Below, piece by piece: positions 1-50,824 of a stretch of 50,824 bases of DNA; positions within the stretch are counted from its first letter, which is position 1; each line of letters opens with the position of its first letter. The notes beneath the pieces are model-generated. The model ran no database searches, had not been told where the DNA came from, and was given only the letters and a program-made list of their open reading frames with translations. Made by a program: the position numbers and the translations under genes. Origin of the DNA: Candidatus Heimdallarchaeota archaeon (lineage in GTDB: Archaea; Asgardarchaeota; Heimdallarchaeia; JABLTI01); assembly GCA_019056785.1 (NCBI GenBank), contig DXJV01000078.1, forward strand, positions 1 to 50,824. Direction: 5' to 3'.

Positions 1-738
1 ACCCTCGAGGTCTAGGAAGGTTATTTTCTTTTCCGGCCACAGTGCCAGCAATTTTTCCGCCCAGTCATGCCAGTCTAGTTTCCTTTTCTTTTTTTCTTCC
101 GGCGGCATTTTTGTTATTTCATCTACTTTTTCCCCGAATCTTATGGCTGTTCTTATTCCGAATTTTTCGCTAATAGTAGCTTCTATTTTCAGTGCTTCTT
201 TTAACGTTGCCACTCCCTTCATTATTATTGCTTCGTCCAATCCCTGTTCTATTAGCCGGTAATATTTTCCTTCGCTTCTTTTTCTCGAGGTTATGCCTAC
301 TTTGATGATCGTTCCAAATCTTCCGATATAGACCAGGTGTTCCCCATAGCATCTTATTATGTTCTCCCTGTTCCCGCACGGGGGGTTTTCTTTACTACAT
401 TTTTTCCCATAAGGCTCTCCCGGTCCTTCGAAGATGCATCTTCTGGCTTTGTATGCTTCTTTGTTGTAGCATTCTATGCATACTGCTTCATAGCTCTCTC
501 GTGGTATTCTTTTCCCGCAACGCTCACAAAATTTCTCCCCTAGTTTCAGATAGACTTCTCCTTCTAGTGCTATGCTATAGCTTGTTCCATCGCCATTATC
601 GACTAATAGTAGCGGCTTGATCTTGTTCTCTGTCATTTTTAACCAGTAGCGTCTTATTATTTGCCTGGGATATTGGCATTGTTCTTCTATTGTAGTTCTC
701 AGGGTTCTGTTTTTTGTAGTGATAGTTATTAGGTTCAT
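1..738 (-). CDS. DUF2797-like zinc-binding protein, 3' end cut by window
   Basis: An open frame runs leftward from the ATG at 736-738 to base 1 without a stop (246 codons visible), so the C terminus lies outside the window. The start follows a purine-rich GGAGAGGAGA sequence. The N-terminal part is rich in paired cysteines (CERCGK near residue 71, then CIEC, and further Cys residues up to about 122), suggesting one or two zinc sites. It is followed by a segment of the type VYIGRFGTIIKVGITS, with an arginine-rich stretch and a QGLDEA sequence, which resembles the archaeal DUF2797 family. The biochemical role of that family is unknown. Identification rests on remembered motif similarity only; the coding status itself is clear from the long frame and codon use. 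Confidence 0.75.
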   Translation of the reverse strand, partial: MNLITITTKNRTLRTTIEEQCQYPRQIIRRYWLKMTENKIKPLLLVDNGDGTSYSIALEGEVYLKLGEKFCERCGKRIPRESYEAVCIECYNKEAYKARRCIFEGPGEPYGKKCSKENPPCGNRENIIRCYGEHLVYIGRFGTIIKVGITSRKRSEGKYYRLIEQGLDEAIIMKGVATLKEALKIEATISEKFGIRTAIRFGEKVDEITKMPPEEKKKRKLDWHDWAEKLLALWPEKKITFLDLEG

Positions 739-1087
739 TGCTGATCTCCTCTCCAAGTAATAAGAGTGTTTTTTAGAATATTTTAACAAATCATTCCCAG
801 AAAAGGTCTGTTCTTCTGTTCTTTTTTTCCTTTTTGTCTTTTCTTTGCCCTTAATTTTAGATTTTAATGCTGTAGGATTTTCATTTTCTTTTCTAAATAC
901 CACTAGTAAGGACTGTTTTGGTTGAGTTTTTTTCCTTATCCCCTCCCTTCACCAAAAAAACTCATTTCGTCCAATAACTTAGGTCTATTTTTTTATTCCA
1001 AAACCTTGCTTTTGGTTAATTGCGCTGGTAGTTTCTCTGAAGAAAGCCAATTTTTAGTTCTCTTACCTTCTTTTTTTCCTTCCACAA
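739..1087. other. Intergenic region, T-rich on the plus strand
   Basis: This 349-bp stretch holds no credible gene. Its plus strand is dominated by T and C tracts. On the minus strand an AT-rich TTAAAATATT element lies about 40 bp before the start of the DUF2797-like gene and could be its TATA box. The poly-T/poly-A runs near 905-960 may also mark transcript ends. Nothing else stands out. Confidence 0.5.
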
Positions 1088-2560
1088 TCAGGATTTAGCT
1101 GGTTGTTTTTCTACTTCTTTAAGCGCTCTGTACTCTTTTTCTTCGCTTTCTGCTGTTTCCCTTTTAGTTTCTTTCAGCTTCTTATCTGTGCTCAATTCAT
1201 AACCAACCATTACCATTAGAAAGGCTAATTCTATGATGGTTATGCTATTTGCAATTCTAAATAACCTAATGAAGTTGTCCAAATCATATTGTGTTCCCCA
1301 TAGGAGCCATGCTACTATTATTAAGAAGATCACTGAAGCGATCATTGTTAAACTAGGGATGATTACCATCCAGCTGTTTTTTTTCTTTTCTTTTTTCTCT
1401 TGCCATTCGCTGTAGCCTATGCCTAGTAGAAATGCTGCTATTGGTAATAGGTCTGTTAGTATCAGTGTAAATGGTTTTGCTTTTGTGTACCAGCTGGTTA
1501 TTCCTGGTATGGCGCTGTTTTTTATCAACCAGTTCCAAATGAGCCATATTCCTAATACTTTTAGCGGTATTATTATGCTGATAGTTATTATTGTCAAATA
1601 GTGTGAGTATTTTTGTTTCTCTCTTGCTTTCTCTTTTTTCAGCAGGCTATAGGCTATTATTGTTGTTCCAAAGGTGTATAGCGCTAATTGTGGCAGGTCG
1701 GATGCCGGCAGTATTCCTCTACTACTGACGACTAATTGTGAATTCTTGACCGTTGCTATTAACCAGATCATACTTGCACTTATCACTGCTGCGCCAATAA
1801 TTGTCATTACTTTTGCGCTTTCTTTTTGCATTTGTTTCTGTTCTAGGGTGCCTTCTGGTTCTGGTAGTTCTATTTCTTGTAGAATGAAGTAATAACCTAC
1901 AAGGTTTATTCCGGCAAAAAGTACACTCGCCCCCCAGAACATCTTAACTCCCAATGCATACTGGGCAACTTTTTGTAAGAGCGCTCTCCCAATTATCTCG
2001 AGTAGTAGGAGTAGCAAGTTTAACGCGGCAAGAACGATGATTGGGCTGTTTTTTCTTCCCTCTTTTTTTCGCAGTTTCATTATTGCCGGCGTCACTATTA
2101 TAGTGGCTATTAAAACACTACAAATTAATAATTGATTGGTTATTTTCCACATTCGTTTCTGAAAAACAGCTGTATATGCTTCCACCAATGCATAGTGGTC
2201 TTTAAATCCGTATAATACCAGATATCGATAGAACAAAGCTGCCGGGATGATTGCCACCACTATTGGGATTGTTATTAGTAGTATTTCGGTGATTTTTTCT
2301 TTTGTTTTTCTTTGCAAAGAAATTATCGCCCCCGGGATCAGCGATCCTCCTGCAACTATTAGTGCTATTAGCATAATCAAGTACCATACTTCATCCAGGT
2401 AGACTGCTTTTAAAGCAATAATAGCTGTCACAATTACTAATGTTACAAATATTGTAAAACTCGCAAAACTTACTGTTAGAAACGCTTGCGACAAGTGCTT
2501 CTTTTTTGCCCCTGTTAATTCTCTTATTGAACCATTCATTATTTTATCGACCCTATTCAT
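1088..2560 (-). CDS. Polytopic membrane protein of unknown function
   Basis: A 490-residue protein with about twelve hydrophobic stretches of 18-25 residues separated by short charged loops (for example KKEGRKN and EKKEKKKNS). A hydrophilic N terminus of about 25 residues precedes the first span and a Lys/Glu-rich tail of about 35 residues follows the last. I recognise no transporter signature. Topology suggests an integral membrane protein, possibly a carrier or a sensor. No Shine-Dalgarno sequence is evident before the ATG at 2560, and an in-frame ATG at 2539 is an alternative start. The gene stands alone, with long intergenic regions on both sides. Confidence 0.8.
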   Translation of the reverse strand: MNRVDKIMNGSIRELTGAKKKHLSQAFLTVSFASFTIFVTLVIVTAIIALKAVYLDEVWYLIMLIALIVAGGSLIPGAIISLQRKTKEKITEILLITIPIVVAIIPAALFYRYLVLYGFKDHYALVEAYTAVFQKRMWKITNQLLICSVLIATIIVTPAIMKLRKKEGRKNSPIIVLAALNLLLLLLEIIGRALLQKVAQYALGVKMFWGASVLFAGINLVGYYFILQEIELPEPEGTLEQKQMQKESAKVMTIIGAAVISASMIWLIATVKNSQLVVSSRGILPASDLPQLALYTFGTTIIAYSLLKKEKAREKQKYSHYLTIITISIIIPLKVLGIWLIWNWLIKNSAIPGITSWYTKAKPFTLILTDLLPIAAFLLGIGYSEWQEKKEKKKNSWMVIIPSLTMIASVIFLIIVAWLLWGTQYDLDNFIRLFRIANSITIIELAFLMVMVGYELSTDKKLKETKRETAESEEKEYRALKEVEKQPAKS

Positions 2561-2914
2561 AATTTTTGTTTGGAGTAAGATACAACTGTGGTTAACATTA
2601 GGTGTTGTTTTTATTTATACTCTCTCCAACAACTGTTTACCAAATAGTTTAGCTACTTATAACGATCGATTTTTGTTTTTTTTCTGCTTTTTTAGTCAAT
2701 TCATACCTCGAGATACAAGTTGAAACTTTCCTTGCTCTTCAGCTTCTTTTCCCTTCTTTCGATATCCTTTTCTCTTTTCATTTTCACGCAAAAAGTTAAA
2801 AATCGTTAAGAACTGCAAAATAGCCACGAATCTAGTGCTCCCTAAGGCCTCCTCGCCAGGTGACGCGAGGACCAGCACTTCGAGCATTCCCAATTTAAGG
2901 AGTGAATAACTAAA
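2561..2914. other. Divergent intergenic region with rpl14e leader
   Basis: 354 bp separate the membrane protein gene from rpl14e. The left part is AT-rich and may hold the promoter of the minus-strand gene. The right part contains an unusually GC-rich block (2834-2879) described separately as a structured leader. A minus-strand open frame at 2696-2893 crosses this block but has no start signal and looks accidental. Confidence 0.5.
2834..2905 (+). promoter_or_regulatory. Structured 5' leader of rpl14e with possible anti-Shine-Dalgarno
   Basis: AGTGCT at 2834-2839 pairs with AGCACT at 2874-2879, and inside it CCTCGC at 2851-2856 pairs with GCGAGG at 2865-2870 around an 8-nt loop. The sequence CCTCCT at 2848-2853 is complementary to the Shine-Dalgarno region AAGGAGTGA at 2897-2905 that serves rpl14e. 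The inner hairpin and the anti-Shine-Dalgarno pairing share bases, so they would exclude each other. This layout is seen in autoregulated ribosomal protein leaders, but regulation here is an inference. Confidence 0.4.
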
Positions 2915-3190
2915 ATGATTGATATTGGACGCATTGTCGTTAAAATTGCTGGAAGAGAAGCCTTACGAAAAGCAGTTGTTGTTGATATTATTGACAAGAA
3001 TTTCGTCTTAATCACCGGTCCCCCTACTTTGACTGGTATTAAGCGCCGCCGTGTCAACATCAAGCACATCGAGCCCACTTCGAAGAAGTTGGAGATCACT
3101 CGCAAAGCGACTGACGCTGATGTTCTTGCTGCGGCAAAAGCTGCTAATCTTGATGGCTTCATAAAGGAAAAAGTCAAGCTGAACGTTTAA
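2915..3190 (+). CDS. rpl14e: Large ribosomal subunit protein eL14 (L14e)
   Basis: 91 residues, the usual length of the archaeal protein. The KOW-type N-terminal part ([20 protein letters not shown]), the [17 protein letters not shown] segment and the [11 protein letters not shown] block match archaeal and eukaryotic eL14, a component of the large ribosomal subunit. The start follows AAGGAGTGA by 9 nt. The order rpl14e-cbf5 is common in archaea, which supports the call. The leader upstream is predicted to be structured. Confidence 0.93.
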
Positions 3191-3251
3191 TCGTTTTGTC
3201 TTCTCATTTTTTCTTTTCTCTCCCCTTTTTTTAAGCAAAGATTTTATTTTT

Positions 3252-3259
3252 CTATATAC
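3252..3259 (+). promoter_or_regulatory. Probable TATA box for cbf5
   Basis: CTATATAC lies about 46 bp before the ATG at 3305. Transcription starting about 25 bp downstream would begin after the in-frame ATG at 3266, which supports the later start. The preceding T/C-rich run (3200-3235) probably ends rpl14e transcripts. Confidence 0.4.
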
Positions 3260-3304
3260 TGATGTATGTTAAGTTTTATCTTTCAGTTCCTCCATGGTGT
3301 CTTT

Positions 3305-4315
3305 ATGTCTCGAGAGCATCTCTTACCTTCAGAGCAAAAACGCTCGTTCATTGTTAAATCAGACGACTTTGAAATTACCTCCTACGGCAAGCGTCCTGAG
3401 GAGCGAACCGTCCCAGAGCTGCTTCGCCTTGGCGTTATTAATGTTGATAAACATCCTAACCCCACGAGTCAGGAAATTGTTGCCTATATCAAGAAGATTT
3501 TCGGTCTTACGAAGGCGGGCCATTCTGGTACCCTTGACCCTGCCGTTAGTGGCGTTCTCCCTGTTGCTCTCGAAGATGCCACGAAAATCACCAAGGCTTT
3601 GCTTACTGCCGGCAAAGAGTATGTCTGTATTATGCATTTGCATTCTGAAGCCAAAGCAAGTGCTATTAAGAAGGTCATGCAAGAATTCGTCGGTGAGATC
3701 TATCAGAAACCGCCTGTAAAGTCTAGTGTAAAGCGTGTCCTTCGTTCCCGGACGATTTACTATCTTGATGTTCTTGAGATCGACGGGCAAGATGTCCTCT
3801 TCCTTGTTGGGTGTGAAAAAGGAACATATATTCGCAAGCTCTGTCACGATATTGGTCTGGTGTTAGGTACCGGTGCCCATATGAAAGAGCTTCGCCGGAC
3901 AAAATCCGGTCCTTTTAAAGAAGATGAAACCCTTTCTTCTCTAACCCGTATTTATGATGCCTATGCCACTTATACGGAATCTGGCGACGAGACTGAGCTG
4001 CGTAAGGTTGTGCTCCCGATGGAGCGCGGATTAATTCATTTACCTAAGATTATCATTCGTGATAATGCCATTGGTGCTATTTGTCATGGTGCGAGTCTTG
4101 CTATTCCTGGTGTGTTAAAGCTTCATGATTCGATTGTGAAAGGCGACCTTGTCTTACTTGAGAGTCTGAAAGGAGAAGCTGTCGCCCTTGCTATTGCTGA
4201 GTTAAATGCCACCGAAATCGTTGCTGCCAGTCATGGTCTTGCCGCTCGAACAACTCGTGTGTTAATGGATCGGGCAGTATATCCGAAAGTGTGGAAGGAA
4301 TCGACCAAGCGATGA
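3305..4315 (+). CDS. cbf5: tRNA/rRNA pseudouridine synthase Cbf5 (dyskerin homologue)
   Basis: 336 residues from the ATG at 3305. It is the catalytic subunit of H/ACA ribonucleoprotein particles, converting uridine to pseudouridine in rRNA with Nop10, Gar1 and L7Ae; archaeal forms also act on tRNA U55. The TruB-type catalytic loop with the nucleophilic Asp is visible as GHSGTLDPAVSGVLP. The GTYIRKLCHDIG motif follows, and a PUA RNA-binding domain occupies roughly the last 90 residues. Length is typical. An in-frame ATG at 3266 would add 13 hydrophobic residues and lies too close to the predicted promoter. The stop overlaps the next ATG as ATGA, so the methyltransferase is probably translationally coupled. 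In several Crenarchaeota cbf5 itself has an mRNA intron; this copy is continuous. Confidence 0.95.
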   Translation: MSREHLLPSEQKRSFIVKSDDFEITSYGKRPEERTVPELLRLGVINVDKHPNPTSQEIVAYIKKIFGLTKAGHSGTLDPAVSGVLPVALEDATKITKALLTAGKEYVCIMHLHSEAKASAIKKVMQEFVGEIYQKPPVKSSVKRVLRSRTIYYLDVLEIDGQDVLFLVGCEKGTYIRKLCHDIGLVLGTGAHMKELRRTKSGPFKEDETLSSLTRIYDAYATYTESGDETELRKVVLPMERGLIHLPKIIIRDNAIGAICHGASLAIPGVLKLHDSIVKGDLVLLESLKGEAVALAIAELNATEIVAASHGLAARTTRVLMDRAVYPKVWKESTKR

Positions 4316-4917
4316 CCGGCCATTATTTCTCAGAACATCCTCAAAGCTCGGGTAAAACTGTCCTTCTCCGGACTTTTCAATTGGGCAATCATTTAACCTT
4401 CAACAGCCAATCTGGTGTTTTTAGCTGGCGAAAAATCGATAACGGGAGCGAGCTTCTTCTGAATAATCTTACCTTGCCTTCCAAGGGTACTGTTTTAGAC
4501 CTGGGTTGTGGCTATGGTTTTTTGGGCATTGCTCTTGCTAAAGCTTATCCTGAGCTTTTTTTCGTTTTAACAGACGTTAATGTTTTAGCTGTCAAACTTG
4601 CGAGAAGTAACTGCAAATTAAATGGCGTTACAAAAAATACTCGTGTTCTTCAAGGGAATCTCTATGAACCTGTTCGAGAGCAAAAGTTTGCTGCCATTAT
4701 TACCAATCCACCTTTAATGGCTGGTAAGAGTGTCTTGCAATCGTTCATCACCGGTGCAAAACAGCATCTCCTTCCCGGAGCGGCTCTTCAGCTTGTGGTT
4801 CCAAAAAAGAAAGGTTTGCTTTCCATTCAAAAAATGCTTGTTGCTGTTTTTGGTTCTTGGGAGCTTGTTGCTAAGGGTTCTGGTTTCCGGGTTCTCAAAG
4901 CAATTAATGATCAATGA
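4312..4917 (+). CDS. RsmC-like class I SAM-dependent methyltransferase
   Basis: 201 residues from the ATG that overlaps the cbf5 stop (ATGA). Motif I, VLDLGCGYGFLGIALA, binds S-adenosylmethionine. The NPPL tetrapeptide (in AIITNPPLMAG) is the signature of enzymes that methylate exocyclic amino groups of bases, as in RsmC-type rRNA guanine-N2 methyltransferases. Coupling with cbf5 fits a role in rRNA or tRNA modification. The exact substrate cannot be deduced. It is compact, lacking the inactive N-terminal duplicate of bacterial RsmC, as is normal for archaea. Confidence 0.85.
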   Translation: MTGHYFSEHPQSSGKTVLLRTFQLGNHLTFNSQSGVFSWRKIDNGSELLLNNLTLPSKGTVLDLGCGYGFLGIALAKAYPELFFVLTDVNVLAVKLARSNCKLNGVTKNTRVLQGNLYEPVREQKFAAIITNPPLMAGKSVLQSFITGAKQHLLPGAALQLVVPKKKGLLSIQKMLVAVFGSWELVAKGSGFRVLKAINDQ

Positions 4918-4924
4918 TATGGTC

Positions 4925-5001
4925 ATTTTTGTTACAAAAGTTTACTCCCTCACTCACGAGTCTCCCTCTCACAGATTTTTGTTACAAAACTTGACTCACG
5001 A
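4925..5001. repeat. Pair of palindromic direct repeats
   Basis: The 15-mer ATTTTTGTTACAAAA occurs at 4925-4939 and again at 4975-4989, exactly 50 bp apart. Its core TTTTGTTACAAAA is a perfect inverted repeat around a central T. Each copy is followed by ACTCACGA (4952-4959 and 4994-5001) at a different distance. The pair sits between the methyltransferase gene and the tRNA and could be a two-site operator, but no regulator is indicated. Confidence 0.55.
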
Positions 5002-5142
5002 CTAACTCTGTTGTTTAGTGCACCTCGAGTAAGAAAGTCTTGTAAAAGATTTGTTGTTGATTTTTATTCACAATTTTGCTTCTTCCTTTTCTTCTTCATT
5101 AAAAATCATTCTTAGCGGAAAACTAAAAAAAGGGTAATCCCG

Positions 5143-5154
5143 CAACATATGTTG
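5143..5154. promoter_or_regulatory. Perfect 12-bp palindrome before the tRNA gene
   Basis: CAACATATGTTG is fully self-complementary and ends 16 bp before the first base of the tRNA. It may overlap the promoter or bind a dimeric factor. Function is not shown by the sequence. Confidence 0.3.
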
Positions 5155-5185
5155 TTTATCTTCAACAACAGCTGAGGTGGCCTAG

Positions 5186-5218
5186 AAACCGAAACCTGTC
5201 TGGCTTTGGTTTGGGCAT
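5186..5218 (+). other. tRNA intron 1 (D-loop), 33 nt
   Basis: Inside the D loop lies a strong hairpin: AAACCGAAACC pairs with GGCTTTGGTTT around TGTCT with one mismatch. GCCT (5180-5183) pairs with GGGC (5213-5216) as the central helix and ATC at 5217-5219 forms one bulge. The other bulge (AG) is only 2 nt plus a paired A, a relaxed bulge-helix-bulge. Removal leaves TAGCCTGGTAG, the usual archaeal D-loop sequence, which supports the borders. Confidence 0.7.
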
Positions 5219-5241
5219 CCTGGTAGGGCGGTAGCCTGGAA

Positions 5242-5272
5242 ATTTGGTTTTCCTTAATTTCCACTACCGGTC
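5242..5272 (+). other. tRNA intron 2 (canonical position 37/38), 31 nt
   Basis: CTGG (5236-5239) pairs with CCGG (5267-5270) as the 4-bp central helix. The bulges are AAA (5240-5242) and TCA (5271-5273), and the anticodon stem forms the outer helix. Cleavage after the second base of each bulge gives the borders listed and an anticodon loop CTGGAAA. The inner helix is weak (TGG/CCA). Confidence 0.75.
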
Positions 5273-5470
5273 AGCTACTGTGCGTCAGCACGCGCGAGTT
5301 CAAATCTCGCCCTCAGCACCATTTCTTTTCTTTTTCTTTCCTGGTTCTTGTAGTTCTTCTTTGAATACTTTCGTTCTTCTCTTGTCTTTCTCTTTTAAAA
5401 AGAATGCAATTAGGTGTTTTTATAGAAAATTTCCTTACTAATTATGAGTATATAGTTTGAGTTGACAGCT

Positions 5471-5782
5471 ATGACTATTGATAGTAAAACCACCCCCAAA
5501 AGAGACTACAATAATGGTAATAAGAGCACTCGCGTTTGTGACATTGTGCATTTTTATAATAAGCAGCGTTCTAACAGTCTGCAAGTCTATGTTGAAGACC
5601 CCTATTTAAAGGATGGTCGCTGGCTCACCAGTGGCGCTATTCGAATGGTTCTCACGAAATACGGCGACCAGCAACAAGTTAATGCCATCAAATTGACCTT
5701 TGCTGAGGCAACCGAGCTGATTTTCCGTCTTCAAAAAGCTCTTTCTACTGCAATTGAGAAAGAATTCGCCTTACAGCAATAA
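5471..5782 (+). CDS. Small conserved-looking protein of unknown function
   Basis: 103 residues from the ATG at 5471; an in-frame TTG at 5462 would add three residues. A TATA-like GTATATAG (5448-5455) lies only about 20 bp upstream, so the transcript may be leaderless. The hydrophilic N terminus is followed by a region rich in beta-type residues (SLQVYVEDPYLKDGRWLTSG) and a C-terminal helix with a LIFRLQKAL pattern. There is no membrane span and no cysteine cluster. I do not recognise the family; the shape could suit a small nucleic-acid-binding protein, but that is a guess. Confidence 0.65.
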   Translation: MTIDSKTTPKRDYNNGNKSTRVCDIVHFYNKQRSNSLQVYVEDPYLKDGRWLTSGAIRMVLTKYGDQQQVNAIKLTFAEATELIFRLQKALSTAIEKEFALQQ

Positions 5783-5784
5783 TT

Positions 5785-5820
5785 ACCGTCCTTTTTTTTC
5801 TCTTTTCAGCTCTTTTTTTC
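5785..5820 (+). terminator. Poly-T termination region
   Basis: Two T-rich runs (5791-5798 and 5813-5819 approximately) follow the stop codon at once. Archaeal RNA polymerase terminates at such U tracts without needing a hairpin. Confidence 0.5.
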
Positions 5821-5912
5821 CATTAAATTGATGGAAAGAATAAAATAATCAAATTAGTTATCTTTTTCCAGAAATAATTAGTAATTCATTAATTTACAAG
5901 GATTTGGACATT

Positions 5913-6809
5913 GTGAGACGCTCGAATGGTGGTGTTATCTGGCTATTAATTGCTGGCGCGGCGCTAGCTTTTGGTTTTAATCAAGTAGTTGCTTATCTTT
6001 TACAGGTGAAATTTTTCATCCCTTCCTTTCTTCTCCTGGTATTAAGTGGGTATGTTGTTGCGCGTATTATTGGTCGTGTTGGCGGTGAATTTTCTGCCGG
6101 CGCGAAGCCTTATTCCATTCTCCTCGAAGGTTTTGTTTTCGGGTTAGCATTCGATCTTTTACGTATGCGGTATGATTGGATTATCAATATCTTCAAACAT
6201 ATTGCCCTTGGCACCTTTTTCATTCTCATTGCTCTTGCGTTTAAAAGCAATCTCGAGAAATATACGGACAAACATCCAAAAGATGGCCCGCATCTGGGGT
6301 TACTACGTGTTTCTCTTCTCTATATTTTTGCTGGCGTTTGCTTTGGTTTCACAATCAATAATTTAGTAGAAGCCTTTTTACAGGACCTTTATTTTATTGC
6401 TTTACTTCCCTTTCTTCTGACATTGGCCGTTCTTATTATGATCACCGCTAAGGCGGATTTTGACTTGCTTTCAGACAGGTCCGGCACCTGGCAACAACTT
6501 CTTGCTGGTGGTGCTCTTGGTGTGACCGTCGACCTTCTCCTCTTCAAAATTGTTACCTGGTGGGACCTTCTCAATGTCTTCGTTGTTTTTGCAATATTTG
6601 TGATTACTGCCTCTGTGATCCGTATGAAAGAAGCTACAGCAATCTCTTCAGAGGGAGTTGAACTTTCCCTCCCAGCGAAAAAGGGTAAGAAAAAGAAGAA
6701 GGTGGTAGGCACCATTGAACTGACAAAACGCCCCTCTTCCTCCACGAAGAAATACACTCGCCCTAAGAAGGAGCGTTCTTCGAAATATAAAACAAAGCAA
6801 TCCAAATGA
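5913..6809 (+). CDS. Membrane protein with basic cytoplasmic tail, unknown function
   Basis: 298 residues from the GTG at 5913, which stands 10 nt after AAGGA. A TTG at 5904 is in frame but only 1-2 nt from that Shine-Dalgarno sequence. About eight hydrophobic spans fill residues 8-235. The last 60 residues are highly basic, with KKGKKKKK and RPSSSTKKYTRPKKER stretches, and would sit in the cytoplasm. A polybasic tail could bind anionic lipids or nucleic acid. The next gene starts 15 bp downstream, so the two are probably co-transcribed. No family recognised. Confidence 0.75.
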   Translation: MRRSNGGVIWLLIAGAALAFGFNQVVAYLLQVKFFIPSFLLLVLSGYVVARIIGRVGGEFSAGAKPYSILLEGFVFGLAFDLLRMRYDWIINIFKHIALGTFFILIALAFKSNLEKYTDKHPKDGPHLGLLRVSLLYIFAGVCFGFTINNLVEAFLQDLYFIALLPFLLTLAVLIMITAKADFDLLSDRSGTWQQLLAGGALGVTVDLLLFKIVTWWDLLNVFVVFAIFVITASVIRMKEATAISSEGVELSLPAKKGKKKKKVVGTIELTKRPSSSTKKYTRPKKERSSKYKTKQSK

Positions 6810-6824
6810 GGGAGTGAAGAATCA

Positions 6825-8195
6825 ATGAGAAAAAGTCCTCTTTTGACTATCTGTATTGTCTTCCTCTTCAGTTATTCTACGGTACTGTTCTCTCCTGCTG
6901 TCACGCAAACTGTGAGTGGTTATGCTGAGAACGTTCAAATCGGTTTTTCTTGGATCAATGGTATTGACGGCGCTTCCGAGATGGTTGGGGCAGGCTATGC
7001 TAAAGCCATAGAGATGGGCGCCCAAATCGAGCATCGAGAATACCGTTGGGATTACTTAGACCTTACTATGACCTCTCTTAGTGAGTGGAGTGACCTTTAT
7101 CTCTCTAAAAACCCGGAAATAGCCGTCTCTTTAGCTTTGTCTGTTATCAATGGTAATTCCACTGCTTTACCGTTTAACATTACTACCTTTAGTCGTTATA
7201 CTTCTCCGGCAACAAACGGCACTCGTTTCAATGACACGCTTATTTTGAATACCTTGAGAAACATGACCATCAAAGTATTTGACGTTCTTAATCTCACCTA
7301 CATTAGTTTTGGTAGTGAAATCAATGGCTTTTTTGAAAGTTATTTTGATTATGACACCAAGACTTTCACCAGCACTGCAATGCTAGAAGACTATGTTGAT
7401 TTGCTCGAAAAAATGTATGTCTTCATTCATTCCCGTTTTCCTGCCACCAAAGTTTTGACCATTTTTCGCTACCAGCTTCCAATGGATATTGATACCATTC
7501 AGGCTCTTATTCCCTATTTCACTAATACCTGTGATATCTTTGGCATTTCGGCTCGAATTTTCACTGATAACTATGGTCGCTTGGCATATCTTAGTGATCA
7601 GGATGTTTTCGAACGTTTTTCTGCTGTGGCAAACTTAACTTCCAAGCAAATCGCTATTACTAATACATATACCATTTCTGACAGCCGGGCTGGAGGGTCC
7701 GAACTCTATCAAGCAAATTATATCCATTATCTTTTCAACACCATTAAAAAACTCGATAATCGCTTGGCATTTGTTTGCTGGTACACCATTTACGACTACC
7801 CACCTGGTTACCTGGGCACCTTTTTCAGCCCCTTCTTGGAGGTCCATGCGACCGCCGGCCTTCTGTCTTACACCGGAAATGTGAAACCAGCCTATTTTGC
7901 CTGGATCGAAGAGATGACTGCTGCAGGAAAATTGCCCTCATATTACTCTGCCTGGAAAATTAGCTTGATCTCGCTTTTCATTGCAGCCATTCTTGGGTTC
8001 CTTATTTTTGTTTATGTCAAGGAATTTCCGGAGTTTAAAAAAGACTGGCCGACTCGAGTTAAAGCGCCTAAAGCCGAGAAAGTTGAAGAGCCGAAAGTAA
8101 TTCAACTCGAGGAAAAGAAGCCTAAGAAGAAATCGTCGCCTCCGATAAAAGAACCGGAACAAGAAAAAGGGTCAAGTGAGGAAAGCAATACGTAA
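6825..8195 (+). CDS. Membrane-anchored surface protein with glycosidase-like TIM-barrel domain
   Basis: 456 residues with a signal peptide (residues 1-28), an extracellular domain (about 35-370), one membrane span (about 378-400) and a highly charged cytoplasmic tail rich in Lys, Glu and Pro. The central domain has the alternating pattern of a glycosyl-hydrolase barrel, including YISFGSEINGFF, where the Glu sits where an acid/base residue is expected. The strand that should carry the nucleophile reads IAITNTYTISDS and lacks a Glu. It may therefore be a non-catalytic carbohydrate-binding relative, or use another residue. Several N-x-S/T sites (NGT, NLT, NMT) fit a glycosylated exterior. The ATG follows GGAGTG. 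It is convergent with the ESCRT operon. Confidence 0.7.
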   Translation: MRKSPLLTICIVFLFSYSTVLFSPAVTQTVSGYAENVQIGFSWINGIDGASEMVGAGYAKAIEMGAQIEHREYRWDYLDLTMTSLSEWSDLYLSKNPEIAVSLALSVINGNSTALPFNITTFSRYTSPATNGTRFNDTLILNTLRNMTIKVFDVLNLTYISFGSEINGFFESYFDYDTKTFTSTAMLEDYVDLLEKMYVFIHSRFPATKVLTIFRYQLPMDIDTIQALIPYFTNTCDIFGISARIFTDNYGRLAYLSDQDVFERFSAVANLTSKQIAITNTYTISDSRAGGSELYQANYIHYLFNTIKKLDNRLAFVCWYTIYDYPPGYLGTFFSPFLEVHATAGLLSYTGNVKPAYFAWIEEMTAAGKLPSYYSAWKISLISLFIAAILGFLIFVYVKEFPEFKKDWPTRVKAPKAEKVEEPKVIQLEEKKPKKKSSPPIKEPEQEKGSSEESNT

Positions 8196-8235
8196 CCTTT
8201 CCTCTTATTTTTCGTTTTTTCATTCTTAGAGATGG

Positions 8236-8961
8236 TTATCTTCCGCCTAAAGCGGGGAAATAGTACTTCTTTCCTTCTGCATAACTGGCATCTATGCGGG
8301 CTATGCCGGCTTCGCGCATGGCTTCAAGAACGCGCTCGCATCGTTCTTGCGTCCAGCTTGTCTTTAGCATCAGTTCCTCGATGGAAATCCAGCCTTTTCT
8401 TGTTGAGATAGAAAGCACTTCTTCCTGGTCTTCTGTTAAGTTTGCTGGAATGAATTCAACCAAAACAACGCCACTCTTTAATGTCCTTGGTTTTGGAATG
8501 AGTTTTGCGTCCACTAATTTTTCAATTGCTTTCACGACATCCTTTGCAGCGATTATTTTCCCTGGCCGTTCTTTATTTACCAGCAGTACAACTTCTCCGA
8601 GGGTCATTAACCCCCCTGTCTGCTCTTGTACCTCTTTTGCTTTCTCGAGTATTTCTACGCCTAGCCGTTCAAAGAAATCTCCCCCACCAACTCTATCCCA
8701 GAAGGTGGCGCTTTCTTTCCATTCATAGACGCCTATCTCATTTGGCAAGCCCAGTTCTTGTCGTAATTCCACTAATTTTTTGTAAGTATCTTCATTCTTC
8801 TCGAGGTCTTTCTTCCACTTCTTTTCGAATCGTTTCAATTGTCCTCGAAGTTCGCGTATGTTTTCTAACATCCGCTCTAAGTCTTTAATCATTAATTCTG
8901 CTTCTTTCTTTTTGTAGGCTGATTTCACGCCGATTTTTTTCTCGATTTCTCTTAAACCCAT
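8236..8961 (-). CDS. vps22: ESCRT-II subunit EAP30/Vps22-like
   Basis: 241 residues. The N-terminal third is a coiled coil (about 20-75). Then comes the EAP30 signature, seen as ATFWDRVGGGDFFERLGVEI and followed by a GGLMTLGEVV helix, and two winged-helix modules run to the C terminus. This order is that of eukaryotic Vps22/SNF8, which bridges ESCRT-I to ESCRT-III in membrane remodelling. The segment VLVEFIPANLTEDQEEVL corresponds to the link into the second winged helix. It is the last gene of a four-gene minus-strand operon and starts 63 bp after the 100-residue protein, behind a GAGGA sequence. A single EAP30 gene and no Vps25 are seen in the window. Confidence 0.9.
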   Translation of the reverse strand: MGLREIEKKIGVKSAYKKKEAELMIKDLERMLENIRELRGQLKRFEKKWKKDLEKNEDTYKKLVELRQELGLPNEIGVYEWKESATFWDRVGGGDFFERLGVEILEKAKEVQEQTGGLMTLGEVVLLVNKERPGKIIAAKDVVKAIEKLVDAKLIPKPRTLKSGVVLVEFIPANLTEDQEEVLSISTRKGWISIEELMLKTSWTQERCERVLEAMREAGIARIDASYAEGKKYYFPALGGR

Positions 8962-9023
8962 TGCTATTCAATCCTCAGATGATTTTTAGTTCAACACTCA
9001 ATTTAACATTTCGAAATTGATCG

Positions 9024-9326
9024 TTATATTGGCGGTTGTTTATAATATTTTTTTAACCAATCATAGATTTTTTCTCTTAATTTTCGTTCGTCTTTTCCCT
9101 CGAGTGGTAAGGCTTTTCGTTCGATGTACTTGGCATGCAATCCCCTGAATTGTTTTCTTAATTGATTGGTTAATTGATGCTTCTTGCCAAAAACGGTTTC
9201 ACATTCATATAATGCATTACTTAATTCTTCAAGGACAAAATCGGAATCCAGTGATATTTCGAGGAAATTTAGCAATTCCCGTAGGTGTTTGTAGAGATTT
9301 CTATAACCAACTGGATTACCACGCAT
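9024..9326 (-). CDS. Unrecognised 100-residue helical protein inside the ESCRT operon
   Basis: The sequence predicts four amphipathic helices (approximately residues 7-20, 26-44, 48-68 and 76-93), is strongly charged, and has no membrane span. It ends in a short proline-containing tail (QPPI). It follows vps28 by 70 bp with an AGAGGT sequence before its ATG, and precedes vps22 by 62 bp, so it is almost certainly co-transcribed with them. Eukaryotic ESCRT-I has two further small helical subunits (Vps37 and MVB12). A comparable role is an inference from position and size; I see no convincing sequence match. Confidence 0.75.
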   Translation of the reverse strand: MRGNPVGYRNLYKHLRELLNFLEISLDSDFVLEELSNALYECETVFGKKHQLTNQLRKQFRGLHAKYIERKALPLEGKDERKLREKIYDWLKKYYKQPPI

Positions 9327-9396
9327 TTTTGTACCTCTTATTATTTGCTTCTTTTTTCTTCTTGTTGCTTTATTTAAAAGGAAAAATCAAGGAACA

Positions 9397-10035
9397 CTAT
9401 TGGTTCCTTAACGATCTCCTGAAGCCATTGAGCCAGCGGACAGCTTCAAATTCAAGTCGTTTTGCTAAGCCCTCTTCTAGGACTTCATCCGGCGGCTTCA
9501 CTTCAAGCATCTCTTTCCAGTTCTCGAGTTCTTTGATGACTTCAGAATCTTTGCCATAACCCGGGAATTTACTCAAGATATCGATCATTTCCTCGAGATT
9601 AGGGACAATTAATTCCACCCTGGCGACTGAGCCCAAGCGCAATAAATCGATGAGCTCGATTGCTGTTGCCACAAAATCTGCGGTCTTTGCGGGGAGGTTT
9701 CGCATCTCAGCAAAGGGCATGGCAATAGTTTCTTCTGATGAACCTTCACTTACTGGTGCCACTCCTTCTGCGAATCGAAGTTTTTCTGCCCCATATGGAT
9801 ATTTCTTTACGATCTGTTCCCGCTCTAAAAAGCCGTCTAAATTGAACCCTTTTTTCTGCAGCAAAAATCGTGCTTTGAATGCATCTCGAATTAATGCTCG
9901 GAGTTGCCGTCGGTACATTCCAGGGTCAAGTATGCCGTCAGCAAAGCTATGGCTTAAATTATCAATTGTTGCTATGCACGAGAACAATTCCGCTTCTAAC
10001 TCTAATTGTGATTTATTTTTTGACGAGTATGACAT
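9397..10035 (-). CDS. vps28: ESCRT-I subunit Vps28-like
   Basis: 212 residues. The N-terminal helical part (about 8-95, ELEAELFSCIATIDNLSHSF onward) corresponds to the Vps28 core region that packs against Vps23/TSG101. After a low-complexity linker (about 95-112) a C-terminal four-helix bundle follows (about 113-208). This two-part layout and the length match Vps28. In eukaryotes the C-terminal bundle contacts ESCRT-II, and here an ESCRT-II gene lies in the same operon. The ATG is 10 nt after the stop of the UEV gene, with GAGGT spaced 7 nt upstream. Classification combines sequence pattern and neighbours. Confidence 0.85.
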   Translation of the reverse strand: MSYSSKNKSQLELEAELFSCIATIDNLSHSFADGILDPGMYRRQLRALIRDAFKARFLLQKKGFNLDGFLEREQIVKKYPYGAEKLRFAEGVAPVSEGSSEETIAMPFAEMRNLPAKTADFVATAIELIDLLRLGSVARVELIVPNLEEMIDILSKFPGYGKDSEVIKELENWKEMLEVKPPDEVLEEGLAKRLEFEAVRWLNGFRRSLRNQ

Positions 10036-10045
10036 TTTTCCTACC

Positions 10046-10813
10046 TCATTTCTTTTCTAGCTCTTTTTCTACCATGTAGAGCTCTTTGGTGTACTTGCGA
10101 TATAGTTTTGCAAAGTCAACCGGGCTAATTTCACCATCTTTGAATTTTTCATCCAAAGTTGAGAGCAAATCTGCTAAGGCAACTAGTTTTGCCTGTAAGA
10201 CGAGTTTTTCATTTTCCTTATCTTTGCCAAAAAGCAAGACATCCATATCAGCTACTTCTTTTGCCGAACCGCCGGTCGTTCCTTTAACTAATTGTGCCCG
10301 CAGTTTCCGGAGCTCGTCGTCTCGTTGTTTGATTTTCTCTTGAAGTTTTGTTATTGTTTTATTTATCTTCTCCATCTCGATTTCTTGTGGGCTTTTTGCT
10401 GTTTCAAGTGATTGTAAGCGTGGTTTTTTCCGGGCTGTTTTCACTGCCCTTGTGCCATCAAGGAATTGTGGCGGCACTTTAGCGAAGAGCCGTTCTAAAT
10501 GTTGTACCACTTGGAAGACATGGGTGTCCGGTCGCCAATCATGAGTTATGCGTAACAAAACATTTCCATTTTTTTCGATGTTTGGGTGTTGGATGTTTTT
10601 CGTTAATACTCTTATTTTTGGTGGATATTGCGGGAATTTTAAGGGGATAAATACCTCTACCGGCACTTTCCGTTCGCCTTGGGGTGTGTTAATGATAATA
10701 TCTCCTTTCCATCTATTCAATTCATTTCCAATTGGTGAAAAGCCTTGCGCGTTTGAGAACATGAGCTGCGCTTCTCGAGCTATTGCCAAATCATTTATTG
10801 CATTCCGTGACAA
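10046..10813 (-). CDS. vps23: ESCRT-I UEV/steadiness-box protein (TSG101/Vps23-like)
   Basis: 255 residues from a TTG start, 12 nt after GAGGAG. Residues 1-118 form a ubiquitin-conjugating-enzyme fold with FPQYPPKIRVLT and the HPNI motif. The position of the catalytic cysteine (GxICL in active E2 enzymes) reads GNVLL, so it is a UEV that should bind rather than conjugate ubiquitin. A coiled coil follows (about 143-178). The C terminus (about 200-255, with LADLLSTLDEKFKDGEISPVDF) matches the steadiness box. UEV, coiled coil and steadiness box in this order is the TSG101/Vps23 architecture, without the proline-rich linker. It is the first gene of the operon. No ubiquitin gene is found in the window. 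Confidence 0.9.
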   Translation of the reverse strand: MSRNAINDLAIAREAQLMFSNAQGFSPIGNELNRWKGDIIINTPQGERKVPVEVFIPLKFPQYPPKIRVLTKNIQHPNIEKNGNVLLRITHDWRPDTHVFQVVQHLERLFAKVPPQFLDGTRAVKTARKKPRLQSLETAKSPQEIEMEKINKTITKLQEKIKQRDDELRKLRAQLVKGTTGGSAKEVADMDVLLFGKDKENEKLVLQAKLVALADLLSTLDEKFKDGEISPVDFAKLYRKYTKELYMVEKELEKK

Positions 10814-11255
10814 AGTCTTCGATTTCTCCTCTATTACTATCTATTACAAACACTAATTTAAACATTAATAATTGACCAAAGTTTATTTTTTTCGGGGAAG
10901 AACTTTTCCTTCCATGTTTTTATTATGCTCTAATATGCTAAAAATCTGTCTTTTTTATTTCTTCTTTTTTTCTTTTGAGTTTCTCTCTTGTGTTGTGCGT
11001 TTGGCGCTTAGTTTGCTGTCATTTCTTCTTTACGTTTTTAGCGGAGATAAATTACAGATAATTTTCTTTTAAACCTTCTTTTTGCTGCCACTTCTGAATT
11101 TTCATATACTAACAAAATTATTATAAAGTAATCTTCTTAAAAGGTGTTGTTTAACAGCGTAGAAAAGCTTAGCTCTTAATTAAATGTGTTATGCATGTTA
11201 AACTTAATAAACGAAAAACAGTAAGCATAGTGTAGTACAAAAAAGAGTGATTACT
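10814..11255. other. Divergent control region between the ESCRT operon and the ABC ATPase
   Basis: About 440 bp without a convincing gene. A Phe-rich plus-strand frame at 10872-11072 is a by-product of T runs. AT-rich elements near 10845-10870 could drive the ESCRT operon, and those near 11100-11130 the ABC ATPase. GTTTAAC (11149-11155) and GTTAAAC (11197-11203) are an inverted pair flanking a region with ATGCAT. No clear operator is identified. Confidence 0.4.
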
Positions 11256-12350
11256 ATGAGTGAATTTTCATTCTGGGACCGTGTTAAGAAAAAATTAGGA
11301 ATCTACAAAGAACCAAAAGAAGTGGAAACTGCAGAAGCTTTTGAGCTGCCTGACGATCCCAATCTTTTAATTGCTGTGAGAAATCTCAAGAAGCATTTTC
11401 TCGTTGCCGGTGGGGGACTTATTTTCAATCGTACGCCAATTTTTCTAAAAGCCGTTGATGGCATCTCCTTTGATGTCCGAAAAGGCGAAACTGTTGGCAT
11501 TGTCGGTGAGTCTGGTTGTGGAAAGTCAACTGCTGCAAGAGCTATCCTCCAATTGTTAAAACCAACCTCAGGCCATGTTTTCTTTAGAACCGAATCTGGT
11601 GAATTTGTTGATCTTGTTGGGCTTGATAAAAAAGAATTGCGAGATATGCGAAGACAGATGCAAATCGTCTTTCAAGACCCCTCTGCTTCCTTAAATCCGA
11701 GAATGACTGCTTTTGACATTATCTCCGAACCGTTAATTATTCATAATGTCGCTTCTGGCGATGAATTGAAGATTCGAACCATTGAGTTAATGGAAAAAGT
11801 TGGTTTAATGATTCATCACGCTTTTCGATTTCCGCACGAATTCTCTGGCGGGCAGAAGCAGCGTGTAGGTATTGCTCGTGCCTTAGCACTTAACCCAGAA
11901 TTCGTTATTCTTGATGAGCCCGTCTCAGCATTAGATGTCTCGGTCCGTGCTGCTGTTTTAATGCTCTTACGAGACTTACAACGAGAATTTAATCTTGCAT
12001 ATATTTTCATTGCTCATGACCTTTCTGTTATTCGTATGATCTCTGACACAGTCTGTGTTATGTATCTTGGCAGATTAGTGGAAGTCGGGACAGTCGAAGA
12101 AATTTTTGAAGACATGCGTCATCCCTACACCCGGGCACTGATCTCCGCCATTCCGATCCCAGATCCTACTGTTAAACCTGAGCGTATCTTTCTTGAAGGC
12201 GATCCTCCCTCTCCAGTAGCGCCTCCTCCAGGTTGCAACTTCCATCCACGCTGCCCGATAGCAACCTCTATTTGTACACAAGAGGAACCACCGAGAATTC
12301 AAGTTTCTCCCACTCACTTTGTTGAATGTCATCACGTTACAACAAAATGA
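11256..12350 (+). CDS. Oligopeptide-type ABC transporter ATP-binding protein (OppF/DppF-like)
   Basis: 364 residues from the ATG at 11256; an in-frame GTG at 11247 lies within the purine-rich stretch that probably serves as ribosome binding site. All ABC motifs are intact: Walker A GESGCGKST, signature FSGGQKQRVGIARAL, Walker B FVILDEPVSALD and the H-loop AHDLSV. The C-terminal oligo-HPY extension (GDPPSPVAPPPGCNFHPRCP) places it in the OppD/OppF group that energises peptide uptake. OppF normally acts with OppD, two permeases and a binding protein. None of these is next to it in this window, so it is an orphan ATPase here. The N terminus has about 30 extra residues before the domain. Confidence 0.88.
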   Translation: MSEFSFWDRVKKKLGIYKEPKEVETAEAFELPDDPNLLIAVRNLKKHFLVAGGGLIFNRTPIFLKAVDGISFDVRKGETVGIVGESGCGKSTAARAILQLLKPTSGHVFFRTESGEFVDLVGLDKKELRDMRRQMQIVFQDPSASLNPRMTAFDIISEPLIIHNVASGDELKIRTIELMEKVGLMIHHAFRFPHEFSGGQKQRVGIARALALNPEFVILDEPVSALDVSVRAAVLMLLRDLQREFNLAYIFIAHDLSVIRMISDTVCVMYLGRLVEVGTVEEIFEDMRHPYTRALISAIPIPDPTVKPERIFLEGDPPSPVAPPPGCNFHPRCPIATSICTQEEPPRIQVSPTHFVECHHVTTK

Positions 12351-12369
12351 GCGTCGCTGTAAAGAACCC

Positions 12370-12408
12370 GTTAGGTTTCCCCTAACACTCTTTTTTTCTC
12401 TTTTTAGT
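12370..12408 (+). terminator. Hairpin plus T tract after the ABC ATPase gene
   Basis: GTTAGG (12370-12375) pairs with CCTAAC (12381-12386) around TTTCC, and runs of T follow at 12391-12406. The hairpin overlaps the last codons of the convergent MFS gene. Confidence 0.6.
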
Positions 12409-13683
12409 TTTTACAAGTACGAGGGGGATAATTGTTATAAGCATTATTGCTGCAGCAAGCAGAAACACCCACGGGTAGCCGCCTAGTTGTTTTATTGTTT
12501 CATTACTTTCTTTTCCTTCGAGAATAATGCCTTGAATGATTGTTGCAACCGGTTTTGCCATTGAGGCAAATGCGAAAAACAGCCCGAGATAGGTTGCTTC
12601 TTTTCCTTGCGGAACACTTTCTGCTGGGAGCGTGAACTGGAAAATGCTCAAGAGGATATTCCCAAAAGCGCCAAGAAATACGATGAAATAGATCCAATTG
12701 AATGTCTTCATAACTGTGAGTAATAAGCAAAAGAGGGCATAAATTCCACTTGTGAGTATACTCCCTGAAATTTTCTCTAACTTCGTTGTCAGTAAAAAAG
12801 TAGGAATAAGAAGAAAAACAACAAATCCCCCCATCAGGATGTTGCTGCTAACTGCTGCCATCGTATTAGAAACGGAGAAGCGTTTTGTCAAAGAGTCTAT
12901 AAGTCCTGTTTCTACAAGGTGCGAGCTAAACGCCCACAACGAACCAACGAGAAAGAGTAAGAGCCACGAGCTTTTGGCGAAAATCTCACCATTGTTTTCT
13001 CTTTCAACTTCTATTCTTGTTTCTAATTGCTCTTTGTCCATTTTTTTTCTGATTGGCTGAGAAATTGCTGTCAGTAGTGCCGTGCTTAGTAGCGCACTTC
13101 CAATTATCAACCAAATTATCCAGGGGATCTTTTTGTCTATTAATCTTGAAAAGCTAACTGTGGCAATTGCTGCGCCAAAGGCACCGATAAAATTGACACA
13201 GATTGCAGCTGCTACTTTTTCATTTCTATTGAATAATTCCGGAAAGAACGCCAACCAGGGTGCATAAGCGCATCCTATAAAGAAATGTCCCAAAACTAGG
13301 AGCAACATTATTAACGAGAATCGTAGCTGCTGTTCCTTAACAACGCTGGTTGCTAATGGCAAACTAAAAATAAACACACAACTGACTATTGTCCCCAGTA
13401 AAAGCATTTGTTCTCTTGTAAACTTATGCTTAAGGCTATCACTTAATATCCCCCCGCCTATCGTTCCTATCCCGAGCGCGACAAGTGCACCGGCTAAAAG
13501 CACTGATTCTTTAATACTAGAGGTAATGCCGGCAAATTCCATGATCGCTCGAAATTGTACGTAATCTGCCGTGATCAGAAAATTCATTCCAAAATTAAAA
13601 AGGCCAACGATTACAAAAAGCCTAATTATTCCTTCTTGTTTTGAAAGACGCTCCATGATGCTTGCAAAGTTTTCTTTACTCAT
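12382..13683 (-). CDS. Major facilitator superfamily transporter
   Basis: 433 residues from the ATG at 13683; an in-frame TTG at 13704 is less likely. About twelve membrane spans are seen, with a hydrophilic central loop (QPIRKKMDKEQLETRIEVEREN) splitting the two six-helix halves, as in MFS carriers. The loop after span 2 (GGILSDSLKHKFTREQ) is the MFS motif A region, in degenerate form. Substrate unknown; the sugar-type carrier elsewhere in the window (22434-23741) is only distantly similar. It stands alone and is convergent with the ABC ATPase gene. Confidence 0.8.
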   Translation of the reverse strand: MSKENFASIMERLSKQEGIIRLFVIVGLFNFGMNFLITADYVQFRAIMEFAGITSSIKESVLLAGALVALGIGTIGGGILSDSLKHKFTREQMLLLGTIVSCVFIFSLPLATSVVKEQQLRFSLIMLLLVLGHFFIGCAYAPWLAFFPELFNRNEKVAAAICVNFIGAFGAAIATVSFSRLIDKKIPWIIWLIIGSALLSTALLTAISQPIRKKMDKEQLETRIEVERENNGEIFAKSSWLLLFLVGSLWAFSSHLVETGLIDSLTKRFSVSNTMAAVSSNILMGGFVVFLLIPTFLLTTKLEKISGSILTSGIYALFCLLLTVMKTFNWIYFIVFLGAFGNILLSIFQFTLPAESVPQGKEATYLGLFFAFASMAKPVATIIQGIILEGKESNETIKQLGGYPWVFLLAAAIMLITIIPLVLVKTKKRKKEC

Positions 13684-13872
13684 GTCTTTCCATCCAAAAG
13701 GCAAACGTTCTCTACTTATTGGCTTCTCAAATCATAGAGGTTCGATTTTTCCTTATCTTACTCTTCAAGCTTTTTTCTTATAAAGCTCTAAATGTTGTTT
13801 TCGTGAGAGAAAAGTTAATTATTTATGAATCGTAATTACATTTTATCTCTATAAGAACTAAATGTGATATTA

Positions 13873-14322
13873 ATGGCGTTTGAAAATTTCAATCTTTGGT
13901 ATTACTGGCTGATTCTGGTGGTTTCCCTTCTCCTCCTGACATTAGCTCTCTATCTTGGCGTTCGAATTATTTGTGGGCGGAAAAAATTGGATGCCAGTTA
14001 TTTCTTCCGGCTCTTTTTTGTCTCCATTATCCTTCTCGTTGCTGTTGAAGCGGTTGCTCAGGCTTTGGCGACGATTACTGATATACTTGTTTTTTCAACC
14101 ATGTTTTACATCTTCTTGACTATTGGCTTCATCTTAGTTATCCGCTATCTTCTTATGGTCCCCGCTGTTCTTCCGCATGCTGCCGGTTCGGGCGATAAAT
14201 ACTGGCAATGGTCTATTTGGATCACCATTATCTCGTTGTTTTTAATATTGGCAATTGCTTATATTATCTATGCAATTTCTAGTGCTTTTGGCCAACCCCT
14301 CTACATCTTTGTTCCGGGTTAA
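13873..14322 (+). CDS. Small four-span membrane protein, unknown
   Basis: 149 residues from the ATG at 13873 (an in-frame GTG at 13864 is also possible). Four hydrophobic segments (about 10-33, 44-68, 75-98 and 112-138) are separated by short loops with few charges. There are no known motifs and no clear Shine-Dalgarno sequence. The T-rich run after the stop probably ends the transcript. Confidence 0.65.
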   Translation: MAFENFNLWYYWLILVVSLLLLTLALYLGVRIICGRKKLDASYFFRLFFVSIILLVAVEAVAQALATITDILVFSTMFYIFLTIGFILVIRYLLMVPAVLPHAAGSGDKYWQWSIWITIISLFLILAIAYIIYAISSAFGQPLYIFVPG

Positions 14323-14415
14323 CCGCCCTTTTTCTTTTTTTCCCCTCGAAATTTATTAAAAAATAGATAAAAAATATAAACTCTTAAGTTATCCTCATCT
14401 CTAAAGGTGAAAAGT

Positions 14416-14841
14416 TTGACAGCTGAGCAGCCACGTGGTGTTTCGAATGCTATATTAGATTCCACTGTTTTAGTTCTCGACTCCGGCGAATTATTATGGT
14501 CGCCTAATCGGGGAACACAAGAGAAGTGGGAAGAAGATGTATTATTTGCTGGGTTGATGGTTGCTCTAAATCAATTGTTTTCTTCACTTTACAATGAGAA
14601 TATTTATACTATTCAGAGCAAGGACCAACGCTCAATCATTGTGATGTATTCCAAGCCTGAAAACAATTGGTATTTAATTGCCCGAAGCCGGTATACGGAA
14701 AAGTCTGTTATCTATGATTTGATGGAAGAGTTAGGGGACACGCTTTCAATTGGTCTTGGGCCCACTCTCTCACATGATTCAGCAAATCTTGACATGATTG
14801 ATTACGTCATTGATAACGTCATCAGCTCCTTCTCAGGGTAA
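14416..14841 (+). CDS. Small soluble protein with a longin/roadblock-like fold (tentative)
   Basis: 141 residues from the TTG at 14416, 6 nt after AGGTG. The upstream GTG at 14407 lies inside that ribosome binding site and is unlikely as start. The pattern begins with a beta hairpin (STVLVLDSGELLWSP) and continues with a helix (EDVLFAGLMVALNQLFSSLY), more strands and a C-terminal helix. That order is typical of the profilin-like longin/roadblock group which Asgard archaea use around small GTPases. No GTPase gene lies in this window. The fold call is a pattern judgement, not a match to a named family. Confidence 0.6.
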   Translation: MTAEQPRGVSNAILDSTVLVLDSGELLWSPNRGTQEKWEEDVLFAGLMVALNQLFSSLYNENIYTIQSKDQRSIIVMYSKPENNWYLIARSRYTEKSVIYDLMEELGDTLSIGLGPTLSHDSANLDMIDYVIDNVISSFSG

Positions 14842-14952
14842 TTTTCCTCTCTTTAAAAAAACCTCTATTCTCCTTCTTTATGGCTCAAACCAAATAATTT
14901 TAAATTGATGTTGAAGTTATTATTTAATAGACAATTGAATTTCTTATTCATC

Positions 14953-14972
14953 ATTGTTGAGTGCTCAATAAT
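14953..14972. promoter_or_regulatory. Inverted repeat before the coiled-coil winged-helix gene
   Basis: ATTGTTGAG and CTCAATAAT pair around TG (one G-U if RNA). The element lies about 30 bp before the ATG at 15002 and could be an operator for the winged-helix protein encoded downstream, or a leader hairpin. Confidence 0.35.
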
Positions 14973-15001
14973 AGATGGATAATTCGGAGGTCTTAAATTA
15001 A

Positions 15002-15622
15002 ATGTCAGAAGAAGAACCACCAAAAACTCCCGAAGTTGAAGAAGAGACTCAAGCTGCTTCGGCAGAAGCCGCTGCACAACCTGATGCCTCTGCTGAAGAG
15101 CTTGCACGCGTTAAAAATGAATTGGCTGCTAAAGAAGATGAGATTGCAGCCTTAAAAGATAAGATTAACCAACTTGAAGCTGCTGCTACGGGCTACGAGG
15201 AGAAGATAAATAAGCTAACCAGTGAACTTGAAGAGCTTAAGAAAGCGGATGTTGCAAGTAAAGAAACAATAAAAGATCTGGAACATCGCTTGTCTCAGAA
15301 AGAACTCGAAGTAACCCGCCTAGAAGGCTCTGTAGAAGACTTAAGCATTGCCAAAAAGAAAATAGAAGACCTTCAAGTAGAATACAAAAAACTCGAAGAA
15401 AAACTTCGTGCTTTCCAGAAAATCGCTGAAAATGAGCCTCGATTTATTATTCTTAACGACTTGGAAGAATTTGGGGAAATGCGCTTAAACCAGGTTGCTA
15501 TGAAAGCAGGCGTTTCTCCTGCCCAAGCAAAGAAATGGCTTGATGAGCTAGAGCATGCTGGGCTCGTAGAAATTCATGGCGAAGGACGCGATAGCAATCC
15601 TCTTGTTTCCAAGAAGAAATAA
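15002..15622 (+). CDS. Coiled-coil protein with C-terminal winged helix
   Basis: 206 residues. The first 35 are acidic and Ala/Pro rich. Residues about 35-145 form one long coiled coil with regular heptads (KNELAAKEDEIAALKDKINQ). The last 65 residues are a winged-helix module (FGEMRLNQVAMKAGVSPAQA then AKKWLDELEHAGLVEIHGEG). The protein may bind DNA as a dimer or act as a scaffold; Asgard ESCRT and chromatin proteins also combine these parts, but no specific role is supported. GGAGGT precedes the start by 9 nt. A strong hairpin terminator follows, so it is a single-gene unit. Confidence 0.75.
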   Translation: MSEEEPPKTPEVEEETQAASAEAAAQPDASAEELARVKNELAAKEDEIAALKDKINQLEAAATGYEEKINKLTSELEELKKADVASKETIKDLEHRLSQKELEVTRLEGSVEDLSIAKKKIEDLQVEYKKLEEKLRAFQKIAENEPRFIILNDLEEFGEMRLNQVAMKAGVSPAQAKKWLDELEHAGLVEIHGEGRDSNPLVSKKK

Positions 15623-15642
15623 GCAGTAAAACTTGTCCCATG

Positions 15643-15689
15643 GTATCCAAAAGATCGGCTTTTTTTGGATACTTCTCATTCTTTTTTTT
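15643..15689 (+). terminator. Strong hairpin terminator
   Basis: GTATCCAAAA (15643-15652) pairs perfectly with TTTTGGATAC (15663-15672), and eight T residues follow at 15682-15689. Confidence 0.75.
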
Positions 15690-15845
15690 GCAAAGGGCAA
15701 CTTTTAAAATTCATTAAACATTAAAAAATAAAGACAAAGAAGTTTTAAATTTAAACAGCTATAATAATTTATCAAATATCTCCAGTAGGAGAAGTTATAG
15801 TGTCGGTCATTATCAATGGCCCTGGCTTGATTGGAGGTTATCCAT

Positions 15846-18197
15846 CTGCGCGAAAAAAGGTTTGCTTTAAAATTATCACGAAATTCTTTTTGCGGCCTTT
15901 TACTTGTAATTCTTATACTTCTCATGCAGTTTGGTGTAACGGCTGTTGTCTCTGACCCTGATTATTCCTTTTCCTATGATGATTTCTCTAATGTTGAACT
16001 GGTGGAAGAAATTAAAATTTCAACCGGGAAGCTAATTGGTCTTTATAATGAAAAATTGGGCATTTTCTTATGGAATGTCCAGAACCCTTTGAATTTGTCT
16101 CGCTATGGAAATCTCACAGATCTTACCAATAGTGATGAATGCTTAAAACAGCTGGATGCACAGAAATGGCTGGAAGGTCTTGCACAGGATATCTCCTTGC
16201 AATACATGATTCTTAAACGGAATGTTCAAATTGCTTTTGATACGGTTGGTTCTGTAGAAGAGGAAAGCCGGTTTAATCGTGAATGGGTCTTCATGACTGA
16301 AGGCATTATTTCTTGGATTTATTATCGGGTAGCTACCAATGATGAACTTATTGATATCTTAAGTTCCATCTCCGCGAACCATGATGGCTTCAGTGAGTTT
16401 TGGGACAGTTTAATCCGCCCGAAATATAATCCCATTATTGGCGAGCGTGTTGCTCTTTTGCCTGATACTCTCGAGTTGGGGGCAAAAATCCTTCGAGCAG
16501 TAGAATTTATGCCCTATTTCACCTCCTATGAGCGTTATTCCATTCTCCTTCTCTCTGAGATTGCGAGCAGATGGTGGCAGTTAGTAAATCAATATGCTTT
16601 GTTTGACCCTGAATTTGCTGTCGCCGGTTTGGGCGATTCTTATTTACACTCTTATTCGGAAAAGTGGCTTGGTTGGAAAACTCTTCAATTGTTATTTGAG
16701 AACGGCACGTTCGCACCCATTGATGTGTTTCTTCCAGAGCATCAAGACTTCCAGAATTATCTTTATACTTCGCCTCAAATCGCTTTATTATATGTAAAAT
16801 ATATGCGGAAATATTCCGCCGGCAGTGCCATAAATTGGCTTGAAGAACGTTCTTCAGAATATCCCATTAACAACGTCGTCCTTGCACGCTCATTTTCGAA
16901 GATTTTGAATGCTTATGCTGACCACATTGCTTGGGTTGACAAGCAATTGCTCTATATCTTTAACCCATTTGGAAATAACAGCTGGCTTTCTCTTGACAAA
17001 CGATTTTCAGGTTATTCTTATGTTTGGTCGAAGTATTTCATTGGCTCACAAGATTCTGATAACGATCTTAATCAATACAAAGTCGACGATTCTCCCCTCA
17101 AGAAGACCGGCCTGCGGACTTTTCAAGGTGCAGGTGATATCAGAGGGTTGATGGATATTTATGCATTACTTTCTGAAGGGTTCATCCGAGATTCGAGCAT
17201 TCAAGTAATTGAAGAAAAAGCCCTCTTACTCCTTAAAGAAATTTTACGCGCAAAAAGAGCAGACAATTCATTCCTTTTCAGTCCCTATTTTGGCACTGCT
17301 CTCGGAATGGATATTGTTAATAGTCCATTAATTAACGATGCCGAATTAATTCATCCGGATATTTTACCTCAAGGCTTGAAACGTTTCACAGGCACAATGT
17401 CTGTTTTATCATTTCTCTTGAATGCCTACCGAGAGCTACTTACCATTGGTTCGTATCAGGATAAAATTTTGGCCCGAGAATTTGCAGCCTTCCAAGAAGA
17501 CTTTAAAGAGACAATTATGAGCATCGGGGAGTTTTTACTCTCAAAAATTAATAAAAAGACGATGGGCATTCAAAAGCAAGTGATTATTGGAAATGTCCTT
17601 GGTGGTCATGAGACTTATCCCTATTACAAAGTTAAAAGTGTAAAGGTTACAGTTGATCTTAGGCATATTGGTATGCCTTTTAATGAATTACCTGACTGGC
17701 TTTACATTTTTGATAGCTTTAATGTAAAGGGGAAAACCCTCCTCTATCAATGGGATTATCTCTTTCTCTTGAAAGAGCTCTTCCTTTTATTTAATGAAAA
17801 ACGATTCATTGACCCTGCTTTTGAAACGCTTTTGACTTTTAAGCAGGACTACTCGGAAGATGAGCAATACCAATTAACTGCTATCTGTGAAGCAAAGGAT
17901 GCTGTTGCTCATTATTTCTTTGAGCCTACTTATTTTGTGGATACTGTTGAGCTTTGTGATAATACAGGCTATTTTGACCTCATTCCCTATTCTTATCGTG
18001 CAGAAGTTTTGCCGGTCACAAGTGCTTTTGCTACTGAAACGCCGCAACAAGTCACCGGTTTGATCTTAACTGTTCTTCCTTCTCTTCTCAAGGACCTCTT
18101 CTATGATCCTATGAACAGAGTCATTCTTATTGGCTTTCTCACGGGATTCGTCTTAACAGTTATTGTTATTTATCTCAAACGGCCAAAATATCAATGA
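15846..18197 (+). CDS. Large membrane-anchored surface protein, unknown
   Basis: 783 residues if started at the CTG at 15846, which is 7 nt after a perfect GGAGGT and gives a textbook signal peptide (basic REKRFALKLSR, then a hydrophobic core up to about residue 35). An in-frame TTG at 15831 lies in front of that ribosome binding site and is less likely. The ectodomain is helix-rich with many aromatic residues. One membrane span (VILIGFLTGFVLTVIVIYL) lies at the extreme C terminus, followed by a short basic tail. The architecture suggests an S-layer-associated or enzyme-like ectodomain; repeated helical stretches recall alpha/alpha-barrel proteins, but no catalytic motif is recognised. Confidence 0.75.
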   Translation: MREKRFALKLSRNSFCGLLLVILILLMQFGVTAVVSDPDYSFSYDDFSNVELVEEIKISTGKLIGLYNEKLGIFLWNVQNPLNLSRYGNLTDLTNSDECLKQLDAQKWLEGLAQDISLQYMILKRNVQIAFDTVGSVEEESRFNREWVFMTEGIISWIYYRVATNDELIDILSSISANHDGFSEFWDSLIRPKYNPIIGERVALLPDTLELGAKILRAVEFMPYFTSYERYSILLLSEIASRWWQLVNQYALFDPEFAVAGLGDSYLHSYSEKWLGWKTLQLLFENGTFAPIDVFLPEHQDFQNYLYTSPQIALLYVKYMRKYSAGSAINWLEERSSEYPINNVVLARSFSKILNAYADHIAWVDKQLLYIFNPFGNNSWLSLDKRFSGYSYVWSKYFIGSQDSDNDLNQYKVDDSPLKKTGLRTFQGAGDIRGLMDIYALLSEGFIRDSSIQVIEEKALLLLKEILRAKRADNSFLFSPYFGTALGMDIVNSPLINDAELIHPDILPQGLKRFTGTMSVLSFLLNAYRELLTIGSYQDKILAREFAAFQEDFKETIMSIGEFLLSKINKKTMGIQKQVIIGNVLGGHETYPYYKVKSVKVTVDLRHIGMPFNELPDWLYIFDSFNVKGKTLLYQWDYLFLLKELFLLFNEKRFIDPAFETLLTFKQDYSEDEQYQLTAICEAKDAVAHYFFEPTYFVDTVELCDNTGYFDLIPYSYRAEVLPVTSAFATETPQQVTGLILTVLPSLLKDLFYDPMNRVILIGFLTGFVLTVIVIYLKRPKYQ

Positions 18198-18256
18198 TTT
18201 TTGGCACTGTTACCGCTCTTTTTTTTACTTTCATTAACCATACCAAGACTTAAATA

Positions 18257-18265
18257 TTATATAAA
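18257..18265 (+). promoter_or_regulatory. Probable TATA box
   Basis: TTATATAAA lies about 50 bp before the TTG start at 18311. The predicted transcription start (near 18285) falls before the Shine-Dalgarno sequence but after the in-frame TTG at 18272, which argues against the longer protein. Confidence 0.5.
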
Positions 18266-18310
18266 CCAATATTGTTTAGTAATCTCTACCAAACAGAGGA
18301 GTTCCCCCCC

Positions 18311-18865
18311 TTGCAATCCTTTGAGAATAAAATAAATGCTTTTTTGAAAACAATAACAAAAGCAAAAACACGTTACCCTGCTGAAATTTTGAAACTAAAT
18401 GATGACAAATATGCTTTTGTTAGCACTCATTCCATTAAGATTCTCACTGAAACTCAAAAGGAGTTAGTCGAGCTATTAATTGATGGCCCCCGGACAGGGG
18501 CTGATCTTGCGCGGCTTACCGAAGAACTCCCCCATCTAACGAAAAAGTCACCACAATTCATTTCCAAATACATGACGGATCTCATTAAATGGGGAATTGT
18601 GGAACATATAGAAGCTCCGTTTGGTCGCTCTAAATTTTATGTCTTGAAATTTGATATTAAGAGTGAAGAAGAAATCAAAAAAGTTCACAATCAAGTCATC
18701 CCTGCCTCTATTAAAAAAGAAATTGAAAAGCGAGGGGAAGTGGGGAGTTTGATGTCACTCTCATTCAAAGAAATCCTGGACCTCATCCGGGAGCTCAAAG
18801 ATACCGAAAAACAAAAAGTCCTTGACTTCATAATAGACTATTGTCAGGAAGTCGAGGAGGACTAG
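18311..18865 (+). CDS. Winged-helix protein, likely transcriptional regulator
   Basis: 184 residues from the TTG at 18311, which follows GAGGAG by 9 nt. The segment TETQKELVELLIDGPRTGADLARL with the following helix and VEHIEAPFGRSKFYVLKF wing is a winged-helix DNA-binding domain (about residues 35-110). The C-terminal part is helical and may dimerise. The stop is followed after 5 nt by the proposed start of a membrane protein gene, whose ribosome binding site lies inside this gene, so the two form an operon. Such pairs often link a regulator to a membrane partner; a signalling role is a guess. Confidence 0.7.
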   Translation: MQSFENKINAFLKTITKAKTRYPAEILKLNDDKYAFVSTHSIKILTETQKELVELLIDGPRTGADLARLTEELPHLTKKSPQFISKYMTDLIKWGIVEHIEAPFGRSKFYVLKFDIKSEEEIKKVHNQVIPASIKKEIEKRGEVGSLMSLSFKEILDLIRELKDTEKQKVLDFIIDYCQEVEED

Positions 18866-18870
18866 AAACA

Positions 18871-19671
18871 CTGCAAGGTGAGAAGAAGCAGCTATCAGCT
18901 AAAATACCGGTCTCTGCAAGAGTTGTCAAAGAATCACTTAAATCGATCATCTTAGACGGTGAGAGCGAGCTTGATAGGTTTGTCTCTCATCGTCTTCTCT
19001 ATATCTTCGGTTTTTTAACGGGTTGGAACCCCCGACTGTTCTCCCTAGAGCTCTTACCTATCGGTTATTTTTTCATTTGGGCAATAGTCCTTTTTAGTTT
19101 GCGTGATTATTTTCATTATGCGTTACTTTTCCTTGCCTCGGGTGTTTTTGTGATGGCTTATTTTATCTTTTTACACACCTTCATTTCGAGCTGGGATAAG
19201 ATTAAGCGTTGGTTCATTAAACGTGCTCGTAAATGTGGCGGCGTGAAAAATATGACTTTAGATGATGTTCGCTTTCTTTTGGTCTATACTCGCAAGGTTT
19301 TTAGCGTGAAGGCGACCATTCGTGAAGAAGAAAAGGTTGCGCTGGATCCTGACCGTTTTCGGAAGCTTTTAGTGAGTAATAAACGCTGGCAGTATGCTTT
19401 AAATGCAACGATCATTTTAGAATTGTTTCTTATTTCTGGCGGCGGGATTTATGGTTTTATCCGTGATATTGAACTTATCCCCTGGCTGTCTCATTATTGG
19501 TTTCTCGTTATTCTTCTTTTTCTACCGATCATTATTGTCGCTATAGGCCTAAAAATTTCCAAATTGCGAGTGAAAATGCTCATAAATCGAGTTCCAATAG
19601 ACGATCTTGACCAAGTTCTTACTATTTTGAATGAATTTCGTTTGTTTGGTTTTAGAAAAAGACGAGATTAA
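18871..19671 (+). CDS. Membrane protein partnered with the winged-helix gene
   Basis: 266 residues if started at the CTG at 18871, 10 nt after GGAGG. The alternative TTG at 18841 would overlap the preceding gene by 25 nt and lacks a ribosome binding site. Two hydrophobic spans near residues 60-100 and two more near 175-225 surround a basic cytoplasmic loop of about 60 residues (KRWFIKRARKCGG and following). The C terminus is basic (FGFRKRRD). No family recognised. It is convergent with the HEAT-repeat gene, whose stop lies directly next to its own. Confidence 0.65.
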   Translation: MQGEKKQLSAKIPVSARVVKESLKSIILDGESELDRFVSHRLLYIFGFLTGWNPRLFSLELLPIGYFFIWAIVLFSLRDYFHYALLFLASGVFVMAYFIFLHTFISSWDKIKRWFIKRARKCGGVKNMTLDDVRFLLVYTRKVFSVKATIREEEKVALDPDRFRKLLVSNKRWQYALNATIILELFLISGGGIYGFIRDIELIPWLSHYWFLVILLFLPIIIVAIGLKISKLRVKMLINRVPIDDLDQVLTILNEFRLFGFRKRRD

Positions 19672-20136
19672 TTATTGTTCTTCTTTTTGCTTTTCTTGGT
19701 ACCAAGCAACTAATGCTTCAATGGAGTTTTGCATTTTCTTCTGTGCAAGTTCCATCAGTACTTTATTAATTCGAGCTCGATCTAAATTGTCGAAGAAGTT
19801 GTTTTTCCGTGGCGCTTGGAGAAATTCATAGAGTGGCAAAATTGCTCGTTCATCGCCGAAATTGCCCAAACTTATAGCCGCGCTTTTTCTTGTTTCTTCA
19901 TCTTTATCAGTGAGCATTGCTTTTGCAAGTGCTTCTTTGCTCTGTTCATCGCCGAGTCGCCCCAAAGCTAATGCGGCTCGTCGTCGCACGCTTCCTTCTT
20001 TGTCATGTTGGAGGACATGAATAAGGTGTGGAATTGCAGAAAGATCTTGTGCTAAAGCTAGTTGGTCAACTGCTTTTTCCCTGGTTTCCTTCTTTCGTGC
20101 CTTTAATTCTTCAATTAATTTTTCTACTTCCAACAT
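19672..20136 (-). CDS. HEAT-repeat protein
   Basis: 154 residues built of about four HEAT repeats of the PBS-lyase type, for example SVRRRAALALGRLGDEQSKE and ETRKSAAISLGNFGDERA. Such alpha solenoids serve as interaction scaffolds. The ATG lies 3-4 bp after the HAD gene stop, and the ribosome binding site AGGTGA overlaps the HAD stop codon, so the two are translationally coupled. The product might hold or regulate the HAD enzyme. Confidence 0.8.
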   Translation of the reverse strand: MLEVEKLIEELKARKKETREKAVDQLALAQDLSAIPHLIHVLQHDKEGSVRRRAALALGRLGDEQSKEALAKAMLTDKDEETRKSAAISLGNFGDERAILPLYEFLQAPRKNNFFDNLDRARINKVLMELAQKKMQNSIEALVAWYQEKQKEEQ

Positions 20137-20139
20137 CTT

Positions 20140-20907
20140 TCACCTTATCATTGGGTCCCCATGTAATGTCTCTTGTTCCATTTGATGGAACAAGCTAATG
20201 ATTATTTGGAGCATTTCGCGTGGGTCATCAATTATATAATCAGCATCAAATTCCTCTCGAGATGAAAAGCCCCATGTAACTCCAATGGTATAAAATCCAT
20301 TGCTCTTTCCTAACTCGAGGTCAAATTGTGTGTCGCCCACAAAAATGGCTTTTTTAATTCCTTTTTCTGCCACGAAATTCTTGAACACTTCTTCTTTATT
20401 TTTCTTGTTAGAAATAACTTCTTCAAAGACAGAGGGCAAGCCAAAGTGTTGAAGTATTTCTTCGCGCTTCTCTTCGTCTTGAATTTCCGTATCGTGTGTA
20501 ACAATAGCTATTTTGGTTTTCGTAAGTTTTTTTAGCCGCATAAGAACTTCTGCAATACCCGGGAAAGCTCGTACTTTTTCCCAGAATTTCTCCTTCCGAA
20601 TTGCTTCAAATTTCTTGTTTCCTCCAAAGAGGTACTTTAAAGGATTAATTTTGTATTTCCGCATGATGGCAAGTTTAGCCATTTTTGGATAATCCTTGTA
20701 AAGGCTCTTGACTTCTTCGGTTGTAAATTCTCTACCAAGGACAGCCGTATAACTTTCCGCTAATGCACGAACAGTATCGACTAGTGTGCCTGAATAATCG
20801 AAAAAGATCCATGGTGTGGTATCGATTTGTTCTTCCTCTTGCTGCTTAGCTGACTTTTCTCCTTCTTCCTCTGTTGCTATCATCTCTTCTTTTTTTAATT
20901 GGCTCAT
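20140..20907 (-). CDS. HAD-superfamily hydrolase with altered motif I
   Basis: 255 residues; the first 30 are a hydrophilic extension. Motif I reads FFDYSGTLVDT: the nucleophilic Asp is present but the usual second Asp (DxD) is Ser. Motif II Thr (IVTHDT), a motif III Lys (SNKKNKEE) and motif IV (VGDTQFD) follow, with a cap domain between motifs I and II. The second Asp acts as general acid/base in phosphatases, so this enzyme may be slow, use a different leaving group as phosphonatases and dehalogenases do, or simply bind phosphoesters. It is co-transcribed with the HEAT-repeat gene. Confidence 0.8.
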   Translation of the reverse strand: MSQLKKEEMIATEEEGEKSAKQQEEEQIDTTPWIFFDYSGTLVDTVRALAESYTAVLGREFTTEEVKSLYKDYPKMAKLAIMRKYKINPLKYLFGGNKKFEAIRKEKFWEKVRAFPGIAEVLMRLKKLTKTKIAIVTHDTEIQDEEKREEILQHFGLPSVFEEVISNKKNKEEVFKNFVAEKGIKKAIFVGDTQFDLELGKSNGFYTIGVTWGFSSREEFDADYIIDDPREMLQIIISLFHQMEQETLHGDPMIR

Positions 20908-21069
20908 AACATTCCCAACAGTTCAATGTTCTGACTTTTTCTCATCATTTTCTAAAAATAAATCATTCGCTAGAAATGATTTTACGAAAAATTGCTTTTA
21001 GTACTCTTGTTGAGGTTTTGTATCTTTTTAAAGAAAATATCTGAGGAATTAGTTAGAAGATAAATAAAA

Positions 21070-22377
21070 ATGAGTGTGATTGATTTGCCAGTCAAGAAAA
21101 ATATTGAAACAGCTATTGAGAAATTTATTGATAAGAATATGAAAAAATATTCTCTCCCCAAAACCGCTTTAAAGGCGTTAAAAGATTTTGGGATTTTTGA
21201 CGCCCGAGTTTTGAGTGTCTTAACAGAAACCGAAATTGCTGCAATACCGGGTATTAGTGAAAAAACTGCCAGTGCACTTGTTCGAGCTGCGGACGATAAT
21301 TTCCGTGGTCCACTTTTCCAGAAAGCAGCTGACCAATCTGAACGTCTTATGGAGAAGAGAAAATATTTCACTACAGGTTCAGCAAACTTGGACGCTATTT
21401 TAGGTGGCGGCATGCCTACAAGTGCAATTGTTGAGATTAATGGAGAGTATCGGACAGGGAAAACACAAACATGTTTAACGTGTTCTGTTACTGCCCAGTT
21501 GCCTGAAAATGAAGGTGGTTTAGGTAGACCGGTCATTTATTTTGATACTGAAAATTCATTCCAAGCTGAGCATTTGCAAAAAATCGGCGAAAGATTTGGC
21601 TTTGAAAAAGATGAGATCTTGGAAAATCTCTTCATTGTTGAAGCAGAACAATTGCGTTATCTAAATCAAGCCATTGACCGTTTGCCAGGCTATGTTCAAG
21701 CCCTTGACCCTGGTTTGATAGTGATTGACTCTTTAATGGCGCCATTCCGAACCGAATTCCACGAATTAAATCTTTTAGCTGTCCGCCAGAAAAAGCTTGG
21801 GCGCCTCATTGGACTATTGAAACGTATTGCAATTGCATTTAATACCTGTGTTATTTTCACCAATCAAGTAATGGCTAACATCGGGACATATGGTGCGCAA
21901 TTCAATCCTGTTATAGCCACTGGCGGTCATGTTGTTGCTCATGCATCTGATATCCGGATAACCATGCGAAAAAAGAAGGATGACAAACGGGAAGCAAAAA
22001 TCCAGGATTGTGCTTGGCTTCCGAGCAATGCCGCAGAGTTTTATATAACAAGCAAAGGTATTTCTGATGTTGAAGAAAAGAAGAAAGATGACAAGAAAAA
22101 AGACGAAACAGAAGAAGTAGCTGGTGTTAGCCCTGTGAAGGAGGGTTTAGAGGCTGTTGCTCAATCGAAAAAAGCCAAAAAAGCAGAAAAGCTTTCATCT
22201 CCCCCTCCTGAAGAAGGAGAAGACCCCCAAGTACCATCTTCCCAGCCTGTGAAAGCTGCTACGGCTGCTTCAGAAGAAGCAAAGGTTGAACATGAAGAGA
22301 AAGCACCCATAAAAAAATCAGCCACAAAGAAAAAGGCGCCAAAAGCATCAGCAAAAAAATCAAAAGTTCCCGCTTAG
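21070..22377 (+). CDS. radA: DNA recombinase RadA (Rad51/RecA family) with long basic tail
   Basis: 435 residues. A helix-hairpin-helix region (about 25-75, with AIPGISEKTASALV) precedes the RecA core. Walker A is GEYRTGKTQ, close to the GEFRTGKTQ of eukaryotic Rad51, and Walker B is GLIVIDSLMAPF. The polymerisation and L1/L2 regions (VIFTNQVMANIG onward) are present. RadA forms filaments on single-stranded DNA for homologous recombination. Normal archaeal RadA ends near residue 330-350. This one carries about 90 extra residues rich in Lys, Glu, Ala and Pro, low in complexity, which could bind DNA or partners. Confidence 0.95.
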   Translation: MSVIDLPVKKNIETAIEKFIDKNMKKYSLPKTALKALKDFGIFDARVLSVLTETEIAAIPGISEKTASALVRAADDNFRGPLFQKAADQSERLMEKRKYFTTGSANLDAILGGGMPTSAIVEINGEYRTGKTQTCLTCSVTAQLPENEGGLGRPVIYFDTENSFQAEHLQKIGERFGFEKDEILENLFIVEAEQLRYLNQAIDRLPGYVQALDPGLIVIDSLMAPFRTEFHELNLLAVRQKKLGRLIGLLKRIAIAFNTCVIFTNQVMANIGTYGAQFNPVIATGGHVVAHASDIRITMRKKKDDKREAKIQDCAWLPSNAAEFYITSKGISDVEEKKKDDKKKDETEEVAGVSPVKEGLEAVAQSKKAKKAEKLSSPPPEEGEDPQVPSSQPVKAATAASEEAKVEHEEKAPIKKSATKKKAPKASAKKSKVPA

Positions 22378-22433
22378 AATCGCCTGCTCTCGTAAAAAAA
22401 CGTGCCATCAGTGCTAATGAGGGACTTACGTCT

Positions 22434-23741
22434 ATGTTTTCAAATCCAGTAGAACGAGGGCATTTTTTCCACGCGCGAAATGTCGCTCTCATTTCTTTTG
22501 GTGCCTTTATTTGGTCAATTTATCTCGCAGTTCAGGGCCAGTTTCTAAATGATTATTTGCTCGATTTGCAGCAATTTTCTCCTTTGATCATTTCTCTTCT
22601 TGTTAGCCTTGTTTCTTTGACCGGTGCTATTGTAAGTGTTTTTACCTCTTCACTTAGCGACCGGTTGCACCTTGCTTTTGGAAGGCGAAAACTCTTCATA
22701 ACAATTGGTGGGTCCACTTCTGCACTCCTCCTTTTACTTTTGCCATTGAATTATTCTTTACTTTTCATTTTTACATTAAATGTCTTGATGAGTGTCTTTA
22801 ATACTGCTGCCTTTGTTTGCAATAATTCCCTGATCCCTGATATTACTTCAAAAAAACGTCTTGGTCGAGTAAATGCTATTGCTTCTTTTGGCTCCTCGAT
22901 TGGCACTATTGCGGGGTTTGCATTAATGCTCCTTTCAGATTCGAGTGTTTTTTATGTTTCTGGGGCCATTTGTTTGTTTGGCTTTCTTGTCCTTGGACTC
23001 TTTTTTCAAGAGCCCGTCCCACAAGAACCTTTTACAAAGCAACCATTTCAGTGGCGTGTTCTGCTGGACTTTTCAGTTTTAAAAGAGCCCCATTATTTAC
23101 CCTATTTACTAAGTTATTTCTTTCTTCACCTGGGAATTAATTGTTATCTGCCTTTTCTTTTAATCTTTTTAACCCAACAAAACAATCCCTCGAGTGGTGA
23201 ATCAATTGGTTTGGGTCTTTCCACCCAAAACGGTGAGGTGCTTATCGTTTTTACTGTTATGACTCTTATTTCCCTGGTCAGCACCCCGCTAATTGGTCTT
23301 GCTGTTGATAAAGTGCATGCCGGTAAATTTTTGGTTCTCTCGCGGGTCTCTTTTGCAGTGACCACAGCGGTGATTACTCTTACACCCCTCCTCGGTAGAA
23401 CAAGACCTCTCCTAATTGGAACATTATTCATAATTCCATTTGGCTTAAGTAATACTGCTGATATTATTTCACGGTCTGCATTTGCTCATAAGCTTGTTCC
23501 TGAAAAAGACCGCGGCCGGCTGCTTAGTATCTTATTTTTAGCCAAAACGTTTGCTCAGATTCCCGGTGTCATTATAGGCGGTTTGGTAGCTCATTTCTTT
23601 CAACGGGGGTATCAATATTCTTTCTTGATTAGTGGGTTTTTCCTTCTTCTCTCTGTGCCCTTTCTTTTAGTAGCAAACAGATTCGCCTTCCCACAAATCG
23701 AAACGGGGCAACATGCTGCAACCCCTCCTACTGGTTGTTGA
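22434..23741 (+). CDS. MFS transporter, sugar/cation (GPH-like) type
   Basis: 435 residues with about twelve spans. The N-terminal half contains SLSDRLHLAFGRRKLFITIGG, an MFS motif A with the DR..GRRK pattern found in sugar carriers and GPH-type cation symporters. The second half holds the related LAVDKVHAGK sequence. The ATG follows GAGGGA by 9 nt and lies 57 bp after radA. The last residues overlap the end of the convergent helicase gene by 14 bp. Substrate unknown. Confidence 0.8.
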   Translation: MFSNPVERGHFFHARNVALISFGAFIWSIYLAVQGQFLNDYLLDLQQFSPLIISLLVSLVSLTGAIVSVFTSSLSDRLHLAFGRRKLFITIGGSTSALLLLLLPLNYSLLFIFTLNVLMSVFNTAAFVCNNSLIPDITSKKRLGRVNAIASFGSSIGTIAGFALMLLSDSSVFYVSGAICLFGFLVLGLFFQEPVPQEPFTKQPFQWRVLLDFSVLKEPHYLPYLLSYFFLHLGINCYLPFLLIFLTQQNNPSSGESIGLGLSTQNGEVLIVFTVMTLISLVSTPLIGLAVDKVHAGKFLVLSRVSFAVTTAVITLTPLLGRTRPLLIGTLFIIPFGLSNTADIISRSAFAHKLVPEKDRGRLLSILFLAKTFAQIPGVIIGGLVAHFFQRGYQYSFLISGFFLLLSVPFLLVANRFAFPQIETGQHAATPPTGC

Positions 23742-25935
23742 AAATTGCATCGGTTAACAAGAAAGCCAATTGTTCAAATCGCTCTTTTAATGAGAGCAAC
23801 CCTAGAAATTCTGCCAAAGGAATAAGGCCGGCGATAAATTCTCTTAGGCGCATTTCGACTCGAAATAAGTCGCCTTCAAAAAGCTCATTCTTTCGCAGAA
23901 TGGCCTTAAAATCTCTTCTTAAAATAATGTGTTCGTAAATTGGTTGCAAAAATTCTCTATTGTCTCCGAAAATCTCTTCTTCTAAGTTTGGTTGTTTTTT
24001 CAAGCATTCAATAAGTAAAGAAGTAATCGTGGGTTTTTTTCGTTGAAGGGTATAAATTAGCCAGTCACGAAGCATCTCAAAACGTTCCTTTGAAACATTT
24101 AATTCTGCCATAATCGTTCCTTTTGTTGTAGTCGTCAGTCTCTTTCCAGGGATCTCTTTAAGATATCCTTCAGCTACTAATCTGTCCAGGATTGCGTAAT
24201 TTTTATAAAAAATCTTTTTCCGTAGCTCTCGGGGCATTTTTTGCATGACAAGAAAAGCGTGTTTACAAAGTATTTTACTCCCGTTACAATTACAATTAAT
24301 AATGCCACCCTTCAAAAAGAGCATAACTGTTTCTTGTCCATCTCTAAAAGTGATCCGCTGAAAATTTTCGCCTTCAAACTGATCCACAATTTGTAGATTC
24401 TCTAGTTGAAATTTTCTCTCGAGGTTTTGGAATAATTCCTCAAAAGGTTCGGGTGTCGTTTTACCTCGTAAAAGTAATTCGAAAAAGGCTCTCCCACTCT
24501 TTCCTTTTCTTTCGTTTTCTTCTCTGAAATTAAAGTAGCTCCTTCCCAAGATTTCAATCAATTCCTTAAAAGTCGGTTTACTTGTATAGATAACCCCAAT
24601 AACCATCTTCTCAAGTGTAGTAAGGGTTGTAATTTGACTTTTAACAACATCAAATTTCAGCTTGTTCTCTCGAGTCCAAAAGCGTTTAATGATTGCGTTT
24701 TTTTCCCGCTGATCTGAAGTAAAAATTGTGCATTTGCCATAATCATCATATCCTGGTCTTCCAGCTCTCCCGGCAATTTGATGGAAAATATTTCGGGACA
24801 ACCATTCATTATTCCATCGTCGTGTATCAAGGATTATCACTTCTCTTGCCGGTAAATTTACTCCTGCCCCTAGCGTTTCCGTGCAAAATAAGACCTGTAT
24901 TTTTTTTCTTTTAAACAAGTCCTCAATCGCTTTTTTTGCCTCTCTACTTAAGCCTGCATGATGAAAAGCCGTCCCTTTTTGTGCTAGTTCATAAATCAAT
25001 GCATTTCCTGGCGTTTCTTTTGGGAGTGCGAGTCTTTCCAGATAGTCTTGTATTTCTGTTCTATCAAATGTTTTACTAAATTGATAGCATTGCCTGGCGA
25101 TAAAGTCGGCGTACTCTTTGGCATTTTCCTCTGCTTTCTTTCTTGTGCCACTAAAAATCAACATTTGAGCTTGTGCTCTTACGTTTTCTCTAATTATCTT
25201 TTTTATCTCATTTTCTGGTGTGAGTGTTGTGATTATGGTATACTCGAGGGGAACAAGCCGTTTTTCGCTTAAGAGAAGTTTGGCGTGGAGCCAGCTAGCT
25301 ATTTCAGCAGGGTTAGCAATTGTTGCAGACAATAGCACTAAGCGCACTTTCCCTACCAAGTGAGTCAGGAGAGTCTCAAGTGTTTCCCCGCGTGATTTGT
25401 TTCCTAAAAGATGAAACTCGTCTACAACAACGTTTTCGACGAAGTCTAATAGTTGGGGGATTCTATTAAGAATAACTTTGAATCGTTCATATGTTGAAAT
25501 GATGATCTCGCTGTTAAGGATTTCTTCTTCATTAAAATCAACATCAGACATTGAAAGATGAACCTTTAGTTTGAATGGCTTATATGTAGTTAAAAAATCC
25601 TTAGTTTTCTCTTCAGCTAAGGCTCGTAATGGCACCAAAAAGATACTTTTTTGAGAGGGTGATTCATTGTTTTGTTTTTTGTTGGGATAGTCTCTGGTTG
25701 TGCTGTTTCCTCCTCCATCTTTTTTTCGTTCATATAAAGTACTTCTCAAAACGATCAATTCAGCTATTAGGCTTTTCCCGGCACCGCTTGGAGCAACAAT
25801 TACAAGATTTGCTTCACTTTCGATTTCTTTGAAGGCTTTTTTCTGAATGTCCGTTAACGTAGTAATTTGCTTTAGTTTCAAAATTGCTTTTATTAGTGAG
25901 GAGAAAAAATCTTCTTCTTGCTGAAGCAAAGTCAT
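23728..25935 (-). CDS. Ski2/Hel308-like superfamily 2 helicase with SWIM zinc finger
   Basis: 735 residues. Motif I is APSGAGKS, motif II is VVDEFHLLG (DEFH), and motif III is LLSATIANP. Motif IV-VI elements include FCTETLGAGVNLPA and HQIAGRAGRPGYDDYG, typical of Ski2-like helicases such as Hel308. Inserted after the winged-helix region (around residues 555-575) is CNCNGSKILCKH, a CxCxnCxH SWIM zinc finger, a domain that binds nucleic acid or proteins. This fusion differs from standard Hel308. The ATG follows GAGGAGGAG. It shares a transcript with the small gene at 25960-26289. Confidence 0.88.
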   Translation of the reverse strand: MTLLQQEEDFFSSLIKAILKLKQITTLTDIQKKAFKEIESEANLVIVAPSGAGKSLIAELIVLRSTLYERKKDGGGNSTTRDYPNKKQNNESPSQKSIFLVPLRALAEEKTKDFLTTYKPFKLKVHLSMSDVDFNEEEILNSEIIISTYERFKVILNRIPQLLDFVENVVVDEFHLLGNKSRGETLETLLTHLVGKVRLVLLSATIANPAEIASWLHAKLLLSEKRLVPLEYTIITTLTPENEIKKIIRENVRAQAQMLIFSGTRKKAEENAKEYADFIARQCYQFSKTFDRTEIQDYLERLALPKETPGNALIYELAQKGTAFHHAGLSREAKKAIEDLFKRKKIQVLFCTETLGAGVNLPAREVIILDTRRWNNEWLSRNIFHQIAGRAGRPGYDDYGKCTIFTSDQREKNAIIKRFWTRENKLKFDVVKSQITTLTTLEKMVIGVIYTSKPTFKELIEILGRSYFNFREENERKGKSGRAFFELLLRGKTTPEPFEELFQNLERKFQLENLQIVDQFEGENFQRITFRDGQETVMLFLKGGIINCNCNGSKILCKHAFLVMQKMPRELRKKIFYKNYAILDRLVAEGYLKEIPGKRLTTTTKGTIMAELNVSKERFEMLRDWLIYTLQRKKPTITSLLIECLKKQPNLEEEIFGDNREFLQPIYEHIILRRDFKAILRKNELFEGDLFRVEMRLREFIAGLIPLAEFLGLLSLKERFEQLAFLLTDAIFNNQ

Positions 25936-25959
25936 TTTCTTTTTCTCCTCCTCAGACTT

Positions 25960-26289
25960 TTAGCTATAATAAAGAGCTACCTTCCCCCAATTGGTACTCC
26001 AGATTTTTTGTGTTTGCTCTTTGGCTTTCTTATAATCGTTTAAAGCAAAGTCAAAAAGTCCTCGATTTAGCAGCTCCTCTGAGAAAAGCTCTTCGAGAAA
26101 TAATGTTTGAGGGATTTGGCAGTTGCTTCTCTGAAGCCGTTCTTCTAATTGTTCCTGGCTCAGTTGCTCGTTATTTATCCGGACACTTAACCACTCTTTA
26201 ATCAGTCGTTTGTTTGGCATTGAAATGAGTTTTAATTTAGTTACACCTTTTATAAGTCCTGTTTTTCCACTTTTCATTTTTTTATTCAT
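25960..26289 (-). CDS. Small basic helical protein upstream of the SWIM helicase
   Basis: 109 residues, basic N terminus (MNKKMKSGKTGLIKG), then mostly helical with LSQEQLEERLQ and a Trp-containing end. It lies 24 bp before the helicase ATG on the same strand, so it is very likely co-transcribed and may be a partner. No family recognised. Confidence 0.65.
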   Translation of the reverse strand: MNKKMKSGKTGLIKGVTKLKLISMPNKRLIKEWLSVRINNEQLSQEQLEERLQRSNCQIPQTLFLEELFSEELLNRGLFDFALNDYKKAKEQTQKIWSTNWGKVALYYS

Positions 26290-26413
26290 CCTCAGATTGA
26301 CAGCTGCCTTCTAATTAGCATCGTTTATAAGCTGTTATTTTTGGCATTTGTCAGTCAAAAGTACATCCCCAATTTTTCTTTAAAAAGAAATAAATGCCTT
26401 CCAGGATTATCTT

Positions 26414-26974
26414 TTATCTTTTTCTTACTTTTTGCACAATTATCAGTAAACTAAAACCTAGAATGATCGTAAATAAACCCGTAACAGTAAGGGGCCTCCA
26501 AGCAATGTTGGTTGTTATTGGAATAGTCTCTGACCCCACTACAAATGGATACCCCAGTTTTAACCATTCGTTAAACCCTTTCTCTATGTTTGAAACATTT
26601 GTATAGCCATAGCTCAATAACTTTTCCGCAGCCGTTTGTGAGCGGAAGCCATTGTCACAATAAACAATTATCCCTCTACTGCTTTCTTCAGGGAAAACCG
26701 GCAATAAAGAATGGTTCGACACCAGGTAATAGACATTAATATTTACTGCACCCATAATGTGTCCTTTATAAAATTCTACACTTGAGCGAACATCCAGAAG
26801 AAAAATAGTCGGGTCCGTTTCAAGTCGTCTCTTAGCTTCGTAACAGCTAATATTCTCATAAGCGTCATCAGCTCCCCGCAGCTGTTGCATTGTTGGTGTT
26901 GCAACAATTGTTATAAGTACCAAAGCCACTATCCACGGGGTTATCAGTTGCTTATTAGCGGGCATTTTCATCAA
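26414..26974 (-). CDS. Membrane-anchored rhodanese (sulfurtransferase)
   Basis: 186 residues: an N-terminal hydrophobic signal anchor (about 12-30), one rhodanese domain (about 42-145) and a C-terminal span with a basic end (VQKVRKR). The rhodanese substrate-binding segment is FLLDVRSSVEFYKGHIMGA and the active-site loop is YCDNGFRS, with the catalytic Cys present. Rhodaneses carry sulfur as persulfide. With the domain outside the membrane, a role in extracellular sulfide or thiol chemistry is possible. Confidence 0.85.
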   Translation of the reverse strand: MMKMPANKQLITPWIVALVLITIVATPTMQQLRGADDAYENISCYEAKRRLETDPTIFLLDVRSSVEFYKGHIMGAVNINVYYLVSNHSLLPVFPEESSRGIIVYCDNGFRSQTAAEKLLSYGYTNVSNIEKGFNEWLKLGYPFVVGSETIPITTNIAWRPLTVTGLFTIILGFSLLIIVQKVRKR

Positions 26975-27107
26975 TATTCTCGCATTTTTTTATTAGGTAG
27001 AATTATTAATTTGCCTTTAATTTTTAATAGATTTTTGCAATTTAAAATATATTATTAAAACAACAAAATTATTAACTTGTGTAATTATCTTTGCAGTGTG
27101 AAATATT

Positions 27108-27554
27108 ATGTCCTATACAATCCATTCTTTAGTAGAAGCTATCATGGTTCCTCCTGCAATGGTTGAAGAGAACGATGGCATCACTGTTGTTGCCAAGGTT
27201 CTTTTGCAGACCAATAAAGGGTGTGTGTTCGTTACAAGCATTGGCGAAGTTGTTGGAATCATCACCGAACGCGATATTTTGCGTGTCATTCTTCGAGAGG
27301 GCGGCATGCTCACCCCTGAACTCAAAGCAAAAGACTTCATGGTTCAACCTGTAATTACTATTCCTAAAACTGCTACCTTAGCCCAAGCTGATGATCTCAT
27401 GGCTCAAACAAATGTTAATCGCCTAGCTGTTGTTGATGAGGAGGATTCTCTCATAGTTGTTGGTTTGATAGATGCTGAAATGATCCGAACTTCCATAAAG
27501 ACTGAATTGTTGAAAAATTTAAAGAAACGACAAAAATACTTCGACGAGAAATAA
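27108..27554 (+). CDS. CBS-domain pair protein
   Basis: 148 residues forming one Bateman module of two CBS repeats: VFVTSIGEVVGIITERDILR and LAVVDEEDSLIVVGLIDAEM. Such stand-alone pairs bind adenosine nucleotides and regulate partner enzymes or transporters. The partner is not evident. An AT-rich AAAATATATTA lies about 60 bp upstream and could be the TATA box. Confidence 0.9.
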   Translation: MSYTIHSLVEAIMVPPAMVEENDGITVVAKVLLQTNKGCVFVTSIGEVVGIITERDILRVILREGGMLTPELKAKDFMVQPVITIPKTATLAQADDLMAQTNVNRLAVVDEEDSLIVVGLIDAEMIRTSIKTELLKNLKKRQKYFDEK

Positions 27555-27569
27555 GTATCGTCCGTTTCT

Positions 27570-28508
27570 TCACCCTTCTTTTTCTTTTAAATAATCCCGC
27601 AGGTAATATTCACATTTATCCGTGAATTGGCAGAATTTACATATCCATTTTTGTGGGCTTCGATTTGGTTCCCGCTTTCCCTCCCAGTAGCCCATCGCCC
27701 ACTCCATATCAGTTTCGAAGCTCTCTTCGTGAAAAAAGGTTCGTTCAACATAGACAATAGTTCGATCCTTTTGGTGTAAGTAGATCGCCTGAAGTTCATC
27801 AGAAAGTTTAGGAAGTTGTTTTAATAGTTTAAAGTTTTCTTTCAGCAATTCTTCTGGTGTTTTTTCTGTCAATAATTCTGTCAGGTTTTCCGGGAGTTGC
27901 TTTAGCAATTCTGTTGAGGGTTTGAGTTTTTCTTTAATTCCCAAGAATTCTTTAAACATTTCTCTCGTGAATTTTCCTGTCAATAAATTATGCAATGTGT
28001 ACCAATAAACTTGTAGCTGGATATTATTTCGTCGTTTTTGTTCGTAGGATGGTGCGCGTTTTGACTTTCTGGTCTTATAGTCTGTGATTAGCAATCGCTT
28101 TTCATTTCCAACTTCAATTATTTCCAGCTGATCTATTATACCAATTACCGGAAAACCTGATAAAACGCCTAAAACAGGCAGCTCTCGAGTTAGTCCATGA
28201 TCCTTTAGCATTTTTAATTTCAAATATTGCTGTAAAATAAAGGTTATAAGCTCGTCATCTCTGGTTTCCACCGAAACTTCGACGACAGGTCCTAATTCTT
28301 CCTCGAGTGACCGGTGGATATCTGCGCCGGCAATCATTACTTCTGTTGGTTCCATTCCCAAAAGAAGTCTGAAGTGAAGCTGCATTTCGCACCAAAATTG
28401 ATCGGCGATTTTGGTAGGTGATAGGTTTCTCACCTTAGGCGCGTGATTGGTTTCGGGGGTTTGTTCTTCTTTCGTTGTCTCTTCTTTTTTAAATTCTTTT
28501 TTAGTCAT
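27570..28508 (-). CDS. EXO5/Cas4-like PD-(D/E)XK exonuclease with iron-sulfur cysteines
   Basis: 312 residues. The first 25 are charged and disordered. The nuclease core shows SPTKIADQFWCEMQ (first Cys), GIIDQLEI (metal-binding Asp), ITDYKTRKSKRAPS (D-x-K pair) and QLQVYWY (motif with Gln and Tyr). Three more Cys come at the end (WICKFCQFTDKC), giving the 1+3 layout of an iron-sulfur cluster. The TRKSKRAPSYEQKRRNNIQL pattern is close to eukaryotic EXO5, a single-strand DNA exonuclease in repair, and less like Cas4. No CRISPR genes are nearby. Confidence 0.85.
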   Translation of the reverse strand: MTKKEFKKEETTKEEQTPETNHAPKVRNLSPTKIADQFWCEMQLHFRLLLGMEPTEVMIAGADIHRSLEEELGPVVEVSVETRDDELITFILQQYLKLKMLKDHGLTRELPVLGVLSGFPVIGIIDQLEIIEVGNEKRLLITDYKTRKSKRAPSYEQKRRNNIQLQVYWYTLHNLLTGKFTREMFKEFLGIKEKLKPSTELLKQLPENLTELLTEKTPEELLKENFKLLKQLPKLSDELQAIYLHQKDRTIVYVERTFFHEESFETDMEWAMGYWEGKREPNRSPQKWICKFCQFTDKCEYYLRDYLKEKEG

Positions 28509-28627
28509 TGCTGTGCTTCCGGCTTGTCAACCATAATTGCTACTTACCTTTCCCTCTTAATTAAAAAACTTTCATTTTAGTGGTCTTTTTATCTTTTTGT
28601 TTTGCTTTTCTTGTGGGGAATATTAAA

Positions 28628-28912
28628 ATGCTTGCTACACAAAAACCTCTCCTCTTCTTACATTTATTAGATGTTTTTTTTGATTTTTCTTCTAAATTCA
28701 ATCAATGGCTAAGCTATACCTATATTGCTGTTGTCTTATTTCTATTTGTTCTTGGCGCTGGCTTTTTACTTTTCGGGCTAATTCTTTGGGTCACAGACAG
28801 AGATAAAAACAAGGGACGAAAAGCCCTATTCAAAGGTGTTATCTTCATCTCTCTTTCCCTTGCTCTTGGTGGTTTTAGCTTTATAATCGCGAATGCTTTC
28901 CACATTCTTTAA
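28628..28912 (+). CDS. Two-span small membrane protein, unknown
   Basis: 94 residues from the ATG at 28628; a GTG at 28580 would add 16 hydrophobic residues. Two spans (about 33-56 and 68-90) are separated by a basic loop (TDRDKNKGRKALFKG). This two-span layout with a basic hairpin recalls VirB2/TrbC pilins, but the similarity is only in topology. Stands alone. Confidence 0.55.
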   Translation: MLATQKPLLFLHLLDVFFDFSSKFNQWLSYTYIAVVLFLFVLGAGFLLFGLILWVTDRDKNKGRKALFKGVIFISLSLALGGFSFIIANAFHIL

Positions 28913-28981
28913 CGCATACTTCACGAGTATAAAATTAATATTAGTAAACATCAATCATTATATGCTAAAGGAGAAAGTTCT

Positions 28982-30286
28982 ATGTTTCAAATAACATTAC
29001 CAAGAAAGTGGTTTATTGCTATTATTGGTGTTGCCGATTGGCGAGAAAAGGCAGTGGACTTGCCATATAAGGAATTTGTTGAGCTGCAAGAAATTATTGA
29101 TGCCTTTCTCTCGAGGACATATAAAGAATTCCGAAAAAGAGGTGCTTTGCTTGGGAGTCTTTTATGGTCACATGAAAATTTAGCTCCTCTGTTTCTCCTT
29201 GAAATTTCTAGAGAAAATGAACAGTTTCTAAAAGAGCAACGAGCTATCTACGACAATCTTCCAGAACAGATTCTAAAGACGCTTTCAAGCGACGAAGAAA
29301 AAGGCTCGTTAGGTAGGAATCTCATGAAAGTCTCACCTGAAGGGAAAAGTCTTCTCCTTCAAGGCACCATTCCTTTTAATGTTGAGCTCTTTCCAAATGA
29401 CCATCAAGTACTAAGCGCTTTTTGTGATGCTTTTAATGCTGAAGTTATAGCTATCAAACGTTCGGAGCATGATTTTGCTGGCCGCCGACAGTGGTTGGCT
29501 GGGCTTGATAATCTCTTGCATCGGAAATTCATCCGTGATGTTGGTCCTGTTAGGAAATTGCGTGCGGCAAAAGACGTTGAAGGACGGAAACAATATGAGA
29601 AGAAATCGCCGGGGGATTTTGAAAAAATCGTTAAAATTCTCTCAGAAATGGTTCCTTTCCGTCCCTCGTTATTTGAGCTTGAAAAACCACAAACAGGAAT
29701 GATGGCTGGAGAGAAACCGTTAGGTCACTTGCTAATTCATTATCTTGCTACTGGTGGCGATTTTCCGGTTAAATTGTCCGAGCGTTCGACAACTTTTGAC
29801 CGTCTCGGACGAAAATTCGAGATTTTCCAATGGATCCTTGCCAACCATGTGGAATGGAAAGAATTAGATAAATTACTGACACATCTAAATGAACTTGTCT
29901 ATGATAAAATCGAGCGAAAGATCGCTGACACTGGAGGGATAAAATTCGACAATTTCTGGACAGATAATGACTTGTCAAATAATGCTTTCTTTTTAACGAA
30001 TTTCGCTTTCTCCGAAGATGTGCTGAAGGACTTGAAGCAATTTATTAATCACCCTGAAGAGCATTTTGAGCTACAAATTGGTCCTGGGACAACAGCTCTT
30101 ACTGAACTGTGGCGAAAAACCGGATTGCATTTTAATCTCCTTATCTTTGAGATCAGTGGTTTCGATTTAGATGAAGAAAAGAAATTAGTTCAATGGGTTA
30201 ATGCATTGAAAAGCAGAGAGCTTCCGGGCCCAAGTTATTGTGGCGATAAGTTTTTACTGGAGCAACGACATTATCGTCCTTTTTAA
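28982..30286 (+). CDS. Large protein of unknown function
   Basis: 434 residues, soluble, with mixed helix and strand and no cysteine cluster or membrane span. The start (MFQITLPRKWFIAIIGVADW) and the end (HFNLLIFEISGFDLDEEKK) look like beta strands. The segment HFELQIGPGTTALTEL is a possible ligand loop, but it is not a Walker A motif. I recognise no family. The ATG follows AAAGGAG with 8-9 nt spacing, so expression seems real. Confidence 0.7.
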   Translation: MFQITLPRKWFIAIIGVADWREKAVDLPYKEFVELQEIIDAFLSRTYKEFRKRGALLGSLLWSHENLAPLFLLEISRENEQFLKEQRAIYDNLPEQILKTLSSDEEKGSLGRNLMKVSPEGKSLLLQGTIPFNVELFPNDHQVLSAFCDAFNAEVIAIKRSEHDFAGRRQWLAGLDNLLHRKFIRDVGPVRKLRAAKDVEGRKQYEKKSPGDFEKIVKILSEMVPFRPSLFELEKPQTGMMAGEKPLGHLLIHYLATGGDFPVKLSERSTTFDRLGRKFEIFQWILANHVEWKELDKLLTHLNELVYDKIERKIADTGGIKFDNFWTDNDLSNNAFFLTNFAFSEDVLKDLKQFINHPEEHFELQIGPGTTALTELWRKTGLHFNLLIFEISGFDLDEEKKLVQWVNALKSRELPGPSYCGDKFLLEQRHYRPF

Positions 30287-30400
30287 TCATACCTTTTCTT
30301 TTCTTTTTTTTCTACAGTACCGCCATTTTTCGTGCTTTTTTATTTTAGAATCTGTCATTTAAATGTAATTTTGTCGCAATATTGTTTGAGTGATGCATAA

Positions 30401-30655
30401 ATGATATCCCAATTTGAAGCTATTGAAGAACGGCTAATTGATGACATTTGGGGTCGAAGCTGTATTGAATGTGACAGCCTTATGAAACCTCGTGTTCATC
30501 TTTACCGTATAAAAAATGAAGAAATTGCAGTTCTAACTTGTCCTGTCTGTGATTTCACCATTGTTGTGGTCGAAATAGAAAAGCTGCGTCCTAAAGAGAT
30601 CGAAACTTCCTCGAGTGAGAATATTAAACTAACCCTGACGCCTCCTTCTCAGTAA
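30401..30655 (+). CDS. Small zinc-ribbon protein
   Basis: 84 residues with CIEC (about 21-24) and CPVC (about 48-51), spaced as one zinc ribbon, flanked by an acidic N-terminal helix and a Ser/Thr-rich tail. It could bind nucleic acid or act in a transcription or translation complex. No specific family. Confidence 0.7.
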   Translation: MISQFEAIEERLIDDIWGRSCIECDSLMKPRVHLYRIKNEEIAVLTCPVCDFTIVVVEIEKLRPKEIETSSSENIKLTLTPPSQ

Positions 30656-30836
30656 TTTGTCACTTTCAGCTGCTCACAGGTGCTACAAGTAAAAACTGCT
30701 CGTTAAAAAAAATTGCTTGCCTCTTCAAAAAAGGCTTGAAAGTAAAAATTTAAAAAAAAGTATGAGAAAAAAGCCTAAAAACAAAGGATTTAATATAGGA
30801 ATATCACAATTATTCTTAGGTTAAAAATAATTATAG

Positions 30837-31400
30837 GTGAAAAAATTGGGAAAAGCTATCGTAATTGTATTCGCTGCCATATCATTTTTACTTGTGCCCA
30901 TAAGTTTATTTTATGTTGCTGACACTGCTACTGATACTTTTATCTTAGATTTCCAAGGGCGGTTTTATGACATAAAAATGGGCGATGAGAAAGGTTTTGG
31001 TTTCTTTAAATTTGTACCTGGGGGGTCCAATTTCTTTAGTCCCAGTGCTTGGAATACGGCTTTTCCAAACACTACTATTTTTGGTATGCAAGTTGGTACA
31101 ATACTTATGATTTTATGGTATGTTGGTATTGCCGCTCTTTTAATAGGCATTATTGTTGCCTTCTTTAAAACCAAGCTGTCCGGCCTTTTCTTTGTATTGG
31201 CATTTCTCATCGACGGTCTACAATCCATAGTCTGGTATTTGGGCATGAAGGGAGATGCAACCAACCCGTATGACCTTTACTTCCCAATCCCGGTAAGTGT
31301 TTTATTCCTCTTGATAACATTCATTCTTGCCTTTACTTCTAAGAAGAAAGAATCTTATTATTATTCTCCAGGTTACTCGTATGGATATGGTCGAAGATAA
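30837..31400 (+). CDS. Membrane protein with four spans and Tyr-rich tail
   Basis: 187 residues from the GTG at 30837. This GTG is itself part of AGGTG, and the TTG at 30846 would be spaced 6 nt after it, so the shorter form is possible. The first span is signal-like, an outside domain of about 60 residues (YDIKMGDEKGFGFFKFVPGG) follows, then three more spans. The end reads YYYSPGYSYGYGRR, a Gly/Tyr-rich tail. Unknown function. Confidence 0.7.
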   Translation: MKKLGKAIVIVFAAISFLLVPISLFYVADTATDTFILDFQGRFYDIKMGDEKGFGFFKFVPGGSNFFSPSAWNTAFPNTTIFGMQVGTILMILWYVGIAALLIGIIVAFFKTKLSGLFFVLAFLIDGLQSIVWYLGMKGDATNPYDLYFPIPVSVLFLLITFILAFTSKKKESYYYSPGYSYGYGRR

Positions 31401-31569
31401 TTTCTCCCTTCCCTTTATTTTTCTTTCAATTATTGCTTGGTTGTCTTTGAGAAGTCCGTTCTCTTTTTTTGCAATTCTCGCTTCCCATTATTCGAGTGGT
31501 GTCGATTACTTTCGGCAATCTCCTTCTCGAGTTTGTTCTTTTTAAAGAAAAAGTTCAGAGATAATTAAT

Positions 31570-31583
31570 AGAGTGCAAACTCT
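31570..31583 (+). promoter_or_regulatory. Small GCAA-tetraloop hairpin
   Basis: AGAGT and ACTCT pair around GCAA (the flanking T/A adds a sixth pair), 19 nt before the TTG of the TPR gene. It may shape the 5' leader. Confidence 0.3.
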
Positions 31584-31601
31584 AAAGAATTAAAGGGTCG
31601 G

Positions 31602-31943
31602 TTGAATGATAAGATGGCAAGTGAAGTAAGTGAAATCGCAATAGAAGAAGGAAAAAGAGCTCTCCAATACCGGGATTTCAGCACTGCAACGCAGATTTTT
31701 TCAAATGCTCTTATAGAAGGAAAAATAGACGAACCTGAGTATTGGTGTAATTTAGCCAAGGCTTTGTTCTATCAAGCTCAATTTGAAAGTGCCCTCAAAT
31801 GCTGGCATGAAGCTGCTACAAGAGATCCTACCAACAAAAAGATCTGGGTCCGAATCAGTGCTCTTTATGCATTGATGGGGGATGATGATCTCGCCATTTA
31901 TTATTACAAACTAGCTGAACAGCTCCCCGTGCCAGAAGAATGA
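31602..31943 (+). CDS. TPR-repeat protein
   Basis: 113 residues from the TTG at 31602 (an ATG at 31614 is an alternative). Three tetratricopeptide repeats are visible, with the 34-residue spacing seen in ALQYRDFSTATQIFSNAL, NLAKALFYQAQFESALKCW and RISALYALMGDDDLAIYYYK. Acts as a protein-binding scaffold. Partner unknown. Confidence 0.8.
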   Translation: MNDKMASEVSEIAIEEGKRALQYRDFSTATQIFSNALIEGKIDEPEYWCNLAKALFYQAQFESALKCWHEAATRDPTNKKIWVRISALYALMGDDDLAIYYYKLAEQLPVPEE

Positions 31944-32055
31944 CCCTTTTGCTTGCCCACCCAGAAGGACTTTACAAGAGGGAAGTTATTTATTTTAGTT
32001 GTTTAATTATCTACTTGGTTATAAAGTCGTGAATAGTTTACTGAGGAAAAAAAAC

Positions 32056-32622
32056 ATGCCATGGAGCATTACATTCAAAGTGATCGAGAAATATGATCTT
32101 GCACGAAAAGAATTGGGGTTACGAGTAGCCATTGCTGGTTTTAATGCTTATAAAGGCCTGAAAATCCGCTTCTCGGCTTTCCCAAGTATTGAGAAAACTT
32201 TCACAAAAACTGGTGCTTTAACGTTTGAAGCGATTGGAACACCCGGTACAAACATTCTTGAAGTAATTGAGCCGAAAAGCGGGAGAATTATCCAGGCTAT
32301 TGGTTCTGTCAATAGCAATCTCTTCACGGAAGGGCCAACCAATCAAGAAATTAAGATTACACATTACGGGCAAAAAGCAACCATCACTCTAACCAAAGTG
32401 CCAAAATTAAAGGAAGAATTTATCCGGTTGGATGCTTCTCCAAAAATTTCCCTCTTCTTTGGTGTCAACCCTGAAACGAAGCAACCAATTTACACTAAAA
32501 AAGTTGATAAGAAAGGTAACTTCCAAGAAACGATCACTGGCCCTCTGAGCGAAAAACACGAAGTACGTGTTTTAACAGGCCAAATGGTGAAAATTGTATC
32601 CATTAAACCGCCGGAACCATAA
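32056..32622 (+). CDS. Soluble protein of unknown function
   Basis: 188 residues from the ATG at 32056, which follows GAGGA by 8 nt. An in-frame start at 31999 would add 19 residues without a ribosome binding site. The sequence is rich in beta strands, with KTGALTFEAIGTPGTNILEV and KIVSIKPPEP near the end. It lacks cysteines. No motif recognised. It precedes the tldD-tldE pair, separated by a T-rich stretch. Confidence 0.65.
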   Translation: MPWSITFKVIEKYDLARKELGLRVAIAGFNAYKGLKIRFSAFPSIEKTFTKTGALTFEAIGTPGTNILEVIEPKSGRIIQAIGSVNSNLFTEGPTNQEIKITHYGQKATITLTKVPKLKEEFIRLDASPKISLFFGVNPETKQPIYTKKVDKKGNFQETITGPLSEKHEVRVLTGQMVKIVSIKPPEP

Positions 32623-32782
32623 AGCTCCTTTCTTCTCTTTCTTTCTCTTTGTGTTGGTTAGAATATGGTCAGTTTTTTGCAGCTCTTTTTTATATTTTAG
32701 CTAATATTAAAAGGGAAGAGAGTCAATTTGAATTACAGAAAGATATTTTTCTTACATACTAAATAGATGGTGGTAAACAAGT

Positions 32783-34248
32783 TTGGATGAAGATCTTTAC
32801 CAGAAAATTTTCGAGTTAGCTGCCAAAGAACAGGTCAGCTATGTAGACGTCCGAGATGAAGACTCCCTCTATACTGTTATAGAAGTTGTAGACGGGAAAG
32901 TTCAGAGGTCTTCGGTCGGGTCTGAGGCAGGTATTGGTATTCGCCTTCTTAAAGACGGTGCGTTTGGCTTTGCCTACGGCTCAAAAAAGAGTTTCAAAGA
33001 GGTTCTAGCAATGGCGTTAGAAAGCCAAATTGTCGCTAAAAAGATGGCCAAAAGTGATATCACTTTGGCTGAAGTGAAACCAATCAAGGACAAGGTAGTT
33101 ATCTCGCAAAAAAAACCCGCACAAGATGTTTCCTTCGAAGAGAAGATGAAACTTTTACTCGAGGTTGACAAGGAACTGAAAGACAAGGATAAGAAAATAA
33201 AATCCGCCCGGAGTTATTACTTCGACGTTTTGCGCCGACAAACTCTTGCAACTTCAGAAGGAACGCTGATTTATGAAGAACGACCATATACTTATCTCTA
33301 TGTCATACCAACGGCCAAAAAAGGCACTGATACCAATCAAGGTTTGGGCCGTGCCGGACATATCGGTGGTTTCGAACTCTTTGATGAAGTTGATGTGAAA
33401 GCACGAGCAATTGAAACACGCGAAAGAACCATCAAAGGTTTAGAGGCTAAGCGAGTGAAACCCGGAAAATATCCTGTCGTGATGGATGGCACCTTGAATT
33501 TTCTGTTTGCCCATGAAGCATTTCAAGAGTGGGTTAATTGAACTTCTCATCTTGTTTTGCATGGAGAGCAGCAGGACATTCAAGCGAAGGCGATTTCCTC
33601 CGAACGGCGGGCGTCTTCAAAGGTAAATTGGGAAAACGTCTTAGTCAACCCTTTGTAAACCTAATCGATGATGGTACGCTCGAGTATGTCCCCGGATATC
33701 CCACAAGGACATTTGGTTTCATGCGCTATGATGATGAGGGCACTCCTGTCCAGCGAACTGAAATCATTAAAAACGGTGTTCTTAGGACTTATCTCACCGA
33801 TCGTGCAACAGCTGCACATTTCAATTTAGCACCAACAGGCAATTGCCGTGCTGAGTTCTACTCCAGTTATCCCATAGTTAGGATGCGAAATACTTTCCTT
33901 AAGGCTACTAGTGGCTCTGCACTTTCTGAGGAGGAAATTCTCTCTTTGGTGAAAGAGGGCTTGCTTCTCAAATATGGTGGTGGTGGACAAGTTGACCCTA
34001 TCCGAGGTACCTTTAATTTTGGTGTTGGAGAAGTATATGAAATTCACAATGGAGAAATAGGCGAACTGCGAAAAGCTACTACAATCTCCGGCAATACTTT
34101 AGATACTCTGAGCAAGATTATTGGCCTTTCTAATAAAATGGCCGACCCCTCAGCGAATGTCGGTTTCTGTGGTAAAGATGGTCAGCGTGCTCCCACTGGC
34201 ACAGGTGCAGGATGGATGGCTGTCAAATTAATGACAATTGGAGGTTAA
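32783..34248 (+). CDS. tldD: Metalloprotease TldD, interrupted by a predicted 50-nt mRNA intron
   Basis: Read as join(32783-33516, 33567-34248), this gives 471 residues, the normal TldD length (about 480). TldD pairs with TldE; the heterodimer is a zinc protease that trims peptides. Without splicing the frame ends at the TGA at 33539-33541, right inside the zinc motif, and the rest continues in another frame. Joining at the bulge-helix-bulge borders gives FAHEAAGHSSEGDF, the canonical HExxxH plus EGD signature. The remaining parts match the family (FKGKLG, DDGT, DDEGTP). The start is TTG behind GGTGGT. tldE follows 5 bp after the stop, behind GGAGGT. The unspliced message also offers a TTGA stop-start overlap at 33538-33541. 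Assembly error is the main alternative. Confidence 0.85.
33517..33566 (+). other. Predicted bulge-helix-bulge pre-mRNA intron in tldD
   Basis: Pairings: outer helix TGC (33508-33510) with GCA (33568-33570), central helix CCAT (33511-33514) with ATGG (33561-33564), inner helix GCA (33518-33520) with TGC (33558-33560), continued after a 3x3 T loop by CAAGA (33524-33528) with TCTTG (33550-33554). The bulges are GAA (33515-33517) and AGA (33565-33567), both on the required strands. Cleavage after the second base of each gives a 50-nt intron (not a multiple of three) whose removal restores the frame and the HEAAGH motif. The ends match the substrate of the archaeal tRNA splicing endonuclease. Confidence 0.8.
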
Positions 34249-34253
34249 AAAGA

Positions 34254-35714
34254 ATGGCAAAAGAACTTACATTAGATGAGGCACTCAAATTTTCATTGAA
34301 GTTTGCAGAAAAGAAAGGTGCAACAGAGTTTGAAGCCTATGCCGTCTCCTCTCGGGAGATTTCAATTGGGCTTGAAAAGAGCATCCCACAAACAACTACA
34401 GGCATTTCAGAGGGGCTCTCAATTCGGGTGGTGGCGAACAAAAATATTGGCTTTGCTTTTACGAAAACATTGACAAAGGCCCGCCTTGAATCAACGATCA
34501 AAGCCGCGCTTCAAAATGCACGGTCCAAAGGACCTGACCCTGATTACCATTCTCTCCCTCAACCCGCCTTACCGCCACCGGTTAAATTCACATTTGACGA
34601 AGAGCTACTTACAGTTACTGCTGATTCACTTGCAGATGGCTTGGAACATGTCATTAAAAAAATCAATGCGGTAAAATCACTCAAATTTTTGCAAGGACAA
34701 TTGAGTTTAACAGTAATCAAAGACCATTTAATCAATTCAAATGGTGTTGATATTAGCTCACAAGGTGGTGGCATTGGGGGCTTTACAGCGGCAATTACGA
34801 CAAAAGGCCTAATCCCCAATTATTCGTATGGCATTCATGGCTCTCCAACTCTGAAAGGATTTAATTATGACATTTTAGCCCAAGAAACGATAAAACAGAC
34901 ACTTCGCGCAGCAGGACCAAAGACCATGAATTTCAATAAGGAAGTCCCAATCATCCTCGAACCGGAAGCCTCTTTTGGCCTTCTTGGAGGGTTGTTTTCT
35001 TTGTTGTTCACTCAACTCCAAGGAAACAATGTCGATCGTGGTGCAACTCCTTATTCAGATCAAGTTGGGAACCAGATTGCCGTGGAAAATTTCACTTTGA
35101 TTGATAATGGTTTGAACACTGAAAAAATCAATCGGAGCCTTTTTGATGCTGAAGGAACGCCTCAACAAAAGACAGTTCTTATTGAGAAAGGCGTGCTACA
35201 AACATACCTCTTGGACAGTTATTACGGCCATAAACTTGGTCTCGAGTCAAATGGTAAAAGCACACGAATGGGCATTTTTGGCTTTGGAGGTGACCCAGTG
35301 AAAACCTATCCTTCAATAAGTCAAACCGTCCCAGAAGTTGCACCGGGTGATTCATCAAAAGAAGAGATGTTCGCCGAGACGAAAGAAGGGTTCCTTCTCC
35401 GCTCACTTATGGGTATGCATATGTCCGACTCGAGTTCCGGACGCTTCTCAGTGACGGGCTTTGGTTGGTACATTAAAAACGGAGAAATCCAATATCCCGT
35501 CCAGGGTATAAATATTTCTGGTTTTCTCCCTGAGTTGCTCAAAAACATTGACCTTATTTCCAAAGAGCGGGAAGCCTTACTTTTGGCAGACAGTCCATAT
35601 ATTCGTTTCGCCTTAGTTCCTGTGACTGCAAAGAAGTTTGACTTTAAGACCCGTTTTGGTCTAACTCTCCTCAAAATCATCTCTGTTCTTACTGGAAAAC
35701 ATCCCATGATATGA
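34254..35714 (+). CDS. tldE: TldE/PmbA, partner of TldD
   Basis: 486 residues from the ATG at 34254, 8 nt after GGAGGT that overlaps the tldD stop. TldE is the non-catalytic subunit of the TldD-TldE protease. Conserved PmbA features are seen: GIHGSPTLKGFNYD in the middle, DNGLNTEKINRSLFDAEGTPQQKT, and the KSTRMGIFGFGGD region. No HExxxH is present, as expected. No intron is needed; the frame is continuous. It is co-transcribed with tldD and both should be made in equal amounts only if the tldD intron is removed. Confidence 0.9.
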   Translation: MAKELTLDEALKFSLKFAEKKGATEFEAYAVSSREISIGLEKSIPQTTTGISEGLSIRVVANKNIGFAFTKTLTKARLESTIKAALQNARSKGPDPDYHSLPQPALPPPVKFTFDEELLTVTADSLADGLEHVIKKINAVKSLKFLQGQLSLTVIKDHLINSNGVDISSQGGGIGGFTAAITTKGLIPNYSYGIHGSPTLKGFNYDILAQETIKQTLRAAGPKTMNFNKEVPIILEPEASFGLLGGLFSLLFTQLQGNNVDRGATPYSDQVGNQIAVENFTLIDNGLNTEKINRSLFDAEGTPQQKTVLIEKGVLQTYLLDSYYGHKLGLESNGKSTRMGIFGFGGDPVKTYPSISQTVPEVAPGDSSKEEMFAETKEGFLLRSLMGMHMSDSSSGRFSVTGFGWYIKNGEIQYPVQGINISGFLPELLKNIDLISKEREALLLADSPYIRFALVPVTAKKFDFKTRFGLTLLKIISVLTGKHPMI

Positions 35715-35842
35715 TGGTTTTCCATCTCTCTCTTTTTTTTCTTTCTTTTTTCATTTTTCTCTCTCGAGAATCTTTTGTATTACCTCATCAATAAACTATA
35801 AAAAACATAAATTAGTTAGTTGGTTATTCTGAGGTTTGGAAG

Positions 35843-36424
35843 TTGAGTGATGAACAACCCGTTCTAACAACTGAGCAAAAAGAATTGCTCTATTTAATTG
35901 CTCGATTGACAGATTCCTTGAATTGCCCAACATCCTGGATAAAAGAGACGCCTTTACAAGCACTGATCTTTCATGGCATCCGAAAGGGGCTATTCAATGA
36001 ATATGACTATGCACCAATTTCTACTTCCTTCTTGGGGCAAGGCAGGAAATTTGTTAATATTTCCAAGGAGTGTGAGGACGACTTGGGAGATCTTCGTGAG
36101 TTGGGTCTCTTAGAAACCATTCGTGTTTCTTCAGAGAAACATGATTATATTACCGGCTATAGACCAACAAAGGATTCAGTAAATGTTATCAAATCCCTTG
36201 AGAACGATATTCGAAACCGTGTTGATACTCTCTTTCAATGCCCCTTCTGTAAAAGCCCTAATTACAATTTGAACATCAACGTTGAAAATTCAGCTTTTAT
36301 AATGAAATGTGCGGACTGCAAATATGTTGAAAACATCCCGCTCATTATTCCGGAGGATGTCTCTTACAACACTCAACCTTATTTCTTCCCATTTCTCATT
36401 AAAAAAGACACAAAGGAGCAATGA
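35843..36424 (+). CDS. Winged-helix plus zinc-ribbon protein
   Basis: 193 residues from the TTG at 35843, 7 nt after GAGGT. Residues about 10-125 look like a winged helix (TTEQKELLYLIARLTDSLNC, ELGLLETIRVSSEKHDYITGY). The C-terminal part holds a zinc ribbon with CPFC and CADC. It ends 3 bp before the next gene, which has its ribosome binding site inside this one. This pair looks like a soluble partner or regulator for the membrane protein next to it. No family recognised. Confidence 0.7.
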   Translation: MSDEQPVLTTEQKELLYLIARLTDSLNCPTSWIKETPLQALIFHGIRKGLFNEYDYAPISTSFLGQGRKFVNISKECEDDLGDLRELGLLETIRVSSEKHDYITGYRPTKDSVNVIKSLENDIRNRVDTLFQCPFCKSPNYNLNINVENSAFIMKCADCKYVENIPLIIPEDVSYNTQPYFFPFLIKKDTKEQ

Positions 36425-36427
36425 AGA

Positions 36428-38221
36428 ATGACAGCAGTTGGAAATATTGACGATGTATTAAGCGAGCAAATCAAACTTAAGAATCCAAAAATTGTTCTTG
36501 TTGAATGGTTGCCTTTTGATAGAAACCAGATGTCTGCTCTTAATATTAAGCTGGATAGTTTTCATCGTCGCCGGGGGCACATTGTCACTGCTTATAAGGA
36601 TAAGTTTCCAAATGAAATGATTTTTCGCGATGAAGGGATTTCCTGTCATGTTATTGTAAAAGATTTCGCACAATCGGAATTTGTTTCTTTTGTTGCCAAG
36701 TTAAACTATCCTGAAGATGAAGGTATTGTTCAAACAGAGATTCTTAGCGGTTATATAAACTCGTGGGGACGCGTTGTTTATGGTGCAGAATTAACCGAGG
36801 TTGAAAAATCAGAGGATGGTTGGGTATCTTTGGATGTTCTCACAAGGATCATTGTGGATCTCACCCTTGATACAACAAAAATGATAGATTCACTTCTGAC
36901 TGAATACCAGCGGAATCTTCTTGAATTAACCTACATGGGGCAAGCTTCAAAGAGAACGAAATATGTCTTACTGCTGGCTGAAGATATCTCTGTTCGACCT
37001 GAGATGCCCGAAGATTTCCTAGATGGGGAAGAGCTACAAAATGAACTCGAACAAATTCTGAATATTATTTATAAAGTGGAAACATTAGATGATGGTTATT
37101 GCTTCTTCGGCAGTATGGCGATTATTGCTGTTACTTCACATCACCAAAAATACGAACAATCACTTCTTGAACGCTCTTTTTCCCATGCCATTCGTATGTT
37201 TTTAGATGACTACTCTGCAATTATTTGGCATCTATGGGACGAGTCGCGTTATATCGAAAAGGATATTGATAAGGCAATGCTTGGTGATATCACCAGTTTA
37301 ACCCGCGCTCAAAATTGGATTACTCGAGCAAGTTCCGATGCAATTATGCTTCATGATATTCTTTCCTATCTTCGTGACAGTATAAATGAATTTAGCAATG
37401 ATTTATTACAACATGCTCCTTCTCGTGCTCCTGATGATCCTGTGCTTTTAGAGCTTCAAGAGCTGCGTAATGACTCTTTAATAACAACAAAGCGTGTAAA
37501 CGACACCCAGAAAGTCATCCAAGGATTAGAATCCAAAATGGTTGCTCTCCGAGACTTTTCAAATGCCTTGGCTGAAAAACACATGCGTCAGATGTCAGAT
37601 TCTATGGCCCAAAATCAAAAATCGATGGCACAAATGACCGAATCCAATAATCGTGCAAGTGATGCCCTAAGTATTATTGAATTGATCTTGGCCGGTTCGG
37701 TAATTATTGAAATTGTTTTAATGTTATTCGGTGAATACTCAATACCTAATAGTTGGGTCACTGCTCTCGGCTTAGATCGTTTTGGTGGCATTGTTGTTCT
37801 TGCAATTACCGTCATTTTATGGTTCCTTGTCTTCCTTTTCTTGCGTATTGGAAAAACGCGTCTTGAGTCCTCAGCAGTCCGACGCCAAAGGGGTGCTTAT
37901 ACTATTGGTAAGAAATGCAATGTCCAAAAACTCGAAGATTACCTTGCAACAAAGCATATTATGATTCGTAACATCGAAAGGGAGGGTACGTCTGAAATCA
38001 TCACAGTCACTTTTGAGAATTCCGAGAAGAAAAATAAAAAGACGAAACCACACATAAGTCAAGTGATCTTGGAATATGACAAGATCGAGGAATTCATCAT
38101 ACATCTTGAACTGGAAACGCCAGATATGACTATCAACATCAAAGATTGTTTTGACTTTTTGATTGATGAAATGGAGGCTGCTGGTGTTTTCACTATCGTT
38201 AAGGAAGGTGAAATATGCTAA
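36428..38221 (+). CDS. Coiled-coil membrane protein, unknown
   Basis: 597 residues. A mixed N-terminal domain (1-175) is followed by a long helical region with coiled coil (about 285-410) and two membrane spans (about 415-435 and 450-475). A cytoplasmic C-terminal domain with beta strands (HISQVILEYDKIEEFIIHLE) comes last. The helical stalk plus two closely spaced spans recalls CorA-type channels in layout, but no GMN motif is present after the first span and there is an extra C-terminal domain. It forms an operon with the winged-helix/zinc-ribbon gene. Function unknown. Confidence 0.7.
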   Translation: MTAVGNIDDVLSEQIKLKNPKIVLVEWLPFDRNQMSALNIKLDSFHRRRGHIVTAYKDKFPNEMIFRDEGISCHVIVKDFAQSEFVSFVAKLNYPEDEGIVQTEILSGYINSWGRVVYGAELTEVEKSEDGWVSLDVLTRIIVDLTLDTTKMIDSLLTEYQRNLLELTYMGQASKRTKYVLLLAEDISVRPEMPEDFLDGEELQNELEQILNIIYKVETLDDGYCFFGSMAIIAVTSHHQKYEQSLLERSFSHAIRMFLDDYSAIIWHLWDESRYIEKDIDKAMLGDITSLTRAQNWITRASSDAIMLHDILSYLRDSINEFSNDLLQHAPSRAPDDPVLLELQELRNDSLITTKRVNDTQKVIQGLESKMVALRDFSNALAEKHMRQMSDSMAQNQKSMAQMTESNNRASDALSIIELILAGSVIIEIVLMLFGEYSIPNSWVTALGLDRFGGIVVLAITVILWFLVFLFLRIGKTRLESSAVRRQRGAYTIGKKCNVQKLEDYLATKHIMIRNIEREGTSEIITVTFENSEKKNKKTKPHISQVILEYDKIEEFIIHLELETPDMTINIKDCFDFLIDEMEAAGVFTIVKEGEIC

Positions 38222-38272
38222 GGACCTTTCCTCTACTTTTTCTTTTTCTCTTTAAATACAGGGTTTGTTTTA

Positions 38273-39334
38273 TCATTTTTTCGAAAAAAAGAAGGCATCA
38301 AGAGTTGGTTGTTGTTTTCGTTCCTCAATAGTCTTGATCGTTTTTTCTAAAGCATTTCGTACTCTCGTTTCGCTAAAACCTCTTTGTCCACAGAGAAAAT
38401 CAACTATTCCTTCGATATCGGGTGTGTGCCATTCCAATAGATAATCAGTTGAAACTTTGGGTTTGAGAAACAAGTTGCGTATGGTTTGAAAGTCCAAATC
38501 TTTTTGAGCTGCACTCATTGAAGGCAATTCGAGTATTTTTTCGATGGTTTTATGTTCCTTTATCAATTTTAATGCGGTTTTTGGCCCTATGCCTGAGACA
38601 CCTATGCCATCAGGATTAAAGTCTGTCCCTAAGAGGATAGCAAGATCGACGAGTTGTTCCCTTGTAATTTCCAGAGCGTTAAGCGACTGTGCAAGGTCGA
38701 TTAGTTCTGGTTTGACTTCAATATAGACGTTTTTACGGGGGAGTTTGCGTTTTCCTGAGACCGTTAGATTCCTGACGAGTTTTGGTGCACCAAAAAGAAG
38801 GCTGTCATAATCTTGAGAGCAGCTTGCCCATACATCGCCTTTATTTGCCATAAATGCTGCTTGCCCTTCTCCTTCCATGGGTGCTTGAATGATAGGAATA
38901 CCCATCAAGATAAGGAATTTTACAGCATCTTCAATCATTGGTGACGTTAATCTTGCGGTTCTTTGAGCATAGCGTTGAGCTAATTCCATGTCCCCACGTT
39001 CTAAAGCTTCAACATATGCAATCTCAGCTTCTTTTTTGACTTTTTTACGGCGAACTAATTCTTTCATCTTTTCCTCTGGTGGTTGCCCATCAAAAATGAA
39101 CACAGCTTTAATTCCTTTCTCAACAATACGTGTCAAACGATAAAGTAAACCAGAGAGATGGCTTGTAACATTACCATTCTCATCGGTTAATAAGCTCCCA
39201 TCAGATTGTCTGATTCGTGTCAAGAATTGATATAGAATGTTGTTACCATCAAAGGCAATGGCTTTCTCGTGCAAATCATCGAAGGTAATTTCCTCTCTAT
39301 CTGGGAAAAGATCTCCAAGTTTGGTCACACCCAT
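38273..39334 (-). CDS. fen: Flap endonuclease FEN1
   Basis: 353 residues, the archaeal FEN1 size. The N and I domains hold the metal-binding acidic residues (FDGNNILY, FIFDGQPP, MEGEGQAA, SQDYDSLLFGA, LLGTDFNPDG), and the helix-hairpin segment VSGIGPKTALKLI binds DNA. The C terminus ends with QPTLDAFFFSKK, a PCNA-interacting PIP box (QxxLxxFF). FEN1 removes 5' flaps in Okazaki-fragment maturation and base excision repair. The ATG has no long leader. Single-gene unit, convergent with the preceding membrane protein gene. Confidence 0.95.
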   Translation of the reverse strand: MGVTKLGDLFPDREEITFDDLHEKAIAFDGNNILYQFLTRIRQSDGSLLTDENGNVTSHLSGLLYRLTRIVEKGIKAVFIFDGQPPEEKMKELVRRKKVKKEAEIAYVEALERGDMELAQRYAQRTARLTSPMIEDAVKFLILMGIPIIQAPMEGEGQAAFMANKGDVWASCSQDYDSLLFGAPKLVRNLTVSGKRKLPRKNVYIEVKPELIDLAQSLNALEITREQLVDLAILLGTDFNPDGIGVSGIGPKTALKLIKEHKTIEKILELPSMSAAQKDLDFQTIRNLFLKPKVSTDYLLEWHTPDIEGIVDFLCGQRGFSETRVRNALEKTIKTIEERKQQPTLDAFFFSKK

Positions 39335-39485
39335 TAGGACGTTTCCTCCATCATTAGCTATCTTTAGCTGCTTCGAAAACTATTAATCTTTCTAAGTCTT
39401 TTGACCGAAATGCAAACTCCTGAAAATAGTTTTTTAATTAATGACTTTACTTAGCTAGAGTATTCATAAGATTGGGTTGGCGAAA

Positions 39486-39800
39486 ATGACTGTAATCCAT
39501 AAACTTGTCCGAGACCAGATCCCGGAGATTATCAAGGCTGAGGGGCGTAAAGTAAAGGTGTCAATAATTGAAGACGATAATGCGTTTCTTCAAGCTCTGA
39601 GTGAAAAATTAATTGAAGAAGCAAAAGAATTTCAGGAGAGTAAGAAAATCGAAGAATTGGCCGATATCCTTGAAATCATCCTGGCAATCCTGGACCTAAA
39701 AGGTCTCTCGATGCCTGCTCTTGAATCCCTCCGCAAACAAAAACGAGCCTTACGTGGTGCTTTTTCTCGGCGCTTTTATTTAGAGACCACCTCTCCTTGA
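39486..39800 (+). CDS. MazG/PRA-PH-type NTP pyrophosphohydrolase-like protein
   Basis: 104 residues from the ATG at 39486 (an in-frame TTG at 39477 is possible). It starts with the KLVRDQIPEIIKAEGRK signature of the phosphoribosyl-ATP pyrophosphohydrolase-like family, followed by the acidic helices EKLIEEAKEF and EELADILEIILAIL that carry the Mg-binding Glu/Asp residues. Enzymes of this group hydrolyse non-canonical nucleotides to prevent their use. The size fits a single-domain member. Confidence 0.85.
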   Translation: MTVIHKLVRDQIPEIIKAEGRKVKVSIIEDDNAFLQALSEKLIEEAKEFQESKKIEELADILEIILAILDLKGLSMPALESLRKQKRALRGAFSRRFYLETTSP

Positions 39801-39952
39801 CACTTTCAATTTTTTTGCTTTTCATAATAGTTTAAGTTATCTCTCCTAACCTCTTGGTTTTTTGATGAGATTGTATATTGCTGTTATCCCTCAAATCAAA
39901 GTACTCTACCGCTACAGCAAGGAATCTGCTGCTTGAGTTTCTACCGGAGATT

Positions 39953-40309
39953 TTACAATGGCCCTTCAAAAACATTGGAATGCGTTTGTAACTCTTCGAG
40001 AAAATCCCTTAAATAACGATTCACTTTCACTTGGAACTGTTGCCAACTTAAGCCCTCATCATGCGGGACGTCTTCCCAAGAGATCACATATTGAATTGTT
40101 TCAGGTCGATGTTCTGCTTTGAAATTGTACAATCGCATATTTACTGCCTTTAATAGTCGCTTGTCGTCGAGAAAACAACTGGAGAAATACTCTAAAGAAT
40201 AGGCCACTAATTGACTATTTCGTACTTTCTCCAAGAACGCAGCTTTACCATCCATCACTCGTTGTGTCTGTCTTGAATACGCCTTCGAGAATTCCACAAT
40301 AGTTGTCAC
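39953..40309 (-). CDS. Small protein of unknown function
   Basis: 118 residues from the GTG at 40309, 6 nt after AGGTG. The sequence is mixed helix and strand, with YLRDFLEELQT near the C terminus. A strong stem-loop lies in the presumed leader. The stop lies in a region with no other gene on that strand. No family recognised. Confidence 0.6.
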   Translation of the reverse strand: MTTIVEFSKAYSRQTQRVMDGKAAFLEKVRNSQLVAYSLEYFSSCFLDDKRLLKAVNMRLYNFKAEHRPETIQYVISWEDVPHDEGLSWQQFQVKVNRYLRDFLEELQTHSNVFEGPL

Positions 40310-40349
40310 TTATTTCACCTGCTCTTATCATCTGTCTGGTTTCAGCTAA

Positions 40350-40400
40350 GTCCCCCTCCCCTTGATTTCCACTGGAACTTTCATTCAGGGGAGAGCGGAC
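40350..40400 (-). promoter_or_regulatory. Strong stem-loop in the leader of the 118-residue gene
   Basis: On the minus strand GTCC (40400-40397), a bulged G, and CTCTCCCCT (40395-40387) pair with AGGGGAGGG and GGAC (40362-40350): 13 bp with one bulge. A second hairpin TTCC/GGAA lies in the loop. A TATA-like CTTTATAG lies further upstream, so the structure is likely transcribed. It ends about 30 nt before the ribosome binding site. Confidence 0.45.
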
Positions 40401-40576
40401 GCTACTACCAGCTAGACCTATATTCGTTACTAATAATGTATAACTAATCATCTATAAAGTTTTTGGTTCATCTAAACAATTAGGGTAATATCTAAATATT
40501 ACACAGATAGTCTATACTTTTAAATATGTGATTCATAGAACGTATATTCAACAAAACAAATATGGTGTGAGAAAAA

Positions 40577-40885
40577 ATGATCACAATACAAGAAACCCAA
40601 GAAAAACTCTTGGACCTGATAAATTCCCGCTTATCTGTAAGACAGCTAAGTACGCCCGGAGTGAACAATCCTTTACGAATGCTTGGTGAAAAAATGCTCA
40701 ATATGTTTGCCGGACAAATGATCAATGATTCAATCTTAGCAGAACAAAAAGAGGATATCAAAGAAGAACTTCTTGAAACTGTAATGAGCTCCCTTGCTTT
40801 GGCAGGATTACTGGGAATTGATCTCGAGCGTGAATTATTAGATGCCATAGCTTTACTCGAGCAAGTGACCGCTGAAGGCGCTTAA
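40577..40885 (+). CDS. Small helical acidic protein
   Basis: 102 residues, almost wholly alpha-helical and acidic (EQKEDIKEELLETVM, LGIDLERELLDAIALLEQVT). A TATA-like TTTTAAATATG lies about 60 bp upstream and GGTGAGA precedes the ATG. Function unknown; the helix pattern has a faint resemblance to MazG-type proteins but lacks the needed acidic motif pair. Confidence 0.65.
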   Translation: MITIQETQEKLLDLINSRLSVRQLSTPGVNNPLRMLGEKMLNMFAGQMINDSILAEQKEDIKEELLETVMSSLALAGLLGIDLERELLDAIALLEQVTAEGA

Positions 40886-40961
40886 GCAATTAACATCTTG
40901 TTTTGCCTTTAGCTCAGGTCATTTCTTTCTTCAGATAGTTATGTGACTTTTTGGCCGGGCT

Positions 40962-40978
40962 CTCCCTCGGAGTTTTTT
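40962..40978 (+). terminator. Short hairpin with T run
   Basis: CTCC (40962-40965) and GGAG (40969-40972) form a small hairpin followed by six T residues. It lies about 80 bp after the stop of the helical-protein gene. Confidence 0.4.
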
Positions 40979-41108
40979 GAACGGGTGGTAGTGTTTTTTA
41001 TGCAACAAAAAGCTTTTAGAATTTGGAAACAATACTAAATACTACTTAAGAGTTTAAACCTTTCATAGTAAATAATTTGATAGAATAAAGTGGTTATTGT
41101 GAGTTATC

Positions 41109-42605
41109 ATGTCTGAAGATATTAACGTTCCAATACGAATGCTTGTTTTTACTTCCCCTGATTGTTATGCCTGCCCGAATGTCGAACGTATCGTTCATAA
41201 GCTGGTTGGAACCTATTATTCGGATATGTGTCACATAAGTACTGTTAATGTTTTAGAAAACCCCAAGATAGCCGAAAAATACCATGTGATGCATCTCCCA
41301 ACTGTTATGATAGATGACGAAATTGTTCTTCAAGGATTGGTCACAGAAAGTGATATTCGAGATCTTTTATGGCAACGTGTGACCGGCTCCATCATGAGCC
41401 GTGTGAAAACATTTGACACTCGCAAAGAGACGCTCTTAACTATCAGTAAAAACAGCTTCGATTCAATTATGAATGAGGAATTCATTCGCCCCAATATTGG
41501 AGATTACATTCATGTTGGGGTCATGCAACAGATGATGGTCTCTCTAATTGCCCTTGACAGCCTTGTGCCCCACCTGCTCTACCAGGCTGGGCGTGATGTG
41601 GGGCTCTATGGTGTGGGAACTTACCTTATGATAACCCTTAACCCAAATATTGGCACAGAATTTCGAGCAAAGGAACGTTTTGAAGAAGTAATAAAAGGGT
41701 TGGTGAAATATTTCTCAGACAATGAAAGCATTAACATACCAATGAAATTGGCCGAGTCAGCAGAGATCATCAAAATCGAAAATGACTTGGCAGTTTTACG
41801 TATTTATGGTCTTGCCAGTGCTTGTGGTGCACCTTTTGTCGGTGAACCATTGTGCCATTTTTCAGCTGGGGAAATGGCTGGTTTGATCGAAGCCTTGACT
41901 GGCCGGAATGCTGTTGTTCATGAAACAAAATGCATCGGAACTGGGCATGAATTTTGCGAGTTTGAAATTCAAGTCTCAGATGAACGTATCACTCGCAATA
42001 TTGCAGAATACCAAGAACAATATGTTATCGAAGACCGTAACCAGCACTTTCAAGGGATCCTTCATGACATTTCCACACGCTTACATGAATCCTTCATTAG
42101 TCCGAAGGATGTTTTTAATCGCGGTAATATTGGCAATGAGGTGCATTTCACCAAGTTGCAACAAGCTATTGTTAATTTAAAGATGACAGATCCCTTCTCC
42201 GGATCCCTTCTCTATGCAGCAGGGATGCAATTAGGGATTTTCGGCCCCGGTCGGGATATTCTTCAACGATACCTTGAAGATGAGAATTATTCTTGGCCCT
42301 TAAATCTCAAACAAACCCTCTATGTGCTCAATAAATTCTTCCATTTCGGTATGATTCAAGCGGCAAAAGAGCGCGCAGATGTTGCTATCATTGAAGAAGG
42401 TGATGAGCTTAAAATTCGCGTATTTGAATGTGCAATGTCTTCAGGGGCGAAAAATTCAGGGACAACTTTCTGTGACTTTATGGCTGGCTATTTAGCTGGT
42501 CGCATCCAAATTCTCACCAGCCGAGATTGCGTTGTCACGGAAACAAAATGCCATGGGTTAGGAGACAAATATTGCGAGTTTGAGATTTCGTTTGTCGATG
42601 AATAG
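41109..42605 (+). CDS. Thioredoxin-like domain fused to two V4R domains
   Basis: 498 residues. Residues 1-85 are a thioredoxin/glutaredoxin fold with CxxC (Cys19 and Cys22 in PDCYACPN) and the cis-Pro loop HLPTVMID. Two V4R (vinyl-4-reductase) domains follow (about 120-300 and 330-498). Each ends with the conserved block ETKCIGTGHEFCEFEI or ETKCHGLGDKYCEFEI. V4R domains bind small hydrophobic or tetrapyrrole-type ligands and act as sensors. The fusion suggests redox signalling or disulfide exchange controlled by a ligand. The neighbouring peroxiredoxin gene (36 bp away if its start is ATT) would suit a redox function. I know of no described protein with this order. Confidence 0.85.
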   Translation: MSEDINVPIRMLVFTSPDCYACPNVERIVHKLVGTYYSDMCHISTVNVLENPKIAEKYHVMHLPTVMIDDEIVLQGLVTESDIRDLLWQRVTGSIMSRVKTFDTRKETLLTISKNSFDSIMNEEFIRPNIGDYIHVGVMQQMMVSLIALDSLVPHLLYQAGRDVGLYGVGTYLMITLNPNIGTEFRAKERFEEVIKGLVKYFSDNESINIPMKLAESAEIIKIENDLAVLRIYGLASACGAPFVGEPLCHFSAGEMAGLIEALTGRNAVVHETKCIGTGHEFCEFEIQVSDERITRNIAEYQEQYVIEDRNQHFQGILHDISTRLHESFISPKDVFNRGNIGNEVHFTKLQQAIVNLKMTDPFSGSLLYAAGMQLGIFGPGRDILQRYLEDENYSWPLNLKQTLYVLNKFFHFGMIQAAKERADVAIIEEGDELKIRVFECAMSSGAKNSGTTFCDFMAGYLAGRIQILTSRDCVVTETKCHGLGDKYCEFEISFVDE

Positions 42606-42640
42606 CTCTCGTAGAAAACAAAGAAGAAAGGTGCATTAAC

Positions 42641-43117
42641 ATTTCCTCCAAAAATAAGAAGACAAAAGTGGTTGTAGGGACGAAAGCGCCCCTATTTTCC
42701 CTTCCAAATCAAGACGGAAAGGAAATTAGCTTGAAGAAATTCCTGAAAAAGAAGATAATCGTTCTTTTCTTTTATCCCAAAGATGAGAGCCCCGGTTGCA
42801 CAACTGAGGTTTGCAGTTTCCGCGATCGATATGAATTATTTACCAAAGTAGGTGCAGAGGTCATCGGCATTAGTGGCGATTCTCTCGCAGCTCATCAACG
42901 ATTTGCAGCTAAACATAACCTGCCATTCCTCCTTTTAAGTGATAAGGACAACACCGTTCGCAAGTTGTATGGCGTTCGTGCCACCCTGGGACTAATTCCG
43001 GGAAGGGCAACATTTATTATTGACAAAAAGGGTATTATTCGGCATATCTTCGTTTCACAGTTTAACCCGAAAAAACATGTGGACGAAGCATTAAGGATCA
43101 TTGCAGAGCTTAAATAA
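42641..43117 (+). CDS. bcp: Peroxiredoxin of the Bcp/PrxQ type
   Basis: 158 residues if started at the ATT at 42641, which lies 7 nt after AGGTG. The later in-frame GTG at 42668 gives 149 residues but has no ribosome binding site. The peroxidatic and resolving Cys are five residues apart in PGCTTEVCSFRD, as in the 2-Cys PrxQ group. The enzyme reduces hydrogen peroxide and organic hydroperoxides, using thioredoxin. The gene follows the thioredoxin-V4R fusion directly, so the fusion may be its electron donor or regulator. Confidence 0.93.
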   Translation: MSSKNKKTKVVVGTKAPLFSLPNQDGKEISLKKFLKKKIIVLFFYPKDESPGCTTEVCSFRDRYELFTKVGAEVIGISGDSLAAHQRFAAKHNLPFLLLSDKDNTVRKLYGVRATLGLIPGRATFIIDKKGIIRHIFVSQFNPKKHVDEALRIIAELK

Positions 43118-43227
43118 GAAAAAGAATAAATAGTCCCTAAATAGTATAATAAATGATTTAAAATATCCTTTCAAGAAACAAAAGCGAATATTTAAAACTT
43201 GAGAGGATAGTCACATAAAAACCAAGG

Positions 43228-43875
43228 ATGAAAAAATTGATGTTAGCTAAAGGCTCCGAACCAATTATTTTAATCTCTTTACTCTTCTTTGCTACATCAA
43301 TGATTTTTGTACCATTATCGTGGTTTTTGCTCATTCCTGTTGCTGCTTTTGGGATATTGCTTGGCTTTAGCCTGTTCTTTTTCAGAGACCCAGAACGCAT
43401 TGCCCCGGAAGAAGAAGGTGTAATGGTCGCTCCCGTTGATGGTCGCATTGTAGCTATAGATGAACTGGATAACGGCAACTACCGCATTCAAATCCAAATA
43501 TCCATTTTTAATGTTCATATTAATCGTACGCCCTTAAGTGGAACAGTTATTAATGTGCAAAAGCAGCATGGTGCTTTCTGGCCTGTGTGGTATAAACGGA
43601 AATATGAAGATAAAAATGCTCGGCAACATGTCGACTTGAAAACTGATGAAGGGTTCGAAATGCGAGTCACTCAAATCTCCGGGATTGTTGCTTGGCGATG
43701 TGTGAGCTATGTCTCACCAGGAACCCACTTAGAACGCAATCAGCGGTTTGGCTTAATCCGTTTTGGATCTGCGATGCGTGTTGAATTTCCCAAAAGTTCC
43801 GGCTATAAACCTGTAGTGAAGTTAAACGATAAAATTAGATCTGGTGAAATGATCATTGCCAGGAAAGAGCAATAA
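43228..43875 (+). CDS. asd: Phosphatidylserine/archaetidylserine decarboxylase (type II)
   Basis: 215 residues with two N-terminal spans. The family pattern is seen in FFRDPERIAPEEEGVMVAPV, SIFNVHINRTPLSGTV and LIRFGSAMRVEFP. The GS pair in the last motif is the self-cleavage site that forms the pyruvoyl cofactor. The enzyme converts the serine head group to ethanolamine. It is followed 8 bp downstream by pssA, a standard pair for the serine-ethanolamine lipid route. Confidence 0.92.
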   Translation: MKKLMLAKGSEPIILISLLFFATSMIFVPLSWFLLIPVAAFGILLGFSLFFFRDPERIAPEEEGVMVAPVDGRIVAIDELDNGNYRIQIQISIFNVHINRTPLSGTVINVQKQHGAFWPVWYKRKYEDKNARQHVDLKTDEGFEMRVTQISGIVAWRCVSYVSPGTHLERNQRFGLIRFGSAMRVEFPKSSGYKPVVKLNDKIRSGEMIIARKEQ

Positions 43876-43882
43876 TACAGAA

Positions 43883-44770
43883 ATGTTGCACCAAGAACCT
43901 ATTTCTAACGAAAAAGTTAACCAAGAAGAACAGCAAGAACGTGGCGAGCAAACCCGGTCGTGGACCATACCTGAATTTTCTCCTGGTGTGCGACTTTTCT
44001 TTAAAATTCTCGCCAATTTCATAACAACATTGAATTTTGCTTCAGGAGTCATTGCTATCATTCTGGTTGCAATTGCCCCTCGAAACCCCATATATGCTCT
44101 TTGGGCTGCAAAATTAATCCTCCTCGGGATAATTTTCGACTTTTCAGATGGTATCCCGGCGCGCCTTGCCCAGAAAAAGCCGGGCTTCTTTGGTACGGTA
44201 GTGGATTCTGTCGCAGACACAATAACTTTTGGTCTTGCTCCGGCAGTAGTCATTGCACTAAGCCTGCCTATTTTAGGCACTTCTGGAAGTGCCCTAGCTC
44301 TTGCAATTGTGACTGTTATTGTTGGTTGCTATTTTGCTTTTTGCACCATTTTTCGATTAGTAAGGTTCACTAAATCACCGAGTAAAAAGTGGTTTCATGG
44401 TATCCCCGCCCCTGGAGCCGGGAGTGCGGCAGCAAGCTATATTATCATTAAGCTTTACCTCGAGGAACAGCTGGGACTAGTGGATACTATTGCAATTCCT
44501 GCTGTAGGCCTAATTTTTATGGTCATAACAGCAACACTAATGATCATTCGAACCAAATATCCTACAACAAAACTACGGAAAAATGCGCTGGAAATTTTCC
44601 TCTTAGGGTTGGCTGCAGTAACTATTGTTACAGTGGTGGCTATGCCGTTCCAGTTTATTATTTATCCTGCAGGATTAATGGCTGCTTTAACTGTTTTCTA
44701 TATTTCTTATGGGCCATTTTATATGATTAAGCATATGATGGAACGCGCCAAAGAAGTAGAGGACTATTAA
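43883..44770 (+). CDS. pssA: CDP-alcohol phosphatidyltransferase, phosphatidylserine/archaetidylserine synthase
   Basis: 295 residues from the ATG at 43883. An in-frame TTG at 43856 lies inside asd. A hydrophilic N terminus (about 45 residues, many Glu and Gln) precedes about eight membrane spans. The catalytic CDP-alcohol transferase motif is seen as DFSDGIPARL and GTVVDSVAD, with nine residues rather than the usual eight between AR and G. The enzyme joins serine to a CDP-activated lipid; its product feeds asd, the gene immediately before. The last gene of the pair. Confidence 0.9.
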   Translation: MLHQEPISNEKVNQEEQQERGEQTRSWTIPEFSPGVRLFFKILANFITTLNFASGVIAIILVAIAPRNPIYALWAAKLILLGIIFDFSDGIPARLAQKKPGFFGTVVDSVADTITFGLAPAVVIALSLPILGTSGSALALAIVTVIVGCYFAFCTIFRLVRFTKSPSKKWFHGIPAPGAGSAAASYIIIKLYLEEQLGLVDTIAIPAVGLIFMVITATLMIIRTKYPTTKLRKNALEIFLLGLAAVTIVTVVAMPFQFIIYPAGLMAALTVFYISYGPFYMIKHMMERAKEVEDY

Positions 44771-44848
44771 TTGCCCCCATAACAAAGATTTTCAAATGGT
44801 TTCGGTTAAAATTAATGAGAAAAATTTCCAAAGGAGTTCTAAAGAAAG

Positions 44849-45622
44849 ATGGATTTTAAAAGAATACCCACAAAGTCTCCGATAGCGGAAGCATTTCAAG
44901 GTAAGTTTGTTTCGAGTGGGATAGCCGGTTTTGATGTTGCAATTGGTGGGAAAGGTGTCCCAGATGGCTCTTTAATTTTGTTATTAGGAGAACCTGGTTC
45001 AGGGCATGAGATCTTTGCCATGCAAATGTTGTATGCTCAAGCAAAAGCAGGCAAAAAAGTCTTTTATGTTTCTGTTGATAAGCCTCCATCAGAAATAGAT
45101 CTTGAGATGATGACATTTGGGTGGAATCTTGAAACTTTTAAATCATTAGGCACGTGGACATATGTAGATGCCTATGGGGCAAAATATGCTCAAGAAGATT
45201 CTTCACCGGTCATTGCCTGGGATAAAGGTTTGATAAATCTCTTAAGAACGAAATTTATTAATGCTGTTGCAAAAACCATTCAACCCTTCACGATCATTGA
45301 TTCTGTATCGCATCTCTTACTGGATTATGATGAAAACCAGGTGAGAGAGCTGATTGAGAATTTCACTACGAAAGTTGTACGAAAGACTGGTGGTGTTCAT
45401 CTCTTACTTATGGTTAAGGGAATGCATGACCCTAAAACAGAGGTCCTTTTCAGTCATATTGCTGATGGTGTTATAGACTTCTATTTGCGAGAGCGATCGG
45501 ACCAATTACAACGAACATTCCGCGTAAGAAAATTACGCAAGGCGATTTATGACACACGCCTTTATCCGGTTAACCTTGAAGAAGATGGTTTACAAATCGA
45601 AACTGCCAGAAGATTGGGGTAA
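44849..45622 (+). CDS. RecA-fold (KaiC/RadA-like) protein with degenerate Walker A
   Basis: 257 residues with a KaiC-type core (GIAGFDVAIGGKGVPDGSLI). The P-loop reads GEPGSGHEIF: the Lys and Ser/Thr that bind ATP phosphate and Mg are His and Glu. The Walker B strand has FTIIDSVSHLL, with the Asp retained. Binding or hydrolysis of ATP is therefore unlikely in the normal way. Related inactive RecA-fold proteins serve as regulators. It lies between the lipid genes and rfcL; no operon tie is evident. GGAG precedes the ATG by 12 nt. Confidence 0.85.
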   Translation: MDFKRIPTKSPIAEAFQGKFVSSGIAGFDVAIGGKGVPDGSLILLLGEPGSGHEIFAMQMLYAQAKAGKKVFYVSVDKPPSEIDLEMMTFGWNLETFKSLGTWTYVDAYGAKYAQEDSSPVIAWDKGLINLLRTKFINAVAKTIQPFTIIDSVSHLLLDYDENQVRELIENFTTKVVRKTGGVHLLLMVKGMHDPKTEVLFSHIADGVIDFYLRERSDQLQRTFRVRKLRKAIYDTRLYPVNLEEDGLQIETARRLG

Positions 45623-45759
45623 AAAACCCCCTTTGCACTTTCCTCTTTTTTTCTCTTTGTTTTTATTTGCCGTTAAGCTTTTATGTTGAAGTTAAAAATA
45701 ATAATCAAGTTTAATAAGAACACTCCTAATAACTAGTAGTTGAATATAGAGGTCGAACA

Positions 45760-47352
45760 TTGAGCGTAGACATCACTCCTTGGACAGAGTTATACCGCCC
45801 CAGTAATTTAGGGCAAGTTGTTGGAAATGCTGAAGCAGTAGAATCCCTTCGGAAATGGTTTGACTCTTGGTCAGTTAATGCGAAGCGGAAGGTGGCCCTC
45901 TTACATGGGCCGGCTGGAACGGGGAAAACCAGTAGTGTTATCGCACTGGCAAAAGAACGCTCATATGAACTTGTGGAAATGAATGCCAGTGATACCAGAA
46001 ACAAAAATTCTGTCTTGCGAATTGCCGGAAGCTCTGCTAAAGAGGGCACATTAACAGAAGGTGCTCGAGGGAAACGCATCCTGTTAATTGATGAAGTTGA
46101 TGGCTTGGCTGGGCGGGAGGATCGTGGTGGTGTTCAATCATTAATTACAGTAATAAAAGAAGCATCAATCCCCATAATCTGTACGGCAAACGATGCTTAT
46201 AGTAGCAAGTTAACCCCATTGCGCAAATTGGCGAAAGTTATCGCTTATCGACCATTACCAACAGAGGACATTTTGAAAGTTTTGAAATCCATTTGTTACA
46301 AACAAAAAGTTCAACTGGATGTTGAGGACCTTATCTTCATTGCTGAAAACGCCGAGGGGGATTTACGAAGTGCCATCAATGACTTACAAGGAACAGTTCT
46401 CCAATTAAAGAAAGGGCAAGTAACAACAATTGAGCTGTTGCGTCCGAATAGGGACAAAGCAAAGGATATTCAAGAGGTTCTTAAAGATCTTTTCATGGCA
46501 CAAACATTCCTTGAAGGGAAACGTGCAATAGATGGCGTCAATATGCCCTATGATGAATTACTTCTCTGGGTGTTTGAAAATGCTGAGAAACACACCTCTA
46601 CAAAGCAATTGGCAACAGTTTATACCACAATTGCTGATGCTGACAGATACCTTGGAAGAATCATTCGCCGGCAAAATTGGCGATTGTTGTCGTATTTTTT
46701 TGATTTGATCACTGGCGGGGTAAGTGTCACCGTTGATAACAAATCAAGGACAGTAAAACAATACACTTACCCACAAAAAATTGCTCTCTATGCTCAAACC
46801 CGTTTTTCTAGGGGGCTACGGGACTCCATTGCAACGCTCGTGGCAGAAAAAACCCATGTCTCAAAGCAAATCGCTAGAAATGACTATCTGTTCTTAGTGA
46901 AAGAAATTCTCAATGGAAAAGTTGGAGATGCTGCAAGCCTTGCCTACTGGTTAGAACTTGACAATAATCAATTAAAAACACTGGTAGAGGATAAAACAAA
47001 ACTAGCTCGAATTCAGAAAGTACTAAATGCTATGGAAGAAGAACGGATCAGGCGCCAAACATTGATGAGTGGTTTGCAACACTCGAGTTTTGATAGACCG
47101 GGAGAGGATTGGACAGACATCCTGATTAAATGGCAGCAAAAAAAGGAGAAGGAGTTAGAGGAAGAACGAAAACGAAAAGAAGAAGAAAAAAAGAAAAAAG
47201 CCGCTGCAAAAGCAGCCGCAAAAGCGGCGAAGAAAGCAAAAGCTAAAAGTGGTGCTAAAAAGTCAACTAAAAAAACCACACCGCCTAAATCATCATCCGA
47301 CGAAGAAAAGAAAGAAAAGAATCAAGTGTCGCTTGATCAATTTTTCAAATAA
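45760..47352 (+). CDS. rfcL: Replication factor C large subunit
   Basis: 530 residues from a TTG, 6 nt after AGGT. Walker A is HGPAGTGKTS and Walker B is LLIDEVDGL, with the AAA+ lid and sensor regions following. The family start TPWTELYRPSNLGQVVGN is typical. The C terminus is highly Lys/Ala/Glu rich and ends with QVSLDQFFK, a PIP box for PCNA. With the small subunits (not in the window) it forms the clamp loader that places PCNA on primed DNA. Length is normal for the archaeal large subunit. Confidence 0.95.
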   Translation: MSVDITPWTELYRPSNLGQVVGNAEAVESLRKWFDSWSVNAKRKVALLHGPAGTGKTSSVIALAKERSYELVEMNASDTRNKNSVLRIAGSSAKEGTLTEGARGKRILLIDEVDGLAGREDRGGVQSLITVIKEASIPIICTANDAYSSKLTPLRKLAKVIAYRPLPTEDILKVLKSICYKQKVQLDVEDLIFIAENAEGDLRSAINDLQGTVLQLKKGQVTTIELLRPNRDKAKDIQEVLKDLFMAQTFLEGKRAIDGVNMPYDELLLWVFENAEKHTSTKQLATVYTTIADADRYLGRIIRRQNWRLLSYFFDLITGGVSVTVDNKSRTVKQYTYPQKIALYAQTRFSRGLRDSIATLVAEKTHVSKQIARNDYLFLVKEILNGKVGDAASLAYWLELDNNQLKTLVEDKTKLARIQKVLNAMEEERIRRQTLMSGLQHSSFDRPGEDWTDILIKWQQKKEKELEEERKRKEEEKKKKAAAKAAAKAAKKAKAKSGAKKSTKKTTPPKSSSDEEKKEKNQVSLDQFFK

Positions 47353-47432
47353 ACACTCCTCCCTCAGTGAATTAGCTCTTTTTATAAAAAAACTGTCGAG
47401 TTTCTTTTGAGCAACCAGTCGAAAAGAGGGAC

Positions 47433-49262
47433 TTGATAATTAATCTTGAAACAAACATAGCAGAAGATGAAGATTACATTACGTTTTGGGAACGGCTAAA
47501 TGACATTTTCCCTTACCAATCCTACCGTAAAGAACAGTTCTCCATTATCTCTGCTATCCAAAAAGCAACTAATAAAGCTCTCTTAATTGACGCTGAAACA
47601 GGTGTAGGAAAAACTGCTGCTGTAATATCGGCCGTGTTAAGTAGGAAAGAAAAGGATGAACGCATTTTGATTTTCACAAAAATGCTGGGGCAAATGGATG
47701 CTTGGTTTCGCGAATTGGGATTAATAAATGACTATAATAGAAAAATAAAACGGCCGGCTTATACTCTGCTACCTTTAGTGGGGAAAAACCATGTCTGTCC
47801 GCTCGTCACGAGAAAAACTCAAAAACAATTTTCACAGATAGGTTGCCAACTCTTTGATTGTAATCAACCTGCTCGATACCATTCTTTTAAGAATTCTTTT
47901 GAAGAGAATGTCACCTTCCCCAAGAGAATCTTAGAAGCAATTGGCGAACAGATCAAAGGTGGCGTTGACCTTTCAGAAATACTTTGGCTACTGCAGAACA
48001 AACTTTCCCCGGAGAGTTGCCCCTATCAGTCTATAAAAATGGCTTTAAAGCAAGCCGATTTAGTAATAACAACTTATCCATTTCTTTTGAACCCTCCATA
48101 TCGGGAATTTCTCTTCGAACAAATGGGATTGGATCTTGCAAATACAACAATAATCATTGATGAAGCCCATAATTTGGCAAAGGGAACCTTCGGTGAGCTT
48201 TCCTATCGCACACTTTCGAAAGCCATTGGTGAAATTGGCCCACATCCTCTCTTTGATTTGTTATTAAATTATAAAGAAAAAACAGGTTTGCATTCACTCT
48301 CTATCCCTGAAGTGTTAAAAACGGACCTTCTAACAAAGGGAAAACGGTTTCTAAAAGAACAGTTCAAGAAGGGTTCAATTGACATTAGCTCCAGCTTGCT
48401 TGTTTATGATTTTGTAAAAAATTTGAGCTATTGCTATCTGGCTACAGACAGGAAATTCTTACTCTATCTAAAGGACCCTCGAGAGATTCTTCAGCCTTTT
48501 CAGTGGGTAAAGCAGCTGATTCTCCTTTCTGGTACCTTACGCCCCCTTCGATATTTTGCTGATTTTTTCGGAGTCCCAAAAGCAAGCAAAATATCCGTGG
48601 TCTCAGAAAAGGCAAATATTAGTAGGATAATTCTGACGACAAGTGACCCCTTAATGAACATGCGTTTTAAAGAACGAACACGAAAACGTTTTCTTTATTA
48701 TACGCAAGCAATTAAGCAATTGCTAATGGTCATCCCTGGCCATACACTCATTTTCACTCCAAATTATGAACTGACCGCTGTTTTTGCAAATACCTTAGAG
48801 ACGACTTTTGTTGAAGAACCGGCACAACCAATATCGAAATTGATTGCCCAAGTAAAAGAGTCTAAAAAACCTGCTGTGATTATTGCTCCTGCTCGAGGGA
48901 AAATCTCTGAGGGAATAGAATTCGTCAAAGATAACAAATCAATCATTTCAGCAGTGATTATTGCAGGATTGCCTTTCCCACCGCCTTCTCGTTCCTTGTC
49001 CGAAATAATCCAAAAGTACAGTCGCTTTTGGGGAGAATATCGTGCAAGACATTTCATGACAACTTTACAAGCAATTGTTACCGTTAGGCAAGCGTTAGGG
49101 CGGATGATCCGTTCCGAAAAGGATCGTGGTGCATGGATTATCCTCGATAGCCGAATCTCTTCTATGGGGGTTTTTCCCCGGGCAATAGATTGTAAAAATA
49201 CTCGCAAAATGGTGGAACACTTGGCCTACTTTTATTCCAAAAAGCACGGGAACGAAAAATGA
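47433..49262 (+). CDS. XPD/Rad3-like iron-sulfur helicase
   Basis: 609 residues from the TTG at 47433. GAGGG ends only 2 nt before it, while an in-frame ATT at 47439 would be spaced 8 nt. Motif I is DAETGVGKTAAV, motif II is LIIDEAHNLAKG or DEAH, and motif VI is QALGRMIRSEKDRGAWIILD. Four Cys between motifs I and II (NHVCPL, IGC, FDC, ESCPYQ) match the iron-sulfur cluster of XPD/DinG helicases. It unwinds DNA 5' to 3' in repair. It is compact compared with eukaryotic XPD, as in other archaea. Confidence 0.9.
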   Translation: MIINLETNIAEDEDYITFWERLNDIFPYQSYRKEQFSIISAIQKATNKALLIDAETGVGKTAAVISAVLSRKEKDERILIFTKMLGQMDAWFRELGLINDYNRKIKRPAYTLLPLVGKNHVCPLVTRKTQKQFSQIGCQLFDCNQPARYHSFKNSFEENVTFPKRILEAIGEQIKGGVDLSEILWLLQNKLSPESCPYQSIKMALKQADLVITTYPFLLNPPYREFLFEQMGLDLANTTIIIDEAHNLAKGTFGELSYRTLSKAIGEIGPHPLFDLLLNYKEKTGLHSLSIPEVLKTDLLTKGKRFLKEQFKKGSIDISSSLLVYDFVKNLSYCYLATDRKFLLYLKDPREILQPFQWVKQLILLSGTLRPLRYFADFFGVPKASKISVVSEKANISRIILTTSDPLMNMRFKERTRKRFLYYTQAIKQLLMVIPGHTLIFTPNYELTAVFANTLETTFVEEPAQPISKLIAQVKESKKPAVIIAPARGKISEGIEFVKDNKSIISAVIIAGLPFPPPSRSLSEIIQKYSRFWGEYRARHFMTTLQAIVTVRQALGRMIRSEKDRGAWIILDSRISSMGVFPRAIDCKNTRKMVEHLAYFYSKKHGNEK

Positions 49263-49351
49263 ACCCATTTTTTCTTCATTTAGAGTTTTAAAAACAAAAT
49301 TTCCCGAGAGATCTTGTGAGATACATCAAAAAACTGTCAGAGGTTGGAAAA

Positions 49352-50824
49352 ATGAAAAAGAAAGTAATGATTATCCTGGCATTTTACCTCTTCATGAGCA
49401 TGAGCTATCCGTGGCAATACCAGATAGCCTTCCTAACAGATCAAAGTACATTTGCAGTTGAACATCCTTCCATATCAAAGGCTGGTTTGCAAGGAACTAT
49501 CGATGACACCAGGTTGAGACTCCAAGCTGCAAGAGATGATGAAAGCGGTACCATCGTTATCAATGATATCATTTCGCCATCTTACACTAGCCTGACAACA
49601 ACGGCGAACAGTTCACTTTCAGAGGGAAGTGACGCAACTTTCACCAGCCAAACAACATCCGCCGGCACTGGGGTTTCTGAAGGGCGAGTGGATTTTCTTG
49701 ACCTAAAACTCCTCAAAATAGACGATGATCCAACTTCTGATAGCATCTATTCGAATCGTTATGCCATAAAAATTTCTCTCCCGACAGAAACCTCCTTAGC
49801 CGGTTTTGCTGTGGATATCACTCCTACAATTCGTGAGGACATCAATTTTTATGTTAAAACAGGTCTAAATGGAGCTGTCTTAACAGAAGGGCTCATTTCA
49901 GGTTACATTGCTAGCAGTGCGCACACAACAGGGCAATTGTTGTATGTGCCTTTTAGCTATTGTGGTGCTGCGACAACTATTACTTTGAGCGCAGGAATGA
50001 ATTATTACTTCATTCTCGAACCGACAGTTTCAACAAGCAATACTTTCTTCGAATTTCACCAATCAGCTGACAATCCTGATAATATGGCAGTTTACAATTG
50101 GTGGAATTCGAATTACGAACCGGTATATACAGATGTAAATTTCTATCTCTTAACCAATGTTTCAGCAATTACAGAAAATGTTCCCGTAAATAGTGTGGGG
50201 GTGGCTTCAACTACATGGATTGCTTCGAACCAGGGAGACCATACTGTCCTTGCATGGTACGAGCGTTCAACATTCTATGGAGAAAGCTATGGTACAATTG
50301 AGCTTACTGTTTGCCCCTCTCAAGATCCCTATCAAGTATTTTTTGAACCCATACGGACTGCCTATCTGGATGAAACGCCTGTAACGGCAACAGTTTTAGA
50401 GCTGACAGATAATCCTGCTGTGGGAAAAACGGTCTTCTATTCAATTAGTTTAGACGACGGGGCAAATTGGGAATTGATAGGTTCTGCTTTAACCAATGCG
50501 TCTGGAGTTTCAGTCCTCCTACATCAATTTGATCAAGCCCCGGGCAACTATTCTTTAAAAGCTTGGGTGAATGATCTTTCATACAAAGAAGGTTATTTGT
50601 TATTGAGTGCAGAGCCTTTGTCCTGGTACGGCATTAATTTTATAGGGCAATATCGAAATAATCCCGGTGCAGAAAATTACACGAAACTCACAACAACTGT
50701 ACTCGTCTTAGATGATGAAAACCAACCCGTCAGTGGGTTAGATTTTGAATTGTGGTACAAAATCAACGGGACATACAAACACATCCCTCATATTTTCACT
50801 ACAAACAGTAGCGGACAAGCAGAC
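49352..50824 (+). CDS. Secreted surface protein with Ig-like domains, 3' end cut by window
   Basis: The frame runs from the ATG at 49352 to the window end without a stop (491 codons). AGAGGT precedes it by 7 nt. A signal peptide (KKKVMIILAFYLFMSMSYPW) starts the protein. The first 270 residues have a Thr/Ser-rich beta-sandwich pattern. From about residue 330 on, Ig-like repeats (DETPVTATVLELTDNPAVGK, LTTTVLVLDDENQPVSGLDF) recall bacterial Ig-like and invasin-type domains. Probably an adhesin or part of the cell surface. Confidence 0.8.
   Translation, partial: MKKKVMIILAFYLFMSMSYPWQYQIAFLTDQSTFAVEHPSISKAGLQGTIDDTRLRLQAARDDESGTIVINDIISPSYTSLTTTANSSLSEGSDATFTSQTTSAGTGVSEGRVDFLDLKLLKIDDDPTSDSIYSNRYAIKISLPTETSLAGFAVDITPTIREDINFYVKTGLNGAVLTEGLISGYIASSAHTTGQLLYVPFSYCGAATTITLSAGMNYYFILEPTVSTSNTFFEFHQSADNPDNMAVYNWWNSNYEPVYTDVNFYLLTNVSAITENVPVNSVGVASTTWIASNQGDHTVLAWYERSTFYGESYGTIELTVCPSQDPYQVFFEPIRTAYLDETPVTATVLELTDNPAVGKTVFYSISLDDGANWELIGSALTNASGVSVLLHQFDQAPGNYSLKAWVNDLSYKEGYLLLSAEPLSWYGINFIGQYRNNPGAENYTKLTTTVLVLDDENQPVSGLDFELWYKINGTYKHIPHIFTTNSSGQAD

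Follow-up and report, generated by a model that had tools for sequence, protein, structure and literature searches.

Archaeal tRNA introns share the bulge-helix-bulge (BHB) logic and the enzymes of the case reported here, and differ from it in their tRNA context. BHBs have also been described in messenger RNAs, one of them in the euryarchaeal Haloferax volcanii. In that species EndA cutting of the HVO_1309 mRNA was shown in vivo and in vitro, according to the available part of a 2020 study which also names the cbf5 mRNA as the only additional archaeal BHB intron besides its own 5' UTR case (PMC7714728). A 2016 review, as far as its accessible text goes, restricts archaeal pre-mRNA introns to cbf5 (PMC4810243), and the available sections of PMC2738675 present putative introns in other protein genes as unconfirmed predictions. 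The same sections link the cbf5 introns of Desulfurococcales and Sulfolobales to hetero-oligomeric EndA.

Here we analyse tldD within a 50,824-nucleotide stretch of DNA (the window, meaning the whole stretch) from a Candidatus Heimdallarchaeota archaeon. Like the cbf5 introns, its putative intron is short, lies in coding sequence and has a BHB with predicted cuts between bulge bases two and three (available part of PMC2738675); unlike them, it occupies another gene in another phylum and is in phase 2 rather than 1. At 50 nt it exceeds the 16-44 nt of the introns tabulated in the accessible text of PMC2738675, and its BHB is canonical, whereas most of those newly described there are unconventional. 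The cbf5 intron splits a catalytic Asp codon after the first letter (PMC2738675, same part), and the tldD intron splits a Glu codon. The BHB of HVO_1309, by contrast, sits in a 5' UTR (available part of PMC7714728) and not in coding sequence. That an acidic active-site codon is divided in both cbf5 (Asp) and tldD (Glu of the zinc motif) is our own comparison. The cbf5 gene of the window itself (3491-3832, plus strand; TruB_N family) has an uninterrupted 350-codon frame. In the open-licence PMC literature searched, neither a tldD intron nor any mRNA intron of the BHB type from an Asgard archaeon came to light; the first-pass annotation had called the tldD intron probably new. We put at roughly 90% the probability that positions 33517-33566 of the tldD coding region are a BHB intron of the archaeal type, by far the best of the readings considered.

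The tldD gene and its predicted intron

The tldD gene is interrupted by exactly 50 nt, as had been noted on first reading. They separate the last letter of the HExxGH Glu codon from its first two and contain an in-frame stop (TGA, 33539-33541). The protein database searched lists the gene as two proteins of 252 and 236 aa. The first-pass annotation had proposed that cuts behind base two of both bulges restore frame and motif, and they do: excision of the 50 nt gives a single frame of 471 aa plus stop (472 codons, as annotated, with the stop counted) bearing the motif FAHEAAGHSSEGDF. The Glu of this motif (codon 245) is presumably the catalytic base of TldD proteins. The joined protein has the HExxxH motif and all three PmbA_TldD domains, each above the Pfam cut-off, and the third of these crosses the junction, scoring 177.0 bits in the joined protein vs 167.4 in ORF2 alone. 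With the NCBIfam archaeal TldD equivalog NF040952, residues 11-470 of the joined protein score 300.1 bits, below the curated cut-off of 635. Coordinates are collected in Table 1.

We scanned all removals of 20-89 nt starting at 33496-33560 for an open frame with HExxGH. Only eight restore it, and all are of 50 nt. Since the insert has AGCA on either border, five of these registers (33517-33566 to 33521-33570) yield one and the same product, and three more (starts 33522-33524) retain frame and motif with one residue altered. The register 33517-33566 is singled out by the BHB rule only.

The uninterrupted gene downstream of tldD we take, from its position, to be TldE/PmbA. Five more TldD/PmbA-family matches were found in the genome (two on contig C2 and one each on C84, C49 and C25), with open frames of 460-500 codons and 22-30% identity to the TldD of the window.

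Table 1. Features of the tldD locus, in window coordinates.
Feature	Position	Strand	Remarks
tldD ORF1	32783-33541	+	252 aa, C-terminal ...FAHEAFQEWVN; Pfam PmbA_TldD_1st and _2nd
tldD ORF2	33538-34248	+	236 aa; gene-finder-style call, TTG start overlaps TGA; C-terminal PmbA/TldD domain
tldD exon 1	32783-33516	+	TTG start, 244 codons plus GA of Glu245; Pfam PmbA_TldD_1st and _2nd
Predicted tldD intron, 50 nt	33517-33566	+	phase 2, in Glu codon of HExxGH
tldD exon 2	33567-34248	+	last letter of Glu245, then AAGHSSEGDF... up to stop; Pfam PmbA_TldD_3rd
Downstream PmbA/TldD-family partner gene, uninterrupted	34254-35714	+	Pfam PmbA_TldD_1st and _3rd
Outer helix, exon 1 strand	33493-33510	+	16 pairs with 33568-33584; T33508 bulged out
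BHB central helix, 5' strand CCAT	33511-33514	+	computed free fold
5' bulge GAA	33515-33517	+	unpaired in fold; predicted cut after 33516 (rule: available part of PMC2738675)
Inner helix GCA	33518-33520	+	paired with 33558-33560, computed fold
Distal intron stem-loop	33524-33554	+	33524-33528/33550-33554 and 33530-33533/33546-33549, computed fold
Inner helix TGC	33558-33560	+	computed fold
BHB central helix, 3' strand ATGG	33561-33564	+	computed free fold
3' bulge AGA	33565-33567	+	unpaired in fold; predicted cut after 33566 (rule: available part of PMC2738675)
Outer helix, exon 2 strand	33568-33584	+	computed free fold

Predicted bulge-helix-bulge fold

Folded without constraints, 33490-33590 has as its minimum-energy structure a canonical BHB together with an exon-exon helix and an intron stem-loop. 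At the exon-intron borders this computed fold has a 4-bp helix with a 3-nt bulge on either side. The CCAT/ATGG helix with bulges GAA and AGA, first read from the letters alone, reappears in the free fold. The short TGC/GCA helices proposed on either side fared differently: the inner one is present, and the outer one is far longer than claimed, with 16 pairs. With flanks of 25, 50, 100, 150 and 250 nt alike, the canonical BHB appears in the minimum-energy fold, and the nine core pairs checked persist with probabilities of 0.72-0.96.

This arrangement is rare by chance. When the insert was shuffled between its real flanks, the BHB appeared in the minimum-energy fold in 0 of 5000 cases, and all ten core pairs were Watson-Crick, in any of the five registers, in 25 of 200,000 shuffles (146 with G-U permitted). 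Synonymous variants of the flanks gave the BHB in 18 of 2000 folds. Without a fixed pair list, an exon-exon duplex as good as that of the window arose in 18/5000 synonymous variants and an equally good capped hairpin in 8/5000. The window's 16 of 17 outer pairs were matched by 1 of 20,000 synonymous variants, a count that is biased since the pairs were read off the window itself. Taken as a whole, the segment has a modest folding z-score (-1.93; 6/200 shuffles equally good) and is unusual in its geometry, not in its overall stability.

When 20 distinct flanks of relatives, all from plus-strand loci (17 orthologues and 3 paralogues), were grafted around the tldD intron, the central helix formed in 0/20. 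The window pairs 16 of the 17 outer positions, orthologues 8-11 and paralogues 5-8, a comparison biased by taking the positions from the fold of the window. Among 17 relatives' flanks from plus-strand loci, two near-identical ones (L019 and L021), which have no intron, form a stronger exon-exon duplex (-20.6) than the window does (-17.5).

There is no sign of a group I or group II ribozyme core: across the window every Rfam family stayed below its gathering score, and 50 nt is too short for a self-splicing intron of either group.

Interrupted and uninterrupted tldD genes among relatives

The zinc motif is uninterrupted in 8/8 other genomes of the same genus, which carry intronless tldD alleles at the same site. 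A search of the truncated ORF1 against 5.8 billion proteins returned five, P0001-P0005. P0001 is the window's own protein cluster (10 members, 2 contigs). P0002, a sister-lineage protein that is 89% identical and also 252 aa long, lies on another contig (137,020 bases) and ends HEAFQERCN vs HEAFQEWVN in the window; at the protein level, its frame is truncated as in the window and its insert is altered. P0003 and P0004 are pieces ending upstream of the motif, and P0005 is a 400-aa uninterrupted partial protein with 77% identity across 56% of the ORF1 query. The ORF2 search gave P0006 and three other proteins. Of 226 exon-2 residues, P0006 and the window have all but 3 in common; both also begin with the insert-derived MNFSSCFAWR, so that at the protein level they share the 3' part of the insert. 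All close relatives found (89% identity and above) are interrupted. The best full-length uninterrupted match to the joined TldD is 76% identical, and none above that figure was found among the 7997 candidates, the best by shared words, that were scored.

The exon 1 tree groups the window with P0002 (support 1.0) within the uninterrupted genus-level rows, which fits one gain; this single event would fall on the branch leading to the two. It is most likely that the intron was gained before these lineages split and was kept in a working gene. With up to 3 mismatches, the 31-nt core of the intron occurs once in nine genus genomes, in the window only. Of 227 phylum genomes, 16 gave a match to a 261-nt query across the insert, and in the 15 besides this one the match lay outside the insert except for the insert's first four letters.

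Several short TldD frames in the few relatives inspected were considered and rejected as further cases: L016, L020, L034, L126, L127 and L128 are cut off where their contigs end, L125 enters masked sequence, L124, a paralogue in G005, has a frameshift and no insert, and in L015 the one in-frame stop lies far downstream. As observations in their own right, L124 (902-2429) lies in two overlapping frames, a contrast to tldD of the window, and the stop of L015 (~2698-2700, tldD of same-genus genome G001) stands where the window has a Glu codon, in an otherwise intact frame; we attribute it to sequencing error or recent mutation.

Coding constraint and alternative explanations

We assessed constraint in 52 rows uninterrupted at the motif, 34 of them at genus level (8 loci together with 26 proteins whose identity is 68% or higher, a few genes being present twice) and 18 of another family; L015 carries its later in-frame stop, and a few rows end at contig ends. 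The window keeps all 95 invariant columns (35/35 in exon 1, 60/60 in exon 2), P0002 keeps 35/35 in exon 1 and P0006 60/60 in exon 2. A smaller, earlier row set gave 0/53 and 3/81 departures for the window, and 0-1 and 0-2 when uninterrupted genus rows were omitted in turn; in this set, read on the plus strand only, 9 of 27 rows yielded no ORF over the motif, namely 8 minus-strand loci (two from the genus), which the later comparisons include, and L034, whose contig stops short of it. The dN/dS ratio was uninformative because synonymous sites are saturated. It looks as if tldD is under selection on both sides of the insert, and therefore its message is probably rejoined.

The retained columns also tell against an account in which the 50-nt insertion broke tldD, leaving a pseudogene or a gene read in two pieces with a coincidental BHB. 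Such an account, which we regard as improbable, draws on the frame being interrupted without splicing, on a possible TTG start for ORF2 and on the five other TldD/PmbA-family matches, which might cover a loss. However, the window and P0002 differ at 24 of 245 exon-1 residues and yet at 1 of 69 genus-invariant ones, so divergence has spared these sites, even though the common truncation probably predates it. In addition, two pieces would part the residues of the zinc motif, and the rarity of the fold by chance would be left as an accident.

A second possibility, to which we give still less credence, is that tldD is unspliced and that programmed frameshifting or stop bypass produces a TldD with ~17 extra residues. 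Since 50 nt equal 17 codons minus one nucleotide, a single frameshift could connect the two frames if the stop were bypassed as well. The extra residues would nevertheless fall inside HExxGH, which is ungapped in 52/52 rows (50 HEAAGH, 2 HEAVGH), and an RNA fold with splice-site geometry would go unexplained. Least plausible of all is that the insert arose as an error of sequencing or assembly. The window does make up an entire contig of an assembly that is only 82.5% complete (102 contigs), and the longest P0001 contig (50,924 bases) is nearly window-sized, so that P0001 alone is weak support for the insert, but P0002 has a changed insert on its separate 137,020-base contig, P0006 has the 3' part of the insert in a record with 3 exon-2 differences, and a canonical BHB at the exact border is not expected of an error.

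Splicing enzymes and tRNA introns of the genome

The BHB intron reading calls for a host with EndA and RtcB, and both were found. The genome has two EndA-family genes. One retains the His of the GIDHSPY stretch, at a position that differs between 3p1z (His), its best match, and 3ajv (Ala); the former we take to be the Aeropyrum EndA enzyme and the latter its mutant. The other EndA lacks the catalytic His, and it is likely, from this pattern, that the two proteins form an alpha-beta enzyme. Two EndA-family matches are present in six of the eight same-genus relatives, one match being a fragment (G005), and a single match in the other two, whose genomes are 64% and 69% complete. Genes for RtcB and archease are also present.

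Using ARAGORN with introns allowed, we found 26 tRNA genes in 27 loci, 13 of them with introns, one doubtful. A simple scan recovered all three canonical BHB helices at the expected place in tRNA-Leu(CAA) and tRNA-Ser(CGA), and not in the other 11 of 13. An origin of the tldD intron from a tRNA intron was rejected, as none of the 12 compared (the doubtful L069 being omitted) resembled it beyond shuffles (best case 42/300 as good). Target duplication was likewise rejected, the likeness between the exon 1 tail and the intron being no better than that of shuffles (905/2000 as good). By eye, L069 (1461-1568; G000:C11, match 129924-129985) reads as a tRNA-Asn(GTT) that appears to have a ~30-nt intron around the D-loop, whereas the ARAGORN label is Thr(cgt), with an intron of 14 nt. 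A 137-nt tRNA-family match in L066 (1501-1637; G000:C65:7019-7155) has no ARAGORN call even with introns up to 200 nt, and possibly contains an unusual or multiple intron.

Survey for further candidate mRNA introns

We surveyed the window and 40 further stretches (850,324 bases including small overlaps, ~29% of the genome) for canonical-BHB-like structures with an intron of 15-109 nt whose excision joins two otherwise closed frames of at least 70 codons. Among the 45 sequence-level candidates (31 + 14, some overlapping), tldD alone showed the central helix with open bulges when folded with no fewer than two of three flank lengths. A few others (e.g. L093, L096 and L103) had a central helix with paired bulges, or formed it at one flank length only.

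Conclusions

The first-pass annotation had read the tldD insert as a BHB mRNA intron, and frame, motif, fold, relatives, exon constraint and enzyme genes all support it. In the mechanism we propose, the tldD pre-mRNA would fold into a canonical BHB, the likely two-subunit EndA would cut after the second base of each bulge, and RtcB would join the exons, making the divided Glu codon of HExxGH whole again. Left unspliced, the RNA would yield no more than a 252-aa fragment that lacks the second His of the zinc motif, so active TldD would depend on splicing. Placement in an active-site codon may, we infer, shield the intron from sloppy deletion.

A wider proposal goes further, and we consider it reasonably probable: that Asgard archaea splice a protein-coding mRNA with tRNA-splicing machinery, the tldD intron having been gained in one Heimdallarchaeota lineage and fixed in a catalytic Glu codon independently of the intron in the catalytic Asp codon of crenarchaeal cbf5, yet in like manner. 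On this view, BHB mRNA introns would be something that can recur wherever a lineage has alpha-beta EndA, and they would be kept at sites where imprecise loss kills the enzyme; TldD activity would be gated by splicing.

Within the open-licence PMC literature searched, the tldD intron would be the first BHB mRNA intron in Asgard archaea, the archaeal group closest to eukaryotes. It illustrates how intron-split genes would be miscalled as two fragments. If the reading holds, tldD would be the second archaeal gene with a coding-sequence intron beside cbf5, and as an independent gain with close intronless neighbours it would make the birth and retention of protein-removed mRNA introns testable.
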